A DNA stretch of 64,000 nucleotides from Thiotrichales bacterium (GTDB lineage: Bacteria > Pseudomonadota > Gammaproteobacteria > Beggiatoales > Beggiatoaceae): NCBI GenBank assembly GCA_016745035.1, contig JADGDE010000010.1, positions 62,001-126,000 of the forward strand, read 5' to 3'. Shown here piece after piece: positions 1 to 64,000 of the stretch (positions are counted from its first letter, which is position 1; each line of letters begins with the position of its first letter). The position numbers and the translations under genes are program-made. A model generated the notes under the pieces. That model saw only the letters and a program-made list of their open reading frames with translations, had not been told where the DNA came from and did not search any database.

Positions 1-144
1 GGTGATAAGTCATGCCGTTTTAAAGCATAGTAGCATTTTAATGATAAGTTAATTTAAATACCAGCGCTTCCCCGTCAACGGTTGGTTTTAAACTATGAAC
101 CCATTTAAAAATTATCCCTTGGTCAATATTTTAGTTTCATTTTT

Positions 145-175
145 TGACGAATCGTCATAAAATGACCAATCGTCA
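145..175. promoter_or_regulatory. Tandem palindromic operator-like sites upstream of the RND gene
   Basis: Two 13-bp elements lie in tandem: TGACGAATCGTCA at 145-157, a perfect 6+1+6 palindrome, and TGACCAATCGTCA at 163-175, a near-palindrome. Their centres are 18 bp apart. The pair also forms one larger imperfect dyad. TGAC-N5-GTCA dyads of this kind are typical targets of TetR-family repressors, which often control RND genes; that assignment is inference, and no regulator gene is visible nearby. Confidence 0.6.
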
Positions 176-194
176 AATTTTAACGGGAGCAGTG

Positions 195-2531
195 ATGCAA
201 ACAAAATGGTTAAACACAATGGTCGAAAGACCGTTAACGGTATTACTGATTAGTTTAAGTCTGATCGTCCTTGCCAGCATGGGCGCAAAAAACTTGGTAT
301 TCAAAACCGATTATCGGGTCTTTTTTGGCGAAGATAATCCGCAATTGATTGCTTTTGAAAACATGCAAGCAACCTATGATAAAAACGACACGGTTGATTT
401 TGTCATTGCACCTAAAAACGGCGATATTTTTACTAAAGAAAATTTAAACATGCTGTTGGAATTAACCAATGATGCGTGGCAAATTCCCTATTCTAACCGC
501 GTTGACTCGATTACTAACTTCCAGCACACCAGCGCTGAAGAAGATGATTTAATCGTCGCTGATTTATTCGCCGAAGAAGATGAAATCTCGGCGGCGCATC
601 TGGAGAAAATCCGCGCCATTGCCCTCAAAGAGCCAAACTTAAACACCCGCCTGATTTCCACAGATAGCCGCATTAGCCTTATATCCACCATTGTGCAACT
701 GCCGGGCAAACAACAAACCAAAGAAGTGTTTGAAGTGGTCGAATTTGTCCGCGACCTCAAAGCCCGTTATCAAGAAAAATACCCCGATGTCGAGTTTTAT
801 TTAACGGGCATGGTAATGATGAACAACAGCTTTGCCGAATCTTCCATGCGTGACTCCAGCACCTTAGTGCCTTTGATGTTTTTCACCATCATTATTGCCA
901 TGCTGTTTTTACTCAAAACCGTCTCCGGTACGATTGCCACCGTGGTGGTGATTGCGACCTCGATTGCCGCGACGATGGGGCTGGCGGGTTGGGCTGGCTT
1001 ATATTTAACTGGCCCTTCAGCGAGTACGCCGACTTTGGTGATGACGCTCGCCGTGGCTGATTGTATTCATATTTTGACCACTTTATTTTATGAAATGCGC
1101 CGAGGTATGGAGAAAAAAGCCGCTATTTTAATGAGCTTACGAATTAATTTTAAGCCGATTTTCTTAACCAGTATCACCACCGCCATTGGCTTTTTGAGTT
1201 TGAATTTCTCCGACGCGCCACCTTTTCATGATTTAGGTAATATGGTCGCCACTGGGGTTATGTTGGCTTTTATTTTCTCGGTGACAATTTTCCCCGCCTT
1301 GCTGGTTTTGTTACCTATGAAAGTTAAAACCATTGCCGATGGGCACACGGATATGATGGATAAATTTGCTGATTTTGTGATTCGCCAGCGAAATAAACTC
1401 TTGCCGATCACTTCGGTGATTATGTTAAGTATCATTGCCTTGATTCCACTCAATGAACTCAACGATAATTTTGTCGAATATTTCGATAACACCGTGCCGT
1501 TTCGTAACGCCACCGATTTCATGCAGGAGAATATCCACGGTTTAACGACGATGGGTTATTCGCTCGATAGCAATGAGCCGAGTGGTGTCAACAACCCTGA
1601 GTTTCTCGCCCTCACTGAGCGCTTTGCCAATTGGTTACGCGCACAGCCAGAAACCCAACACGTCATGAGCGTCACCGATACCCTCAAGCGCTTAAATCAA
1701 AACATGCACGGCGATGATCCGAGTTTTTACAAATTGCCCGAAAGCCAAGAATTATCAGCGCAATATTTATTACTCTATGAAATGTCCTTGCCTTATGGAC
1801 TGGATTTAAACAACCAACTCAATGTTGATAAATCCGGCACGCGCTTAATGGCGACCTTTGATAACCTCAATTCCAAACAAATTTTGGACATTGAACGCCG
1901 CGCTTATGCGTGGTTTGCGACCCAAAACAGCCGTTATACTCTGGAAGCTGCCAGCCCTGACTTGATGTTTGCCCACATTGGGCAGCGCAATATCACCAGT
2001 ATGCTCACGGGAACCAGTCTTGCCTTGGTGCTGATTGCTTTCCTTCTAGGCTTAGTCTTACGCTCAGCCCGTTTTGGTTTTATCAGTTTGTTTCCCAACC
2101 TTGCGCCAGCGGGCATCGCCTTTGGTGCCTGGGCTGTCATTGATGGACAAGTGGGCTTAGGGCTGTCAGTGGTTTCGGGCATGACTTTGGGGATTATCGT
2201 TGATGATACCATTCACTTCTTAAGTAAATACTTGCACGCTCGCAATGATAAAAAACTCGATAGTGTTGAAGCAGTGCGCTATGCTTTTGCTAATGTCGGT
2301 AAAGCCTTATGGATTACCACCTTAGTATTGGTCGCAGGCTTTATGGTCTTGGCACAGTCGCCCTTTAAGCTCAACTCAGACATGGGCTTTTTAACCGCCG
2401 TCACCATCACCATTGCCTTGATTGTCGATTTCCTCTTCTTGCCACCGCTGTTGATGTTATTGGATAAAAAACAGCCTGCTACCGAAGCCAAACCTCAACC
2501 TCAAACCACAGCGGAGACCGCTAATGCTTAA
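195..2531 (+). CDS. RND/MMPL superfamily permease (HAE3-like)
   Basis: This is a 778-residue inner-membrane permease of the RND superfamily, MMPL branch, expected to use the proton gradient to move lipids or hydrophobic compounds. The layout is the family one: an N-terminal helix near residues 10-35, a large periplasmic domain, five clustered helices with the sterol-sensing-like segment TLAVADCIHILTT, then a second periplasmic domain and a second helix bundle containing GMTLGIIVDDTIHFLSKY. The paired Asp residues in these helices fit proton relay. A TTG at 144 and an ATG at 162 are in frame, but both lie inside or beside the palindromic operator pair. The ATG at 195 has GGGAG five bases upstream and is preferred. 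The gene overlaps the next by 8 bases, so the two are coupled. The substrate cannot be told from the sequence. Confidence 0.9.
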   Translation: MQTKWLNTMVERPLTVLLISLSLIVLASMGAKNLVFKTDYRVFFGEDNPQLIAFENMQATYDKNDTVDFVIAPKNGDIFTKENLNMLLELTNDAWQIPYSNRVDSITNFQHTSAEEDDLIVADLFAEEDEISAAHLEKIRAIALKEPNLNTRLISTDSRISLISTIVQLPGKQQTKEVFEVVEFVRDLKARYQEKYPDVEFYLTGMVMMNNSFAESSMRDSSTLVPLMFFTIIIAMLFLLKTVSGTIATVVVIATSIAATMGLAGWAGLYLTGPSASTPTLVMTLAVADCIHILTTLFYEMRRGMEKKAAILMSLRINFKPIFLTSITTAIGFLSLNFSDAPPFHDLGNMVATGVMLAFIFSVTIFPALLVLLPMKVKTIADGHTDMMDKFADFVIRQRNKLLPITSVIMLSIIALIPLNELNDNFVEYFDNTVPFRNATDFMQENIHGLTTMGYSLDSNEPSGVNNPEFLALTERFANWLRAQPETQHVMSVTDTLKRLNQNMHGDDPSFYKLPESQELSAQYLLLYEMSLPYGLDLNNQLNVDKSGTRLMATFDNLNSKQILDIERRAYAWFATQNSRYTLEAASPDLMFAHIGQRNITSMLTGTSLALVLIAFLLGLVLRSARFGFISLFPNLAPAGIAFGAWAVIDGQVGLGLSVVSGMTLGIIVDDTIHFLSKYLHARNDKKLDSVEAVRYAFANVGKALWITTLVLVAGFMVLAQSPFKLNSDMGFLTAVTITIALIVDFLFLPPLLMLLDKKQPATEAKPQPQTTAETANA

Positions 2532-3312
2532 ATCTTCATTAACCTTGTTTAGCCTTGTTGGACTGTTATATGTGCCTTTAAGTCATGCGGCTACGCCTGA
2601 AGAACAAGGCTTGGCGATTGCCACCGAACAAAAAGCCCGCGATACCGGCTGGGGCAATAGCCAAGTCGAATTGGTGATGACCTTGCGCAATAAAGCTGGC
2701 AAAGAAAGCGTGCGTAATATCCGTTTGAAGAATTTGGAAATCGACGGTGATGGCGATAAAAGCATGAGCATCTTTGACCGTCCCCGCGATGTCAAAGGCA
2801 CCGCTTTTTTAAGCTTTTCCCATCCTTTAGGCAACGATGACCAATGGCTGTACTTGCCCGCACTCAAACGGGTCAAACGCATTAGCTCGAAAAATAAATC
2901 CGGGCCTTTTATGGGCAGTGAATTTGCCTATGAGGATTTAAGCTCCTTTGAAGTTGAAAAATACAGCTATAAAGCCTTAGGCGAAGAAGCTTGTGGGAAG
3001 TTGACTTGCTATAAACTCGAGAGCTTGCCGCAATACAAGCACAGTGGGTATACCAAAATGGTTTCATGGATTGATACCGAGGCGTATCGGGTACATAAAA
3101 CCGAATTTTATGATCGCAAAGGCAGCTTATTAAAAACCTTGAGTTTCTCTAATTATCAGCAATATCTGGATAAATTCTGGCGCGCGGATAAATCGGAAAT
3201 GATTAATCACCAAACCGGAAAAAGCACCCGCTTAGATTGGAATAATTACCAATTTAACACTGGGCTAACGGAAAAAGACTTTAATAAAAATGCTTTGAAA
3301 CGGGCGCGTTAA
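2524..3312 (+). CDS. LolA-like outer-membrane lipoprotein-sorting family protein
   Basis: The 262-residue protein has a clear signal peptide, MLKSSLTLFSLVGLLYVPLS followed by HA, with cleavage expected before ATPEEQG. The mature part matches the LolA-like family annotated as outer membrane lipoprotein-sorting protein. Typical segments are RNIRLKNLEIDGDGDKSM, FLSFSHPLGNDDQWLYLPAL, KRISS and GPFMGSEFAYEDLS. The fold is expected to be a half-open beta-barrel that carries a lipid-like cargo across the periplasm. Genes of this family commonly sit directly after RND/MMPL permeases, and here the start codon lies inside the end of the permease gene. A role as periplasmic partner of the permease is inferred from that coupling. 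Confidence 0.85.
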   Translation: MLKSSLTLFSLVGLLYVPLSHAATPEEQGLAIATEQKARDTGWGNSQVELVMTLRNKAGKESVRNIRLKNLEIDGDGDKSMSIFDRPRDVKGTAFLSFSHPLGNDDQWLYLPALKRVKRISSKNKSGPFMGSEFAYEDLSSFEVEKYSYKALGEEACGKLTCYKLESLPQYKHSGYTKMVSWIDTEAYRVHKTEFYDRKGSLLKTLSFSNYQQYLDKFWRADKSEMINHQTGKSTRLDWNNYQFNTGLTEKDFNKNALKRAR

Positions 3313-3320
3313 AATGCGTA

Positions 3321-3412
3321 GGTGGGACACCCGTCCCGCCTTTTAACTCGCTCCCAAGCTCCAGCTTCAAGCCTCTATTAACTCGTTCCCAAGCTCCAGC
3401 TTGGGAATGCCT
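3321..3412. repeat. Palindromic intergenic repeats (two repeat families)
   Basis: The gap between the LolA-like gene and the next gene is filled with repeats. GGTGGGACACCCGTCCCGCC at 3321-3340 is a short imperfect dyad. It is followed by a partial copy (3346-3368) and a full copy (3381-3412) of a unit whose full form has a perfect 10-bp stem: TTCCCAAGCT at 3386-3395 and AGCTTGGGAA at 3398-3407, with a 2-base loop. Repeats of this style are dispersed in many Beggiatoa-like and cyanobacterial genomes. They may affect message stability between operon genes, but no function is shown. Confidence 0.7.
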
Positions 3413-3446
3413 ATTGCGTCGCTCCAGCGGCGCGTAAACTTGGATT

Positions 3447-4604
3447 ATGAAAAAATTACTTCCCCTAATCGTTTGTTTGCCTCTAAGTGCCTCCGCACTA
3501 GAAATTAACGGCAATCTCGGCATTTCCAGCCTGATCTACCAACACGCGCCACAATACAGCGAGCAACACCGCAGCCAAACCTCGGCTTTTGCTGAGCTGG
3601 ATTTGTATCACAGTTGGAACGACGAGCGTGACAGCCTGCGTTTTAAGCCCTATGTGCGCCTTGACCAACACGACAGCGCCCGTACCCATGCCGACATCCG
3701 CGAATTACTCTGGATTCATGTCGCCGATGATTGGGAATTGCGTACAGGGATAGGCAAAGTTTTTTGGGGTGTGAATGAGGCCAATCATTTGGTTGATATT
3801 ATTAACCAAGACGATTTGGTTGATGATATGAGCGATGATCCGAAACTTGGGCAGCCAATGATTAACCTGAGTTTGGTACGCGATTGGGGCACGGTCGATT
3901 TATTCGTATTGCCTGGTTTTAGAGAACGTACGTATGCCGGAGAGCAAGGACGCTTGCGCCCTAATCCCGCGATTGATACGGATAACGCCAGTTTTGAATC
4001 TCATGCCAAAGAAAAGCACGTCGATTTCGCCCTGCGTTGGAGTCACAGTTTTGATGAATATGATCTCGGCTTATCTTATTTTAACGGCACAGGGCGCGAT
4101 CCTCGACTACAACAAAAAAATGGCAAATTGATTCCTCATTATGAACAAATTCAGCAACTGGGCTTTGATGCCCAAGCAACCCTAGACGAATGGTTGTGGA
4201 AATTTGAAGCCATTTATCGCAAGGATGCCCAAGAGAGTTTTGCCGCTGCCAGCGGTGGTTTTGAATACACCTTTGTCGGCTTGTTTGACAGCAGTGCAGA
4301 TTTAGGCTGGCTCATGGAATATTCATGGGATGATCGCGGCACAGCTCAACAACAAAATATATTTCAAAACGATGTCATGATCGGTTGGCGTTTAGCCATG
4401 AATGATGCCGAGAGTTCAGAATTATTACTCGGCATGGTGCAAGACTTAGATGATACCGACAGCCGTAGCCTACAACTCGAAGCCAGCCGCCGCTTTGGTG
4501 ATAATATCAAACTCAATTTAGAATGGCGCTGGTTTAGCGATAGCCCCAGTCAATTGCTGGCAGAAGATGATCATGTTCAGTTGAGTTTAACCTACTACTA
4601 TTAA
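3447..4604 (+). CDS. Putative outer-membrane beta-barrel protein of the RND/LolA-like cluster
   Basis: The 385-residue protein begins with a signal peptide (MKKLLPLIVCLPLSASA, cleavage before LEINGNLG). The rest alternates polar and hydrophobic residues and is rich in aromatics, and it ends in QLSLTYYY, a terminal aromatic beta-strand typical of outer-membrane barrels. Segments such as TGIGKVFWGVNEANHLVDII and WRLAMNDAESSELLLGMVQD look like porin-type strands. Proteins of this kind often form the third gene of RND-LolA-like clusters. It follows the LolA-like gene after 134 bases that hold palindromic repeats, and a hairpin follows its stop. It may be the outer-membrane part of the same export route, but its partner and substrate are inference. 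Confidence 0.7.
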   Translation: MKKLLPLIVCLPLSASALEINGNLGISSLIYQHAPQYSEQHRSQTSAFAELDLYHSWNDERDSLRFKPYVRLDQHDSARTHADIRELLWIHVADDWELRTGIGKVFWGVNEANHLVDIINQDDLVDDMSDDPKLGQPMINLSLVRDWGTVDLFVLPGFRERTYAGEQGRLRPNPAIDTDNASFESHAKEKHVDFALRWSHSFDEYDLGLSYFNGTGRDPRLQQKNGKLIPHYEQIQQLGFDAQATLDEWLWKFEAIYRKDAQESFAAASGGFEYTFVGLFDSSADLGWLMEYSWDDRGTAQQQNIFQNDVMIGWRLAMNDAESSELLLGMVQDLDDTDSRSLQLEASRRFGDNIKLNLEWRWFSDSPSQLLAEDDHVQLSLTYYY

Positions 4605-4614
4605 CTGATATGAC

Positions 4615-4637
4615 CCACTAAGCTTTTTGCCTAGTGG
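4615..4637 (+). terminator. Possible intrinsic terminator of the RND cluster
   Basis: CCACTA at 4615-4620 pairs with TAGTGG at 4632-4637, with GC/GC pairing possible inside and a T-rich loop. It lies 11 bases after the outer-membrane protein stop. There is no T-run after the stem, so terminator function is uncertain. Confidence 0.4.
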
Positions 4638-4649
4638 TGTTTAGCCTTT

Positions 4650-4692
4650 GCATAACCATACTATTAATATTTCGTTTATAGTATGGTTATGC
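4650..4692. repeat. Long perfect inverted repeat (15-bp arms)
   Basis: GCATAACCATACTAT at 4650-4664 is exactly complementary to ATAGTATGGTTATGC at 4678-4692, with a 13-base AT-rich loop. It has no T-run on either side, so it is not a standard terminator. It may be a binding site, an mRNA-stabilising hairpin or the core of a tiny palindromic mobile element. Confidence 0.75.
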
Positions 4693-4779
4693 CCACGTAA
4701 GTCACTTTATCCAAAGTAAAATATACAGTAACATATAAAATCATTAAAAAACCATATTCACACGAATAAGGAAAAAAAG

Positions 4780-4989
4780 ATGCCTTGTGTTATTTGTCAT
4801 GTTTGCGCTAAAAAAACCCGTATTGCTTGGGCTGATCATCATCTACATTGTCCTAACTGTCATAAAATCACCTGCTCTAGCTGTGTTAAGGAACCCGGTA
4901 TCGGTGTCATTCGTCGCGGTTTTTGTCCTGATTGTGGCACAGAACTTCAAAATGAGCATGAGGTCTGTAAAGTCATGAAAATACATTGA
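4780..4989 (+). CDS. Small cysteine-rich zinc-ribbon protein
   Basis: The product has 69 residues, ten of them cysteine. They form CxxCxxC at residues 3-9 and three further CxxC pairs at 24-27, 32-35 and 49-52, the last in the zinc-ribbon knuckle FCPDCGTEL. Two treble-clef or ribbon-like zinc sites are likely. The start is supported by AAGGA about eight bases before the ATG. Such small ribbon proteins act in nucleic-acid or protein contacts or in metal handling. Nothing nearby fixes the role; the gene stands alone between the RND cluster and a convergent membrane-protein gene. A second open frame inside the same DNA lacks any such pattern. Confidence 0.7.
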   Translation: MPCVICHVCAKKTRIAWADHHLHCPNCHKITCSSCVKEPGIGVIRRGFCPDCGTELQNEHEVCKVMKIH

Positions 4990-5031
4990 GACACGTATGT
5001 TAGCATGGTTATTTTTATGGTTTGCGGGGTG

Positions 5032-5697
5032 TTATCTATCCAAGCTCAATAAATCAGGACTCATCACCCTCGCATAAGCTTCTTTTATAAAAAAAATACA
5101 CAGCCCGCTGTTAAAAATGAGTTGTAACAAAACAGCAGGCAACCCCATAGCTTTGATGAGCAGTCCTCCTCCAACTATCAAGGCAATTAACATTCCCCAC
5201 CGCAAGACATATTGAGAATTAATCCTGTCATGTTGGATTGCCATATATAGTTTATAAAACAGATAAAGACCGAATAAACTCAATATGCCTAAGGCAGCAC
5301 GATACAGTGCATCATTTGCAGGGGCGGCAACAACAACAATCGCAGCGATTAAAATCAGTGACATGATAATAATGACAACAGCGAAACCTATGTTTTTAGC
5401 GCTTATTGCCACGGCATGGGTATTTTCTAACGGTTCTTGCTTGGTTTGAAATACGGTATAAGGCATTAACATGATAAAACATAGTACACCGAGCATATCA
5501 AGCTGTGGTTCTAAATGGTCTAACTCAGGATATTGCTGTAAAGAAAAGGCAAAGGAAACAGGAATAATAAGTAAAATTAAAATAAGGATAAAACTATAAA
5601 GCAGCCAAGCGATATAAGGATTCCGTGCTAAAATATAATATATGAGAGCATAAGAGAACAAGGGAATTAAAACTGCAATCAACTGTGGAGCTATCAT
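5032..5697 (-). CDS. Hypothetical multi-pass membrane protein
   Basis: The 221-residue product is almost wholly hydrophobic, with about six to seven predicted membrane helices. These include LIAVLIPLFSYALIYYILA at the N-terminus, an Ile/Leu-rich second helix and VVIIIMSLILIAAIVVVAA near residue 110. It has no conserved motif that I recognise. The start follows AAGGG at a good distance. It lies downstream of epmB on the same strand after 72 bases and converges with the zinc-ribbon gene. It could be a channel-like or assembly protein, but I assign no function. Confidence 0.6.
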   Translation of the reverse strand: MIAPQLIAVLIPLFSYALIYYILARNPYIAWLLYSFILILILLIIPVSFAFSLQQYPELDHLEPQLDMLGVLCFIMLMPYTVFQTKQEPLENTHAVAISAKNIGFAVVIIIMSLILIAAIVVVAAPANDALYRAALGILSLFGLYLFYKLYMAIQHDRINSQYVLRWGMLIALIVGGGLLIKAMGLPAVLLQLIFNSGLCIFFIKEAYARVMSPDLLSLDR

Positions 5698-5769
5698 ATT
5701 TACCCTTATATTTATGCCAGCAATTCAAGAAAAAAACGCCACCATAACATATAAAAACCCAGCCTCAGC

Positions 5770-6738
5770 TTATAAAACCCGCTGTTTATAAGGCAAGCCC
5801 GCGATTTCTTTAACCAATTTCGGAACCAAATACCCCGGCAAGCGCTGTTGCAAGGCTTGCATCAATGCTAATGCCTCGGTTTCTGTGACTTCAAAATGTG
5901 CCGCGCCTTGGACTTTGTCGAGTAAATGTAAGTAATAGGGCACAACTTGCGCCTTGGCGAGTGCTTCTGCTAAAGCCATTTGCGCTTCAATATCGGCATT
6001 TACACCGCGCAATAACACCGCTTGATTGAAAAGCCACACACCCGCTTGTCGCAAGGCTTGCAAGGCTTTTTGGCTTTGCTTATCTATTTCTTGCGCATGG
6101 TTAGCATGAATCACCAAACTCACGGGCAAAGGACTGCGCTCGAGTAAATGCAATAAACCGCTATCAATTCGCTCTGGCAAAACCACCGGCAAACGGCTAT
6201 GAATCCGTAAGCGTTGCAGATGTTTTATCTCGCCGAGTTGTTCTAAATAATAAGCTAAGCGCCGATTACTCAAAACCAAGGGATCGCCGCCGCTTAAAAT
6301 AATCTCGCGCAAACTGTTATCGGCTTTAATCTGGGCGAGGGCTTGTTGGATTTGTGTGGGCTGGGTTTGCCCATAATCATAGTGTTGGCGAAAACAATAA
6401 CGGCAATGAATCGCACATTGTCCGGTGAGTAATAATAGCGCTCGCCCGTGATATTTATGTAGTAAAGCTGGATTTTTTTGTGCTTCTAAGTCGCCAACGG
6501 GGTCAGTGCTAAAACCTGCTTGCTGTGCTTTTTCTTTTGCTAAGGGTAGGATTTGCTGTAATAGCGGGTCGCTAGGGTTGCCGGGTTGGATTTTATTTAA
6601 AAAGCTTTGCGGCGCACGCAAGGGAAAGTCCGGCTGTTGCTGGAGTTTTTCAGCTGGATAAGCGCTTTGTAGCCCCAGTTGCGCAACCAAATCACTTGCG
6701 GTTTTAGGCAGCTTTTGTAACTGCCGTTGCCAAGCCAA
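5770..6738 (-). CDS. epmB: EF-P beta-lysylation protein EpmB (radical-SAM lysine 2,3-aminomutase)
   Basis: The 322-residue enzyme converts L-alpha-lysine to R-beta-lysine, which EpmA attaches to elongation factor P to relieve ribosome stalling at polyproline. The radical-SAM cluster motif is present as CAIHCRYC (Cys108, Cys112, Cys115), followed by FRQHYDY. The segment EIILSGGDPLVLSNRRL is the family SAM/PLP-binding strand, and HLHLLDKVQGAAHFEV-like residues near 270 match the PLP-lysine region. The length is close to the usual 340. The start is a TTG at 6738, the only plausible start because a stop lies eight codons upstream in frame. The gene follows moxR by 11 bases. Neither efp nor epmA is in the window. 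Confidence 0.9.
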   Translation of the reverse strand: MAWQRQLQKLPKTASDLVAQLGLQSAYPAEKLQQQPDFPLRAPQSFLNKIQPGNPSDPLLQQILPLAKEKAQQAGFSTDPVGDLEAQKNPALLHKYHGRALLLLTGQCAIHCRYCFRQHYDYGQTQPTQIQQALAQIKADNSLREIILSGGDPLVLSNRRLAYYLEQLGEIKHLQRLRIHSRLPVVLPERIDSGLLHLLERSPLPVSLVIHANHAQEIDKQSQKALQALRQAGVWLFNQAVLLRGVNADIEAQMALAEALAKAQVVPYYLHLLDKVQGAAHFEVTETEALALMQALQQRLPGYLVPKLVKEIAGLPYKQRVL

Positions 6739-6749
6739 AGAGGATGCCG

Positions 6750-7799
6750 CTAAGAATCGCTATGCAGCAAGACTTCACCGACGTGTTTTGCCCATTGCGC
6801 AAACTCAGGGACGCGGAATAAATCATCACCAATGGCGCGGAACATATCTGAGACCAACATCACCCCCATTTCCCGCTCGCGAAAACGCTGAGCATAGTTC
6901 AAAATGTGTCCATACACCACTTGCGCCTCATCGCTTTGTCTGGCTTTAATCGCTCGCCCAACCAATGCAGCAGCAACGGCGTATTGTAAGTCGATTTCTT
7001 TTGGAGTCGGCACTTCTTCACCGCGCAAAATACTGTCCAAATCAGGCATATTATCAAGGTTTGAAACAAAGGCATGTAACTCAATCCCCGCCGCAGGGCC
7101 AACGCAGGCTTGTAAGCCACCGAGTAATAAGGTCGGTAAATTGGCAAATTTTTTCAAAGCGCGATGAGCAAATTCCCACGAACGCGGTGAGGGGAAAGCC
7201 ACAGGGTTGTGCGCGGGGTCAAAATCAAATAATAAATCGGGGCGAAAACGCAAAAAGCCGATAATGCGCTCGTCAATTTTTTGGCTGTAAGCCCACGCGA
7301 CCCAATCGTCTAAATGGGTATCAACTTCGTAATGGGAAAAACGATTTGCCAACGGTGCGGGCATGGTATAAGTTACGCCCCGGTCGCCTTGGCGATTACC
7401 CGCTGCGACAATCACCCAACCTTCGGGGACTTCATACGCGCCTAAACGTCGGTCTAAAATCAGCTGATAAGCGGCGGCAGAGACGCTGGGCGGGGCGGAG
7501 GTGATTTCATCTAAAAATAAAATCCCGCTGTCGCCGTGGCGCTGGCTATCGGGTAACAAGGCAGGAATCGCCCACTCGACACTTTCACCTTGGCGAAACG
7601 GAATCCCACGCAAGTCGCTGGGTTCCATTTGCGATAAACGAATATCAATCACGGGCACATCATGGCGGGCGGCGGCTTGGGCGACAATTTGCGATTTGCC
7701 CACACCCGGCGCACCCCAAAGCATTACGGGTGTATGCCAGCCTTGTTCTATCCCTTCAAATTCACTGTCTAATAATGTTGCCAATTGTGCAGGCTGCAT
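6750..7799 (-). CDS. MoxR-family AAA+ ATPase
   Basis: The 349-residue protein has a Walker A loop GAPGVGKS near residues 29-36, a Walker B ILFLDE, and a sensor-1 segment VIVAAGNRQGDRG. It also has the family helix-2-insert pattern ANRFSHYEVDTHLDDWVAWA. These are hallmarks of MoxR AAA+ ATPases, which act as chaperones in metal insertion or complex assembly, usually with a VWA-domain partner. No VWA gene is adjacent here; epmB follows 11 bases downstream. An upstream ATG at 7832 lacks a ribosome site, whereas the ATG at 7799 is preceded by AAGAGGGATAAGG, so the shorter form is chosen. The client is unknown. Confidence 0.85.
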   Translation of the reverse strand: MQPAQLATLLDSEFEGIEQGWHTPVMLWGAPGVGKSQIVAQAAARHDVPVIDIRLSQMEPSDLRGIPFRQGESVEWAIPALLPDSQRHGDSGILFLDEITSAPPSVSAAAYQLILDRRLGAYEVPEGWVIVAAGNRQGDRGVTYTMPAPLANRFSHYEVDTHLDDWVAWAYSQKIDERIIGFLRFRPDLLFDFDPAHNPVAFPSPRSWEFAHRALKKFANLPTLLLGGLQACVGPAAGIELHAFVSNLDNMPDLDSILRGEEVPTPKEIDLQYAVAAALVGRAIKARQSDEAQVVYGHILNYAQRFREREMGVMLVSDMFRAIGDDLFRVPEFAQWAKHVGEVLLHSDS

Positions 7800-7985
7800 C
7801 CTTATCCCTCTTGATAATGACCGTCCCTCCATAACTGGGTCTATTTTTTTTAATCACAAGGCTTACCAAGCTACAAATCAAAATCGCCCCTGACAATAAA
7901 ATCGTGTAGCAATGTATCAACTTTGAGATTGACCTGAAACAACGAAACGCTCTCGCCTTCGCGTTGCTCAAAATACGCCTTGGCT

Positions 7986-8022
7986 TTTAGTCCCGTTCAG
8001 ACACGGCTGAAGCCGTGATTCC
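7986..8022. repeat. Dispersed 37-bp hairpin repeat, copy 1
   Basis: The core CACGGCTGAAGCCGTG is a 7-bp stem with a GA loop inside a 37-bp unit that recurs at 11660-11696. The two copies differ at two positions in the core, and those changes are compensatory (an A-T pair replaced by a G-C pair), so the stem is kept. Confidence 0.8.
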
Positions 8023-8107
8023 GGTGGGTAAGCATCGCACCACCCGCCATGTCAAAGCCCATAAATTTTGGGGTATTGGTTTTTTAGGTGGTGTATGGTG
8101 CTGTATA

Positions 8108-8291
8108 GCCCCAAAGGGGCATTATTTATAAAGCTCAGGGCAACGCCCTGAGAGGTAGGGCGTACGGTATCAAGCCCTGAAATGACGACATATGGGGCAC
8201 ATTTTTATACCGCCCTTTCAGGGCTAAGCATTGGTGCGTTTCCACATCTGGGGCGTTGCCCCAGTCTATATAGATGTCGCCCCTTTGGGGC
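8108..8291. repeat. Composite palindromic repeat element
   Basis: Four strong palindromes lie within 184 bp: GCCCCAAAGGGGC (8108-8120), CTCAGGGCAACGCCCTGAG (8134-8152), CTGGGGCGTTGCCCCAG (8248-8264) and GCCCCTTTGGGGC (8279-8291). Between them, AGCCCTGAAA and TTTCAGGGCT plus ACGGTAT and ATACCG form a nested outer arm pair. The whole can fold as a multi-stem structure and has no coding signal. It resembles dispersed intergenic repeats. From 8292 to about 8450 I see only AT-rich sequence with no gene. Confidence 0.7.
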
Positions 8292-8451
8292 TGTTATGCT
8301 CGATTCATCATTCATCAGATAAACATTTTTTCGAGGCAAGCTTGTTTGATGTGGTTTAGAGTTCATGCGAAGTTTAAGATGTTGAAATACATTGATTTGA
8401 AAAAATAAATGATACATCCCGTAAACTTGCTAGAAATAAAGTAAAAAAAAA

Positions 8452-8858
8452 GAACCCAGCGCAGGTGTAATAGACTCACAAAGTGTTAAGAGTATGCCTG
8501 AGACAAAGGGTAATGATGTTGGTGTTGATGGTGGAAAAAAAGTTAATGGAAGAAAAAGAAGTATTATTGTAGATACAATGGGTTATCTTATCTCTGTTTT
8601 TGTACACCCAGCAAACATGTATGATAGAAATGCAGGAATTAGATTACTTGAAAAGGTATTTAAGAAATATAAATTAAAAAAAATATGGGCAGATAATACA
8701 TATAGAGGGAGTTTTGTCAAAACTGCAAAATCACAATATAACTGTGATATAGAAGATTAGCTAAGGAATATGAAAGAACAACAAAGTCGAGTGAAGCAAT
8801 GGTATATATTTCTGCATCACGAATATCATTAAAACATGCTTTAGAAAAAATAGATTAG
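8452..8858 (+). pseudogene. Remnant of an IS5-type DDE transposase
   Basis: A readable piece encodes PSAGVIDSQSVKS followed by VDGGKKVNGRKRSIIVDTMG, which matches the central catalytic region of IS5-family transposases including the Asp in IVDTMG. An 88-residue open frame starting at 8494 ends at 8760 after DNTYRGSFVKTAK. In another frame, from about 8757, the expected C-terminus resumes as RLAKEYERTTKSSEAMVYIS and ends at 8858. The N-terminal half is missing and a segment before RRLAKEYER is lost with a frameshift, so the gene is dead. No intact inverted-repeat ends were found. It marks past IS activity at the edge of the accessory region. Confidence 0.85.
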
Positions 8859-8960
8859 TTATTTTGGTTTTTAATCGTGAAATTAACTAATATCATTAAA
8901 CTCGGCATAGACTCTAATATTCAGTAGCAGAGGGGTAGGTTACAGGTTAGACCTTGTTCG

Positions 8961-10079
8961 TCATAGCGCTTTTTTAAGATTTTCTAATTGCTTCTTATTC
9001 AACAGTTTTATTGCCTCTTCAGACGCATATGGACGACCTGATAATAACTTATTTAGTTTATCGGCTTTAAGCTTGAGAATCCGTTTTACTTTGAAAAATA
9101 AGTCTTTTTCCTCCATTTGGTTAAAACGTATTAAAAACTCACTGGCTTGTTTATTACTAACCACAGCAGTCGCATCAGTTTGATTGGCATCCGGTGATGC
9201 TTGAGCGTGATGCTTTTTGGTTTTATTGGGTGTATCTGGTTTCAGTAAAGAAAAAGAAAGAGTTTTCAGTTTATCAACTGTTTTATCCGCAATGCCTTTA
9301 ACTGCCGTTAAGTTAGATTCATCATAAAAAGGACGATTATCAATTACTTTCTTACTAATAGAACTATTAATGTCAATAGCCTTAATTTGTACTTGTAATT
9401 TCTCAGTATCAAGCTGATTCAATACCTGTAAATACTCAGGCATGGTACTCGATGTTGTGGTATCTGCCTGCTCCGGTCTTGCTTCAGTCTGAACGGAAAC
9501 AGGAGGCTGGGCTGGTTCAGGCGTGGAAGCCAATGGCACAGAATCAGAAGGGGAAAATTGTGGTTCTGAGGGTAAAGATTTTTCAGGCAGTGATGGCGAG
9601 GTTTCTGCTGCATCAGCAGCACTTGAAGCCGTAAAGGAAACACCAGCATTCATCACAAAAGCTTTTAGCTCTGCCATATCTTGAGACAAAGTATTCAATT
9701 GTTGTTTCATGCTGGCAATATCCTGCGCTTGAACATGATTTATGTCTGCCTCACGCGCAAAATGTTCCCGTTTTTTGAATACTTCAATTTGCTTTTCAAT
9801 TAAAGTTTTATTGTTATCTTCAATAATATAAGCATCAATTGACTCCCCAACCATGGAATCTATTTCCTTCGCTCTTAGTGCCGCATAATACTCAAAATAA
9901 CCATGCACGAGGTGATAGTGTTCTGTACCTACCCGCGACACAATAATAGGGGTAATCACACCATTTGTTTGCACAATTAATTGTGCGGCTTCCTCTATCG
10001 CTTGTGTATTGAACTGAAGGTGTGGTTTATCTACTTGAATATAATCCACTAAAATAATGGCGGGGGATAATTTTTTCAT
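8961..10079 (-). CDS. ParB-like protein with duplicated C-terminal HhH-like modules
   Basis: The 372-residue protein has three parts. Residues 1-90 resemble the ParB/Srx N-terminal fold ([43 protein letters not shown]). The usual GERR-type arginine motif that binds CTP in ParB is replaced by GYFEYYAA at 60-67. A coiled segment (95-140) and a Ser/Pro-rich linker (150-215) follow. Two related modules at about 220-274 and 318-372 share the pattern LNQxxxxxLxxxIK...RPxxxxxxLxxVKxI and resemble helix-hairpin-helix DNA-binding or ComEA-like modules. There is no central ParB helix-turn-helix. Its ATG overlaps the stop of the ParA fusion gene as ATGA, so the two are translationally coupled. Function is inferred as the DNA-binding partner of that ATPase. 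Confidence 0.65.
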
Positions 10080-11389
10080 TTTAGGCTTTGCATTTTTTCT
10101 GTCACAACGTCTGCTAATTTTTCGAATTCACTGACGGCTTTAGAACGTGAATTATAATCAAAAATCGACTGTGGATCGGCAATATCCAAACTCCCCATAT
10201 CCACTGTTTGCTCAACACATTTTGCTAAATCATCGCGCTCGTGAATGATGCATTCATCTAACACATCAATGCCGTAACGTTCTTTAACCATAGCAACACG
10301 ATTCGCTAATGTGCCTTGGGCAAATTTTGCGTTTGCAGAGACTTTTGTCGGCAAAATACCCAGTACATTTAACTTGGGCATGTTCAACATTTCTTTAAAT
10401 CCATTCACACCTTCAATAAAATTCTTTACATTGTCCAAGCCTTCATTTGCAAACGGTTTTAAATCAGATGGAATTAATAAATGATCTGCTGTAATTAAAC
10501 CAATTCTGGCGTATAAATTTAAAGAAGGGGGGGTGTCAATCAACACAATATCATAGGTTTTTTTGGCTTTTTTTAATTTTTTAACTAAAATACCGCGTGT
10601 ATAATCTAAGCGATTCAATTCATCCTCATGTTCCATTAAACGTATATGAGAAGGAATCACATCAATTGCATAAGCGCTATAACGTGCTGCTTGCTTTACA
10701 TCATTGAGTGAAAACTTGTCTTGATAGCGAAGTAAATGATAGATGTATTTATCTTTAATAGTATCTTTCTCTTCATCGCCAAAATTTAATAATCCTGTCG
10801 CAAATGTTGAATTGGCTTGACTATCTAAATCAACAATTAACACACGCTTTCCATTTTTTGCCAATGCTGCGGCCAAATTAACCACAGTTGTCGTTTTTCC
10901 AACCCCACCTTTATTATGATATACGGCTATAATTTCCATGCTATCCTCCTGTTTTTGTTTTAGCAACGTTTCTCTACCTACCCATTGAGAAATTTTTGAA
11001 ATATTTTTTTCTATACCCAGTGTAAATATTTTACACACTAGGTTAATCGTGCAATGATTAACTTTTGCATAAATACGCAATTCTCTACCATTAGTAAGAA
11101 TACCATATTGAATATTTAATTCCAGCATATAATCTTTCAATTGCGGTAAATGTTCATTCAGGTGTTTTTTAGGGTGCTTAGCTTCTATAACAACTTTTGG
11201 AGAGGTTTTATATTCATTTTTCTCTGGACATACCAAGAAATCCAGACGAAAACGGTTTTCCTTTTTTTCTTGATACCACATGTCAATGCTATAACCTAAA
11301 GCAGGTAGTAAATAAGTGATAATTAACTTGCTTTCAACTTCTCTTTCATTTTTGCAGTACTCGGGTAAAAATTTTTTCTTATTTTTCAT
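10076..11389 (-). CDS. HsdR_N-type nuclease domain fused to ParA ATPase
   Basis: The 437-residue protein is a fusion. Residues 1-130 match the type I restriction-enzyme R-subunit N-terminal (PD-(D/E)xK) fold: an early Glu in [15 protein letters not shown] (Asp50), VVIEAKHP (Glu69 and Lys71) and [14 protein letters not shown]. Residues from about 151 onward are a full ParA/Soj ATPase with deviant Walker A KGGVGKTT (160-167), [10 protein letters not shown] and Walker [13 protein letters not shown]. The ATG at 11389 has GAGGAGG upstream and is preferred to the one at 11410. A second, excellent ribosome site lies inside the gene before Met151, so ParA alone may also be made. The ParB-like gene overlaps by ATGA. 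A DNA-segregation or defence role is inference; no rep gene or phage genes are nearby. Confidence 0.8.
10937..10950 (-). promoter_or_regulatory. Internal ribosome-binding site and start before the ParA domain
   Basis: On the minus strand AGGAGGAT (10950-10943) lies three bases before an in-frame ATG (10939-10937) inside the nuclease-ParA gene. Translation from it would give a 287-residue protein starting [17 protein letters not shown], exactly where an ordinary ParA begins. The sequence supports dual products; expression is not shown. Confidence 0.6.
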
Positions 11390-11617
11390 ATTTAAGTGCC
11401 TCCTCTTCATTTTACTGGATTAAAAAACTATAACACTCTATTTATTTATATGTATTACAACAACTTACAGGTAATTATATGATGCAAATAAGAACAGCGC
11501 TATCTGCCATGTTGAAATCACGGTATATCACGAATTTCCAGAATATTGTGAGTTCATTTGGTGTAAATTTTGTAAGTTGGTGCTGAGCTTCCTTTATCAG
11601 CCCAGCCTACGGGTTTT
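11390..11617. other. Intergenic stretch upstream of the nuclease-ParA gene
   Basis: This AT-rich region must hold the promoter of the nuclease-ParA operon. I see no clear operator, RNA gene or open frame with coding character. Around 11570-11610 a degenerate segment GCTTCCTTTATCAGCCCAGC resembles the better-preserved repeat at 19601-19632. Confidence 0.4.
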
Positions 11618-11729
11618 ATACCAATTGCAAGTTAGTTACTCCAATGATGGAATCGGGACTTTAGTCCCGTTCAGACGCGGCTGAAGCCGCGATTCCAGTT
11701 GTTGGTGCTTTTTAACTTGTGATTGGTAT
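11618..11729. mobile_element. MITE-like element with 17-bp inverted ends
   Basis: A 112-bp segment starts with ATACCAATTGCAAGTTA (11618-11634) and ends with TAACTTGTGATTGGTAT (11713-11729). These are inverted repeats matching at 15 of 17 positions. Inside lies the second copy of the 37-bp hairpin repeat (11660-11696), preceded by GGGACTTTAGTCCC, itself a palindrome. It encodes nothing. A non-autonomous miniature transposon is the simplest reading; no clear target duplication could be defined. Confidence 0.65.
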
Positions 11730-11860
11730 TACTGATGCGCATATTCAACAACAGAACCTTAATGCTATACCCATACGTCGCTAATGATGAGGTTTTTTCT
11801 ATTACTCAAATTGTTCTTTAGCGATTAGACCCAGTTTAGCATATTGTTGTAGGAAACTTG

Positions 11861-12688
11861 CTACAAACAGCCATATTGCGCAAAATGCATGACTTCTTTT
11901 CGTTTAGAAAAATCAATCACATGTATCTTTTTTTCTTGAATGTCATCCATCACTGCATTAAACACGATATGTAAATCTTTATCTTTTTCTGGTGATTCAA
12001 CAGGCAATAAGATATTTTCAGGGTTAATCTTTTTATTTTTAATTAACCAATCAAATCGATTTAACCAATGTTCTCCATGTTCTATCACATCTGTTGCTTG
12101 TTGTTGTTGAAAAGATAGAGGCTTGATAACACGTAAGTTTTTATTTATTTCAGCAACAAAGGGTAAATTTTTTACTGTTCTTAAGTTCGTTTTTATATCC
12201 TGTTTTTTATAAACAATGCCAATGTCTTTTAATGCTTTCAATTCATGGCGCAATTGTGCCGTAATCATTTGTTCTCGATTTTGTTTGCGTCTATGAATAA
12301 AGTCTCGACCAATGTAATGATTATACAGTTGCTCGACAACGGCGGTATTATCATCCACCATAATGGTTTTTATCTCTGAAAAACGCACAATAGATTCTTT
12401 AGGCACTAACATATTTTGCATATAATGCAAAAACTCATCTTGCGCTAAATTTTGAGTGATTGTTTGAATTAACTGGAACTCTTCAATAAATAGATTAATC
12501 GCCTCTTTATAGACAGTTTTATCTAATTTATCGAAAAAGTTATTTACCCGTTTTAAGTGTGTTGGAGCAAGTTTGAAATCTAAAAAATAATGCCTTGGAG
12601 AAAAGACTAACACACCAATATTCGCAAACTCTCCCGTTTCTAGGTAGGGCAAAAATTGAATAATGCTATAGTTATATGCTTGTCTCAT
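11861..12688 (-). CDS. DUF3037 family protein
   Basis: The 275-residue protein starts MRQAYNYSIIQFLPYLETGE and continues FANIGVLVFSPRHYFLDFKL, the signature of the DUF3037 family. The family is typically encoded directly downstream of small HipA-like kinases in two-gene accessory units. The ATG at 12688 overlaps the upstream TGA as ATGA, which decides the start; a TTG five codons upstream is less likely. The body is helical and charged without catalytic motifs I know. The biochemical role of DUF3037 is unknown. Its partner here appears inactivated by deletion, so the unit may be decaying. Confidence 0.75.
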   Translation of the reverse strand: MRQAYNYSIIQFLPYLETGEFANIGVLVFSPRHYFLDFKLAPTHLKRVNNFFDKLDKTVYKEAINLFIEEFQLIQTITQNLAQDEFLHYMQNMLVPKESIVRFSEIKTIMVDDNTAVVEQLYNHYIGRDFIHRRKQNREQMITAQLRHELKALKDIGIVYKKQDIKTNLRTVKNLPFVAEINKNLRVIKPLSFQQQQATDVIEHGEHWLNRFDWLIKNKKINPENILLPVESPEKDKDLHIVFNAVMDDIQEKKIHVIDFSKRKEVMHFAQYGCL

Positions 12689-12942
12689 GTCAATTGTTCC
12701 CAAAATACTGGGGTTTTATAGGCTAATAAGCGTTGTTTTATGGTATCAAGAAAATCATCAAAGTTTGGTATCGGTAATCCAAAACTTTTGCCAATATGGG
12801 CACAAACATATTCACAGATGCGACCACGAGCCAATGCCGTATTGCCTTTAACAATGTATTTTTCACCATCGTTGGCTGTGCAAAGGTAGGGTTCAGTTGC
12901 GCCTTGTTCTAGTTTTTTGTGGATTTCGATTAGTTCTAACAC
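12685..12942 (-). pseudogene. HipA-like kinase gene with internal deletion
   Basis: The 85-residue reading frame (GTG start) begins like the HipA-like family that partners DUF3037: LIEIHKKLEQGATEPYLCTA, then GEKYIVKGNT with a likely ATP-binding Lys, then RICEYVCAHIGKSFGLPIP. Family members run to about 250 residues. Here the sequence jumps at about residue 60 to NFDDFLDTIKQRL and ends FWEQLT, with no catalytic loop or metal-binding motif. The stop still overlaps the DUF3037 start as ATGA, so the 3' end looks native and the middle appears to have been lost in frame. It cannot be an active kinase. It might still fold as a small remnant, but decay is more likely. Confidence 0.65.
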
Positions 12943-13185
12943 ATGGGGGACTCAAATATTTATGATTGGTTTTGATTTAGGTTGTGGAAATGCTTTGTTT
13001 AAGGGCTTCAGTTGCTACGTTAGGTTTCACTAACGAATCCTACTTGCTGTCTGAACCATTGTAAATAGCGCAACAAAATAAAGGAGTTTGATTTGCTAAT
13101 TGATGAGTCATCACATACAATCCCTTTTAACAACACCCCTCAAGCCTCTGTTTAACAACAGTTAAATATTGCTCAAACCGAGGGG

Positions 13186-13833
13186 TTGCTTCTTTCCAGT
13201 CTCACATTTTCTCCCGTGTCCAGAACTTTTCAAAAACCACCAACCAGTGCTTGGCAACAAATCGAATTATTACGCCAACGCGGTTTATATATCCCAGATG
13301 AAGCGCGGGCTGAGCGGTATCTCAATGCCATCGGTTATTATCGTTTAAGTGCTTATTTCATTCCTTTTGAACAAGTCGATATGGGTACGCCACGGCAACA
13401 TTTGTTTAAAAATGAGACAGAGTTCGAGCAAATTATCGACTTGTATATTTTTGACCGTAAATTTCGTTTGTTAGTGATGGAAGCAATTGAACGTATTGAA
13501 ATTTTTGTTAGAGCGCAATGGGCAAGCACCTTTGCTTTACACTATGATGATGCCCATGCTTATATGCACAGCGAATATTTTAAATACCCGTGGAAACATT
13601 GCAAAGCTTTGGTAAAATTGGCGGCGGAAGTAAAAGAAAGCCGCGAGCTTGCCAATGAACATTATCGCAATACCTATAAAGAGCCGTTTTTAGAACTGAA
13701 ACCGGACACCCATGTAGTAGATTTATTTAGTCTGTTATTTAGATGGGTGTCCGGTTTTTTGTTTAAATCGGGAATTTATTTCAGGACAGTTCCTAAACGC
13801 TTTTTTCTCCGTTTATCTCCTAAATCTACTTGA
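13186..13833 (+). pseudogene. Truncated Abi_2 (AbiD/AbiF-like) abortive-infection gene
   Basis: Residues from about 17 to 165 match the Abi_2 family of phage-exclusion proteins: FQKPPTSAWQQIELLRQRGL, ERYLNAIGYYRLSAYFIPFE, FEQIIDLYIFDRKFRLLVME and AIERIEIFVRAQWA. Full members have about 300 residues with a conserved second half. Here the homology stops after NTYKEPF, where a 59-bp palindrome (13699-13757) enters the gene and a nonsense tail follows. The 5' end is also doubtful: only TTG or GTG starts without a ribosome site are available. I read it as a broken defence gene. Confidence 0.7.
13699..13760 (+). terminator. 15-bp perfect stem hairpin with T-run inside the broken Abi_2 gene
   Basis: AAACCGGACACCCAT (13699-13713) pairs exactly with ATGGGTGTCCGGTTT (13743-13757) around a 29-base loop and is followed by TTT and G. 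This looks like a strong intrinsic terminator or a palindromic transposon remnant. It sits where Abi_2 homology ends, so it probably arrived by insertion. Confidence 0.6.
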
Positions 13834-13916
13834 CCTACTTCTTTTTCTGCCCAATTCATTGCTTGAAAACCCTAATATTTACGCTCAATTGCATGAGTTT
13901 AATAGTTTTTTTGAGT

Positions 13917-13936
13917 TGTGGGTAATTGTATGGGTT
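13917..13936 (+). repeat. Boundary repeat of the two-gene unit, left copy
   Basis: TGTGGGTAATTGTATGGGTT occurs here and again, identically and in the same direction, at 19537-19556. A 16-bp part of it is also present inverted at 19372-19387. This copy lies 18 bases from the end of the large propeller-like gene. Confidence 0.8.
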
Positions 13937-13954
13937 GATGCTTGTGGTGAACCA

Positions 13955-16900
13955 TTATTCCGATGCGAGTTCCAGAAATCCTTGTGCCTCATTCAAACCA
14001 GCATGACAAACATAAGAAAACAATAGTGCTGCACTACTTATCTCATAAGGGTTGATATCGTTCACAACTAAGGTATAACTCCAAGTTGCAGTGTAAGAAC
14101 TTATATTGCGTAATTCCCCTAATATTGCTTGTACCTCTGCCTCGTTTGGTTTTCCCTCTTCTATTTGTTCTGCTATTTTCACAAGGTGGTCTATAGTCAC
14201 ACCAAGAAATATTACAGAAAACCCCGAAGAAAGCACGGCATTTTCTTTTCGATCCAGTAGCGGTTCCCCTTTTGCTAGACCGTAAGCTATCAGGTAAGCT
14301 TGAGTACCAATAGAGATAGCTCCAACGATCTCTCTAAATGTAGCCCAAAAATCTTTGAGTGGGTCTTTTGGGTCTAGATAATCTACTGTAGCAACAATTC
14401 CAGAACTAAGTATTCCTGGGACGGCAGCACCAATCTTTAGTAATATAGGTGGCTCTGGAGTAAGTGACTCGACATCAACAAGTACTGCCGATACCGCATC
14501 TAGCACACCTGCAAATATATGACCGCTAATAAAAAGTACCTTGCAGGTTTCCTGTGAGATGTCAACTTTGGGAACAATCGGTGCGGTAGTATCTGTTATT
14601 AACATTGGATTAGAATTAATGACCATAGGGGGACTCGGTTCCATAGAAAATGCCTGAGCTAATTTATTCCAGTCAGATACTGTTTTCAAAAAAGTCGTTG
14701 TTTGCCCATCAGGAAACGGGGCTGCCTCCTTCATTATTTTGTAAATAATTGTAGTAGGAACCGCTCCAATCCAACAGAATAAATCTAAAACTGAAAATTT
14801 GGGAACACCAATATCTTCTAGTATATCGGAAATCACGGGAATATAGATAGGCGCATCTAATATATCCACAATGTCATCACCAAGCTTAATAATAATACTC
14901 AGAAGAGCATCAATGATTTTTTGGGCACCATCCAAGAGACCATCTAAAATTTTTGCAATCACTTCTTTTAGAAGGTGTGAAAAAGATTTTTCGAGAGATT
15001 TATGTAAGTCCAAGTTGTTCAATGAATCCTTAACACCTTGGTTTTCATTTTTTATTGCCAGTTTTAAAGATGTAGATGATCCTATCTTCGTTGTTGAGAA
15101 TCTCGAGTGCTGTATAACCTGTATATTATGCACATTATGCTGGACATGATGCGATAGGTGTGTTGTTGAGGTACTTTGATGCTTAGCTGGGGTGGATTTA
15201 TGATTAATGGGCTTGGATGCACTAGAACCTAAACCGTGCCCGTCAAAATTTGCAAAACTGTCAATCTTCTTTTTAAGTTCCCCAATCTCGCTATCAAACG
15301 TTTGCTTGGCAGTTTTCACCTGAGAAAATTGGTGGCGTAGGTAGCATACAAAAAGGTTTTTCATAACCTCTTTTGTATTCACAATATCATGCCACTCAAA
15401 AAGAAATTCAGCATACTTGATGACATCTTCAATCTCTGTCTTAATCGCCTTGAATATATGTTCAACCGCTCCAACGACTGCTTCTACACTATTTAGCACA
15501 CATCGATATACATCTCCGGCAATGTGTACGATAAAATGCCACACGTCACCTGCGACTTTTTCTATGCTTGCAATGGATACTTCAACTGTATGAACCATTT
15601 GTTTTACAAATTGGTATAAGTCTCCAGCAAGCACATCGAAAATACCATCTTCACTTGAAAGCTGGCTCGAAATAACTGATGCTGCTGGCTGTGGCTCATT
15701 ATATTTCGAGTAGACTGTAGATAGGTTATGATTCGCTGCGGCAACCGCTTTGAGTTTTGCTGTTGAGGGCTTACTCGCTATCAAGGGGCTAGTTGTCGTC
15801 CCCTTAACGTTGCTAGACTTAATTTGTGCGCCATTCAAACTTTCTACTGTGTTAAGTTTGGCTATTTTTTCCTTGAACGGTTTATCCATAGGATTAATAT
15901 GGATTGGCCCATCATTATCTCCTGCAACTGTCAATCGTGTTCCGTGTAGCCCGGTTACTGGCTCTACAATGGTAATACTCCCTAATGCATCCGGTTTTAT
16001 CTTAGTTGGGATCGGACCAAGGTTGTAATGTTTGTGGTTAATATAGACAGCAACACCTGTCGATGCACTGATATTGACAGATTTATCTGCTTTAGGTTGC
16101 TGATTCTTCTCTGTAATTTGTATTCTGGTTGTGTAAGAACTAAATCTTTGGGCAGGCCTATCTATTGGAGGCTTTAAAGAAATATCCCGAAATTTCCAGA
16201 GAGTTGTCTCTGGTGACTGAATAGCCTTTTTTAAAACGGGTTGTTTGCTTTTTTGTCTATTATTGTCTGTTTGCTCTGGATCTTCATAATGGGCAAAAAA
16301 TGTATTGCTATCATCAACAAGGTTCACATAAGTTACAACCTGACTAACCTTAGTTAATAAAGGAACTGGATGGGTCCAGGCGGATTGATCCGTAATATCC
16401 TTGCTCTTTGTCCTGTCAAAGGATGTATAGAAAACCTCTTGTTTGCTATTTAACCCCCAAACGACAACTTTAAATTTTGTGGTGTGTGCAAATAGTTTTT
16501 TTACTTGATTAAAAATCGAATTTGGAACAACCAACTTAGGAGGAGAGTCTTTATGGTGAGGTTTTTTTATGTCTAGTTGTGAATCGTAGGCCCAATAGTA
16601 AAGTCCATCTGCTCCCGCAATAAACAAATCCGTATACCCTTCACCGCCAGGTCGTACAGAAGCTGTTGTGGCAATTGCAGAGACCCCAGACGGTAAACTT
16701 AGCCTAGTTGAGCTACGCTTATTATCAAGAGGTACATATATAAGTTGCTGCGTATTATTTATATGTCCTAGGGTATAAATACCATCAATAGATGCTTGAG
16801 AAAAATTAGCATGTAGTTTTCTTCCTATACGGCTAGTAACCTTATTTATTTCAAAATCTTCAGGTAAATCATGGCTGTTCCAAGTTTGCTGACCTGTTGA

Positions 16901-17473
16901 TGGCTCAAGGTCAATATAATACCTTTTAAGAAATTTTATTGGGTTTGATGGGTTTTTCACGATGTCCACAACCATATGTTTTCCATCATGTGACCGAGGC
17001 GTAGATATATTAACGATATTAGGCTTTGGATGAAATGTTGAATCGTCAAATTTTAGATAGTGCCAATCCATCTTTTTTGTAAACTGTGTCCATGATTCAT
17101 GGGTGTTGGAACTATTCTGTGCTAAATACAGATAATCTTGACCATCCACAGTTATCGCCATAACTATGTCTACAGTTTTGTTATCTTTACGTTGCGACAC
17201 AGAAAATTTCTTGGGAATGATGTTTTTCCCTTTGTGAAACCCAGATAGAAACTGACTTAGATTAAACTTTTCCCATCCTGTTTCATGGCCATCAACCTCT
17301 CTGATTAAATAGAGAACCATATTGTTCTTATTGTTCTTACTGTCTGGTGCAATAGAAAAAAACAAAGATCGACCTTCTATTGTTTGTAATGCTTCAAACT
17401 GATGTTGAACAGGCATAACAGGTCGAGTTTGTTTATAATTTTTCATTAATTCTGATGAAACTGTTATTGGCAT
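13955..17473 (-). CDS. Giant beta-propeller/Ig-like protein of unknown function
   Basis: The product has 1172 residues and no signal peptide. Residues up to about 430 form repeated beta-strand units with patterns such as DLFIAGADGLYYWAYDSQ and WGLNSKQEVFYTSFDRTK, suggesting a lectin-like propeller. An Ig-like segment follows near 480-570 (VAVYINHKHYNLGPIPTKI, then ITIVEPVTGLHGTRLTVAGD). Next come a Ser/Thr-rich linker and a long helical region (GDLYQFVKQMVHTVEVSIAS, GDVWHFIVHIAGDVYRCVLN). The C-terminal third has hydrophobic helices that could enter membranes. The ATG at 17473 follows AAAGGAG and is preferred to upstream starts that overlap the TULIP-like gene. It lies 55 bases downstream of that gene. 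A secreted or intracellular toxin-like role is only a guess. Confidence 0.6.
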   Translation of the reverse strand: MPITVSSELMKNYKQTRPVMPVQHQFEALQTIEGRSLFFSIAPDSKNNKNNMVLYLIREVDGHETGWEKFNLSQFLSGFHKGKNIIPKKFSVSQRKDNKTVDIVMAITVDGQDYLYLAQNSSNTHESWTQFTKKMDWHYLKFDDSTFHPKPNIVNISTPRSHDGKHMVVDIVKNPSNPIKFLKRYYIDLEPSTGQQTWNSHDLPEDFEINKVTSRIGRKLHANFSQASIDGIYTLGHINNTQQLIYVPLDNKRSSTRLSLPSGVSAIATTASVRPGGEGYTDLFIAGADGLYYWAYDSQLDIKKPHHKDSPPKLVVPNSIFNQVKKLFAHTTKFKVVVWGLNSKQEVFYTSFDRTKSKDITDQSAWTHPVPLLTKVSQVVTYVNLVDDSNTFFAHYEDPEQTDNNRQKSKQPVLKKAIQSPETTLWKFRDISLKPPIDRPAQRFSSYTTRIQITEKNQQPKADKSVNISASTGVAVYINHKHYNLGPIPTKIKPDALGSITIVEPVTGLHGTRLTVAGDNDGPIHINPMDKPFKEKIAKLNTVESLNGAQIKSSNVKGTTTSPLIASKPSTAKLKAVAAANHNLSTVYSKYNEPQPAASVISSQLSSEDGIFDVLAGDLYQFVKQMVHTVEVSIASIEKVAGDVWHFIVHIAGDVYRCVLNSVEAVVGAVEHIFKAIKTEIEDVIKYAEFLFEWHDIVNTKEVMKNLFVCYLRHQFSQVKTAKQTFDSEIGELKKKIDSFANFDGHGLGSSASKPINHKSTPAKHQSTSTTHLSHHVQHNVHNIQVIQHSRFSTTKIGSSTSLKLAIKNENQGVKDSLNNLDLHKSLEKSFSHLLKEVIAKILDGLLDGAQKIIDALLSIIIKLGDDIVDILDAPIYIPVISDILEDIGVPKFSVLDLFCWIGAVPTTIIYKIMKEAAPFPDGQTTTFLKTVSDWNKLAQAFSMEPSPPMVINSNPMLITDTTAPIVPKVDISQETCKVLFISGHIFAGVLDAVSAVLVDVESLTPEPPILLKIGAAVPGILSSGIVATVDYLDPKDPLKDFWATFREIVGAISIGTQAYLIAYGLAKGEPLLDRKENAVLSSGFSVIFLGVTIDHLVKIAEQIEEGKPNEAEVQAILGELRNISSYTATWSYTLVVNDINPYEISSAALLFSYVCHAGLNEAQGFLELASE

Positions 17474-17528
17474 CGTTATTTCTCCTTTTGTTGCCATATT
17501 TTCTGCATTTGTTATATATTTTAGACTT

Positions 17529-19337
17529 TCAATCTTCTTCTGTATAGATACCATATACAAGCAAATCCCCATTGTCAGAAGATGTGATATCTTTGAAGAT
17601 AAAAGTTTTGCTACCAGGAAATATGAGTTCTTTAGATTTGTTAATATAAGGGATAATCATAGCTATCATCTCGCCAATAGGAATAAATTTTCCTGCACTA
17701 TTGAAAATAGTGGACTCTATTGAGTCAAGTCTACTTTGAAGGATAATATCTTTAAATTTTTCATTTATATACACTGAAAGGTCAGGGTTTCCTACTCTAT
17801 TGATATTAATAACACCAGTCCCAGTAATAGTCATTTGATACTCACTAGTTAAAATAATGTTGGCAAGTGGATCCATCACACTCATGCCTCTAATATCAAT
17901 GTAAGATTCTTTTTCTTTGTCGTATATGTGTACATGACCAATAACGTCAACGATTTCGTCAATAACTATTTTGTTTTCAAGAAAATAAATACGACACTGA
18001 TACTCAACTTGAATATCCTCCATTTTAGAACCATTAAGAGGATCATCAGGAAAAGACTTACTGGCCATTCTCCCACAAGCGTCTCCTTTAATAACCTCAT
18101 CATCAACCCACCAGCTTATAGGTGATACAGATCTGACTGATGGCTCTTCGAAAGTGAATCCAGCGAGGTACCGAATAGTGTGCATAACCATATACGGACT
18201 TAGTGGTATTTGTACATTTTGTACATCAAGTAACGTTATCAAAGGTTTTAGAAGGGCACCTCCTCTTATCGCCAAGACAGCATCGTAATCTGTTTCCTCT
18301 GATGGCTCAACCCAATTCCAGTCAAATGGGGTAGGTTTAGGCATAGGGTGATTATCAATCATCACTAGATAGTTTAATGTGTACCAATTGTACTTCGTGG
18401 TGGGTTGACCATTTCCATCATAATAGGGTGATGCTAGCAAAGAAATATCCGTTGGTTTGATGGAAGAAGGAGCCGGGGCGGTTTTTATTGATTCGATTTC
18501 GTCTCCTAAATTTTGAGCAGGATAACTTTTTAATACATCCTCTTCGGTTTCTATTGTTTTTCGTAAAGTAGCAAAACAAGTATCATAAAGAAACTGCTCT
18601 AACACTTTATAAACATCGCTAGATACATCTGATTTTGGATGAGTCAAAATAGACTTTATAGCTAGTAAATTTAAAGCAAGATATAGATTTTGTAGACTAA
18701 ATATACTATCTATCTTGATCTTATTTTTTATGTTGTCGGGTAATAAAGGTAAGATTTCGTAAGGATTCTCATGTATATCAATCTTCACTTGACCTGTTTT
18801 ATCTAAGTTGTAAACTTTACGTATCCAACGGTAACTAGTTTGTCCCTCTGGAATTGCTACAACAATGTCCAATTCTTTAATAAATGAATTATATATAGCA
18901 TTGGTTGTGCCCTGATCTAGAAGAATTACTGGAGAGGCCCCAATTTTTTTACATGCTTTGACTCTAAAAGCAAAAACGAAAGAACTATGTTTAACTAACG
19001 CATCGGCGATTTTCTTTTGGAGGCTTGTTTGCTGAGCAGTGTTAGGAATAGAGAAAAGAAAATTTATTGGATTATTTATTTGATGTCCTGCCGTTGAAGC
19101 TGTCCGATGTATCTCCCGTTCAATCGTGAAACAATCTGCAACTATCGTATCTCCCTTGTGTATATAGCAATGAGAAGTGTTGTCTGAACTAGCGCTTATG
19201 ATATTTTTTAACTTGGAATTAATAACTTTTTGTGAAATTGAAGCGACCAAATCATATTTATATAAAGACAGGTTTGATTTCTTTCCACCTAAATATAAAG
19301 CAGAATTGCCTGATAGTTTCTCATTATTTATCGTCAT
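17529..19337 (-). CDS. Possible TULIP-fold (P47/OrfX-like) protein
   Basis: The 602-residue protein lacks a signal peptide. Its opening LSLYKYDLVASISQKVINSK resembles the start of P47-type TULIP proteins, where a conserved Asp-Ile/Val-Val strand is followed by a helix with VN or IN. Its last residues FPGSKTFIFKDITSSDNGDL resemble their closing strands. TULIP proteins bind lipids; P47 and OrfX are accessory proteins of some botulinum-toxin clusters, and similar genes occur in other bacteria and fungi. The middle includes SWWVDDEVIKGDACGR and ITGTGVININRVGNPDLSVY. The ATG follows AGGAAT. It is the first gene of a two-gene unit bordered by short repeats. The family call rests on remembered patterns only and is tentative. 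Confidence 0.45.
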   Translation of the reverse strand: MTINNEKLSGNSALYLGGKKSNLSLYKYDLVASISQKVINSKLKNIISASSDNTSHCYIHKGDTIVADCFTIEREIHRTASTAGHQINNPINFLFSIPNTAQQTSLQKKIADALVKHSSFVFAFRVKACKKIGASPVILLDQGTTNAIYNSFIKELDIVVAIPEGQTSYRWIRKVYNLDKTGQVKIDIHENPYEILPLLPDNIKNKIKIDSIFSLQNLYLALNLLAIKSILTHPKSDVSSDVYKVLEQFLYDTCFATLRKTIETEEDVLKSYPAQNLGDEIESIKTAPAPSSIKPTDISLLASPYYDGNGQPTTKYNWYTLNYLVMIDNHPMPKPTPFDWNWVEPSEETDYDAVLAIRGGALLKPLITLLDVQNVQIPLSPYMVMHTIRYLAGFTFEEPSVRSVSPISWWVDDEVIKGDACGRMASKSFPDDPLNGSKMEDIQVEYQCRIYFLENKIVIDEIVDVIGHVHIYDKEKESYIDIRGMSVMDPLANIILTSEYQMTITGTGVININRVGNPDLSVYINEKFKDIILQSRLDSIESTIFNSAGKFIPIGEMIAMIIPYINKSKELIFPGSKTFIFKDITSSDNGDLLVYGIYTEED

Positions 19338-19371
19338 TTTTATTCCTTAGTCATATTGATTCGGTTATGGT

Positions 19372-19556
19372 CATACAATTACCCACAAGTCATGATATTA
19401 TATACAAATAAATTGGTTGCATGAATTTCAATATTTTCAATCTAATTTTGTAACTTATTGATTTACTGTGATTGCCAAAATAACCTCTCATTTTATGATG
19501 ACTTGTAAGTGATTGATTTTTGGTTGCCAAAAAAGATGTGGGTAATTGTATGGGTT
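19372..19556. mobile_element. MITE-like element with 16-bp inverted ends, right border of the two-gene unit
   Basis: CATACAATTACCCACA (19372-19387) and TGTGGGTAATTGTATG (19537-19552) are exact inverted repeats 185 bp apart outside to outside. The interior is AT-rich and non-coding. The same end sequence recurs at 13917 on the far side of the two giant genes, so either a miniature element or one end of a larger element is present. Confidence 0.65.
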
Positions 19557-19600
19557 ATGGTGTGGATAGAGCTATATGCCCTCTACTCAGGGGCAGATCG

Positions 19601-19632
19601 GTAGGTTGGGCTTCCTTCGTCAACCCAACACA
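19601..19632. repeat. Intergenic palindromic repeat
   Basis: GTAGGTTGGGCTTCCTTCGT continues into CAACCCAACAC, giving a GTTGGG/CCCAAC stem. A degenerate relative lies near 11580-11610. It sits just downstream of livF and may double as an end-of-operon hairpin on the minus strand. Confidence 0.5.
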
Positions 19633-19647
19633 ATTGCATATTATAAC

Positions 19648-20406
19648 CTAAATCGCCAAATACTCATGCCTTAACTCTTCATTATCCAGCACCTCTTGCG
19701 CTGTGCCATCAAACACCAGTTGCCCCATATCCAAAATCACCGCTCTATCCGCCAATTGTAAAGCAGCAATCGCATTTTGTTCGACGATAATGGTGGTCAT
19801 GCCCAAGTCGCGGATATTTTCTAAAATCCGTTCAATCTCTTGCACAATCACGGGGGCTAGGCCTTCATACGGCTCATCTAGCAGCAATAGCTTAATATCA
19901 CGCGCTAGCGCTCGGGCGACGGCGAGCATTTGTTGTTCACCACCAGACATGGTGATGGCTTCTTGTGTGCGCCGTTCGGCAAGCCTTGGGAAATGTTCGT
20001 AAATTCGCTCAATGCTCCAGCCTTTGGGTGGGGCGATTTGCGAGAGTATTAGGCTCTCTTCTACCGTCAACCCAGGGATAATCGCCCGGTCTTCGGGAAC
20101 CAGCGCGATGCCGTGCTGCGAGGCTTGGTAGGTTTTCATCTCATGCACAGGTTTGTGGTCGAGCCAGATTTCACCATGGCGCATTTGTGGGTCGTCAGTA
20201 CGGGCGATGCTACGCAAGGTCGAGGTTTTGCCTGCACCGTTACGACCCAAGAGGGCTAAAATTTCGCCTTCGCGGACATCGAAGCTCACGCCTTGGACGA
20301 TATAGCTCTCGCCATAGTAGGCGTGTAAATCCCAGCAGGAGAAGTAAGCGGGTGCGCCGCCTTTGGCTTTATGTGGCGGATTTTTGGGGACTCGTTTGTT
20401 ACTCAT
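19648..20406 (-). CDS. livF: HAAT-type ABC transporter ATPase, LivF-like
   Basis: The 252-residue ATPase has Walker A GRNGAGKTS, signature MSGGEQQMLAVARAL, Walker B LLLLDEPYEGLAP and the H-loop position occupied as IIVEQNA, which is the LivF/UrtE pattern. An N-terminal extension of about 25 residues rich in Lys and Pro (MSNKRVPKNPPHKAKGGAPA) precedes the domain and is unusual. The start overlaps the livG stop as ATGA, which fixes it. With LivG it would power the LivH-LivM membrane pair. The substrate class is branched-chain amino acids, amides or urea-type small polar molecules; the sequence does not decide. Confidence 0.88.
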   Translation of the reverse strand: MSNKRVPKNPPHKAKGGAPAYFSCWDLHAYYGESYIVQGVSFDVREGEILALLGRNGAGKTSTLRSIARTDDPQMRHGEIWLDHKPVHEMKTYQASQHGIALVPEDRAIIPGLTVEESLILSQIAPPKGWSIERIYEHFPRLAERRTQEAITMSGGEQQMLAVARALARDIKLLLLDEPYEGLAPVIVQEIERILENIRDLGMTTIIVEQNAIAALQLADRAVILDMGQLVFDGTAQEVLDNEELRHEYLAI

Positions 20407-21164
20407 ATTTCTGCATTCCCTAAATAAGCTTCGCGGACTTTTGGATGGCCTTTGATTTCTTCGGGCAGACCATCAACGATGATGCGACCTTGGGCTAAGA
20501 CGCTGATGTGGTCGGCAAGGCTGAAAACAACGTGCATGTCATGCTCGATGATGATTTTGGTCATGCCTGTTTCTTTGATTTCTTTTAACAGCTCAATGGT
20601 ACGGTTGGTATCGTGTCGCGCCATGCCAGCGGTTGGCTCGTCGAGCAGCAACAGCCGTGGATGCTGAATCAAACACATGCCCAGCTCTAGGCGGCGTTTG
20701 TCCCCGCGTGAGAGGCTGCCAGCGTGGTTGTTGCGTTGGTCTGCCATGCCAAAGTCCCAGAGGATTTTGGTGGCTTCTTCTTCAATCGCTTTTTCGTTGC
20801 GCAGGCTTTTGAAGATGTTGAGCTTAAATGCGCCATCACGTTTGGCAAAGGCGGGAATCATCAGGTTTTGCAGTAAGGAGAGTTCTGGGAAGATTTCTGG
20901 GGTTTGGAATACCCGCACCATGCCCATTTGGTTAATCTCGTGCGGCTGTTTGCCGGTGATGTTTTTGCCATCAAAGTTGACTGTGCCGCTATCGGGAAAT
21001 AAGCGCCCGATGCAGACGTTAAGCAAGGTCGATTTACCCGCACCATTCGGGCCGATAATCGCGTGGGTTTTGCCTTCTTCGATATTGAGGTTAATATCGC
21101 CCAAGGCTTGTAGTCCGCCGAAGGTTTTATTCACACCTTCGATGTGTAGTACGTTATCTGCCAT
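20403..21164 (-). CDS. livG: HAAT-type ABC transporter ATPase, LivG-like
   Basis: The 253-residue ATPase carries Walker A GPNGAGKST, the LivG-typical motif GMVRVFQTPEIFPELSLLQN, a modified signature LSRGDKRRLELGM, Walker B LLLLDEPTAGM and the switch segment IIIEHDMHVVFSLADHISVL. The signature has LSRGD rather than LSGGQ, a variation allowed in this subfamily. The closing EEIKGHPKVREAYLG matches the LivG C-terminus. It lies three bases after livM and overlaps livF, in a livH-livM-livG-livF order on the minus strand. Confidence 0.9.
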   Translation of the reverse strand: MADNVLHIEGVNKTFGGLQALGDINLNIEEGKTHAIIGPNGAGKSTLLNVCIGRLFPDSGTVNFDGKNITGKQPHEINQMGMVRVFQTPEIFPELSLLQNLMIPAFAKRDGAFKLNIFKSLRNEKAIEEEATKILWDFGMADQRNNHAGSLSRGDKRRLELGMCLIQHPRLLLLDEPTAGMARHDTNRTIELLKEIKETGMTKIIIEHDMHVVFSLADHISVLAQGRIIVDGLPEEIKGHPKVREAYLGNAEI

Positions 21165-21167
21165 GGT

Positions 21168-22295
21168 TTATTCCTTCGCCGTCGCAGCTTTTTTGGAGAA
21201 TTTGGCTTGGATGCGTCGTCCGCCTTCCATGATGCCGCCCGGTAGGAAAATGATGACCAGCATGAAGAGTACGCCAAGGGTTAAATGCCAGCCTTCACCA
21301 ACAAAAGGATGGGTGAGGGTGACAACGATGTTTTCTAGCCAGTCAGGTAAGAAGGCAAATACTTCGTGCAGTGAGGCTTCATTGAAAGCTGAGAAGATGT
21401 TCTCAAAGTATTTGATGATACCTGCGCCAAGCAGAGGCCCGAATAAGGTGCCGACACCGCCGAGAATGGTCATCAAGATGACTTCACCAGAGGCTGTCCA
21501 TTGCATCCGTTCAGCACCTGCCAGCGGGTCAGTGACCGCCATCAGCGACCCTGCTAAACCTGCGTACATGCCGGAGATAACAAAGGCGGTGAGTAGGTAG
21601 GGTTTGGGGTTGTAGCCGGTGTATTCCATCCGGGTTTGGTTGGATTTAATCGCTTGTAGTTTCATACCAAAAGGTGAGCGGAAGATTTTTAGCGAGATGT
21701 AGAAGCCAATAATGAGCATCACCGCGCAGAAATAAAAACCGGAGTAGCCACTCATTTGAATACCAAAAATACTGCTGACCGGTGAGCCTTGGGCTTCGAC
21801 ACCAAAGAGTTTATCCAAGACCCGTGGGTCTTCTTGGAGTACCCGTAGCCCGGTTTCACCATTGGTAATTGGGGTGAGTACGGAGTACGCCATGTTGTAG
21901 GACATTTGGGCAAAGGCAAGGGTCAGAATTGAGAAGTAAATCCCGGTACGGCGCAGACTAAAAAAGCCAATAACCGCAGCAAAAATGCCTGCAAATATCA
22001 TCGCTAAGATAACGGCTGGAATCGCATTCATACTCAGGAGTTTGAATGTCCACACAGCGGTGTAGGAGCCAACACCCAAAAAGGCAGCGTGTCCAAAGGA
22101 GAGGTAGCCTGTGAGTCCAAAAAGGATGTTATAGCCGACAGCAAAAATCCCAAAAATAGCGAATTTTTGTAGCAGGTCAGGATAGCCCGCACCCAGAGGG
22201 GCAAGCCATAAGGGCATGGTTAAAACAACAAGGGTAAATGCTGTTAGCAGCATTGTGTCTTTTTTTGTTGTAGAAGGGTCGATTGATGTATACAT
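21168..22295 (-). CDS. livM: HAAT-type ABC transporter permease, LivM-like
   Basis: The 375-residue inner-membrane permease has about nine to ten helices and the LivM hallmarks [20 protein letters not shown] and [20 protein letters not shown], the latter being the cytoplasmic loop that contacts the ATPase. A polar segment with [20 protein letters not shown] lies between helices. It forms the translocation pore with LivH. Spacing to livH is 16 bases and to livG 3 bases, so the genes share one message. Confidence 0.9.
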
Positions 22296-22311
22296 AGTTT
22301 CTGCGTCCGTC

Positions 22312-23313
22312 CTAGTCTTTGCCCATTAAACCGCGAGGTCTAACCAGTAGAATAACAACCGCCACCAAGTAGATGATGATTTGGTCAATGCCAGGAATGA
22401 GGGATTTAATTTCGTTCATGGAGGCAAAAGATTGCAATATGCCCAAAAGGAAGCCTGCGGCAACCGCGCCACCGAGCGAACCCATGCCGCCCACAACCAC
22501 GACCACAAAAGAGAGGACGAGGAAGTCCATACCGATATGGTAATCCGGCGGTAGAATGGGGGTGTACATCACCCCTGCAAGCCCTGCGACCACTGCTGCG
22601 AGTCCAAAAATAATGGTAAAGCGTTTTTCAATATTAATGCCTAAGAGGCCGACCATTTCACGGTTGTGCATCCCCGCTCGGACAACCATGCCAAAGGTGG
22701 TCATGTGTAAAAAGGCAAAGACGGCGGCGATGATACTAAGTGAGAAACCCAGATAAATTAAACGCCACCACGGATAAACTAAATTCTCACTTAAACCTAA
22801 AAATGTGCCGATTTGAGCACTGCCGGAGACAATATCCGGGGCTGGGGTCGGGATTGGGTTTGCACCATAGAGGGCTTTGACAATTTCTTGTAAGACAATG
22901 GCTAAACCAAAGGTGACCAGAATTTGGTCGGCATGATCACGCTTATAAAAGTGGCGAATTAAGCCGCGTTCCATAATTAAACCAATCAGTAGCATGATAG
23001 GAATGGCGACAATAATCGATATGGGTACGGCCATATCAATAATCATTGTCCCCGTATCACCCCACCAGAGTTCTAAGTAGGGAGTTTCTTTGTAGGCTTC
23101 AAAGAAAGTAATACTTTCATCGCGCACTTTGGCGGAGATAGTCAGGAGTTTTTGAACACTCACGGCAATAAATGCACCGAGCATAAATAAAGCACCATGA
23201 GCGAAGTTGACCACGCCCAGTGTGCCAAACACAAGGGTTAGACCTAAGGCAATCAGTGCGTATGCACCGCCTTTATCAAGGCCGTTGAGTAGCTGTAGTA
23301 GGATTGTATCCAT
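22312..23313 (-). CDS. livH: HAAT-type ABC transporter permease, LivH-like
   Basis: The 333-residue permease starts [20 protein letters not shown] and contains [20 protein letters not shown], the signature of LivH/UrtB proteins, as well as the coupling loop [21 protein letters not shown] hydrophilic insert near residues 55-85 ([20 protein letters not shown]) is longer than in E. coli LivH. It is the first of the four clustered transport genes. The binding-protein gene is about 2.9 kb upstream, past two other genes. The start lacks a strong ribosome site but matches the family N-terminus. Confidence 0.9.
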
Positions 23314-23336
23314 TCACAAGTCCAAGGGGTTAGGGG

Positions 23337-23960
23337 TTAAAGGGAGGAGGGTGATTCGGTATTAACGATATGCTGCAAAATGCTCATCAGTAAGTCGATT
23401 TCTTTCACATAATATTCGTCGATATCAATATAGGCTTGATTATTTTCAAGTTTGATAAATTTCCATGTCGTGCCGGTGGTGACAATGCCATAAACTGCGG
23501 GCAAAGGCTGTCCTTCGCGTTGATTGTATAATTGTGCGGCGTATAAGGTCGCGATACATTGCCCTAAACCTTGGATAATGTTTTCTTTTTTCGCCTCGAC
23601 CACGGCAATAATGGGCTTGCTGATATAAAACTGTTCAGGACTGAGGCTAATCATATAATCACACACGCCTTCTAAATCTAGGGCTTCATCAACATTAAAG
23701 CGTGTGCCGGAAAAGAGACTGATTTGGTTGCCTGTCGCTTGCCTAAGTGCAGCGAGGATAGGGGCAATAATCCACTCAGAGCGTGACTTTTCGGTATTAA
23801 TAGACAAAGCCAGCGGGGAGAATTGTTCCAAGGTGGTTTTTAAATAGTCACTGATGCTAACTGGGGGGATTTTATTGGGAGCGAACAGGTGTTGGTCTTC
23901 AATTAAATGAATATCAAATTTTTCTTTGACTTCTTTTAGGTTGAATTTGCTGTAAGCCAC
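23337..23960 (-). CDS. Small PD-(D/E)xK nuclease-like protein
   Basis: The 207-residue protein has SRSEWIIAPILAALRQATGN, then LEGVCDYMISLS, and then KPIIAVVEAKKENIIQGLGQ. The Asp and the Glu-Ala-Lys form the D-(E)xK core of restriction-type nuclease folds, and QCIATLYAAQLYNQ and VYGIVTTGTTWKFIKL complete the usual pattern. Stand-alone proteins like this are common in cyanobacteria and Beggiatoa-like genomes, with unknown function. It sits 23 bases upstream of livH on the same strand, an odd place between transporter genes. A catalytic role is inferred from motif only. Confidence 0.6.
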   Translation of the reverse strand: MAYSKFNLKEVKEKFDIHLIEDQHLFAPNKIPPVSISDYLKTTLEQFSPLALSINTEKSRSEWIIAPILAALRQATGNQISLFSGTRFNVDEALDLEGVCDYMISLSPEQFYISKPIIAVVEAKKENIIQGLGQCIATLYAAQLYNQREGQPLPAVYGIVTTGTTWKFIKLENNQAYIDIDEYYVKEIDLLMSILQHIVNTESPSSL

Positions 23961-24149
23961 AATGGAGTCCGGTATTTTTCTTCTTAACTGATGTTACATA
24001 TCAGATTGACTAAACCAACAATTAATGCATTTTAGTCATGCTTAATCCCTGTCTTAAGAGTCTATTTTTTAAACCGAGACAGAACCGCCAAATTTACCAC
24101 ATTAAGGCGGCTAACGCACTGATAAAAATTTAATCACAGACAAATGGTT

Positions 24150-26024
24150 TTAGTTTGTTAACCACTCGAGAGAAAATTGATTTAACATCCATTTGCGTAG
24201 AGTGTTGCTCTCAAACTGCTGAGCGGGATTGCCTTCATTCAACATCACGGTAAATGAATCGTTTTGGCTGGTATACAGCAAATAGTTGGCTTTACGAATT
24301 GCGTAAGAAATCGCGGCATTTTTTTCGCTTGGCTGTAATAAGCTGCGCCCAAGATAATAAGGCGGGCAATCAATACCCATTAAATCCAGCAATGTCGGTG
24401 CTAAGTCAATTTGGCTGGCATATTGGCTTTGATCTAGGTTAGCGAAAGGACTTAAATCTTTAGCGACAAAAATGAGCGGCAAGCGCCCCATATAATGTTT
24501 TTTCTCGCGATTGACCAAGGTTTGATGCGCTCGTCCACCAAAGGGAACATGATCAGCGGTGATAATAAACAAGGTGTCATCCATCAATTGCTGTTGATGC
24601 AATTGCTGAAATAAATCCGCTAGCAGTGAATCTGCCCAATGTAAGGCTTTAATGGTTGGCTCTGGGTGGTTTTTAATCGCCTCAGGAAATGTATCTGATT
24701 TATTACCAGCGAAGGGCGCTGGCTGGTGTAAATCTAAGGTTTTTAAGATTAAAAACTGGGGTTTATCTGGGTTTTTGGCTAAAAAATCCAGACCTTCTTG
24801 ATAGACGGCATCGTTATTAAAGCCCCAAAAGAAAGGCAAAGGGTATTTTTTTTCTAAGGTTTCTTTGCCCCACAAGCCGCCCAATTTAAACGCGGATTTA
24901 AACTGTCGTAGTTCATCTTCGTAGTGTTCGGTAATCCCTCGAATCAATAAGCTGTCCATGTCGTAATGTTGTTTAGCAAGACTAAACAGGGTGTCATGGT
25001 GATATTGGGCGCTAAATTGTGACCAATACTCTAATTGCGACATAAACATAGCATTGAGACCGCGACTGGTCGGCATGGCACTGGTGTAGTAATTATCCAT
25101 GTGCGGGTATTGGCTTAGCAAACTGTCTAAAAACGGTGTTGTACCAGCAGGGATATTTTTTTGATTATAAAAATGGATAAATTCCGCGTGTAATGATTCA
25201 AATACAATCATCACAATTTTTTTATAAGGGAAGTTTTTTTCTTGAGATTGGGCTTTGCAATTATCCTCTGGCTGATAGCGAAAGCCCTTGTCTTCTAGCC
25301 AGTTAGCCTCTTTAGCTGTGTAAGCAACAAATGGCTCGGTACTGACATCGGTTTTAATGTTGCTCGCATAAATAAAGCCTTCATCAAGCAGGTTTAAAAA
25401 ACTTGAAACATTGATTAAATTGAGATTGGTGTGTTTATCTTGAATAATTTTTTGTTCTAGTTCTTTATTCATTGCATTTGGGTTTTCGACCGTGGCAATT
25501 TGATGTTTTTCGAATTTATTCAGGCTTAAATTAAGCACCAAGATCACGACAAGTGCAGCCAAAAAAGTGTAATAATGCGCTTTTGAAACGGGGCTTAGAT
25601 TGCGAATTACATATTTGTATAAAAGAATAAAAACAATAGGTAAACACAATAAAGTGAAAACCATTTGATAAATGGGGATGGTATAAATAGCCCGCTGAAT
25701 TGCAGCTAAATTAAAATTAGCAAATACAACCGCTTGAATGTGTTCATAGGTGTAATAAAAATACACCACATCAGCGATGATGAGTAGGCAAAGAAAAATA
25801 TAAGTCAGTGATAAAAACGCGCTGGTGAGTTTGGAGACGCGCAAACTAAAGAGGATATAAAAAGCAAATAAAACCAGTGTATCTAATAAAACCCCATGAA
25901 TAACATACCAGACAAGTTCAAATGAGGCTGAAAAAGATAATAATTGTGCTAAATAAATTTTAGCGCTGAGGGATAAGAGTACAAAAATAAGAACAATAAA
26001 TAGAACTGGAATTTTTTTTAGCAT
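24150..26024 (-). CDS. LTA-synthase-family membrane enzyme (sulfatase fold)
   Basis: The 624-residue protein has about five N-terminal membrane helices (to about residue 170) and then a large periplasmic alkaline-phosphatase/sulfatase-type domain. Visible elements are the first metal strand IVMIVFESLHAEFIHFYN, the nucleophile segment SAMPTSRGLNAMFMSQLEY with its Thr, the metal site FIITADHVPFGGRAHQ and ASQIDLAPTLLDLMGIDCPP. This is the layout of LtaS-like and phosphoethanolamine-transferase-like enzymes. In a Gram-negative it may modify lipopolysaccharide, glucans or surface glycans with a phospho-alcohol. It lies between the transporter genes and its binding protein without any obvious link to them. 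Confidence 0.8.
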   Translation of the reverse strand: MLKKIPVLFIVLIFVLLSLSAKIYLAQLLSFSASFELVWYVIHGVLLDTLVLFAFYILFSLRVSKLTSAFLSLTYIFLCLLIIADVVYFYYTYEHIQAVVFANFNLAAIQRAIYTIPIYQMVFTLLCLPIVFILLYKYVIRNLSPVSKAHYYTFLAALVVILVLNLSLNKFEKHQIATVENPNAMNKELEQKIIQDKHTNLNLINVSSFLNLLDEGFIYASNIKTDVSTEPFVAYTAKEANWLEDKGFRYQPEDNCKAQSQEKNFPYKKIVMIVFESLHAEFIHFYNQKNIPAGTTPFLDSLLSQYPHMDNYYTSAMPTSRGLNAMFMSQLEYWSQFSAQYHHDTLFSLAKQHYDMDSLLIRGITEHYEDELRQFKSAFKLGGLWGKETLEKKYPLPFFWGFNNDAVYQEGLDFLAKNPDKPQFLILKTLDLHQPAPFAGNKSDTFPEAIKNHPEPTIKALHWADSLLADLFQQLHQQQLMDDTLFIITADHVPFGGRAHQTLVNREKKHYMGRLPLIFVAKDLSPFANLDQSQYASQIDLAPTLLDLMGIDCPPYYLGRSLLQPSEKNAAISYAIRKANYLLYTSQNDSFTVMLNEGNPAQQFESNTLRKWMLNQFSLEWLTN

Positions 26025-26228
26025 GTTTTATTTTTTGTAATCTGTGTGGGCAATAGCATAAGGCACCATTTTGACAAAGGGGAATTGATAAGTGTTTATG
26101 GGTTATTTTTCAGAGGAAAATGCTATATCCACAACGTGTTCATATCCTCAAAGATTTACTCATTTACTTTCGAATCGGATATTTGTACTTAAAGGAAGGC
26201 TAGGTATTAGCAGATGAAAGCAGGGAAA

Positions 26229-26252
26229 GATGTTGCTCGATAGAGCAACATC
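26229..26252 (-). terminator. Hairpin after the ABC binding-protein gene
   Basis: GATGTTGCTC (26229-26238) and GAGCAACATC (26243-26252) form a perfect 10-bp stem with a 4-base loop 29 bases past the stop at 26281. On the minus strand it is followed by TTTCCC, a weak T-run. It probably ends the highly expressed binding-protein message and separates it from the downstream sulfatase-fold gene. Confidence 0.65.
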
Positions 26253-26280
26253 TCATCGGATCGAAGTCCGACGCGCCTAA

Positions 26281-27639
26281 TTAGACTTTACAAGAACCTA
26301 ATTCACCGCCAAAGATTTTGGCATCATATTCAACTTGTGAACGAGGTACTTGCTGTACCACTTCGAGTAAGTCGAATTGGCTGCTTGGTTTTTCATTACC
26401 ACGCATAACCAAGATTTCTTTGAAGCACTGATGATCTTCAGCACGATATTCGGTAGGACCATTACCCATGCCATCAAATTTGAAACCTTCAAGTGCAGAG
26501 ATAACTTCGCAAGGTGCAAAAGTACCCGCCATTTCGCAAGCATTAGCATAGAGCAAGGTTTGCACGTAGCAGGTATGTGCTGCCTGTGATGGTGGGAAGC
26601 CATATTCTTTACCGAAGGATTTAACAAAGGCTTGTGAACCTGCGTCAGTGAGTGACCAGTTCCAGTTGGTTGTACCCAAGATGCCTTTGATGTTTTCGCC
26701 TGCGCCTTGCGCCATTAAGCGCGAGTAGAGAGGGACGATGATTTGGAAGTCTTTACCGTTGACTTGTTTGTCACGTAAGCCGAATTGTACCGCTTGGGTC
26801 AAAGAGTTGATCATGTCTTTGCCGTAGTGGTTCAAGACCAATACGTCAGCGCCAGAATTGAGCACTGGGGTAATATATTGTGAGAAGTCACCAGCGCCCA
26901 GTGGGGTACGTACCGCTTTGACGGTTTCCCAGCCCATCGCTTCGGTGGTGTTTTTAATCGATTCTTCTTGAGTCCAGCCCCAGGTGTAATCGGCGGTTAA
27001 GTGATAAGCGCGGCGGTCTTTACCCATTTCTTTTTCAAGTACAGGACCCAGTGCAGCACCGGACATATGCGCGTTGAAGAAGTGGCGGAAGCCATAGCGA
27101 CGCTTGTCTTTACCGGTGGTATCGTTTGAGTGGGTCAAGCCAGACATAAAGATAACGCCCATTTCTTGGGCTAAAGATTGCTGAGCAATCGCAACGCCTG
27201 AGGAGGAGCCGCCAGACCACATGATAACGCCGTCTTTTTCGATCATGCGTTTAGCAGAAGCCCTAGCTGCGTCAGATTTAGTTTGGGTATCACCGGTGAC
27301 GTATTCGACTTTTTTACCTAAAACACCGTTACCTTTAAGGCTTAAGGGTTTCATGGTGTTCATCAGACCACTGTCGCCTTCACCATTGATGTGTTTGACG
27401 GCCAGTTTAAAGGCACGTAATTCATCCGCACCCTCGTCTGCATACGCACCGGTTTGAGGCACGTTAAAACCAAACTTAACGCTACTGCCTTTAGGCACAT
27501 TACGGAAATTGTGTTCAGCTGCCCACGCATCTTTGATAAAAAAGCTAGGTGCAGTTGCTGCGACCACAGAGGCGGCGGCCCCTGCTTTTAAGAAACCACG
27601 ACGTGATAGGGTGTTATATTTTTTTACATCATCGCTCAT
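26281..27639 (-). CDS. Tat-exported substrate-binding protein of the HAAT-type ABC transporter
   Basis: The 452-residue periplasmic protein begins with a twin-arginine signal (SRRGFLKAGAAASVVAATAP, arginines at 13 and 14), so it is exported folded. The mature part has the type I periplasmic-binding fold of the LivK/AmiC group: VKFGFNVPQTGAYADEGADE, LAVKHINGEGDSG, GVIFMSGLTHSNDTTGKDKR and DYTWGWTQEESIKNTTEAMG. Met6 is chosen because GGAGAGG precedes it; Met1 at 27654 lacks a ribosome site. Four Cys near the C-terminus are unusual. It is likely the binding protein for LivHMGF although two genes intervene. Branched amino acids, amides, urea or organic acids are all possible ligands. Confidence 0.85.
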   Translation of the reverse strand: MSDDVKKYNTLSRRGFLKAGAAASVVAATAPSFFIKDAWAAEHNFRNVPKGSSVKFGFNVPQTGAYADEGADELRAFKLAVKHINGEGDSGLMNTMKPLSLKGNGVLGKKVEYVTGDTQTKSDAARASAKRMIEKDGVIMWSGGSSSGVAIAQQSLAQEMGVIFMSGLTHSNDTTGKDKRRYGFRHFFNAHMSGAALGPVLEKEMGKDRRAYHLTADYTWGWTQEESIKNTTEAMGWETVKAVRTPLGAGDFSQYITPVLNSGADVLVLNHYGKDMINSLTQAVQFGLRDKQVNGKDFQIIVPLYSRLMAQGAGENIKGILGTTNWNWSLTDAGSQAFVKSFGKEYGFPPSQAAHTCYVQTLLYANACEMAGTFAPCEVISALEGFKFDGMGNGPTEYRAEDHQCFKEILVMRGNEKPSSQFDLLEVVQQVPRSQVEYDAKIFGGELGSCKV

Positions 27640-27715
27640 ATTGTGCCTCTCCATATTTGGGACAAAATCTGCCGTACACCCCTCAAGAACCCTGCGGGTA
27701 CATACAGCTATTAAG

Positions 27716-27738
27716 AGCGTTCATTCTACTAGAACGCT
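27716..27738. promoter_or_regulatory. Inverted repeat in front of the binding-protein gene
   Basis: AGCGTTC (27716-27722) and GAACGCT (27732-27738) form a perfect 7-bp dyad with a 9-base spacer, about 77 bases upstream of the binding-protein start and about 48 bases past the DUF6868 gene stop. It may be an operator or the hairpin ending the frr-dxr operon. No T-run follows. Confidence 0.4.
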
Positions 27739-27785
27739 TTGAAAACACAAGCGACTTTATATAGCAGGGCTAGAGGGGAAAGGGG

Positions 27786-28028
27786 TTAATTCAGCAACAT
27801 GAAAGTAAGATACGGAGTCAAATTAAAAATAATAAAGAAAATCTTAAACAGACCTAAAAAACCGTACATTAACAGGTCAAATTGTGGGCGCGTGATTTGA
27901 AACCAGCGGCTGTGCAGGCGATAAATAAAATCCGGCATCAGTAAAAGTAAACCGGTCCAAAATAGCAACAAACTGCCATTGATGAGGCTGGCGTACATAA
28001 AAAAATCGCTGAGAGCGGTCATATTCAT
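27786..28028 (-). CDS. DUF6868 family small membrane protein
   Basis: The 80-residue protein has two to three membrane helices and the pattern SLINGSLLLFWTGLLLLMPD followed by YRLHSRWFQITRPQFD, which matches the small DUF6868 family. The RLHxRWF motif between helices is the family hallmark. No function is known. It is the last gene after dxr with a 5-base gap and is presumably cotranscribed with the dxr operon. Confidence 0.75.
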   Translation of the reverse strand: MNMTALSDFFMYASLINGSLLLFWTGLLLLMPDFIYRLHSRWFQITRPQFDLLMYGFLGLFKIFFIIFNLTPYLTFMLLN

Positions 28029-28033
28029 CTGGG

Positions 28034-29206
28034 CTAGTGTAAACGCTGTACTTGTTCGGCGGCTATGTCACGAGCGCGCTTATCATCGGCTAAAACAATC
28101 TCTAAACTATCAGCCGAACGGCTGCTGCAATGGGCTAGGGTTTGCTCGATCACCGTGACAATATCAGTAAATTTAAGCTCGCTTGCAAGGAAAGCTGCCA
28201 CCGCCACTTCATTGGCCGCATTTAATATCGCCGTGGTTGTGCCGCCTGCAAGCATGGCTTCATAAGCCAGTTGTAAACCGGGGAAACGCTGTTGATTCAC
28301 CGCTTCAAAACGCAGTTTGGCGACCCCGGTCAAGTCCAGCGTTGGCACTTGGCTATCAAGGCGCTCGGGCCAAAGTAGAGCGTTAGCAATCGGCACGCGC
28401 ATATCGGGGTTGCCCAATTGCGCCAGCAAAGAGCCGTCTTGATAAGAGACTAATGAGTGGATAATGCTCTCAGGATGAATCACCACGTCGATTTTATCCG
28501 GGGCAACGGCAAATAAATGATGGGCTTCAATGACTTCAAGGCCTTTGTTCATCAAGGTTGCCGAATCAACCGATATTTTCGCGCCCATGTCCCAATTAGG
28601 ATGCGCACACGCCTGCGCTGGGGTGACATTGAGTAAATCTTTAGGGTCGGTTTCACGAAATGGCCCGCCAGAGGCAGTGAGAACCAAGCCTTTGAGGGCT
28701 TGGCGATCTTGCTGATGTAAGCATTGAAACAAGGCATTGTGTTCGCTGTCGATGGGAATCAACGTGGCTTGATATTTGTCGATGGTTTGCATAAACAAAT
28801 CCCCCGACATGACCAAACTTTCTTTGTTGGCAAGCAATACCCTTTTACTGCTTTTAGCGGCGGCAAGTGTGGGTAACAAGCCCGCTGCACCGACAATCGC
28901 TGCCATGACCATATCAGCGCTTTCGTGGGCAGCAGCTTCAATCAAGCCCTCTGTGCCAGAGAGCACTTGGGTATCTGAGCCAGAAGATCTGAGCTTTTGC
29001 TCTAGTTGTTCGGCAGCGTTGCCATCGGCCATCACGGCAAGGCGTGGATTCCATTCCAAACACAGATCATAGAGTTTATCAACGGCGGTATTGGCCGTCA
29101 GTGCCACGACTTTAAAACGACTGCGATTGGCTGCAATCACACTTAAGGTGCTTGTGCCGATACTTCCGGTTGCACCTAATAGGCTGATACCTAATCTTGC
29201 ACTCAT
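28034..29206 (-). CDS. dxr: 1-deoxy-D-xylulose 5-phosphate reductoisomerase
   Basis: The 390-residue cytoplasmic enzyme converts DXP to 2-C-methyl-D-erythritol 4-phosphate, the committed step of the MEP isoprenoid pathway, using NADPH. The N-terminal NADPH loop GATGSIGTST is at residues 11-20. IPIDSEHNALFQCL carries the metal-binding Asp and Glu, TASGGPFRETD is the catalytic loop, and WDMGAKISVDSATLMNKGLE supplies the remaining ligands. The length is typical. It follows cdsA by a single base, in the standard proteobacterial frr-uppS-cdsA-dxr order, so it is translated from the same message. Confidence 0.97.
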   Translation of the reverse strand: MSARLGISLLGATGSIGTSTLSVIAANRSRFKVVALTANTAVDKLYDLCLEWNPRLAVMADGNAAEQLEQKLRSSGSDTQVLSGTEGLIEAAAHESADMVMAAIVGAAGLLPTLAAAKSSKRVLLANKESLVMSGDLFMQTIDKYQATLIPIDSEHNALFQCLHQQDRQALKGLVLTASGGPFRETDPKDLLNVTPAQACAHPNWDMGAKISVDSATLMNKGLEVIEAHHLFAVAPDKIDVVIHPESIIHSLVSYQDGSLLAQLGNPDMRVPIANALLWPERLDSQVPTLDLTGVAKLRFEAVNQQRFPGLQLAYEAMLAGGTTTAILNAANEVAVAAFLASELKFTDIVTVIEQTLAHCSSRSADSLEIVLADDKRARDIAAEQVQRLH

Positions 29207-29207
29207 A

Positions 29208-30005
29208 TCATGCCCCTATACTGTTGAGTCCGACTAAAAACCACGGCGCTGCTGCTAATAGGCTGTCGAGCCTATCTAAAATGCCACCGTGTCCAGGGAG
29301 GAGTTGGCTACTGTCTTTCATGCTCGCATCGCGTTTGAGCAGGCTTTCGATTAAATCGCCTAAAACGGAAATCATCGCCACCACCAAGCAGAGTATGCCA
29401 AATAGGATTAAGGCTTTGCCCTGCCAAAGCGCAAAACCAATACCGACAGCAAGGCTGGCTATTAGCCCGCCATAAACGCCTTCACGGCTTTTACCGGGAC
29501 TGACTTTGCTCGCCAGTTTCACCCGCCCAAAGCGTTTGCCGGTGAAATAAGCACCAATGTCCGCTGCCCAAATTAAAAATAATAAACACAAGAGATAAGC
29601 CACGCCGTAATGGCCGTGCAATTGGCTTAAACTCAGCCACGCCGAGGACAACACTAACCAGCCTATTAAAGTTTTAGCAATACGCGAGTGAAATAATAAG
29701 CCCCGCCCTTGTTGATAATGCCAAACGGCGTATAAGCCTGCTAGCCAGGCCAGCAAGCTCAATTCTAAAAGATAGGGGAATAAATGCACATAATATTGTA
29801 GCGCCCAAAATAACAGCGCTTGCACGGCAATAAAGCCCGCTTGCATCTCGACTTTTTTCCAGCCCGCAAGGCGCGCCCATTCCCAAGCACCAATCAGTAA
29901 AACCGCCGCCAATGCGAGGCGGAAGCCTTGATTGTCTAAATAAAAAAGACCAACAAACACCAAGGCAGCAAGCACAATGGCCGTAATAACACGTTGTTTT
30001 AGCAT
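29208..30005 (-). CDS. cdsA: Phosphatidate cytidylyltransferase
   Basis: The 265-residue inner-membrane enzyme makes CDP-diacylglycerol from phosphatidate and CTP, the branch point of phospholipid synthesis. It has about eight membrane helices and the complete family signature near the C-terminus: SVLGDLIESLLKRDASMKDS followed by PGHGGILDRLDS. The acidic residues of that signature bind the metals. It lies 4 bases after uppS and 1 base before dxr. Confidence 0.97.
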   Translation of the reverse strand: MLKQRVITAIVLAALVFVGLFYLDNQGFRLALAAVLLIGAWEWARLAGWKKVEMQAGFIAVQALLFWALQYYVHLFPYLLELSLLAWLAGLYAVWHYQQGRGLLFHSRIAKTLIGWLVLSSAWLSLSQLHGHYGVAYLLCLLFLIWAADIGAYFTGKRFGRVKLASKVSPGKSREGVYGGLIASLAVGIGFALWQGKALILFGILCLVVAMISVLGDLIESLLKRDASMKDSSQLLPGHGGILDRLDSLLAAAPWFLVGLNSIGA

Positions 30006-30009
30006 AAAC

Positions 30010-30732
30010 TTAAGAGGACTCTTGTTTCACTTGTTCCCCTGTTTTGCCAAAACGACGTTGCCGGGTGGCATAGTCATCAATTGCTAATTGCAAGGCATCG
30101 CCATCAAAATCAGGCCAGAGGGTATCGGTAAAATACAGTTCGGTGTAGGCCAATTGCCAGAGCAAAAAATTGCTAATGCGTTTCTCGCCACCGGTACGGA
30201 TAAATAAATCGGGTGCAGGCACATCGGCAAGGTTGATCAGGCTTGCCAGTTGTTCGGTGTTGATGTCATCAAGTGTCAATTGACCTTGTTGGACTTGTGC
30301 GGCTAATTGTTGCGCTGCCTGAGCAATGTCCCATTGTCCGCCATAGTTGGCAGCAACCACCAATTGCATTCCTTTATTATCAATGGTTTGCGCCTCAGCA
30401 TCGGCGATTTGTGCTTGGAGTTTGGGAGAAAATGCACTGCGCTCGCCAATGATGCGTAAACGAATATCGTTTTTTTGCAATTGTGCCAGCTCTTTTTTCA
30501 AGGCGGTGGCAAACAAGTCCATGAGTAAATTGACTTCCATGGTCGGTCTGCGCCAATTTTCACTACTAAAAGCAAAGACCGTCAATACCTCGATTTCGAG
30601 TTTGCGACAATGGCGGATCACTTTGCGCATCGCCTCCAAACCGCTGCGATGTCCTGCATAACGCGGTAGAAAGCGCTTTTTAGCCCAGCGCCCATTGCCA
30701 TCCATAATGATTGCAATATGGCGAGGTTGCAT
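30010..30732 (-). CDS. uppS: Undecaprenyl diphosphate synthase
   Basis: The 240-residue cis-prenyltransferase extends farnesyl diphosphate to the C55 carrier used in peptidoglycan and O-antigen synthesis. MDGNGRWAKKR at residues 10-20 contains the catalytic Asp11, and GHRSGLEAMRKVIRHC, TVFAFSSENWRRP and PDLFIRTGGEKRISNFLLWQ are the other conserved blocks. The start codon shares one base with the frr stop (TGATG), which fixes the start and implies translational coupling. Confidence 0.97.
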   Translation of the reverse strand: MQPRHIAIIMDGNGRWAKKRFLPRYAGHRSGLEAMRKVIRHCRKLEIEVLTVFAFSSENWRRPTMEVNLLMDLFATALKKELAQLQKNDIRLRIIGERSAFSPKLQAQIADAEAQTIDNKGMQLVVAANYGGQWDIAQAAQQLAAQVQQGQLTLDDINTEQLASLINLADVPAPDLFIRTGGEKRISNFLLWQLAYTELYFTDTLWPDFDGDALQLAIDDYATRQRRFGKTGEQVKQESS

Positions 30733-31289
30733 CAGACTTCCATCAACTCTTTTTCTTTTTCGTCGAGAATGGTTTCAATTTGAGCAATATATTTATCGGT
30801 CATTTTTTGCACAATCTCATGAGCGCGACGTTCGTCATCTTCGCTGATGTCTTTATCTTTCACCATGTTTTTCAGTTGGGTGTTGCTATCACGGCGAATA
30901 TTACGCACCGCAACGCGCCCACCTTCGGCTTCATTTTTGACCACGCGGGTCAAGTCGCGGCGACGGTCTTCGGTCATCGGTGGCAGAGGAATCCGAATCA
31001 AAGTCCCGGCACTGGCGGGGTTTAGCCCTAAGTCAGAGTCCATAATGGCTTTTTCGATGGTAGAGACCATATTTTTTTCCCAAGGGGTCACACCCAAGGT
31101 ACGGGAGTCGATGACGGTGACATTCGCCATTTGTGTCAAAGGGGTATCCGAGCCATAGTAAGGCACGGTGATGTGATCCAAAAGGCTGGTGTGGGCGCGT
31201 CCGGTGCGAACTTTAGTAAACGCCACACGCAATGATTCCACGCTCTTTTGCATCCGCTCTTCAGCTTCTTCGTAAATTAATTCAATCAT
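30732..31289 (-). CDS. frr: Ribosome recycling factor
   Basis: The 185-residue factor splits post-termination ribosomes together with EF-G. The sequence shows the family pattern [38 protein letters not shown]-like residues near 60, [20 protein letters not shown] and the C-terminal helix region. The ATG at 31289 gives the standard 185-residue length; an upstream ATG at 31325 would add 12 unusual residues and is rejected. It is the first gene of the frr-uppS-cdsA-dxr operon. The usual rpsB-tsf-pyrH genes are not upstream, where a divergent GH9 gene begins instead. Confidence 0.95.
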
Positions 31290-31448
31290 ATTCTCGGAGG
31301 GAGGTTGTTGCTGACAAAAAATCAATCAGGGCATTGTACCACTCCCGCAAGCGGCTTTACAGCTTTGAATAATTGCACTCGTCAAAGGCTGGCATTTTGT
31401 TTTATGCTTTATTGCCTAGATGTTAGCGCATAGATAAGGGAGGGCGTG

Positions 31449-33689
31449 ATGGGGCGATATGTTGTGCTGTTGTCTGTTGTATTTTGGATGCACTTACTCG
31501 GTGCTGAACCGTTGGGAAAACTTAGCCCGCATATCGTTGTTGATCAATTTGGTTATTTACCCGGTATGAACAAAATTGCGGTTTTGCGCGATCCACAACA
31601 AGGTTATGATGCCAAGCAAAGCTATCAAGCCGCGCCTTTCTACGAAGTCCGTGACAGTAGCACAAACAAAACCAGCTTAGTTCTTGAGGCAAACGCATGG
31701 AAACAAGGGCAAGTCCACGGGCAAAAAACCGACCCGCGTTACCTTAAAGACGGCGGCGATTCGCGTTTTGGCTCTGGTGATAGAGTTTGGCATCTGGATT
31801 TTTCTGCCCTCAAACAAGCGGGGGAGTATTATATCTATGACCCCGAGAAAAAATTGCGCTCGGCTGAATTTAAGATTGCCGAAGATGTTTATCACCCGCT
31901 GTTTCGCGCTGCGTTTAAAACTTTTTTTTATCAACGTTTTAATCAAGCCAAGCAAGCGCCTTTTGCCGAACCTGCGGGGCAAGATGATGCCAGCCATGCA
32001 CAGTTAAAAACCGAGACCGAAGGCGTATACCACATCAATGATTGCTGGGCGTTTCATGCGCAAAAATGCCCTGATGTTGATCATATCGGCGATTGCAGCT
32101 ACAAGCAAAGCGGCTATATTTACGAACTCGACCACCCTTGGCGACAGGATTTAAAAAAAGCCGCCAAGCGTCCCGTGCGCGATATGTCCGGCGGTTGGTA
32201 TGATGCCGGAGATTACAATAAATATGTGCTCTACAGCGACGGCACGATTAACGAGTTACTCTATACCTATGAAGACATCCCCAGGCCTGCACGCAAGGCG
32301 GCATTTTGGGACGATCTCGGCATTCCTGAATCGGGCAACGGTGTGAATGATTTATTAGATGAAATTAAGTGGGAACTCGATTGGCTGCTGAAAATGCAAA
32401 TCACCCCGACCAATAGCCCTGATTGTCAGCAAAAAGATACCTGTGGTTTATTTAATTTCAAACACGGGGTTTTAAATTGGGGCTATCGTGGTGCGCCCAG
32501 CGGCGACCAAACCTTGCGTTGTTATGCCAGCCCCAGCATTTCCGCCACGCTTGCCGCCACCAATGCGCTGGCTCATGCGGCGGTGGTTTATCAGCAAATC
32601 AAGCCATTGCACACGTATGCCCAGCAACTGTACACAACGGCAGCAGCGACATGGGAGCGCTTAAAACGCCCCGAATTGCACGGAAAATTACTCAGTAATC
32701 CACAAAAAAGCGATTTTTTAGCTTTTAAAGCTTATGACAACGACGGCTTGCGGGCTAAAGGTGCTAGCAAAACCCAGTTTCAGCACACCGGAAAAGGGCT
32801 GGAAGATGACGGCTATAGCAATATCAACGGCAACAAAGTTTATGAATATGAAAGCGTGCGCTTGATGGCGGCGATTTTTTTATATGCCGCCACGCCGCCC
32901 GAGGCAAAAAAACGTGCCGAATATCATCAATATATTAAAAACTTTGTCCATAAGGATTCGGTATTGCTTTCGGGCTGTGGGCTAAACGTTACCGAGCGCA
33001 GTTGCAAACATGGGTTTTATTTACAGGGCAAAGGCGTGAATGCGGAGATGCAAGAGGCGCTGTTTTATTATGCCCGCCTGCCAGATGCCGATAAACAACT
33101 TAAAGCCCTGATTGAAAAAGCTTACGTCTATGCCGCTGAAACCAGCCCTTATAACAGCATCACGCCGTATTTAAACGCCGAGCGCAACGATGACCCCTAT
33201 ATGGCTTTTATTGATGATTATATGTGGGGCAGTAATGCGGCAAAAAGCCGTTATGCGATTCCCTTATTAAATATCGCCAATGCTCAACTTGGCGCGCATA
33301 ATAAAGCCGATTATCGCCGTATCGCTGGCGGTTATTTGCATTATTTACATGGGCTTAATCCACTCTCGCAAGTGTACTTAACCAATATGCACGCCTATGG
33401 CGCAGAAAACAGTGTTATGCGCTTTTATCATTTGTGGTTTAATAAAGACACGCCGCTAACAAAACCGCCGCTTGCTGGGTTTTTGGTCGGCGGGGCAAAT
33501 CAGTTTTTTCAAAGCCGCAAGGTGCTGATGCCAGAGAGTCGTGAGCGCCTAGATGCTCAACCACGACAAAAAGCCTTCAAAGCCTTTAACGAGCATTATG
33601 GCGCGTATCAACTGAGCGAAAACGGCATTTATTATCAAGCAGCGTATTTGCGCTTATTGCAACATTTTATCAATCCTCAAAGCGAATGA
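31449..33689 (+). CDS. Glycoside hydrolase family 9 (cellulase-like) enzyme
   Basis: The 746-residue protein has a signal peptide (MGRYVVLLSVVFWMHLLGA), an N-terminal Ig-like CelD_N domain (HIVVDQFGYLPGMNKIAVLR) and a GH9 catalytic (alpha/alpha)6 barrel. DMSGGWYDAGDYNKYV holds the catalytic-base Asp pair, YLHYLHGLNPLSQVYLTNMH matches the substrate-binding His region, and SENGIYYQAAYLRL near the end carries the general-acid Glu. It is predicted to be exported and to cleave beta-1,4-glucan or a related polymer. The ATG at 31449 with GGAGGG upstream is chosen. Its stop overlaps the MurD2-like gene start (ATGA), an unexpected pairing that hints at a cell-wall or storage-glycan role. Confidence 0.88.
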   Translation: MGRYVVLLSVVFWMHLLGAEPLGKLSPHIVVDQFGYLPGMNKIAVLRDPQQGYDAKQSYQAAPFYEVRDSSTNKTSLVLEANAWKQGQVHGQKTDPRYLKDGGDSRFGSGDRVWHLDFSALKQAGEYYIYDPEKKLRSAEFKIAEDVYHPLFRAAFKTFFYQRFNQAKQAPFAEPAGQDDASHAQLKTETEGVYHINDCWAFHAQKCPDVDHIGDCSYKQSGYIYELDHPWRQDLKKAAKRPVRDMSGGWYDAGDYNKYVLYSDGTINELLYTYEDIPRPARKAAFWDDLGIPESGNGVNDLLDEIKWELDWLLKMQITPTNSPDCQQKDTCGLFNFKHGVLNWGYRGAPSGDQTLRCYASPSISATLAATNALAHAAVVYQQIKPLHTYAQQLYTTAAATWERLKRPELHGKLLSNPQKSDFLAFKAYDNDGLRAKGASKTQFQHTGKGLEDDGYSNINGNKVYEYESVRLMAAIFLYAATPPEAKKRAEYHQYIKNFVHKDSVLLSGCGLNVTERSCKHGFYLQGKGVNAEMQEALFYYARLPDADKQLKALIEKAYVYAAETSPYNSITPYLNAERNDDPYMAFIDDYMWGSNAAKSRYAIPLLNIANAQLGAHNKADYRRIAGGYLHYLHGLNPLSQVYLTNMHAYGAENSVMRFYHLWFNKDTPLTKPPLAGFLVGGANQFFQSRKVLMPESRERLDAQPRQKAFKAFNEHYGAYQLSENGIYYQAAYLRLLQHFINPQSE

Positions 33690-34993
33690 ACTTATTAGAA
33701 CAGCTATCGACCTTAAAACGGGTCGCCATTTATGGCTATGGGCAAGAAGGACAATCTATCAAGCGCTGGCTTAGTCGGCATTATCCTAAGATCAAGGTTG
33801 ATATTCTCAACGATACGCTTTTAGAGGTACGTGGTTGTGAGGTCTACAGTGGCGAGGCGGTGGCGGCGCAATTGCTTGAATATGAACTGGTGTTTAAATC
33901 TCCAGGCATTAGCCCTTATCAAGCCTCAATTCAAACTGCCTTGGCACAAGGGATACAGTTTAGCTCCTCGACTAATTTATGGTTTGCCAGTTATCGCCCA
34001 CACTGCTGTGTGGTCATTAGCGGCACAAAGGGTAAAAGCACCACCAGCAGTTTGGTCGCGCATATGCTCAAAGCCCAAGGGCGCGAGGTGGTGTTAGCGG
34101 GCAATATTGGGCATCCACTGTTGGATCAAAAAGCCGCTCCCGAAGCAACATGGGTGCTAGAACTCTCTAGCTATCAATTGTGGGATTTTAACGCCAGCCC
34201 TGATGTGGTGGCTTTATTGAATTTATTTCCCGAGCATTTGGACTGGCACGGTTCGGTTGAGTGCTATTATCAAGACAAACTGCATTTACTCACTCGCCCT
34301 GATGAAAATACGCTGCGTATTAGCAACGCAGAAGATAGCCGCATTGGGCAATATTATCCGGGCAAGGTCGATCAGTATTTTAATGATAAACAGGGATTTC
34401 ATGTCCAAGGTCATCATATCTATTTTGATGAGGAAAAAATCCCCTGTTTATTCCATTTACGCGGTGAACATAACCTAAAAAATTTAGCCGCAGCTTTCAC
34501 CATTGTTGAGCAATTAGGCATTCCGGTTCAGCAAGCCTGTTTACAACTCGATGACTTTAAGGCATTGGCACATCGCTTAAATTATCTCGGTGAGCGCAGC
34601 GGTTTTGCTTATGTCGATGACAGTATTTCCACCACGCCACAATCAGCACTGGCAGCGATTAACAGTTTTGATAACACAGCAATCACCTTGATTGTCGGCG
34701 GTTATGATCGTGGCTTGGATTGGCAGGATTTAGCCGCAGCCTTGCCGCAAAGTACGGTGAAACTGGTGGTCACATTGCCTGATAATGGCGATAAAATTCA
34801 GCAAACCATCGCCGAAGTTAAGGATGCCCCACTTTGTTATGCCGCGTTGAATATGGCGATGGCACTAGAATTGGCGAAACGTCATAGTGCGGAGAACAGT
34901 ATTATTTTGCTCTCACCTGGCGCGCCTAGCTATGGGCATTATCGTAACTTTAAAGAGCGCGGCCAATTATTTGCTCAATTGGCTGGGTTTTAG
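33686..34993 (+). CDS. UDP-N-acetylmuramoyl-L-alanine glutamate ligase, MurD2-type
   Basis: The 435-residue Mur ligase adds glutamate to UDP-MurNAc-L-Ala in the cytoplasm using ATP. The nucleotide loop is SGTKGKSTTS (112-121). Conserved blocks are KSPGISPYQASIQTAL, GNIGHPLLDQ, ELSSYQLWDF, LNLFPEHLDWHG, YVDDSISTTP, VGGYDRGLDW and LLSPGAPSYGHYRNFKERG. These agree better with the Xanthomonas-type MurD2 (which uses L-glutamate) than with E. coli MurD, as I remember them. It stands alone, away from any division/cell-wall cluster, and is coupled by ATGA to the GH9 gene. No MurL epimerase gene is next to it. The L-Glu preference is inference. Confidence 0.8.
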   Translation: MNLLEQLSTLKRVAIYGYGQEGQSIKRWLSRHYPKIKVDILNDTLLEVRGCEVYSGEAVAAQLLEYELVFKSPGISPYQASIQTALAQGIQFSSSTNLWFASYRPHCCVVISGTKGKSTTSSLVAHMLKAQGREVVLAGNIGHPLLDQKAAPEATWVLELSSYQLWDFNASPDVVALLNLFPEHLDWHGSVECYYQDKLHLLTRPDENTLRISNAEDSRIGQYYPGKVDQYFNDKQGFHVQGHHIYFDEEKIPCLFHLRGEHNLKNLAAAFTIVEQLGIPVQQACLQLDDFKALAHRLNYLGERSGFAYVDDSISTTPQSALAAINSFDNTAITLIVGGYDRGLDWQDLAAALPQSTVKLVVTLPDNGDKIQQTIAEVKDAPLCYAALNMAMALELAKRHSAENSIILLSPGAPSYGHYRNFKERGQLFAQLAGF

Positions 34994-35323
34994 TTGGCGA
35001 TAATCTGCTAAAGCCCGCAATAACCATGTTTGGCTCGGTTCGGCGGCTTTATTGGGACAATGAATTAAATAGGCTTTACCCGATAAACTGCTTTTGCTGG
35101 CACTCAAACGAATAAAATCCTCGGCGCTGTGAATCTCATCTTGGAAATACGCCCGTTTTTTTTCAATATGCTCAAGTGCCTCTGTGCCTTGGTAAAACTT
35201 GCCGTTGCGCTGATAACGACAATCGGTTTGTTTAATCATATCCAGTAAATAAGCAATTTCTGTGGTGCTGTCTGCAATGCTGACCGAGGGCAGGCAAAAT
35301 AACAGGATAAATAAAAAGCGCAT
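34967..35323 (-). CDS. DUF5329 family periplasmic protein
   Basis: The 118-residue protein has a signal peptide (MRFLFILLFCLPSVSIA) and then the DUF5329 pattern: EIAYLLDMIKQTDCRYQRNG, EALEHIEKKRAYFQ, SAEDFIRLSASKSSLSGKAY and WLLRALADYR. Two Cys could form a disulphide. The function of the family is unknown. Its 3' end overlaps the convergent ligase gene by 27 bases. It lies one base after the GT39-like gene, as the last gene of a five-gene minus-strand run. Confidence 0.8.
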   Translation of the reverse strand: MRFLFILLFCLPSVSIADSTTEIAYLLDMIKQTDCRYQRNGKFYQGTEALEHIEKKRAYFQDEIHSAEDFIRLSASKSSLSGKAYLIHCPNKAAEPSQTWLLRALADYRQLKPSQLSK

Positions 35324-35324
35324 T

Positions 35325-36596
35325 TTAAGCTCCTTGTTTGCTTTTATAAACCTTAAGCATCTCGCTAAGGAAAAACAACGCGGCTAAGTACATTTCAGGG
35401 CGCAAGGGTACAGAATAGCGCGGCTCGGCTTGCAATACCACGTATACCGCGCTGATATAAATCAAGGCAATATATAAAACACTGGCTTGCGGATGATGGT
35501 TTTTGAGCCAAAAAAACATCCCAAAGAGTGCAAAGGCAAAAACAATCACATGCGTGGATTTCATCACAGAATAACTAAGCGAAGCCAAGGCACTTTGTTG
35601 ATACAAGGAATATTTGACATTAAACACATGAATATCGCCCTGTCCTATCAAAATATCCCAACTCCAAAGTAAATACGGTTTGGCAAGTAAATACCAGTGG
35701 GCAAACTCAGCGGGTTCAGCTTGTATTCTTGGCCCTAATATGTTTAAAAATGCAGGGATAGAGCCTTGAACCTCGGCCGCGTCTAAGGTGGCAGGGTTAT
35801 TAGGGTCGCGTGGGTTAGCGCGCCAAATATCATAAAAGTCTGAATGTGAGCCAACAATCAAATTGGCTAGCACCCGATCACTGCTACCGCTTTGATTGGC
35901 ATCGACATTAATAAAATTACGTAGCGACCAAGCACTGACGATGACTAAAAAACTCAGTAGCATTGATACCAGCACTTTTTTCGACAACACAGGCGTGCGC
36001 CAAGAAAACCACAGCGCTAACAACAACGGGCTAAAAAACATCACTGGATTGACCATATACGCCGCGCCAAAACTTAAACCCGTGCCGATAGCCAAACCGA
36101 GTTTTTGCCGCTCAAGCAATAACATAAACAAATACAAAGACAGCAACAAGGTAAAGCTAAACAGGCTTTCGGTGAGAATATAATTACCCATGCTGATTAA
36201 GTGCGGGCTAAAAGCACTGAGCAAAGCGGCGCTGAGCGCGAGTTTATGGCTTAAAAAAAGTTTAGCAATTAAATAGGTCAATAAAACCACCAGCGCGCCC
36301 AATAGTGCTTGTGTGAGCATTAAGGTACTGTAGGGGTTCGATCCCATAAATTTTGCCACACGGGTGCTAAGCACAATAAAAAAAGGATAACCTGGTGCCC
36401 AGTAAGCATCTGGAGCTGGAGAGGCGCTTTGAGTATCGCGGGAAAAAATGTGATGACGATCTAGATTTTCTGCATATTTCATATAAGCGCTGGCATCGCC
36501 ACTAAAAGGATTAATCACCTCGGTGTGGCTAAAATATTCCACGCGAATAAACAGCGCTAAAGCGAACAACGCCAAACCATAAAAAAATGTTTTCAC
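35325..36596 (-). CDS. GT39/ArnT-like membrane glycosyltransferase
   Basis: The 423-residue protein has about ten membrane helices and an early periplasmic loop with NPFSGDASAYMKYAENLD, where the Asp matches the catalytic acid of GT-C enzymes of the ArnT/PMT type. APGYPFFIVLSTRV and HLISMGNYILTESLFSFTL are also typical. Such enzymes use polyprenyl-phosphate sugars and work on the periplasmic side. The gene lies 3 bases after a DPM1/GtrB-like GT2 gene that would make the lipid-linked sugar donor, so the two probably form a glycan-transfer pathway. The acceptor is unknown. Confidence 0.8.
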   Translation of the reverse strand: MKTFFYGLALFALALFIRVEYFSHTEVINPFSGDASAYMKYAENLDRHHIFSRDTQSASPAPDAYWAPGYPFFIVLSTRVAKFMGSNPYSTLMLTQALLGALVVLLTYLIAKLFLSHKLALSAALLSAFSPHLISMGNYILTESLFSFTLLLSLYLFMLLLERQKLGLAIGTGLSFGAAYMVNPVMFFSPLLLALWFSWRTPVLSKKVLVSMLLSFLVIVSAWSLRNFINVDANQSGSSDRVLANLIVGSHSDFYDIWRANPRDPNNPATLDAAEVQGSIPAFLNILGPRIQAEPAEFAHWYLLAKPYLLWSWDILIGQGDIHVFNVKYSLYQQSALASLSYSVMKSTHVIVFAFALFGMFFWLKNHHPQASVLYIALIYISAVYVVLQAEPRYSVPLRPEMYLAALFFLSEMLKVYKSKQGA

Positions 36597-36599
36597 TTG

Positions 36600-37577
36600 T
36601 TATTCCTGTTTTGGTGCCTTTGGCTGTTTATCTTGATAGGCTAAAGAGGGATGAAAACCCTTAGTAAAATAGAGACTACGGCGTTTCGATTCGTTATAAG
36701 TCCGCCCTAAATACTCACCAATCACGCCCAAACAAATCAATTGGATGCCACCAAGAAATAAAATAATCACCACCAGCGAGGGATAACCCGGCACCGGGTT
36801 ATCAAAGACTAAAGTCCGCAATAGCATATAGGAGCCATAAATAAATGCCCCTGATGCGGTGATAATGCCAAGATAAGTGGATATTTTCAGCGGCAGATCA
36901 GAAAATGAGGTAATGCCCTCAATGGCTAAATTCCACAAACGCCAATAACTCCATTTAGTCGTGCCCGAGGCACGCGGCTCACGGTTATATAGCACCGCTT
37001 TTTGCGGAAAACCTATCCATGCAAACAAGCCCTTCATATAGCGATGATATTCGTTTAAGGTCTTGAGCGCATCAACCGCGCGGCGGCTGAGTAAACGAAA
37101 ATCGCCGGTGTTTTTCGGAATATCGACATGGCTGAGTTTCCAAAGCAGCTTATAAAAATAATCGGCGGATTTTTTCTTAAACCAACTCTCGCCTTCACGT
37201 CTTAAACGCTGAGCATAAACCACATCATAGCCGTTTTGCCATTCTGTGATAAATTCGTGTATCAATTCGGGCGGGTCTTGTAAGTCGGCATCAATCACCA
37301 CCACGGCATCGCCAATACAATGATCCAAGCCCGCCGACATAGCGATTTCTTTACCAAAATTACGGCTTAAATCGACAATACTGATATGTGGGTCTTGGTC
37401 TCGGAGTTGGTTGAGTTTGGCCAGAGTCTCGTCCGTGCTGCCATCATCAATATAAATCACTTCATAATCATAAGCCGTCGCTTGCATCACAGCGCTTAAG
37501 CGTTGATGAAACTCATCAATCACCAAGGCTTCATTGTAAGCCGGGACAATCACAGAAATAATCGCGGTATTATTCAT
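36600..37577 (-). CDS. GT2 polyprenyl-phosphate glycosyltransferase (DPM1/GtrB-like)
   Basis: The 325-residue protein is a GT-A glycosyltransferase with ISVIVPAYNEALVIDEFHQR, DYEVIYIDDGSTDETLAKLN, VVVIDADLQDPPELI (DxD-type metal site), the acceptor helix region FRLLSRRAVDAL and two C-terminal membrane helices. This is the layout of enzymes that make undecaprenyl- or dolichyl-phosphate sugars. The ATG at 37577 is chosen; it overlaps the methyltransferase gene by 8 bases. It likely supplies the GT39-like enzyme encoded 3 bases downstream. Confidence 0.88.
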   Translation of the reverse strand: MNNTAIISVIVPAYNEALVIDEFHQRLSAVMQATAYDYEVIYIDDGSTDETLAKLNQLRDQDPHISIVDLSRNFGKEIAMSAGLDHCIGDAVVVIDADLQDPPELIHEFITEWQNGYDVVYAQRLRREGESWFKKKSADYFYKLLWKLSHVDIPKNTGDFRLLSRRAVDALKTLNEYHRYMKGLFAWIGFPQKAVLYNREPRASGTTKWSYWRLWNLAIEGITSFSDLPLKISTYLGIITASGAFIYGSYMLLRTLVFDNPVPGYPSLVVIILFLGGIQLICLGVIGEYLGRTYNESKRRSLYFTKGFHPSLAYQDKQPKAPKQE

Positions 37578-38331
37578 CTTTTGCCCGCAAAACATAACAC
37601 TGCGTCCACAAACTAAAATCCAGCCAACCACCGCGCAATTTGTTTTCTAAATATTGCTCAATTTTAAGTCCGGTCTCGCCCATAAATTCCGCCACCAAGG
37701 GCAAATAAAAACCGCATTTATACTCGGACTCAATCACCAAGCCCGCCTTATCTAATTGTTGTTTTAACTGTTTTTCAGTGAGCAAATTAATGTGTCCAGT
37801 TTCGATAATCGCCTCGCCATAAATCAGCCGCACCAATTGGATAATACCGGGTAAAAAAGCAATTTTTGCCGTCATTTCTAAGGGGCTATAGCGTTGTGGG
37901 GTGGATAAAATCAAACGCCCCTCAGGCTTGAGCAAACGCCGCAGTTCTATCAGCGCCGCTTGCGAATTGGCGATATGCTCCACCACCTCGGTGCATAAAA
38001 TTAAATCAATGCTATCGCTGGCTTGTTTTGAGGCGGTAATATCATCGACCAAACAACGAATTTTGTCCTCATCGGCAAATTTTTGCTCGATATAATCCAA
38101 ATAACTCGACTCAATATCACTGGCAATCACTTGCTCGGCTTGCTGTCCTAACGCAGGCAAATAACCACCTGCACCGGGGCCAACTTCGAGCGCCACATCT
38201 AATCCTGCGCCCGCTTGTTTAATTGCAGCTTCAATCCAGTCACGGCGCTGACAATGCAGCCAACGCCGAGTCGGGTTTTTTGAGGTGTAGAGGGTTTCTT
38301 GCAGTTCAACCAATTCTTGTGCTGTGCTCAT
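37570..38331 (-). CDS. Class I SAM-dependent methyltransferase
   Basis: The 253-residue enzyme has the SAM-binding glycine loop ALEVGPGAGGYLPALG, acidic strand VIASDIESSYLDYI, and post-motif II DLILCTEVVEHIANSQAAL followed by LKPEGRLILSTPQRYSPLE. It belongs to the Methyltransf_11/UbiG-like group. The ATG at 38331 follows GAGG and is preferred over the TTG at 38346. It lies 7 bases after recQ and overlaps the GT2 gene, so it may methylate a sugar or lipid in the same glycan pathway. The substrate is unknown. Confidence 0.85.
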   Translation of the reverse strand: MSTAQELVELQETLYTSKNPTRRWLHCQRRDWIEAAIKQAGAGLDVALEVGPGAGGYLPALGQQAEQVIASDIESSYLDYIEQKFADEDKIRCLVDDITASKQASDSIDLILCTEVVEHIANSQAALIELRRLLKPEGRLILSTPQRYSPLEMTAKIAFLPGIIQLVRLIYGEAIIETGHINLLTEKQLKQQLDKAGLVIESEYKCGFYLPLVAEFMGETGLKIEQYLENKLRGGWLDFSLWTQCYVLRAKDE

Positions 38332-38338
38332 ATCAACC

Positions 38339-40510
38339 TCAAACAATCATGGCAAGAACGCACTTAAGCGCGCCATAATCAAAACGCTGCTCTAGGACAT
38401 CATATAAATTTTTCAAACTTTTTTGCTCTTCTTCGTTTAATAACTCATAAGCTTCATAAATCAAATCCACATCCTGCTCTTTTAGCTCGCGGATTTCATA
38501 AATATCTAATTCGCCATGCTCAATGCCTTGGGCTAAATGGCTGTAAATGGTGCTGTCTTTTAAACTGCGCTGCTTGGCAATATCTAAAATACTCAAACCC
38601 TTGCGATAAGCCAAAATCGAGGTTGCCACCGTATCGCTCAAGCCTGGAATCAAAGTGCTTTTTTCATGATTGGACAAATCCGGCGGCGCATGATGTGGCG
38701 CGTCTTCGGGGTTATCTTGCTGGTGTTGCTCGATAATATCGAGGAAAATTTGCCCATATTTGCGCCGTTTTGCCTGCCCGACCCCATTAAGATTGCTAAA
38801 CTCATTCAAAGTCGAAGGCTGATAAACCACCATTTCCGCTAACACGCTGTCGTGGAAAATCGTATAAGGCGGGATTTCTTGCGTGTTTGCCAACTCGCGG
38901 CGTTTTTCCCGCAAGGACTCGAATAAAATCGCATCGCTGCCAGTAAAATCTTGCGAATGATTGCGTTTTTTATAGGATTTATTATCTTTACTAATCAGCT
39001 TACGCGAAGCCAATTTTTGCTCGCCACGCAAAATCGGGCGGGCGCTGTCATCGAGATACAAACCGCCATGATTCAAATCGACATGGACATAGTTTTGCAC
39101 CACCAATTGCCGAAACAAACTGCGCCATGTATTATCATCGACAGCATTGCCAATACCATACACCGCCAGCCTGTCGTGTTCATATTGGCTAATCCGTGGG
39201 TCTTTGAGTCCGCGCAAGACTTTAATTAAATAGGCTGTGCCAAAACGCTGTCCGGTGCGATAAATCGACGACAACGCCTGCTGCGCTGCCTCGGTCGAAT
39301 CCCATGTTTGCGGCGGACTTAAACAGGTATCACAATTGCCACAAGGCTTGTCCATCTCATCATCAAAATACGCCAACAAAGCTTGGCGGCGACAATCTGT
39401 GAGTTCGCAATAGCCCAATAAAGCATTAAGCTTGTGTTGCTCGATACGCTTTTGCTGTGCATCGGCATTCGAGCCTTCCAAAATTCGATTCAGCATCACC
39501 ACATCTTCCAGCCCATAACACAGCCACGCATTGGCAGGCTCGCCATCACGCCCGGCGCGTCCCGTTTCCTGATAATACGACTCGATACTTTTAGGCAAAT
39601 CGACATGGGCGACAAAACGCACATCGGGTTTATCAATCCCCATCCCAAAAGCGATGGTGGCAACCATAATCACCTGTTCTTCACGCAAAAAACGCTGCTG
39701 ATGGTCTTGGCGCACACGGCTGTCTATGCCCGCATGATAAGGCAGTGCGTTTAAGCCGTTTTGCTGTAAAAAGGCGGCAAACTCCTCGGTACGCTTGCGG
39801 GTCATACAATAAACAATGCCGCAATCTTTATTATGATAATGGCGAATAAATTCTAATAATTGCGATTTAACGCTGATTTTCTCCACCACGGTATAGCGAA
39901 TATTCGGGCGGTCAAAACCGGAAACAAAGGCATGGGCTTTGTCCAACTGCAAACGGTGATGGATTTCCTCGCGGGTGAGCTGGTCAGCGGTAGCGGTGAG
40001 GGCGATGCGGGGAATATCGGGGTAGCGTTGGTGCAACACCGACAATTGCACATATTCAGGACGGAAATCATGTCCCCATTGCGAAACACAATGCGCCTCA
40101 TCAATGGCAAACAAAGCAATATTGGCGCTATCCAAAAACTGCAAAAATGGCTCGGTCATCAAGCGCTCTGGAGCGACATATAATAGGTCAATTTCCCCAG
40201 CACGGATTTGTGCCGAAACCGCTTGCGATTCAGCAAAACTCAAGCTGGAATTAAGAAAAGCGGCGCGGATGCCCAGTTGCTGCATGGCGCTGACTTGGTC
40301 ATGCATCAGCGCAATCAAAGGCGAGACCACAATCGCCAAGCCCTCGCGCAATAAGGCCGGAATTTGATAACACAGCGATTTACCGCCGCCGGTGGGCATC
40401 AGCACCAAGGCATCTTGTCCAGCACAGATATGGTCGATAATCTCGGCTTGCTGCCCTCGGAACTCACGATAACCAAAAATATCTTGGAGAATGTCTAAAG
40501 CTGTTTTCAT
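38339..40510 (-). CDS. recQ: ATP-dependent DNA helicase RecQ
   Basis: The 723-residue 3'-5' helicase repairs DNA and resolves unusual structures. Visible parts are Walker A MPTGGGKS (39-46), the DEAH box (137-140) in FAIDEAHCVSQWGHDFRPEY, helicase motif VI YYQETGRAGRDG, a zinc site with CRRQ and PCGNCDTC, the winged-helix RQC, an HRDC domain near 530-600 and a C-terminal helix-turn-helix (HTH_40-like: YRKGLSILDIAKQRSLKDST). The length exceeds E. coli RecQ by about 110 residues because of that last domain. It heads the recQ-methyltransferase-GT run. Confidence 0.95.
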   Translation of the reverse strand: MKTALDILQDIFGYREFRGQQAEIIDHICAGQDALVLMPTGGGKSLCYQIPALLREGLAIVVSPLIALMHDQVSAMQQLGIRAAFLNSSLSFAESQAVSAQIRAGEIDLLYVAPERLMTEPFLQFLDSANIALFAIDEAHCVSQWGHDFRPEYVQLSVLHQRYPDIPRIALTATADQLTREEIHHRLQLDKAHAFVSGFDRPNIRYTVVEKISVKSQLLEFIRHYHNKDCGIVYCMTRKRTEEFAAFLQQNGLNALPYHAGIDSRVRQDHQQRFLREEQVIMVATIAFGMGIDKPDVRFVAHVDLPKSIESYYQETGRAGRDGEPANAWLCYGLEDVVMLNRILEGSNADAQQKRIEQHKLNALLGYCELTDCRRQALLAYFDDEMDKPCGNCDTCLSPPQTWDSTEAAQQALSSIYRTGQRFGTAYLIKVLRGLKDPRISQYEHDRLAVYGIGNAVDDNTWRSLFRQLVVQNYVHVDLNHGGLYLDDSARPILRGEQKLASRKLISKDNKSYKKRNHSQDFTGSDAILFESLREKRRELANTQEIPPYTIFHDSVLAEMVVYQPSTLNEFSNLNGVGQAKRRKYGQIFLDIIEQHQQDNPEDAPHHAPPDLSNHEKSTLIPGLSDTVATSILAYRKGLSILDIAKQRSLKDSTIYSHLAQGIEHGELDIYEIRELKEQDVDLIYEAYELLNEEEQKSLKNLYDVLEQRFDYGALKCVLAMIV

Positions 40511-40591
40511 AGTATTGTGCTACATGCGGCATTAACTTAAATCGGGCTTATTATGACTTGAGTATGCGGAGAAAACCAGCGGGATAAACTG

Positions 40592-42937
40592 CTAGCGTCG
40601 ATAATCAATAAATTGCCACACAGCAACCAAGCAAGCTAAGCCCCCAGCTACCCAAAGGTTTGGAGCATTGCCCCATGTCAGGGAAAAGTTAACATAAGAT
40701 AAATTAAATTCGACCAAACCTGTGATGGGAGTAGTGATATAGACCAACACGCCCAAAGTAACAGCATTGCGGGCAATATCGCGCGGGGATTTATTATGTA
40801 AAATTTTCAGCAGATTTAAGACAAAGCCTAAGCCTAAAACAATTCCGAATGCAGCAAGAGCAAACCAAGGTGATTGGGCTAATTGTCCAAAAACAAAGGC
40901 ATTAAAGCCAGCGGCTAAGCTGATGCCAATCAAAGGCGATTGTTGTGCCGGTGGTGGGACAACAGGTGGGCTGCTCATAGCTGCATATGCTGCCTGCCGT
41001 TCATGTAAGTTTGTACGGCTGTTCTCATCAATACCATCTAATAAACGCACCACATCAACTTTTTGTTTTAATTTAGGAATAAAAGGATTCATCTCCCCGT
41101 GTTTTTCATAGACTAATAAATCGTCATAATCTAAAGCCTCGCCTTGATAAGGGATTTTTTCTTTAACGATGAGTTTGGCGATGGTACTATGGATATATTC
41201 AAATTGCCCTCGAATCAGTCCCAACATAGCACGGCGGCTTTTTTCATGTCCATCAATCCAGATACAGATTTTTTTATCTTCATAATCTGCCCGCAGCAAG
41301 GCTTTATTTTCACCATCACGTAATACCACGCCGCTATACCAATAGTTTTTATCATAAATGTGTGTGTGTAAACGTACCATTGCCCGCAAAAACACACTGC
41401 TGGGCAAAACATCGTAATGATACTCAAAACATAAACATTCTTTGGCGCGCCAATGGTCTACATCTGGCTCATTTTTGGGCAATAAATCCGGCAACAAATA
41501 GCCTTGTTTATCCGGCAAAGAAAAACACAGTTCAAACTCTTTCATCAGTTCGATAATGAACAAATGTTTCCCCCGTGGGTAACGTTGGCTATCGAGAATC
41601 TTTGCCATATCCGCCAGTTGTAACATGCCCTGAGCATGAAATAAACGATGGCTGTTGAGTAGCTGATAAATGCCACTGGTGACCCATTCAGGGTTGAGGA
41701 CACTGGTATCTTGCAAACGTGGATCATCACGGAAGTTTAAGGCAATGCCCAAGTCGTGCAAAAAGCCAATGAGAATTTCTTGGTCGCGCTCATCGCTGAT
41801 GTCATTTTCTTGGCAACGGTTTTGATAGTTTTCATAGCTGATGTAATCATCACCTAAATCAGCTAAATTTTGTTTTAATTCAAACCAGGTTTGTGGGAAA
41901 GGATCGAAGACGTGTGGCATTGCTGCGACACAATCATGAATCAGAGTCATTAATTTATCGATGTTGGTCTGTTCTTGACAAGATATACCAATAAAAGCGC
42001 GAATATTGCGGTATTTGTTTTCTAAAAAACGCTCATTGACATCCAAAGGGTGTGCGTCAATTTTATTAATCACCACAATGACGGGTGAGTCACCGCCAAA
42101 GCTTTGAATTAATTTGAGCCAATATTCCAAGCGTCCCTCTTTCTCCCCTTGCCGCGCATCCAATAAGACTAAATATAAACTGCGTTTGGTGAGAAAAAAT
42201 TGGTGAGTGGCATGCATAATTTCTTGTCCACCAAAATCCCAAATGTGCAGAGTGACTTCTTGGTTTTCTCCTACTTTTTTTATCGGCAAACACCAAGGCT
42301 TGATATTAATACCTTCAGTTTTACTCTCTTGTTCATCAAACACTTGATTGGTTAAGCGATTTAATAAAGAGGTTTTGCCTACTCCACCTTGACCAACGAT
42401 AAGCATTTTTGCCTCGTTTAAGGGAGCTTTTTCGATCTGAGTTTGTAAATAATAGCGGATAATTTTTGTCGGGTGATGATATTGCTGGAGGATTTCTGGA
42501 GGGATGTTAAATGGGTTGTTTTCTAAATCTAAATATTGTAAATTTTGTAATGCAGCCATTTCGGGCGGGAGGTTTCGTAATTGATTGCTCTTTAAATAAA
42601 GTTCTTGAAGGTTTTGCAGCGAGGCAATTTCGGGCGGAAGGTTGCGCAATTGATTGCTCTTTAAATAAAGTTCTTGTAGGTTTTGCAACGAGGCAATCTC
42701 GGGCGGAAGGCGATTCAATTGATTGTCATTCAATAATAATACTTGAAGGTTTTGTAGTGAGGCAATCTCGGGCGGAAGGCTACTCAATTGATTATGATTT
42801 AAATTTAGTACTCGTAAACTTTGCAGCGAGGCAATTTCGGGCGGTAAATATTTTATGCTTTCATAAGATAAATTAAGGCTGGTTTGCTTTTCAGCCGCTG
42901 TTTGTTGAATCAGTGCTTGAAGCTCATTTGCTGTCAT
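40592..42937 (-). CDS. ROCO family protein (LRR, Roc GTPase, COR, membrane tail)
   Basis: The 781-residue protein has about six leucine-rich repeats of 23 residues (about 15-150; unit LQNLQELYLKSNQLRNLPPE). A Roc small-GTPase domain follows, with P-loop GQGGVGKTS, switch WDFGGQE and NKID. A COR dimerisation domain continues to about 640, including FRDDPRLQDTSVLNPEWVTS and CFEYHYDVLPSSVFLRAMVR. The C-terminus has four hydrophobic segments, which anchors the protein in a membrane, unlike many cytosolic bacterial ROCO proteins. Kinase domains found in eukaryotic LRRK2 are absent. It is a lone gene; its partner and signal are unknown. Confidence 0.88.
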   Translation of the reverse strand: MTANELQALIQQTAAEKQTSLNLSYESIKYLPPEIASLQSLRVLNLNHNQLSSLPPEIASLQNLQVLLLNDNQLNRLPPEIASLQNLQELYLKSNQLRNLPPEIASLQNLQELYLKSNQLRNLPPEMAALQNLQYLDLENNPFNIPPEILQQYHHPTKIIRYYLQTQIEKAPLNEAKMLIVGQGGVGKTSLLNRLTNQVFDEQESKTEGINIKPWCLPIKKVGENQEVTLHIWDFGGQEIMHATHQFFLTKRSLYLVLLDARQGEKEGRLEYWLKLIQSFGGDSPVIVVINKIDAHPLDVNERFLENKYRNIRAFIGISCQEQTNIDKLMTLIHDCVAAMPHVFDPFPQTWFELKQNLADLGDDYISYENYQNRCQENDISDERDQEILIGFLHDLGIALNFRDDPRLQDTSVLNPEWVTSGIYQLLNSHRLFHAQGMLQLADMAKILDSQRYPRGKHLFIIELMKEFELCFSLPDKQGYLLPDLLPKNEPDVDHWRAKECLCFEYHYDVLPSSVFLRAMVRLHTHIYDKNYWYSGVVLRDGENKALLRADYEDKKICIWIDGHEKSRRAMLGLIRGQFEYIHSTIAKLIVKEKIPYQGEALDYDDLLVYEKHGEMNPFIPKLKQKVDVVRLLDGIDENSRTNLHERQAAYAAMSSPPVVPPPAQQSPLIGISLAAGFNAFVFGQLAQSPWFALAAFGIVLGLGFVLNLLKILHNKSPRDIARNAVTLGVLVYITTPITGLVEFNLSYVNFSLTWGNAPNLWVAGGLACLVAVWQFIDYRR
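42570..42850. repeat. 69-bp tandem repeats encoding LRR units
   Basis: Within the ROCO gene a 69-bp unit recurs about four to five times. TTGATTGCTCTTTAAATAAA at about 42580 recurs 69 bases later, inside a longer identical stretch, showing recent duplication or gene conversion of the LRR-coding units. The reading frame is kept. Confidence 0.75.
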
Positions 42938-43004
42938 TGCTATACCTACCTCTTGCTTGCCGTTGGTTTGTGATAACGCCTTATAATTATAAAATTCCTC
43001 CTCA

Positions 43005-46000
43005 TCACTTCACATCCGGCTGCAACTGTAAATTACTCGCTGCACCGCGTTGTTTACTCACTTTAATTTGCACCGCAAAACGTTCTTTTAGTGCGGCAAC
43101 GTGGGAAATAATACCGATTTGTTTGCCGCTGGCTTGTAGGTTTTCTAAGGCATCTAGGGCGATTTCTAGGGCGTTTTCATCCAAGCTGCCAAAGCCCTCA
43201 TCAATAAACAAAGAATCCATCGATTCGGTTTTGGTGTGCATATCACCCAAACCCAGCGCTAGCGCTAGGCTTACCAAAAAGCTCTCGCCACCGGATAAGG
43301 AGTTCATAGCGCGAATCTTATCGGCATTGAAACTGTCGATGACATCTAAGCCCAGTATTTCCTGTTCACTAAGGCGCAATTGATAGCGCGGTTCGAGGTT
43401 TTTTAGATAAGCATTGCCATAGGCTAAAAGTTGTTGCAAGGTGAGTTTTTGGGCAAATTTTTGAAACTTCGCGCCATCTTCTTTGCCAATTAAGTTTGAC
43501 AGTTGTCCCCATAAAGCACAGTTACGCTCCAATGCTTGTAATTGGCGTTTATCCTCGGCGCACAGTTGTTCGGCTTGCTCATGTAGTTCCAGTTCTTTGC
43601 CAATGCTGCCGAGACCTTGTTGTCTGTGGCTTAAATGTTCTGTGAGCTGGGTTAAGGCGGCTTCTAGTTCAGGCAGCGGGCTAAGTTCGGCGGTTTGTTG
43701 TTGCTGTGAGGCGAGGGATTGTGTTGTGGTTTGTAAGCGGGTATTGCTCTCGCTTAAGTTTGAGTCTAATTGTTGCGCCTCTTTAGCAAAGCGCTCGGCT
43801 TGCTCGGCAGATAGTAGCAGCGCCTCGAGTTGTGCCAAGTCGCTAAAACCTTGGGCTTGATAGGCATGTTCTAATTGCTGGGCTAAGCCTTGATTGTTGC
43901 GGCTTAAGCTGTTGCACTCGGCTTGTTGTTGGCTCAAGCTCTGTTGGATTTGTTGCAAAGTTTGTTGTTGCTGTTGTTGTTGCTGCTCTAATTCACTTAG
44001 CTGTTGTTCGGCAGCCATGCGGGCGGTTTTTAGGCGTTGGCGCTCGGTTTCGGGGTCTTTGTTGCCATATTCCGATTGGCGCTGTTGTTGTTCGCGGCTA
44101 AGTTCTGGTTGCAGTTGGGCTATGCTTTGTTGCAGGTCTTGTTGTTTTTGCTCTATCAGTGCCAGTTCTTGCCGCTGTTTGTGTTTGTTTTCTTGGTCTT
44201 TGTGTAATTGTTGCCGCTGTGTTTCTAGCGCTTGGCTTAAGTCTTGGTAATGTTGTAAGCGGGTTTGTAATTGGCTTTGCCAGCGGTCGTTGATGCTTAA
44301 ATCATAAGGTTTGAGACTGTGTTGTAAGTCGGTTTCAAGGCTTTGTAGGCGTTGTTGTTCAGCATCTAAGGTGCGGTCTTGATCGCTTTGTTGTTGGGCT
44401 AGTGCTTGGATTTGTTCTTGGGCTAGTGCTAAACGGTGCTCTAGGTCTTTGAGCGCTTCAGCGGCTTTTTCGATGTCTTTGCTGCTGGCTTGAAAGTCTG
44501 TCCAGCATTGGCTAAAAGTGCTTAAGTCTTGCTGTAATGCTGAATAATCGGCAGTTGTATAGGGCAGGTTTAAGGCTTGATAGGCGCTTTTATGCTTTGT
44601 TGCTGTGCGCTCAGTTTGCTGTTGTTGCTGCTCGGTTTGTTCGATATGACTCTCGGTGCGGCTTAGCTGTTTGTTGCTGTCGCCAAGTGCGCTGTTCAAT
44701 TGTTTTAATTGCTGTTTTTCGTTGTCGATTTGTTGTTGTATCGCGGCGCTATCGCTAAGTGCGGCGGCGGGGGCATCGTTGCGGTAAGGGTGTTTGGTTG
44801 CGCCACATAAGGGGCAAGGCTTGCCTGTGTGCAAATGTCTTCGGTCGGCTTGGTATTTTTGTAGCAGCAAAGCTTGTTGGTAATTTTTCTCTAGGCTTTG
44901 TAATAAGGTCTCGCTGCTGTCGATTTGCTTTTGTTGGTTTTTGGCTTGGCTTTGTTGTTGTTTTAAGTCGTCGCTAAGCTGTGTTTGCTTGGCGGTCAAT
45001 GTTTGTAATTGTTGTTGGCTGTCTTGATAGCTTTGCAGTTGTGTTAGCCCTTGTTGTAAGCGCTCTGCATAAGCTTGCCATGCCTCGCTCCCATCGCTGA
45101 CGCTGCTTTGGCTGAGGCTTTGTGCGAGCGCTTGTTGCTGTTGTTTGCGCTTTGTTTGCGCTTGTTGTTGCTCGGCTAAGGCTTGGTTTAAGCTGTCTTG
45201 GCTCTCAAGGTGTTTTTTTAGCGCTTTAGTGGTTTTTGTCAGCGCCGCTTGGGCTTTTTTCAGGGGCTGTTGTTGTTTTTCTAGCGTGTGTTGTTGTTGT
45301 TCTAGTAGGGGTAAAACGCTGGCAAGGGCTTGGTCGCTTTGGCATTCGGCGAGGGCGGTTTCTTGTTTGTTGAACTGTTGTTTTTGCTGGCTGTGTTGTT
45401 GCTCTAAGCGTTCTAATGCGGCACGGTTTTGTTGTTCGGCCTGGTCGCGTTCTTTAAGTTGCTGCTGTATTTGTTGCAGTTGCTTGGCGAGTTTTTCAAT
45501 TTGTTGATCGCGTTGCAGGGTTTTTTCGATTAGTGCTTGCTGCTCGCGTTCTTGTGTTTGGGCTTGTGTCAGGGTTTGTTTAGCACGCTCTTGTGCTTGG
45601 CGGTTTTGCTCGCTTTGTTGCTTGGCTTGTTGTTGCTCGGCTTCGCTTTGTTTTTGCTCACGCAGTTTCTCTGTTAGCTGTTGTTGTTGGCTGTGTAAAT
45701 GCTGTTGTTGCTGATGTAAGGGCTGGGCTTTTTCATGCGCGGCTAGGGCTTGTGCTGAGGGGCTAAAGGCTTGTACCGCAGCTTGGGCGGTTTGATAGGC
45801 TTGTTGGTCGTTTTGTTGTTGTGCCTTGAGTTTGTCTAAGGCTTGCCAAATTTGGATTTGTTGCTGCTTTTGCCCGAGTTGTTGTTGCGTATTGGCAATT
45901 TCATGTTTTAGTTGCTGCTGTTGTTGTTGTAAATCGGCAAGCGTCTTTGCGTCCAATAAATGCGGATGGGCGAGGTTTTGTTGCAGGGCTTGGTATTGGG

Positions 46001-46604
46001 CTTGGAAAGCTTTATTTTTTTGAAAAGCAGCCTTGGAGAGGGTTTTATAGATTTCTGTGCCGCTGATTTGTTCTAATATATCGGCGCGGTCAGCTTCTTT
46101 GGCACGCATAAAAGCATTAAAGTCACCTTGAGCCAGCATCATTGAGCGACGAAATTCAATAAAGCCTAAACCGGTGATGCTTTTCATGCGCTGGCTAATG
46201 TCGCGGCTTTTGTTTGATAAGATTTTGCCTTTGCCACAATCAAGTAATTCGGATAGCTCACGCTTAACGCTATTTAACACGCCTTTATTCGCCCCACGCA
46301 GTTTACGTGTGCAAGACCATTTGGCAAGATAGCGTTTTTTTCCCACTTTGAAAATCACTTCGGCACGTCCTTCGTGACTACCGTGGCTGATCATATTGCC
46401 GCTGTTGCCTGCGGTATCGCTCAAGCGTGGGGTTTGGTTGTAAAGCGCAAGGGTAATGGCATCAAGCAGCGTGGTTTTGCCCGCGCCTGTATCGCCTGTG
46501 ATGGCAAACACGCCCGCGTTGAGCAGCGGTTCTTGGTCAAAATGAATATCAAAGCTGCCTTGGAGCGAATTAAGGTGATGGATATGCAGCTGTTCTATTT
46601 TCAT
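43005..46604 (-). CDS. sbcC: DNA double-strand-break nuclease subunit SbcC
   Basis: The 1199-residue SMC-like ATPase works with SbcD to cut hairpins and process DNA ends. It has an N-terminal Walker A GDTGAGKTT (37-45), Q-loop region MLAQGDFNAFMRAKEADRAD, two very long coiled coils around a zinc hook CPLCGATKHPY, and a C-terminal signature SLSGGESFLVSLALALGLGD with Walker B SLFIDEGFGSLD. The coiled coils are extremely Gln-rich (many QQQ and QQQQQ runs), far more than in E. coli SbcC. It follows pilD by 3 bases. No sbcD gene is adjacent, which is unusual since the two normally form one operon. Confidence 0.93.
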   Translation of the reverse strand: MKIEQLHIHHLNSLQGSFDIHFDQEPLLNAGVFAITGDTGAGKTTLLDAITLALYNQTPRLSDTAGNSGNMISHGSHEGRAEVIFKVGKKRYLAKWSCTRKLRGANKGVLNSVKRELSELLDCGKGKILSNKSRDISQRMKSITGLGFIEFRRSMMLAQGDFNAFMRAKEADRADILEQISGTEIYKTLSKAAFQKNKAFQAQYQALQQNLAHPHLLDAKTLADLQQQQQQLKHEIANTQQQLGQKQQQIQIWQALDKLKAQQQNDQQAYQTAQAAVQAFSPSAQALAAHEKAQPLHQQQQHLHSQQQQLTEKLREQKQSEAEQQQAKQQSEQNRQAQERAKQTLTQAQTQEREQQALIEKTLQRDQQIEKLAKQLQQIQQQLKERDQAEQQNRAALERLEQQHSQQKQQFNKQETALAECQSDQALASVLPLLEQQQHTLEKQQQPLKKAQAALTKTTKALKKHLESQDSLNQALAEQQQAQTKRKQQQQALAQSLSQSSVSDGSEAWQAYAERLQQGLTQLQSYQDSQQQLQTLTAKQTQLSDDLKQQQSQAKNQQKQIDSSETLLQSLEKNYQQALLLQKYQADRRHLHTGKPCPLCGATKHPYRNDAPAAALSDSAAIQQQIDNEKQQLKQLNSALGDSNKQLSRTESHIEQTEQQQQQTERTATKHKSAYQALNLPYTTADYSALQQDLSTFSQCWTDFQASSKDIEKAAEALKDLEHRLALAQEQIQALAQQQSDQDRTLDAEQQRLQSLETDLQHSLKPYDLSINDRWQSQLQTRLQHYQDLSQALETQRQQLHKDQENKHKQRQELALIEQKQQDLQQSIAQLQPELSREQQQRQSEYGNKDPETERQRLKTARMAAEQQLSELEQQQQQQQQTLQQIQQSLSQQQAECNSLSRNNQGLAQQLEHAYQAQGFSDLAQLEALLLSAEQAERFAKEAQQLDSNLSESNTRLQTTTQSLASQQQQTAELSPLPELEAALTQLTEHLSHRQQGLGSIGKELELHEQAEQLCAEDKRQLQALERNCALWGQLSNLIGKEDGAKFQKFAQKLTLQQLLAYGNAYLKNLEPRYQLRLSEQEILGLDVIDSFNADKIRAMNSLSGGESFLVSLALALGLGDMHTKTESMDSLFIDEGFGSLDENALEIALDALENLQASGKQIGIISHVAALKERFAVQIKVSKQRGAASNLQLQPDVK

Positions 46605-46607
46605 GCG

Positions 46608-47489
46608 TCAATAACCCGCGCCCATCACCCAGACGTTTAACTCTGCCCCCCAAAGTAAAGTCACCCAGCCTGCGGCAGCCAAATAAGGGCCAAAAGGCAT
46701 GGGTTTGCTGCGTTGTTGCAAGCCTGTGGCGATGAAAATTAGAGCGAATAATAAGCCGACACAAGAAGAAAGTAGCAAAATTAATAATAAATATTTCCAG
46801 CCAAACCACGCGCCAAAGAGGGCAAATAATTTGAAATCGCCATAGCCCATGCCTTCTTTTCCGGTGATGAGTTTAAATCCCCAATACACCAGCCATAAAA
46901 ATAAGTAACCGACCATCGCGCCAATCACCGCTGAGGGCAAGGTGGTAAAGACACCAAAGAGGTTTAAGAACAGTCCGAACCAGAGCAGGGGCAGGGTAAT
47001 ATCATCGGGCAGTAATTGGTGGTCATAATCAATCAGGCTTAAAACAATGAGCGACCAAGTGAGTAATAAACCTGCCGCCAAAGCGATGCCGTAGCCCAGT
47101 TGCCAAGCGGTGAGCAAGGATAAAACCAAGGTGGCGAATTCGACCAGCGGATAACGCCAAGAAATCGGCGTGTGACAGTGTTTACAACGGGCTTTTTGCC
47201 ATAAAAAGCTAATAATGGGGATGTTTTCCCACGGGCTAATGGCGTGGTTACACTGTGGGCAATGGGAGTTAGGGATAGCCAAATTAAACCTTTGTTGATC
47301 GGCTTCTTTGAGCATCCCCGGGTTATTGAAGACTTCTATGGCACAACTTTGTCGCCAACTGCGTTGCATCATGATCGGCAAGCGATAGACCACGACATTT
47401 AAGAAACTGCCAACCATCAGTGAAAATAAGCCAACCCAGAGCAATAAATTAAACAGATTGTGGCTTAAATACGGTCCGATAAATTCCAT
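46608..47489 (-). CDS. pilD: Type IV prepilin peptidase / methylase PilD
   Basis: The 293-residue inner-membrane enzyme cleaves and N-methylates type IV pilins and type II pseudopilins. The N-terminal segment GSFLNVVVYRLP is typical. The zinc-binding CPQC (77-80) and CKHC (102-105) pairs are intact, and the aspartyl-protease pairs lie in SLIDYDHQLLPDD (Asp154, Asp156) and GMGYGDFKL (Asp217). About eight helices are predicted. Usual pilB and pilC neighbours are missing; sbcC follows 3 bases downstream. It would serve the pil operon and the GspF-type system present elsewhere in the window. Confidence 0.93.
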   Translation of the reverse strand: MEFIGPYLSHNLFNLLLWVGLFSLMVGSFLNVVVYRLPIMMQRSWRQSCAIEVFNNPGMLKEADQQRFNLAIPNSHCPQCNHAISPWENIPIISFLWQKARCKHCHTPISWRYPLVEFATLVLSLLTAWQLGYGIALAAGLLLTWSLIVLSLIDYDHQLLPDDITLPLLWFGLFLNLFGVFTTLPSAVIGAMVGYLFLWLVYWGFKLITGKEGMGYGDFKLFALFGAWFGWKYLLLILLLSSCVGLLFALIFIATGLQQRSKPMPFGPYLAAAGWVTLLWGAELNVWVMGAGY

Positions 47490-47530
47490 ACTTTAACCTT
47501 GAGATACGTGTGTAACAGCCGCCTACTATA

Positions 47531-47547
47531 GCATAGCCCTGCTATGC
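47531..47547. terminator. Small hairpin at the end of the sulfotransferase-like gene
   Basis: GCATAGC (47531-47537) and GCTATGC (47541-47547) form a 7-bp stem that overlaps the stop codon of the gene at 47542. There is no T-run, so it may slow or stabilise the message rather than terminate it. Confidence 0.3.
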
Positions 47548-48072
47548 AGAGGCGTTGTGGTTAATGTCCCATTGGGCTAAGGCCGCCTCTAAATTTCCCT
47601 TAGCGCCGATGCGTTGCCAAAATTGTTGGAAATCGGTTTTGGCTTGTTCTAAGCGAAACGGCATATAGTCTTTGTCTTTGAGAAATAATTGAATATTGCT
47701 CTCGACGGTGTGCAAATAGTCCAAGGCTAAATCTTTAGCGGGGGTTGCTGCTTGATCGTCCAATAAAATGCCTTCGCGATAGGCTTTCATGATGCCATAG
47801 TCATAGCGCCGCTCAAAACTGGCGGCGGTGCGTTCTATATCACGACTTAAATGGACATAAAAGGCGTTTTTGCCATAGCTTTGCTCCAAGCGTCCCAACA
47901 GCCAAGCCAAGCGGTTATCGGATTCGATATGCCAAGCCGGGTAGTTTAGGCGCGCTGCGCCCGTTTGCTTCACTAGAGATTCATGGGCGGCACTGTAGTT
48001 GTCGATATGTAAGCAGGCTTGCATAAAGGTGGTCGAGCCACAACGCCCACTGTTTAAGATGAAAATATTCAT
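47542..48072 (-). CDS. Sulfotransferase-like protein
   Basis: The 176-residue protein starts MNIFILNSGRCGSTTFMQAC. This is the N-terminal 5'-phosphosulfate-binding loop of the sulfotransferase fold (residues about 7-15), and FYVHLSRDIERTAASFERRY resembles the 3'-phosphate-binding region with its Arg and Ser. It is shorter than classic sulfotransferases (250 or more) but the core is complete. The likely reaction is PAPS-dependent sulfation of a sugar or lipid. It lies 52 bases upstream of pilD on the same strand. Confidence 0.7.
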   Translation of the reverse strand: MNIFILNSGRCGSTTFMQACLHIDNYSAAHESLVKQTGAARLNYPAWHIESDNRLAWLLGRLEQSYGKNAFYVHLSRDIERTAASFERRYDYGIMKAYREGILLDDQAATPAKDLALDYLHTVESNIQLFLKDKDYMPFRLEQAKTDFQQFWQRIGAKGNLEAALAQWDINHNASA

Positions 48073-48234
48073 AAAGGATTAGCTGCGATTTTTAGAGTTT
48101 ATGCGAGGTATGAGAGTCGTCGCGAAAATCAGATATTTTGAGGCTAATTCCGTGGTTTTGTGAGGCGAATAACGTGTTATTTAACGAATAAAAGCGCGGA
48201 ATTAGACCAAAATAGCGGATTTGCAGTGGATTAT

Positions 48235-49944
48235 TCATATGTCGCATAGACTCTTAAGGTGCGCTGACCATTGTTGCCGTATGTCAGGGTAGGCAGCAAT
48301 AGCCGCAGTGATTGCCTTGAGGCGTTCGGTTTTGCTTCGGGCTATTAATTGGTAGCTCGGTGCGTTTTTATCAAAATTATAGGCGATACTGTTTAAAAAT
48401 TGTTGTAATGCTTGCATTGTCTCAGTTTGGGTTTGCCACCAGCCATTTATTTTTATCTGTATTTTTAATGCCTGCAAACTTTCGATAATATTTGCTTGTT
48501 TTTGCTGATATTTTTCTTGCATTTGTGTATGGATTTGCTGCACTAGTTGTTCAATATCGCTGTGCTGGGGACAGGTTTGTGGAAAACCTTGTTCACATAA
48601 ACTGATGATGCTAAACAACATCACATCGCCAAAATATTGCCGTTCAAATTCCGCTGATAAATCAATTTGTGTCTTTTCATGGCTTACGCCTGCGCGAAAT
48701 TCCGCACTACCGAGTTCGTCAACGGTGCGTTTATGTAACATAGGTAAATTGCTCGAGACAAAACGCTCGGCTAATTCTGCTTGTAAAATACGCCCCAGCA
48801 CCGGCCCTGCCATGCGTAGTTTGAGAGGCGCAAAGGGGATAAAATACATCAGCGCACTGGGCTTAAATACATAATTACCGGTGTAAATGGTGCGTGCGGG
48901 ACTCAGTTCGGAGGCGGGGCGGTAGTTAAAATAACTTTTTCGGGTTGGGTGTTCACCATCAAAAAAGCGCTGTAATTTTTGACTAAAGTCCGCTAGGCAG
49001 GCAGCTTGGTCATGTGTGCCACCTAAAGTACAGGCATAATCAAAACTGCTATTTTTTGCCTTAAAACCAAATAAATCCGCCATGTCGTGATATGCCGCAT
49101 CTTCGGCGGAGTCGGCTTGTTGCGGATGAAAAGGGCAAGGATAATCGGCAGTATTTTGACCGAGTTGGGTAAAAAAAGCTTGAAGGTCGGTGAGAAAATT
49201 ACCAGCCATTACCGCCGGAGCAACAGGGGGGTCGCCGACGACTTTGCCTGTGAGCACTTCGACATTTTGTTTGCGAAAAATTTGATCTAAATGATAAAAA
49301 AAGTTGATGGCATCGAGCTTTAAGGCTTTGCCGTGCTGGTTTACTAAGGTGTTAAATTCTTGGTCACTGTCAATAAAATAAAATAAGGTCTGTGGGTTTT
49401 CATATTGTTTGAGTTTGAGATAAGTGAGATTACGGCTAATAGATGCGCCTTTGTGCGCCATGCTTTGAGGCTGAGTCTCTCCAACAATGTGCTGAAAGTG
49501 CTCAGGTAAATCGGCGAGTAAAGCCCGTTGCTGTGCTTGTCCAAAATAGCTCACGCTCAAGCCTTGCTGGCAAAAATCATCGGCAATATCTTGATGCGCT
49601 TGTATCGCTTTGGGGTCTTTGCTGTCATCGGTGATCAGCACTTTGACCTTATTGCCACCAGAGCCTTGTCCGTAACCGTACAGTTTTAATTGTTGCTGTA
49701 GGCTGTGTAAGCAATGCTGTAAATGCAGCGGTCTATCAGCGATGGGCATGACCACTAAAAAATGGTAACGATTATCAACTTCGCCTTGTTGGTAACAGGC
49801 TTCAATTTGTTGAAAATGTTGCTGATATTGAGCTAAGTCGGTCTCAAAAGCTTGTTTGTGCCATAAGGCTTGTTCTACGTGTGTGGTAAATGCTTCTAAT
49901 TCGCTCAGTGTGGCTTGCGGGGGGGCTGTGGGTAATAAGGGCAT
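48235..49944 (-). CDS. GT-A-like glycosyltransferase of unusual type
   Basis: The 569-residue protein has YHFLVVMPIADRPLHLQHCL as the first nucleotide-sugar-binding strand and LFYFIDSDQEFNTL as a DxD-type metal site, with a helical C-terminal half (PARTIYTGNYVFKP, LRMAGPVLGRILQAELAERF). It looks like a large GT2-like transferase; no membrane segments are seen. A longer frame reaches 50055, but a strong terminator at 49968-49995 lies between, so the ATG at 49944 is chosen although its ribosome site is weak. It lies 162 bases upstream of the sulfotransferase-like gene. The sugar and acceptor are unknown. Confidence 0.65.
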   Translation of the reverse strand: MPLLPTAPPQATLSELEAFTTHVEQALWHKQAFETDLAQYQQHFQQIEACYQQGEVDNRYHFLVVMPIADRPLHLQHCLHSLQQQLKLYGYGQGSGGNKVKVLITDDSKDPKAIQAHQDIADDFCQQGLSVSYFGQAQQRALLADLPEHFQHIVGETQPQSMAHKGASISRNLTYLKLKQYENPQTLFYFIDSDQEFNTLVNQHGKALKLDAINFFYHLDQIFRKQNVEVLTGKVVGDPPVAPAVMAGNFLTDLQAFFTQLGQNTADYPCPFHPQQADSAEDAAYHDMADLFGFKAKNSSFDYACTLGGTHDQAACLADFSQKLQRFFDGEHPTRKSYFNYRPASELSPARTIYTGNYVFKPSALMYFIPFAPLKLRMAGPVLGRILQAELAERFVSSNLPMLHKRTVDELGSAEFRAGVSHEKTQIDLSAEFERQYFGDVMLFSIISLCEQGFPQTCPQHSDIEQLVQQIHTQMQEKYQQKQANIIESLQALKIQIKINGWWQTQTETMQALQQFLNSIAYNFDKNAPSYQLIARSKTERLKAITAAIAAYPDIRQQWSAHLKSLCDI

Positions 49945-49967
49945 GGTAAAAATAAAAAGCAGGTGGC

Positions 49968-49995
49968 AAAAAAAATCGGGATTTTCATCCCGATT
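49968..49995 (-). terminator. Intrinsic terminator of the pil operon
   Basis: On the minus strand AATCGGGAT, GAAA loop, ATCCCGATT (stem 49987-49995 and 49974-49982) is followed by six more T residues. This is a textbook rho-independent terminator about 137 bases after the Ig-repeat lipoprotein stop, separating the pil operon from the glycosyltransferase gene. Confidence 0.9.
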
Positions 49996-50093
49996 CATAT
50001 GAGTGGATGTTGCGCAAAGGCTAAATGCCACTAGGTAGGCGGAAAAGCACCTCATTGTGGCAAAAATTAGCTTAGTGCGTCACATCCGTTAAC

Positions 50094-50117
50094 TAACTCA
50101 AGTGACGACTTGAGCTA
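50094..50117 (-). terminator. Secondary hairpin after the Ig-repeat lipoprotein
   Basis: ACTCAAGT (50096-50103), a GACG loop and ACTTGAG (50108-50114) make a 7-bp stem just past the stop at 50132, extended by two pairs beyond a mismatch. No T-run follows; it may back up the strong terminator downstream. Confidence 0.4.
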
Positions 50118-50131
50118 GTAACAACCGTGGT

Positions 50132-53100
50132 TTATTGGTCATAGAGACAAGTTGCTGGCAAACCTACATCTGTCGCCGTGCCATTACCATTGGCATCACG
50201 ACCCAGAAGTTGCTCATTTAATGTCACTGTAGAAGCACCACCTGCCACTATTTCTGAGCTATTACCACCTACACCATAAGGGCTTGGCGTACCTGGCGGG
50301 GTAAGGTCTGACGATGCAAAATCAGAGGCACTGCCACCGACAACAAAGATAGCAGAATCACTGTCTTCACTACCAGAAACCACCGTTTTAGCGGTTAAAT
50401 TCACTTCTAACCAGCTGGCATTTTCTTGAGGATAAACCAGGTTAAAGCTTGCAAAACCGTTACTGTCAGTTACCACAGTATCAGGCTCAAATGTGATTAC
50501 ATTGCCAGGATCTAAGCGTCCATTCTGGTTCACATCTTCATTAGGTTCAAGCAGACCATTATTATTTAAGTCCTCATTAACACACCCATTAGGAACGGTA
50601 TAAACGGTTACCCAGCCATCGGCTGTGACTGACTCTGGTAGGTAACGGAAGCCTTTGAAGTAGCGTGTGGGCACAGCGCTTAGGGTCACTGCAGCACCAG
50701 AGACAGGTGCGCCATTAATATCATTCACTAAAACCGTATAAGGATATTCATAAACGGTCGCATTAGGCTCGATAATGCTATTACCTGTACCGAGAGAAAT
50801 AAACACGCCACGTTGGGCAACGGTGAGCAAAACCTCGTTGGAAACATTGGGATTTTCAACCACCGTTGCTTGCAAACGCACGCCATCTTGCGCACTAGGA
50901 ATAGCCCCCGCGGTATAGACGGTACTTGCCCGACCAAATTGATCGGTCATTGCTGCTGAGGGTGAAATATTACCGCCGGTAATATCATTTAAGGTAAATT
51001 CGACCATTTTACCTTTAACCAGGTTATTTTTCGCATCACGTACCACGGCAATAATCGTACTTTGTTCTGCCGTAGAGCCTCCTGTATTAATACCAACCGT
51101 ACTGGGGTTAGCTTGTAATTCAATGGAATTAGGCACTTCAGCGATAAAATCAAAACTGAATTGTCGTGATGGTCCATCTGTTTCATCCGTGCTAACCGTA
51201 ATGGTTGTAGGCCCTGCATTATCAGACTGAATACTAAAATGGGCATCCCCAGTCAAGGCGATAGAAGCAACATTGGTACTTAATGTCCCACGGGTTGCGG
51301 AGATATTAATTGTTTTACCAATCACATCGGCAATAGAACCATTTTTATTCCAAGTCACAGTAAAACTGGTTGAGATATTGGTTGGAATGTCCGTTTCTAA
51401 AGCTAGACCATCATCACGGCTAACGACAAAGTTATCATCAGAGATGGTGATTTGTTTATTTGTGGGTGTGGCATTTGCTCCCGACACTGTTAGCGTGTCA
51501 GTACCGGCATTTTGAGCCGTTAATGATATGATGACACGGCCTCCGTTATCGGTGACAAAATTTGTCCCACTCGTGTCAACAATAGGGTTATTTAATGCGC
51601 TGCTAAGTGCTAATTGTTGTCCTCCAATACCAGAGCCAGAGGAATCTGTGAGGAATACAGAATACTCTGCTTGACTGCCAAGTGTGCTACTGTCTGCACC
51701 AACAATGCTTAATTCCGTGCCAACCACTTGTATAGTTATAGTTTGAGATAAGGCACCACTGCTGGCGGTGACTATAATATCACGGTTCATTGCATTGCCT
51801 TGAGTGGTTAAGCGTGCTTGTGCCCGACCGCTACTATCAGTCACGCCCGCCTCGGCATCACTGTCAGTAATTTTAACTACTTGAATGGAACCTGAATCAG
51901 CACTAAAACGCACTGTTGCACCTGCAAAGGGATTATTATCACCAGTTTTTAATAAGGCGGTAATTAACACACCCTCAGCATTGCCCTCGGAAAGTAATTG
52001 CGGGCTGCTGGTTAACAATTGCATATTCGTTGGAACTTTAGATATTGCGCCTTGGAACGTTATCGCCGTGGGTTGCCCGGTGATACCGCCTGCGGTAGGA
52101 ATCAAGGTCACAGTTTCTGAAACGGTATTGGTCATACTGGTGGTAAAAGTACCGCCTGCGTCAGTTATACCACTTGCACCTGTGCTACTACTGAAAAGAG
52201 CTGTGAGTGAGTCAGAGGATAAACTGACGGGTACACCCACCACTGGCGTACCTAAATCACTACGTACCACCACCGTTAGGGTAATTTCAGCTTGGCCATT
52301 GGCAGTGGCATTATCATTAGCGACATTCAATGTCACCGTCGCAGGTGTGACGGTTAAGCTTGGAGTAAAGTTTAAGTTGAGGACGTTGCCCTGTATGCCA
52401 CCTGCTGTCGGGGTTAAAGTCAGGGTCTCAGGTTTCGTATTAGTTACTGTGGCAGTGAAAGCCCCATCAGGACCTGTTGAACCCGATGCAGGGTTAATCA
52501 AAGCTGAGCCGGAACTGCTGGCTAAACTGACATCAACATCTTGAATTGGCGTACCATTGGCATCACGGGCAACCACGATGACTTGAATTTCAGCTGCACC
52601 ATCAGCAACTTGTGTCTCTAGGTCACTGCTGGCATCGACACTGGCAGGGGCGGTGGTTGATGGAGCGGGTTTAAATACCAATAAGTCTGAGCGTTTTTGT
52701 ATTTGCGTACCTTCTACAACAACTTGTACCGTGAAAGATTCAGCCATGGTATCTGTGATGGTGGTCACAAATGCACCGCCAGCATCTGTCACACCTGAGG
52801 CAGCTGCTGGAACAGCAGAACTTGGGCGACCAGTGGCATTAGCAGAAAAGACTAAAAATACAGGTGCATCAGGCACAGGTCTGCCGGCTTGGTTGCGGAC
52901 AATCGCAGTTAAAGTGACCGCATCTGAGCCATTGGCGAATTGGTTATTATTACTTAAATTCACTTCAACCGTTTCCGCTTGAGGCACAGCAATAAAGGTT
53001 ACGGTTTCAGTATCATTAACAGCGCCACTGGATGCAGTAATAGTAAAGTTACCCGCGATATTATTGGTCACTGTGGTAGTAAAGCTACCTCCAGCATTAG

Positions 53101-54604
53101 TACTACCTGATACAGCACCAAATTGTGCTGAGGACGAGGTGCTAGATAAAACCACGGCACTGCCACTTAGAGGGGTATTATTTTGATCACGAACCACGAC
53201 AATTAAATTAATTTGTGCTGTGCCATCGGCGCGTTGATTATCTGAGGTGACAATTAAATCAATATTACTTGGAACGCTGTTAGCACCATCGCCACTAGAG
53301 CGAAAAACAACATTAACAACCTCTCCTGAGATATCACCTACCATGGGCGTGACAGTAAAGGTTTCGACAATGGTATCGGTAATGCTAAGCACAAAACGTC
53401 CCAAGCTGTCAGTTACGCCGCTGTCGGCACTAAAACCTGCAGACCCCCCCGAGACACGGAAACTGATATTGGCATTAGGAACAGGATTACCCTCAGTATC
53501 TTTGGCATAAATCGTCAGTTGTACGGCATCTGTGCCATTGGCAAAGGCACTATTACCATTTACTTCGACACTCACGCTAGCAACATTGACTTCATTGGTA
53601 GAGACAAAGCTAATATTTTTAGCTTCGCTAAGTATTGCGCCAGCAGTTGCCCGTATTTGTACTGTTTCTGCAACCGTATTGCTAATGGAGGTACTAAATG
53701 CGCCATTATTGCCAGTGACACCTTTAGCATTGGCCAACAATGCGCTACCTGAACTACTTGATAAACTCACATCAATACCAACGATAGGGGTTCCAGATGC
53801 ATCACGGGCGATTACGATGATTTCTGCTGTTGCAGTGCCATCGGCTAAAATATTATTGGCGCTCAAACTTAAAGTCACGTTTGCTGGATCTGAAATACTG
53901 TCTGAGGCGTTAAAGGTCAAGCTTAAAGGCTGAGTGCGAAAATCACCTAAAATAGGGGTGACGGTCAAGGTTTCTGCACGGGTATCGGTAATATCAACGG
54001 CATATACCCCATTGTTATCGGTTTCGGTAGGTAAGTTGACGGCAACGGCAAAAGAACCAGGTGAGAAACTCAAACTACCATCTAAACCAACAATCGGTCG
54101 ACCTTCATGATCTAAGGCTCTGACAATAATGGTAATCGGTGAACTACCGTTGGCCGGTTGACCATTTTCAAGACGAGTGCTGGTAACAGACGCACCAAAA
54201 TAAATATCAAAGCGTCCGACCAATGTACCACTATCCACCGTTACGGTTGTAATACCCGCTTGTGTGGCAACGATGGGGATAAAAATAGCCCCATTTTCGT
54301 TGGTTCTGGCAGTAAAGGTTGAACCATTGGGGCTGGTTGCATCGCCTTCTACTGTTACTGTGATTTCAGCATCACTGACCGCAGAACCAATGGAATCATA
54401 AGCCCGTACTTCAATTTCGGTTTCGCCCGTTTTTTCGGTAAATAGACGCTGTCCCTCAAGACCATAAGAGGCGATGCTTGCATTGGTCACTGATGTTGGG
54501 TCTGTTCCAGAGCCTGGAGGGGCAAATGCGCCACCACCACCACAGGCAGTTAATATGAACAACAGCCCCAATAAAAAGCTGTTTTTTAGTACACGTATGA
54601 CCAT
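50132..54604 (-). CDS. Bacterial Ig-like (Big_1/invasin-type) repeat lipoprotein in the pil operon
   Basis: The 1490-residue protein has a lipoprotein signal with lipobox LTAC (FILTACGGGG), so it is anchored by lipid. It then carries about eleven to twelve Ig-like repeats of 95-115 residues with the recurring pattern ANGTAxITLTVVVRD, GTPVxGxxVSLSSSSGSA, GVTDAGGxFTTxITNT and AETVTVTPTAG. Such domains build long rods in invasins and intimins. The penultimate region has EDLNNNGLLEPNEDVNQNGR, an EF-hand/dockerin-like calcium site. Met at 54604 (after AAGGA) is preferred to 54619. The gene starts 34 bases after pilQ, where aroK is usual, and the operon ends after it. An outer-membrane adhesin or pilus-secretin partner is inferred. 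Confidence 0.85.
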   Translation of the reverse strand: MVIRVLKNSFLLGLLFILTACGGGGAFAPPGSGTDPTSVTNASIASYGLEGQRLFTEKTGETEIEVRAYDSIGSAVSDAEITVTVEGDATSPNGSTFTARTNENGAIFIPIVATQAGITTVTVDSGTLVGRFDIYFGASVTSTRLENGQPANGSSPITIIVRALDHEGRPIVGLDGSLSFSPGSFAVAVNLPTETDNNGVYAVDITDTRAETLTVTPILGDFRTQPLSLTFNASDSISDPANVTLSLSANNILADGTATAEIIVIARDASGTPIVGIDVSLSSSSGSALLANAKGVTGNNGAFSTSISNTVAETVQIRATAGAILSEAKNISFVSTNEVNVASVSVEVNGNSAFANGTDAVQLTIYAKDTEGNPVPNANISFRVSGGSAGFSADSGVTDSLGRFVLSITDTIVETFTVTPMVGDISGEVVNVVFRSSGDGANSVPSNIDLIVTSDNQRADGTAQINLIVVVRDQNNTPLSGSAVVLSSTSSSAQFGAVSGSTNAGGSFTTTVTNNIAGNFTITASSGAVNDTETVTFIAVPQAETVEVNLSNNNQFANGSDAVTLTAIVRNQAGRPVPDAPVFLVFSANATGRPSSAVPAAASGVTDAGGAFVTTITDTMAESFTVQVVVEGTQIQKRSDLLVFKPAPSTTAPASVDASSDLETQVADGAAEIQVIVVARDANGTPIQDVDVSLASSSGSALINPASGSTGPDGAFTATVTNTKPETLTLTPTAGGIQGNVLNLNFTPSLTVTPATVTLNVANDNATANGQAEITLTVVVRSDLGTPVVGVPVSLSSDSLTALFSSSTGASGITDAGGTFTTSMTNTVSETVTLIPTAGGITGQPTAITFQGAISKVPTNMQLLTSSPQLLSEGNAEGVLITALLKTGDNNPFAGATVRFSADSGSIQVVKITDSDAEAGVTDSSGRAQARLTTQGNAMNRDIIVTASSGALSQTITIQVVGTELSIVGADSSTLGSQAEYSVFLTDSSGSGIGGQQLALSSALNNPIVDTSGTNFVTDNGGRVIISLTAQNAGTDTLTVSGANATPTNKQITISDDNFVVSRDDGLALETDIPTNISTSFTVTWNKNGSIADVIGKTINISATRGTLSTNVASIALTGDAHFSIQSDNAGPTTITVSTDETDGPSRQFSFDFIAEVPNSIELQANPSTVGINTGGSTAEQSTIIAVVRDAKNNLVKGKMVEFTLNDITGGNISPSAAMTDQFGRASTVYTAGAIPSAQDGVRLQATVVENPNVSNEVLLTVAQRGVFISLGTGNSIIEPNATVYEYPYTVLVNDINGAPVSGAAVTLSAVPTRYFKGFRYLPESVTADGWVTVYTVPNGCVNEDLNNNGLLEPNEDVNQNGRLDPGNVITFEPDTVVTDSNGFASFNLVYPQENASWLEVNLTAKTVVSGSEDSDSAIFVVGGSASDFASSDLTPPGTPSPYGVGGNSSEIVAGGASTVTLNEQLLGRDANGNGTATDVGLPATCLYDQ

Positions 54605-54638
54605 ACCGTCATCCTTCATTGCCGTTTTATTAAATGGT

Positions 54639-56870
54639 TTATAAAGATTTTTCTTGTAAAATTTTCGGGGTAATGAAAATCAACAATTCTTGTTTAGCAT
54701 CAGAGTGCTGTCGTTGTCTAAAGAGTGTGCCCACTAAAGGTAGGTCACTAACAAATGGAACTTTTTTGACTAGATTTTGGCTGTTTTGTTCATAAACACC
54801 GCCCAAAATAACCGTTTCACCATTATCAACTAAGACCCGACTTTTTACCTCTCGCTTATCAAACCCCCCTGCCAAACGGATATTGTCTTTACTGATATGT
54901 AAATCCATAATAATCCGATCATCTGGAGTAATTTGCGGTTTAACTTTGAGCATGAGCACGACTTCTTTAAAGGTCACCGTACCGGCAACCCCCACCCCGC
55001 CTGCGGTAAAGAGACTGACTTCAACCCCTTGTTTGATCACCGCTTCATGTTGGTTAGCTGTGATAACCCGTGGACTGGATATAATTTCACCACGTCCCTC
55101 TGATTGCAAGGCACTGAGTTCTAATTGTAATAAATAAGTGCCGATTTTACCGACAATCAGCCCCAAGGCTGCGGGAGTCCCAGCGGTAGCCGCGGCAGGT
55201 AAATCAATAATCAAGCCTTCTTTATTCTCAACTGTGACCCCGGTTCCCCCTGCACCAAAGGTAATATCACCTTCATTTTTACCACTGGTCACAAGGCCAT
55301 ATTCATTATCTTTACCGAAAGTAAAATTGGTACTTTGACCAAATTTCACCCCGAGGTCTTTAGTGAAATCATCATTGGCTATCACCACACGAGATTCAAT
55401 CAAAACTTGGCGCACAGGTTTATCCAAAGCCCGTATCAAACGGCGAATATCTTCTAAGCGCTCACTGGTATCTTGAATGACCAAGGTATTGGTTCTTTCA
55501 TCGACAGAGACACTCCCTCGATTGGAAACAAAGGAATGTGATGAGGCTTTATTCCCCCCATCTTTGAGAAGTTTTTCTAAATCCGAGGCTTTAGAGTAAT
55601 TGATGGTAATAAATTCTGTGCGTAAAGGTTCGAGTTTTTTGATTTCTTTACGTGCTTCTAAGGCTCTGCGCTCTTGTTCATCAATATTTTTTTGTAAATC
55701 AATCGACCAAACGCGCCCAAGTTTTCTAATGCCTAAATCTTTTGATTCTAAAATAATGTCTAAGGCTTGATCCCAGGGTACATCTTGTAAGTTAAGGGTA
55801 ATATTGCCAGAAACCTCATCGGTAACGATAATATTCACCCCTTTGAAATCCGCGATGACTTTAAGAACCGCACGAATATCAATGTCTTGAAAAGATAAAG
55901 ATAAGCGCTCACCTGTGTAAGTCCGCTTGCTAATATCAATGACTTCTTCTGGTTTTTCGACAAATTGTTTTACTTCCAAAGTATAAATATTATCAGTTTG
56001 GTAAGCTAAATGGGTGTAGCGCCCTTGGGTAGCCACCAGCATACGCACATCATTGCCTTTAACGGAGGTATCAATTGATAAAATGGGGGTGGCAAAATCT
56101 GTTACATCTAAGCGTCTATCCAAGTGCTCTGGTAACACAGAATCTTTAAAGGTTAACAAAATTTTATTTTTGCCTTCTTCTTTCATATCAACACTGATAT
56201 GACGTTCAGATAATTTGACAATTAATTGACCTGCACCATCGGCTCCTCGCCGAAAATTGACATCCATTAGGCTTGGCTCTAAAGGTATGGAAACTGGGGG
56301 TTGTAATGCCACAGGCTGAGCGCTCGGTACTGGCATGGGAATGCTAACCGGACTCACTTGTTCACTTGGCATGACCGATTCTGGGATAGAGACAGGGGTG
56401 GCGATAGGTTGTGGCACAGGAGCAGGGCTTGTTGCTGGCATAGGCGCTGAAGCTACTTGAGGTGTTTCAAAATTTCCCTCAACACCGACTTCAATAAGCA
56501 AACGCTCAGCGTCGCGTTGCATATTAAATTTGGTCTTATTAACTAAATTAATCACAACGCGGGTTCGTTGATTAGCCTCGACAGAGCGCACACTTTGCAC
56601 CGCACCAATACCGATGGTTTGGCTACGCTCGGCAACATCCAGTTCGATATTGGGAAAATCCAAGACAATACGTGCTGGATTATCGGTGGTAAAACTCGCT
56701 GGCATCGGTGCATTTTGATCAAAATCCAAACTGATCGCAATACGGTTACCTGGCAAGACTGAATGACTTATCTCATTGAGTATTGCCGCAGCTTGTACTT
56801 GAGCACTGGTTAATAAACCCAGCCAAAGCAGAGAAAAATATATCTGCCATCTTGTTCTTTGTTTTATCAT
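54639..56870 (-). CDS. pilQ: Type IV pilus secretin PilQ
   Basis: The 743-residue outer-membrane pore lets pili pass. It has a signal peptide ending about AQVQAA, two AMIN domains that bind peptidoglycan (about 30-130 and 205-310), with a Pro-rich linker of APVPQPIATPVSIP type between them, a secretin N0 domain (LSFQDIDIRAVLKVIADFKG), an N1 domain (EFITINYSKASDLEKLLKDG) and the secretin barrel region (VLIESRVVIANDDFTKDLGV to LVGTLFRQRQHSDAKQELLI). The ATG at 56870 is chosen over a TTG at 56900. It lies 45 bases after pilP and 34 before the Ig-repeat gene. Confidence 0.96.
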   Translation of the reverse strand: MIKQRTRWQIYFSLLWLGLLTSAQVQAAAILNEISHSVLPGNRIAISLDFDQNAPMPASFTTDNPARIVLDFPNIELDVAERSQTIGIGAVQSVRSVEANQRTRVVINLVNKTKFNMQRDAERLLIEVGVEGNFETPQVASAPMPATSPAPVPQPIATPVSIPESVMPSEQVSPVSIPMPVPSAQPVALQPPVSIPLEPSLMDVNFRRGADGAGQLIVKLSERHISVDMKEEGKNKILLTFKDSVLPEHLDRRLDVTDFATPILSIDTSVKGNDVRMLVATQGRYTHLAYQTDNIYTLEVKQFVEKPEEVIDISKRTYTGERLSLSFQDIDIRAVLKVIADFKGVNIIVTDEVSGNITLNLQDVPWDQALDIILESKDLGIRKLGRVWSIDLQKNIDEQERRALEARKEIKKLEPLRTEFITINYSKASDLEKLLKDGGNKASSHSFVSNRGSVSVDERTNTLVIQDTSERLEDIRRLIRALDKPVRQVLIESRVVIANDDFTKDLGVKFGQSTNFTFGKDNEYGLVTSGKNEGDITFGAGGTGVTVENKEGLIIDLPAAATAGTPAALGLIVGKIGTYLLQLELSALQSEGRGEIISSPRVITANQHEAVIKQGVEVSLFTAGGVGVAGTVTFKEVVLMLKVKPQITPDDRIIMDLHISKDNIRLAGGFDKREVKSRVLVDNGETVILGGVYEQNSQNLVKKVPFVSDLPLVGTLFRQRQHSDAKQELLIFITPKILQEKSL

Positions 56871-56915
56871 CTTCACATCTCTTGTTAGCAGCCAAGCCAA
56901 ATGCGGTTGTGGGGT

Positions 56916-57473
56916 TTAATCAACAACGGTCAGCACGATTTTAGCGGGCACTTCTTCGTAACATCCCCGTTCATCTTGATGCAATTCATGTAATTGAATA
57001 GTGTTTTCATCAATGGAGATAATGCGACCATAGCGCTTACCTGCATAGTTATTTTCTTCAACCCGATGGACATTACCATCAGGGTCAAGTACCAACCCCC
57101 AAATTTTGCCGCCTTGAGCTAAACTACCCACCATGATCAGTGCATCTAAAGGGAAAAGTTCTAATTGTTGCTTAGCACGGTATCGATCGGGGCGAGGACA
57201 GTCTTCAGGCAATTCTTCATCGCTCGCTATATCTTCATCTTTGATGACAACTTCTTGCTCAAAACTGATAAAAGGATCAGGCTTTTTATTTTTAATCGCT
57301 TGGTACTGATAATTTTCCTCAGTTGGAAACTGGGGTAATTCTTTTAGCGGTGGACTGGGTTTCTTTTTAATCGTCGCTACAAATGTTTCTAAATCTGACA
57401 TCAATGGCTTAGCACAACCGCTTAATGCTATGAGGATAAAAAAAGCAGATAAGACTACAAAAAATGGTCGCAT
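56916..57473 (-). CDS. pilP: Type IV pilus assembly lipoprotein PilP
   Basis: The 185-residue inner-membrane lipoprotein has lipobox LSGC (Cys20) and the PilP pattern LMSDLETFVATIKKKPS, KNKKPDPFISFE, LELFPLDALIMVGSLAQGGK and WGLVLDPDGNVHRVEENNYA. It links the PilNO inner-membrane complex to PilQ. Its ATG shares one base with the pilO stop (TAATG), so the two are translationally coupled. Confidence 0.95.
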   Translation of the reverse strand: MRPFFVVLSAFFILIALSGCAKPLMSDLETFVATIKKKPSPPLKELPQFPTEENYQYQAIKNKKPDPFISFEQEVVIKDEDIASDEELPEDCPRPDRYRAKQQLELFPLDALIMVGSLAQGGKIWGLVLDPDGNVHRVEENNYAGKRYGRIISIDENTIQLHELHQDERGCYEEVPAKIVLTVVD

Positions 57474-58078
57474 TATTCTTCCCCTTTGTCATCTTCGATA
57501 TAAAAGTAAGTTTTGGCTGTAGAGGTCATTTGTAATAAACCTGAACTTGCTTTATTACCACTCAGAGGGCTAATGTTAATATTGTGTTGAGTGACAATCC
57601 GTTTTAATTCAGCAATATCACTGACAAATTTACCAAAAGCATGATAATTACCAGTCATGACCAATTTAATCGGCACTTCAACATAAAATTCATTTTGTCT
57701 ATGGTTTTCAGGTTGAAATACTTCAAATTGTAAGCCACTGGCTAGCCCTGTTTCACTAATATCAATCACCAATCCCGGAATTTCCGCTTCACCAGGTAAA
57801 CGTTTTAATAATTCTCCAAAGGAGTCTTTAATATCTTGTAATTGTTCTTTGAGTTTTTCTAATGAATTAGCTTGGCGCTGTTTTTTCTCAAATTCATCTT
57901 TAAATGATAATTCTTCGCGTTCAACATTATCCAATTGTCCCAGTTGATCCATGGTAATCAGATAAACACCCGCACCAGCTAATAATACGCATAAAAATAC
58001 GATCACCACAGCCTTGACAATAATAGGCCAATTGCCATAGTTTTCTGGGTCTAGATTATTAAAATCATCCAAGGTCAT
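57473..58078 (-). CDS. pilO: Type IV pilus assembly protein PilO
   Basis: The 201-residue protein has one membrane helix (residues about 20-42), a coiled coil (EREELSFKDEFEKKQRQANS) and a ferredoxin-like periplasmic domain (LLKRLPGEAEIPGLVIDISE, FVSDIAELKRIVTQHNINIS). It dimerises with PilN and binds PilP. It starts 9 bases after pilN. Confidence 0.95.
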   Translation of the reverse strand: MTLDDFNNLDPENYGNWPIIVKAVVIVFLCVLLAGAGVYLITMDQLGQLDNVEREELSFKDEFEKKQRQANSLEKLKEQLQDIKDSFGELLKRLPGEAEIPGLVIDISETGLASGLQFEVFQPENHRQNEFYVEVPIKLVMTGNYHAFGKFVSDIAELKRIVTQHNINISPLSGNKASSGLLQMTSTAKTYFYIEDDKGEE

Positions 58079-58087
58079 AGTGATAAC

Positions 58088-58684
58088 CTATATCTCTTCT
58101 TCATCTTCAGCAGTGGCTTTTTTCGGTGAGTCTTGTTTTACCGTAAATTCGAACTCACTGACCTTACGATTACTCTCACCGGTTTTATAAAATCGACTGT
58201 CGCGCTTGCGAATAATTTTTAAATTGGGGCGCTTAAACCAGGGAGATGCCTCAATATTATTCATCACCTCCGACACCAAAGCATTAGATTTTGCAACGCC
58301 AGAGAGGGTCAGTTTATCGCCATTTTGAATTAAAGATTCATAAAATAAGTCCCCAGGTGAGGTGTTGACTATTTCATCAAACATATGCACGACTTGGTGG
58401 CGGTTGCCTTGCAGTTTTTGAATCACATCCATCCGCGCAAATAACTGTTCTCGCTGTGCATCTAGCTCTTTAATTTCTGCAATTTTCTTATCAGCTTTTT
58501 TAATTTCAGTTTGCAGATAAGCATTACGTTCTTTTTGCCAATAAATCAATCCTTCAATATAGGTATAAACCCCAAAAAAGATCGCCCCAGTGATGCCAAG
58601 TGCTATCAAGGTGATGAACACAAAACGGGTTTCACGTTCCTTTTTAAGTTCTGCCCGCCAAGGCAACAGATTTAAATGTGCCAT
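58088..58684 (-). CDS. pilN: Type IV pilus assembly protein PilN
   Basis: The 198-residue protein has the conserved cytoplasmic start MAHLNLLPWRAELKKERETR that docks into PilM, one membrane helix (23-45), a coiled coil with KADKKIAEIKELDAQREQL, and a periplasmic ferredoxin-like domain. Its start overlaps the pilM stop by one base (TAATG). The acidic tail KKATAEDEEEI is an extension without known role. Confidence 0.95.
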   Translation of the reverse strand: MAHLNLLPWRAELKKERETRFVFITLIALGITGAIFFGVYTYIEGLIYWQKERNAYLQTEIKKADKKIAEIKELDAQREQLFARMDVIQKLQGNRHQVVHMFDEIVNTSPGDLFYESLIQNGDKLTLSGVAKSNALVSEVMNNIEASPWFKRPNLKIIRKRDSRFYKTGESNRKVSEFEFTVKQDSPKKATAEDEEEI

Positions 58685-59775
58685 TATCCGCGCACCTCAT
58701 CAAAACTGCGTAACGCCAAACCACAAGCTATCATCAGTGCAGGGGCATCATTCATCAGCAATTTTTTATTCACTTGCTTTGCATCAATAGACATGCCAAG
58801 AAAAGGATTAGCCATGGTGACATGCCCACCAATTTTGCCACTGATTAATTCAACAATGCCAGGAATTGAAGCACAGCCTCCAGCAATAATCGTATGGGCA
58901 ATATTCCCCGATGTGCCTGCGGAATAGTAAAATTGAATTGCCCGATGAACTTCTTGTGCCATCGCTTCTTTAAAAGGCTCTAATAAATCGCTTTCATAAT
59001 CATCTGGCAGACCACCATTGCGTTTTGCCATGGTCGCCTCTTCATAGCTCAACCCATATTGATGTTGAATTTGTTCAGTGAGTTGATTGCCGCCGAATTC
59101 TTGTTCTCTGGTAAAAATAATTTTTAAATCTTGTAATACACTAATACTGGTTGAAGTCGCTCCGACATCAATCAAGGCAATCACGTCTTCGCTATCGATT
59201 TCAGGATCGTTTTGTGCGAGTAAAGTGAAAGCATTTTCTAACGCAAACAACTCAATATCGACCACTTTTGCCTTAATACCGCCCATTTCTAACACAGCGA
59301 CTTTATCCTCAACAATGTCGCTTTTAGAGGCTGCAAGCAAGACATCGACTTCCTCATCTGGATTTTTTTCACTCGGGCCGATGACTTCAAAATCAAGGCT
59401 GACCTCATCGGTGGGATAAGGGATATATTGTTCAGCTTCCATTTGAATGGACATTTCCATATCATGATCATTCATTCCAGCGGGCATCTGAATTTGCTTG
59501 GTAATGACGGCAGATCCGGCAACAGCGACTGCGCCAAATTCAGCTTTTTTTAATTGCGCCCGTTTCACCGCACGTCTAACAGCTTCGCCGACTAATTCCA
59601 CATTCCGAATCACTTTATCTTCAACTGCTTTATCTGGCAGTGGTTCCATGACGTAGTTATCAACGCGGTAACTGTTTTCGCCTTTGCCAACACGGCTCAG
59701 TTTTAAGAGTTTGATTGCAGTGGAACTGATATCGATACCGACGACAGGGACAGGTCCAGATTTGAACAAGCCCAT
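58684..59775 (-). CDS. pilM: Type IV pilus assembly ATPase-like protein PilM
   Basis: The 363-residue actin-fold cytoplasmic protein recruits PilN. It shows the ATP-binding phosphate loops VVGIDISSTAIKLLKLSR (N-terminal) and ALIDVGATSTSISVLQDLKI, and the adenosine region IIAGGCASIPGIVELISGKI. The ATG at 59775 follows GGGGAG and gives the family start MGLFKSG; an upstream ATG at 59790 is less likely. It is the first gene of pilMNOPQ. The 289 bases before it hold AT-rich promoter-like sequence without a clear operator. Confidence 0.95.
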   Translation of the reverse strand: MGLFKSGPVPVVGIDISSTAIKLLKLSRVGKGENSYRVDNYVMEPLPDKAVEDKVIRNVELVGEAVRRAVKRAQLKKAEFGAVAVAGSAVITKQIQMPAGMNDHDMEMSIQMEAEQYIPYPTDEVSLDFEVIGPSEKNPDEEVDVLLAASKSDIVEDKVAVLEMGGIKAKVVDIELFALENAFTLLAQNDPEIDSEDVIALIDVGATSTSISVLQDLKIIFTREQEFGGNQLTEQIQHQYGLSYEEATMAKRNGGLPDDYESDLLEPFKEAMAQEVHRAIQFYYSAGTSGNIAHTIIAGGCASIPGIVELISGKIGGHVTMANPFLGMSIDAKQVNKKLLMNDAPALMIACGLALRSFDEVRG

Positions 59776-60064
59776 AGATCTACTCCCCATTCTTAATTGC
59801 CTTGATAAAGCTGGATTAACCTTGCTACTTTAAAGACATTTTTTATATAAAAAACATTGTGTTATGAAAACTTCATGCGAATGTACATTAAGCACTAGGG
59901 GTAACTATAAATCAATATTGCCAAAAGGTCTAGCTTAAAGCGAGAACTTCATAAAATTTTTGTTTGAAAATAAGTGAGTTAAAGGCTTTATCCTATCTTG
60001 CCAATATCGACGATATTCATGTGTATGATTTTATCGTAGACTAGCCTATTTTCGGAGAGTATCT
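59776..60064. promoter_or_regulatory. Divergent promoter region between pilM and the TauE-type gene
   Basis: This AT-rich 289-bp spacer must carry promoters in both directions. No confident -35/-10 pair, operator dyad, riboswitch or RNA gene could be made out. Confidence 0.35.
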
Positions 60065-60874
60065 ATGCTGGGGATAGAAGCCATTTTAGCTTTTTTAGGT
60101 TTAGGCGCAGTGGTCGGTTTTATGGCTGGTCTACTTGGCATCGGTGGTGGCGGTATCATGGTACCCATACTCACCAGTATTTTTTTATGGCAAGGTGTGG
60201 CTGTGGAACAAGTGGTACATTTAGCCCTAGGTACATCAATGGCATCGATTGTCATCACTTCTTTTGCCAGTTTACGCGCTCACCATCAACGGCAAGGCGT
60301 GTTATGGGATGTGGTTAAGCAACTCTCTCCCGGCATTATTTTAGGCACTTTTCTAGCTACTTTTTTAGTCGCTTTTACCCATTCTTTACATTTGGCCATT
60401 TTCTTTTCCTTGTTTATGGCCTACGTTTCGGTGCAAATGTTTTTAGATAAAAAGCCTAAGCCTTCTCGGCAGTTATTTGCTCGTGGGATCATGTTTTTCT
60501 CAGGCTCAGTGATAGGAGCTATATCGGCTTTGGTGTCTATTGGAGGTGGCTCGCTAACCGTGCCTTATCTTACATGGCAAAATGTGGCATTAAAAAAAGC
60601 CATTGGCACATCAGCCGCTGTTGGTTTTCCTATTGCTATTGCTGGCACTTTAGGCTATTTGCTCAATGGCTGGGATAGTGTTTATCCCCTCAACTATACC
60701 TTTGGTTTTATTTATTTACCTGCGGTTTTGTTGATTTCGATGCTTAGTTTTATCACTGCACCTTTAGGTGTGCGTATGGCGCATCAACTCCCGGTTGGCA
60801 AATTAAAAAAAATCTTTGCCTTCTTACTTATGGGACTGAGTTTTAAAATGCTCAGTTCCATCTTAAGCGCTTAA
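60065..60874 (+). CDS. TauE/SafE family sulfite/anion exporter
   Basis: The 269-residue inner-membrane protein has about eight helices arranged as two homologous halves, each with the TSUP motif. GAVVGFMAGLLGIGGGGIMV is in the first half and GSVIGAISALVSIGGGSLTV in the second. VALGTSMASIVITSFASLRA-like and GTSAAVGFPIAIAGTLGYLL segments complete the family pattern. TSUP members carry sulfite, sulfonates or organic acids; sulfite would suit a sulphur-oxidising host, but this is inference. The ATG follows CGGAGAG. The 3' end overlaps the convergent gspF gene by 4 bases. Confidence 0.88.
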   Translation: MLGIEAILAFLGLGAVVGFMAGLLGIGGGGIMVPILTSIFLWQGVAVEQVVHLALGTSMASIVITSFASLRAHHQRQGVLWDVVKQLSPGIILGTFLATFLVAFTHSLHLAIFFSLFMAYVSVQMFLDKKPKPSRQLFARGIMFFSGSVIGAISALVSIGGGSLTVPYLTWQNVALKKAIGTSAAVGFPIAIAGTLGYLLNGWDSVYPLNYTFGFIYLPAVLLISMLSFITAPLGVRMAHQLPVGKLKKIFAFLLMGLSFKMLSSILSA

Positions 60875-62073
60875 CGAACTAACTGATTTAGCTCAAAAAT
60901 CGGCATCAAAATCGCCAAGACGATTAACAACACCACCAAGCCCATGACTAAAATCAACAGCGGCTCAAAAATCGCCAAGAGTAAATTGATTAAATTTTGG
61001 GTCTCTTCGGTTTGGTTTTTTGCCGCTTGCGCGAGCAATTGTTGCAATTGTCCGCTGCTCTCACCGCTGGCGATCAAAGACAAAGTCACCGCTGGAAATA
61101 GCTGGCTTTGTGCCAAAGCTTGATGCAGACTACCGCCTTCGCGCACTTGAGTGGCGGCAAACTCAATCGCACGGCGAATCGGGCGATTGGGAATGATTTC
61201 TGCGCTAATACGCAAGGCATCGAGCAAGGGCACACCGCCTGCACTTAACATACTTAAAGATTGGGTAAAACGGCTGGTATTAATGCCTTGGCTTAAGCGT
61301 CCGAGTAAAGGCAAACGCAATAATAAACGCTGTCCTTGCTCGCGGATAGCGTCGATTCGCCATGCGTAGATGCCCATAAACAGTGATAACAATAAACCAA
61401 GGAACACATAGCCGCCATAGGCTTGTAAAAAGGCGCTGGCATCAATCAACACTTGGGTTAATAACGGCAGATTTTGCCCACTTTGCGCAAAGACTTGCAC
61501 TACTTGCGGGACAACGAACAGCATCAGCCCGATGACAATCAAGACCGCTACCAGCGTTAAAATGAGTGGATAAAACAAAGCGAGGAGAATTTTTTGTCGT
61601 AGACGATGACGGGCTTCGCTGTAATCGGCCAAGCCATTGAGGACTTTATCCAATGCCCCAGCTTGTTCGCCAGCGGCAACACTGGCACGATAGAGTTCGG
61701 GGAATACTCGAGGGAATTGCGCCATCGCATCAGCAAGGCTGTGTCCTTCGACGACTTTAGCCCGCAAGGACAATAATAGACTTTGTAAAGCAGCGCGGTG
61801 ATGTTGTTTGGCAACGGTTTGCAGGCTGTTTTCTAAGGTTAGCCCTGCGCCAATCAAGGTCGCCAGTTGTCTGGTAAACAAAGCCATTTCCGCGCTTTTA
61901 ATTCGCGGCCCTCTGTGCTTGGATTGCGCGCTTTGTGCTACCGCCTCAACCTGTAGTGGACTAAGTCCTTGTTCGCGTAATTGCCGGCGAATTTGTCCGG
62001 CATGATCGCCTTCCAATACCCCTTTGCGGGTGCGCCCTTTGGAATCAAGGGCACTGTATTCAAAGGCAAGCAC
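60871..62073 (-). CDS. gspF: Type II secretion/pilus inner-membrane platform protein GspF
   Basis: The 400-residue protein has two duplicated GspF domains with three membrane helices in all. Blocks are MLAFEYSALDSKGRTRKGVL, MALFTRQLATLIGAGLTLEN, SVAAGEQAGALDKVLNGLAD, SRFTQSLSMLSAGGVPLLDA and LIASGESSGQLQQLLAQAAK. The N-terminal half fits GspF better than PilC. No gspE or gspG genes flank it; it begins 1 base before a small membrane-protein gene, which suggests cotranscription. It could serve a dispersed type II secretion system. Confidence 0.88.
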   Translation of the reverse strand: MLAFEYSALDSKGRTRKGVLEGDHAGQIRRQLREQGLSPLQVEAVAQSAQSKHRGPRIKSAEMALFTRQLATLIGAGLTLENSLQTVAKQHHRAALQSLLLSLRAKVVEGHSLADAMAQFPRVFPELYRASVAAGEQAGALDKVLNGLADYSEARHRLRQKILLALFYPLILTLVAVLIVIGLMLFVVPQVVQVFAQSGQNLPLLTQVLIDASAFLQAYGGYVFLGLLLSLFMGIYAWRIDAIREQGQRLLLRLPLLGRLSQGINTSRFTQSLSMLSAGGVPLLDALRISAEIIPNRPIRRAIEFAATQVREGGSLHQALAQSQLFPAVTLSLIASGESSGQLQQLLAQAAKNQTEETQNLINLLLAIFEPLLILVMGLVVLLIVLAILMPIFELNQLVR

Positions 62074-62502
62074 TTAACTACTGCTTAGTTTAGGTGCTGT
62101 TGTTTTATTGGCTTTTTTGACTTGTTTGGAAATGATGCTGGTGATATACGCTTCATCTTTACGTCCAATGCGGTTAGCGCCAAGAATTTGTCTATAAGTG
62201 CCAGAGAAAGGCAAGACAGGAATAGCAATTAAAGTCGCTGTTGCCACCAATAAAATCGCCATCACCCGCTTGGTTGCCGTATCCAAGGCTTCTGGAGTCA
62301 CTAGCCCTAATAAACTGACCAGATCAGTGTCTTTAACCGCATCATAAAAAATCGGATACCACTCGGGAATAAAATACGCAGCGGCGGCACTGCCGAGGGT
62401 CAAGACCACGATAATTAAGTCTGAGAGTAGGCTGATGAAAAAAAACATCAGGAAAATGCCAAAAAATACCATGATGGCAAGGATAATCGGATTGTCTTCC
62501 AT
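62074..62502 (-). CDS. Hypothetical small membrane protein
   Basis: The 142-residue protein has three hydrophobic segments (PIILAIMVFFGIFLMFFFIS, IIVVLTLGSAAAAYFIPEWY, VMAILLVATATLIAIPVLPF) and a Lys/Ser-rich tail. I do not recognise the family. Its stop lies directly before the gspF start, and hslR is 14 bases upstream, so it belongs to the same transcript. It could be an accessory of the GspF system, though nothing in the sequence proves it. Confidence 0.55.
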   Translation of the reverse strand: MEDNPIILAIMVFFGIFLMFFFISLLSDLIIVVLTLGSAAAAYFIPEWYPIFYDAVKDTDLVSLLGLVTPEALDTATKRVMAILLVATATLIAIPVLPFSGTYRQILGANRIGRKDEAYITSIISKQVKKANKTTAPKLSSS

Positions 62503-62516
62503 AACACGCCCCTTTA

Positions 62517-62924
62517 TTAGTCTGAATGCTGATTGATAAAACGGTGGATTTGTCGTCGCTGTTTTTTATTCGGTCGTTTGCTCATCGCAGGATCTGCGGA
62601 GGCATTTAATTTTCTTTGTGCTTGGAGTTTTTCACGCTTGAGAATACTTTCAGCGGTCTCGGTGTAGAGTTGTTGCGCCACAGGGGCAGGACCGCGTTGT
62701 ACAGAGAGTATTTCAATCAAGACATCCTTGACTTGTTGTCCAATGCGAATTTCAACCATTTGTCCAACATTGATTATTTTTGAAGGCTTGATCCGTTGCC
62801 CATTGAGATGGACTTTACCGCCGCTGATAGCATGACTAGCGAGGCTGCGCGTTTTGTAAAAGCGGGCGGCCCAAAGCCATTTATCCAAGCGGACTTTGTC
62901 TTTGGCTTCAACTGGGGTTTTCAT
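62517..62924 (-). CDS. hslR: Ribosome-associated heat-shock protein Hsp15 (S4 domain)
   Basis: The 135-residue protein rescues stalled 50S-nascent-chain complexes. It has the S4 RNA-binding domain VRLDKWLWAARFYKTRSLAS with SGGKVHLNGQRIKPSKIINV, and a C-terminal basic tail (MSKRPNKKQRRQIHRFIN). This is the size and layout of HslR. The start overlaps the preceding thioredoxin-fold gene by 17 bases. Confidence 0.92.
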   Translation of the reverse strand: MKTPVEAKDKVRLDKWLWAARFYKTRSLASHAISGGKVHLNGQRIKPSKIINVGQMVEIRIGQQVKDVLIEILSVQRGPAPVAQQLYTETAESILKREKLQAQRKLNASADPAMSKRPNKKQRRQIHRFINQHSD

Positions 62925-64000
62925 CTTCCACCGTTAATTGTTTAGATATCCAACGCTCAAATATCGGCTGTTCGAGATAGCCTTTTTCTAACACAAATTT
63001 GAGAATTTGGTTAAAGCGAATCCGTTGTATCACCGAATCAATACGGATAATTTCTTTTCCTTGCTCGTCAAAGAATAGCAAAGATGGGGTAAAGAAGATA
63101 CCCAGTTTTTTTGCCCAGTCTTTGGCGCTGAGTTTTTCGCCTGAGGGCGTAAGTATCGGGGTATCCGACCACATATTCAGTTGCACCACATCCATGTTTT
63201 GTAGGCGTTTATAAATTACCTCATCGGTGAGAATATCACTATGAAAACGCTCACAATTATGGCATTGTGGTTGTCCAAAAATCACCGCCAAAGGACGTTT
63301 GGCAGCTTGCGTGCTGCGGTCAAACAAATACGGTGCTTGGGTAAATAAGGGGTTTTTTATCAAGGTTTGTGAGGCATCCACTTCTTTAGGCTGATTGAAT
63401 TTTTGGTTCATATAGCTTTCAAAACTGCCCTCAAGGTAGGAACGACCAACGACAAAATCAAGCGCGGCGCGAAACACATAAGGCGGATAATAGCCACGCA
63501 AGCGTAGCGTTTCTTTGCCTGTTTGATCATAAAAAATTAAAGACGGGGTAAAGTTGGTTTTCTCGGTATTAGCAAATTCGAGTTCGGTGGTTTTCTCACC
63601 GGTCATGGTGGTCACGGGCAATTCGCCCCAAACATCAACAGCGACGACATCAAAATAGCGCGACATATATTGCTTAATATCATCGCGGGCAAACACGACT
63701 TTTTTCAATGCATCGCAATAGGCGCAATGTACTTGCCCAAAATAAACAATTAAACCAATTTTATCTTTTTCCAACGCGGAATCTAAATCGTCGGGCAAAT
63801 TTAAGAAAGTCAGTTGAAACCATTCGGGCACGGAAATATTCCGAATCATAGGCACATCGGTAAAACTGACATTTTCATCATCATGACCGTTAGGTGTAAT
63901 GTCAACCGGATAAGGTCCTTCGTCTAGCTCTGCGGGAATATCTTCCTCAACCAAGGTGATCGTCAAAGGCATGGCTTCTTCGTCCTCTGCCTCATCGGTT
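62908..64000 (-). CDS. Tandem thioredoxin-fold protein, possibly running off the window
   Basis: At least 354 residues are seen from the ATG at 63972, but the frame stays open to the window edge (acidic codons before that ATG), so the true start may lie outside. Two thioredoxin-like domains repeat. The first has IVYFGQVHCAYCDALKKVVF (CxxC) and the second VIFGQPQCHNCERFHSDILT (CxxC). Each is followed by TNFTPSLIFYDQTGKETLRL or IFFTPSLLFFDEQGKEIIRI, with the cis-Pro. The family resembles periplasmic SoxW/thioredoxin-like reductases. It overlaps hslR. Confidence 0.75.
   Translation of the reverse strand, partial: TDEAEDEEAMPLTITLVEEDIPAELDEGPYPVDITPNGHDDENVSFTDVPMIRNISVPEWFQLTFLNLPDDLDSALEKDKIGLIVYFGQVHCAYCDALKKVVFARDDIKQYMSRYFDVVAVDVWGELPVTTMTGEKTTELEFANTEKTNFTPSLIFYDQTGKETLRLRGYYPPYVFRAALDFVVGRSYLEGSFESYMNQKFNQPKEVDASQTLIKNPLFTQAPYLFDRSTQAAKRPLAVIFGQPQCHNCERFHSDILTDEVIYKRLQNMDVVQLNMWSDTPILTPSGEKLSAKDWAKKLGIFFTPSLLFFDEQGKEIIRIDSVIQRIRFNQILKFVLEKGYLEQPIFERWISKQLTVEDENPS

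What the first reader, a model, noticed from the sequence alone, without database searches (positions are those of the whole stretch)
8961..11389. Candidate new system: restriction-type nuclease domain fused to ParA, coupled to a CTP-motif-less ParB-like protein
The N-terminal PD-(D/E)xK domain with intact Asp, Glu and Lys is joined to a complete ParA ATPase. The coupled partner has a ParB-like N-domain, but GERR is replaced by GYFEYYAA and the ParB helix-turn-helix is absent; it ends instead in two HhH-like modules. The neighbourhood is full of defence remnants (Abi_2, HipA-like, IS debris). Together this suggests DNA surveillance or element maintenance and not ordinary chromosome segregation.
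Basis: partly seen in the sequence, partly recalled or inferred. Interest (0 to 1): 0.75.

Follow-up and report, generated by a model that had tools for sequence, protein, structure and literature searches.

The report
Nuclease-fused ParA with ParB-like HhH partner
Two adjacent genes encode a chromosome-partitioning-type ATPase with a DNA-cutting domain fused to its front and a ParB-like partner that has swapped its usual DNA-binding parts; the pair recurs in giant sulfur bacteria and filamentous cyanobacteria, so it is a real, apparently undescribed module that may move, guard or cut DNA.

Summary
Gene A (10076-11389, -) has an HsdR-type PD-(D/E)xK domain (D57, E76, K78) joined to a complete Soj/ParA ATPase. 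Gene B (8961-10079, -) overlaps it by 4 bp and has a ParB fold without GERR, a long helix and two HhH modules. It is no local oddity: the pair occurs in 25 of 43 family genomes, in Thiorhodospira and in dozens of cyanobacteria, with catalytic residues invariant in 80 of 80 fusions. B keeps G-x-F-E-Y-Y-A-A in place of GERR; some B proteins swap HhH for Rho_N. The close family is chromosomal, with stable neighbours in Nostocales. A distant branch sits on cyanobacterial plasmids; on one 12.6-kb plasmid it is the only ParA-type gene found. Several cyanobacteria lost the nuclease domain but kept ParA and B. In Beggiatoaceae the pair is recruited next to defence genes (AbiLi beside 5 of 26 loci, about 0.03 expected; AbiLii fused to A in 3). 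I infer a ParAB-type DNA-handling module with an active nuclease, for element maintenance or DNA surveillance. Canonical ParABS membership fails (no CTP motif, no HTH). Function is untested; no published description was found in the open library. New variant of a known kind.

The parts
10076..11389 (-). Gene A: PD-(D/E)xK (HSDR_N type) - ParA fusion, start ATG at 11389
   Evidence: ORF; HSDR_N, HSDR_N_2 and AAA_31 over Pfam cut-offs; AGGAGG 9 nt upstream
10961..11371 (-). Nuclease-type N-domain of A; E22, E26, D57, E76, K78 invariant in 80 of 80 fusions
   Evidence: secondary structure of the model
11240..11242 (-). Codon of catalytic Asp (D57)
   Evidence: alignment
11177..11185 (-). Codons of E76-A-K78 (ExK motif)
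   Evidence: alignment
10079..10939 (-). ParA/Soj ATPase domain of A
   Evidence: AAA_31 8e-53; Soj Z 35.0, rmsd 1.8, 253 residues
10889..10912 (-). Deviant Walker A, KGGVGKTT
   Evidence: invariant in alignment A2
11399..11404 (-). Shine-Dalgarno AGGAGG of A
10076..10079 (-). ATGA overlap of the end of A and the start of B (translational coupling inferred)
   Evidence: sequence
8961..10079 (-). Gene B: ParB-fold N-domain, long helix, two HhH modules
9810..10079 (-). ParB N-domain fold of B
   Evidence: ParB_N 1e-6; Z 11.8 to M. xanthus ParB
9879..9902 (-). GYFEYYAA at the place of ParB's GERR motif
   Evidence: 82 of 85 B proteins have Glu at the second Arg position, none Arg
9624..9818 (-). 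Long helix (probable coiled coil) of B
   Evidence: model, residues 88-152
9237..9443 (-). First HhH module of B
   Evidence: weak HHH_3 match; family profile matches ComEA HhH; HhH-type folds
8964..9140 (-). Second HhH-like module of B (seen in the window and in L056)
   Evidence: model and alignment A3

Best explanation
A two-gene ParA/ParB-like DNA-handling module that carries its own nuclease. Shown by sequence: a Soj-type ParA with an intact HsdR-type PD-(D/E)xK domain in front, and a translationally overlapping partner with a ParB fold, no CTP arginine motif, a long helix and a swappable DNA-binding tail (HhH or Rho_N). Inferred: A-ATP dimers bind DNA non-specifically. B dimerises through its helix and sits on DNA through its tail, without the CTP clamp switch and without a sequence-specific HTH. 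B meeting A triggers ATP hydrolysis, as in ParABS, so A and B track or gather DNA. The nuclease domain cuts or nicks DNA under control of the A-B state. The use that fits best is maintenance and surveillance of replicons, that is, telling apart DNA handled by the system from DNA that is not. In Beggiatoaceae the module has been recruited into defence operons.
For: Pair order kept in all intact loci. D57, E76, K78 in 80 of 80 fusions, and the N-domain is as conserved as the ATPase (mean pairwise identity 66% against 60%), which points to catalysis and not mere DNA binding. B lacks the CTP motif in 85 of 85. DNA-binding tails are interchangeable: HhH families in many, Rho_N in 4 of 54. AbiLi adjoins A in 5 of 26 loci, expected about 0.03; AbiLii/RloB is fused to A in L071, L074, L079; PDC-M07A/B adjoin B (for L069, clustering for L068 and L072). 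A distant plasmid branch with E-x-K kept exists.
Against: No activity of any part was measured. In Nostocales and Chamaesiphon the pair sits in stable housekeeping neighbourhoods, not defence islands. At least five cyanobacterial pairs lack the nuclease domain without a remnant, so cutting is not essential to the core. No close-family copies were found on phages, plasmids or viral contigs.
Confidence: 0.45

Rival explanations
1. A plain partition system (chromosome or plasmid) in which the PD-(D/E)xK domain serves only as an extra DNA-binding or autoregulatory domain, as the N-terminal HTH does in type Ia ParA. It segregates replicons by the usual ParA gradient mechanism.
For: Pairs without the nuclease domain persist. 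On the 12.6-kb Pseudanabaena plasmid ABRG53g, with a CyRepA1 replication protein, the related pair is the only ParA-type gene found. Stable chromosomal synteny in Nostocales. The home family lacks canonical ParB almost entirely (1 of 43 over the cut-off).
Against: Catalytic residues are strictly invariant, which a mere binding domain would not need. No CTP motif or HTH, and no centromere-like repeats found. Eighteen of 43 family genomes have no A found.
Confidence: 0.3
2. A dedicated anti-plasmid or anti-phage defence system: B senses invading DNA, ParA assembles, and the nuclease destroys the DNA.
For: AbiLi, AbiLii, PDC-M07, AbiD and PDC-M66 beside or fused to the pair in about nine Beggiatoaceae loci; low GC of the pair, 36% against 43.5% for the window; patchy presence with few shared flanks among Beggiatoaceae loci; at least two transfers from cyanobacteria into the family; remote match to candidate PDC-M28B.
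Against: Cyanobacterial copies lie next to housekeeping genes; nuclease-less versions persist; a distant branch is carried by plasmids themselves.
Confidence: 0.17
3. A positioning system for a protein cargo, like McdAB for carboxysomes.
For: ParA/MinD ATPases position many cargos; the ParA part also aligns with McdA (Z 29.5).
Against: B has a ParB fold and DNA-binding tails, unlike McdB as I know it; neighbours show no cargo genes; a nuclease domain makes little sense there.
Confidence: 0.05

Closest known systems
ParABS partition systems (Soj/ParA and ParB/Spo0J/Noc)
   Same: Soj-type ParA (Z 35) overlapping a partner with a ParB N-domain (Z 11.8)
   Different: A has a PD-(D/E)xK domain in front; B lacks GERR, HTH and a ParB-type C-domain and carries HhH or Rho_N instead; no parS-like site found
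Type I restriction subunit HsdR (HSDR_N domain)
   Same: N-terminal PD-(D/E)xK domain of the HSDR_N family over the curated cut-off
   Different: No SF2 helicase; joined to ParA; no HsdM/HsdS among the scanned neighbours
AbiL (AbiLi/AbiLii, RloA/RloB) defence
   Same: In L071, L074 and L079 AbiLii is fused to A, directly downstream of AbiLi
   Different: Absent from the window and from most relatives; AbiL as catalogued in PADLOC is a two-gene system of its own
PADLOC candidate PDC-M28B
   Same: Weak match (1e-11); in L223 the matched stretch spans both the nuclease domain and the P-loop
   Different: Remote; B does not match any PDC-M28 partner
ParB/Srx proteins of conflict systems (GmrSD-type ParB-HNH, DndB, Osa; PMC12839542)
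   Same: ParB fold used in DNA conflict, in GmrSD together with a nuclease
   Different: As described there they have no ParA partner of this kind and no HhH tail

Membership tests
Canonical ParABS | Deviant-Walker ParA ATPase | tested here: met
   KGGVGKTT invariant; Soj Z 35.0 over 253 residues
Canonical ParABS | ParB CTP-binding GERR motif | tested here: not met
   0 of 85 have GERR; Glu at the second Arg in 82; GERR shown essential for CTP binding in S. coelicolor ParB (PMC12207404)
Canonical ParABS | ParB helix-turn-helix parS-binding domain | tested here: not met
   Pfam, NCBIfam and structure matches cover only the ParB N-domain and the HhH/Rho_N tail; the model has a long helix where the HTH would be; TIGR00180 finds no canonical ParB in this genome
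Canonical ParABS | Centromere (parS or iterons) beside the genes | tested here: inconclusive
   No repeats or shared palindromes beside the pair; canonical parS with 2 mismatches no commoner than the control pattern; an unknown site elsewhere is not excluded
HsdR of type I restriction | HSDR_N PD-(D/E)xK domain | tested here: met
   35 bits against cut-off 25
HsdR of type I restriction | SF2 helicase/translocase domain in the same protein | tested here: not met
   Remaining domain is ParA
HsdR of type I restriction | HsdM and HsdS partners | tested here: not met
   Flanking genes scanned are DUF3037, HipA_2, Abi_2 and a transposase fragment; only near neighbours tested
AbiL defence | AbiLi AAA ATPase and AbiLii/RloB genes | tested here: not met
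   Not in the window locus; present only in some relatives
Active PD-(D/E)xK nuclease | D-ExK residues in the core fold | tested here: met
   80 of 80; positions in strands 2 and 3 of the model
Active PD-(D/E)xK nuclease | DNA cleavage activity | not testable with these tools
   Needs biochemistry

The most novel reading that the evidence does not exclude
A new class of ParAB-like system, conserved in two phyla, in which a partition ATPase directly controls an attached restriction-type nuclease and a CTP-independent ParB-fold partner marks DNA, so that DNA which is not properly handled or owned is cut.
Probability: 0.3. Interest if true: 0.85.

Novelty: new variant of a known kind. Interest (0 to 1): 0.66.

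Why it matters
ParA ATPases are known as movers of DNA and other cargo. Here one is fused to an intact restriction-type nuclease and paired with a ParB-fold protein that has given up the CTP switch and the HTH. The module is not a curiosity of one genome: it is widespread in filamentous cyanobacteria, including a Nostoc punctiforme strain and, as a distant branch, a Leptolyngbya boryana plasmid, where it can be tested genetically. If the nuclease is active it would link segregation machinery to restriction, with bearing on plasmid competition and on genome upkeep in polyploid filamentous bacteria. The near-absence of canonical ParB from the whole sulfur-bacteria family adds a second open question.

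Tried and rejected
Plasmid or phage origin of the close family: no plasmid record covers 80% of A and none matches B; no phage record matches B or covers 80% of A; IMG/VR gave no relative of the N-domain. One plasmid hit (Nostoc sp. UHCC 0870) turned out to be a distant branch of the same architecture. Replacement of canonical ParB in cyanobacteria: rejected as a simple rule, co-occurrence is positive. Centromere search: direct and inverted repeats and shared upstream palindromes gave nothing convincing. N-domain against PDB sequences: no match; the structure list for A is filled by ParA, so the N-domain fold rests on Pfam, residues and secondary structure. The ParA neighbour (294 aa) in Nostocales matches Soj-type ParA best by sequence, McdA is not among its matches. 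Literature searches on HsdR/ParA, RloA/RloB, ParB/HhH and nuclease/partition found no description; subscription papers and preprints are not in the library.

Full report
Observation. A ends inside the start codon of B (ATGA, 10076-10079). A scores over the curated Pfam cut-offs for HSDR_N, HSDR_N_2, PDDEXK_3 and AAA_31, and B for ParB_N. The model of A (25 aligned sequences, mean pLDDT 84) shows helix-strand-strand-strand-helix-strand in residues 22-106, with D57 in the second strand and E76 and K78 at the third. The ParA part aligns with Soj at Z 35.0, rmsd 1.8, 253 residues. B's first ~90 residues align with CTP-binding ParB structures (Z 11.8, 91 residues, rmsd 2.7). A long helix follows, then two HhH-like modules. 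A profile of 54 B proteins matches ParB/Noc with its N-part and ComEA-type HhH with its C-part in the PDB.

Distribution. A search of 96 relatives found A in 25 of 43 genomes of the window's family, 55-63% identical in most; two more genomes have B at a contig edge. Record titles name members of the family as Thiomargarita, Beggiatoa, Thioploca, Marithrix and Parabeggiatoa; I call it Beggiatoaceae here. In an even sample of 370 genomes of the class, only members of this family match; Thiorhodospira sibirica is one further case (L115). The genome scan gave 191 relatives of the N-domain and kept 80; the rest of those kept are cyanobacteria, mainly Nostocales but also Chamaesiphon, Microcoleus and Symploca. 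Nearly all loci where the contig allows it hold a ParA fusion followed directly by B; the exceptions are broken or split frames. In 386 cyanobacterial genomes, 59 match strongly.

Conservation. E22, E26, D57, E76 and K78 and the Walker motif are identical in 80 of 80 fusions. The N-domain is as conserved as the ATPase. In B, the position of the second GERR arginine is Glu in 82 of 85 and never Arg; the signature is G-x-F-E-Y-Y/H-A-A. Mutating GERR abolishes CTP binding in Streptomyces ParB (PMC12207404), so CTP use by B is unlikely but untested. The C-terminal tail varies: HhH families in many, Rho_N in 4 of 54, for example L177. Exchange of one DNA-binding tail for another is good indirect evidence that the tail binds DNA.

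Core without nuclease. Five cyanobacterial loci (L207, L208, L209, L211, L215) have ParA and B of the same family but no N-domain and no remnant of it nearby. In the tree they are nested among fusions, so the domain was probably lost several times while ParA and B were kept. The core therefore has a use of its own.

Context. In Nostocales and Chamaesiphon the pair has recurring chromosomal neighbours: isoleucyl-tRNA synthetase and a second ParA, or purD and a large signalling-type protein, or a dacB-like gene (names by my reading of the sequences). In Beggiatoaceae flanks differ nearly everywhere, although the A tree groups several same-genus pairs. Four Beggiatoaceae copies (L074, L079, L075, L076) fall inside the cyanobacterial clade, which implies at least two transfers. 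Defence genes are strongly enriched. AbiLi lies directly upstream of A in L015, L065, L071, L074 and L079. There are about 107 AbiLi matches in 43 genomes, so about 0.03-0.04 such adjacencies are expected, taking 4000 genes a genome. In L071, L074 and L079 the second AbiL gene (AbiLii/RloB) is fused in frame to the front of A. PDC-M07A follows B in L069, with M07B behind it; L068 and L072 have the same ATPase by clustering. In the window itself the neighbours are PDC-M66-type genes and AbiD, and the pair is GC-poor, 36% against 43.5%.

Plasmid branch. No plasmid in the collection carries a close copy. A distant branch with the same architecture sits on cyanobacterial plasmids: three of Nostoc sp. 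UHCC 0870, pLBA of Leptolyngbya boryana, and two of Pseudanabaena. E22, E76 and K78 are conserved there; two reach the HSDR_N_2 cut-off. Profile comparison gives 95.6% probability for the N-domain and 93.4% for B. On the 12.6-kb plasmid ABRG53g it is the only ParA-type gene among the annotated genes, beside a CyRepA1 replication protein. The Nostoc plasmids also carry ParM and ordinary ParA or ParAB genes.

Canonical ParABS. The home family nearly lacks canonical ParB: TIGR00180 reaches its cut-off in 1 of 43 genomes, and parS-like sites are no commoner than a control pattern. But 18 of 43 genomes show no A, and in cyanobacteria A and canonical ParB co-occur more often than chance, so simple replacement is not supported.

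Interpretation. Shown by sequence: architecture, pairing, conservation, losses, transfers and neighbours. Inferred: nuclease activity, DNA binding by B, and ATPase stimulation of A by B. I think the pair is a ParAB-type DNA-handling module with an active nuclease, used for element maintenance or surveillance and repeatedly joined to defence genes in Beggiatoaceae. Plain partition with a non-cutting N-domain is the main rival; strict residue conservation speaks against it, and the nuclease-less pairs and ABRG53g speak for it. A pure defence system is possible in Beggiatoaceae but fits the cyanobacterial contexts badly.

Novelty. By tested features it is not canonical ParABS, not HsdR and, in the window, not AbiL. 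The nearest catalogue entry is the PADLOC candidate PDC-M28B, a weak match to A. I found no description in the papers searched. I rate it a new variant of a known kind.

Noticed in passing
whole family of the window's genome (43 genomes): Canonical ParB (TIGR00180) reaches its cut-off in only 1 of 43 genomes and parS-like sites are no commoner than a control pattern; the family seems to have lost ParABS.
   Followed up: partly
window 11861-12942: DUF3037 gene and a truncated HipA_2 gene matching the PADLOC candidate PDC-M66A/B, with AbiD (Abi_2) at 13186-13833.
   Followed up: no
L071:7288-9213, L074:6246-8219, L079:7841-9706: Triple fusion AbiLii(RloB)-HSDR_N-ParA directly downstream of AbiLi: a defence system joined in frame to the module.
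   Followed up: partly
L223:2936-3820 and similar Nostocales loci: A second, Soj-like ParA (294 aa) lies divergently beside A in many Nostocales; in others a small protein with a weak z-alpha (winged-helix) match follows B (L172:8337-9116).
   Followed up: partly
PDB 9k3a chain B, residues 1343-1405: A phage tail protein contains a stretch that matches the B profile (1.8e-8) better than any solved ParB does.
   Followed up: no
L082:6616-7554 (G017) and L081:7909-8733 (G005): B-like genes without A; the one in L082 holds two B-like N-domains in tandem.
   Followed up: no
L222:4330-6943 (Anabaena sp. 4-3): Tandem copies: a nuclease-less ParA of the same family directly upstream of a full A-B pair.
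   Followed up: no
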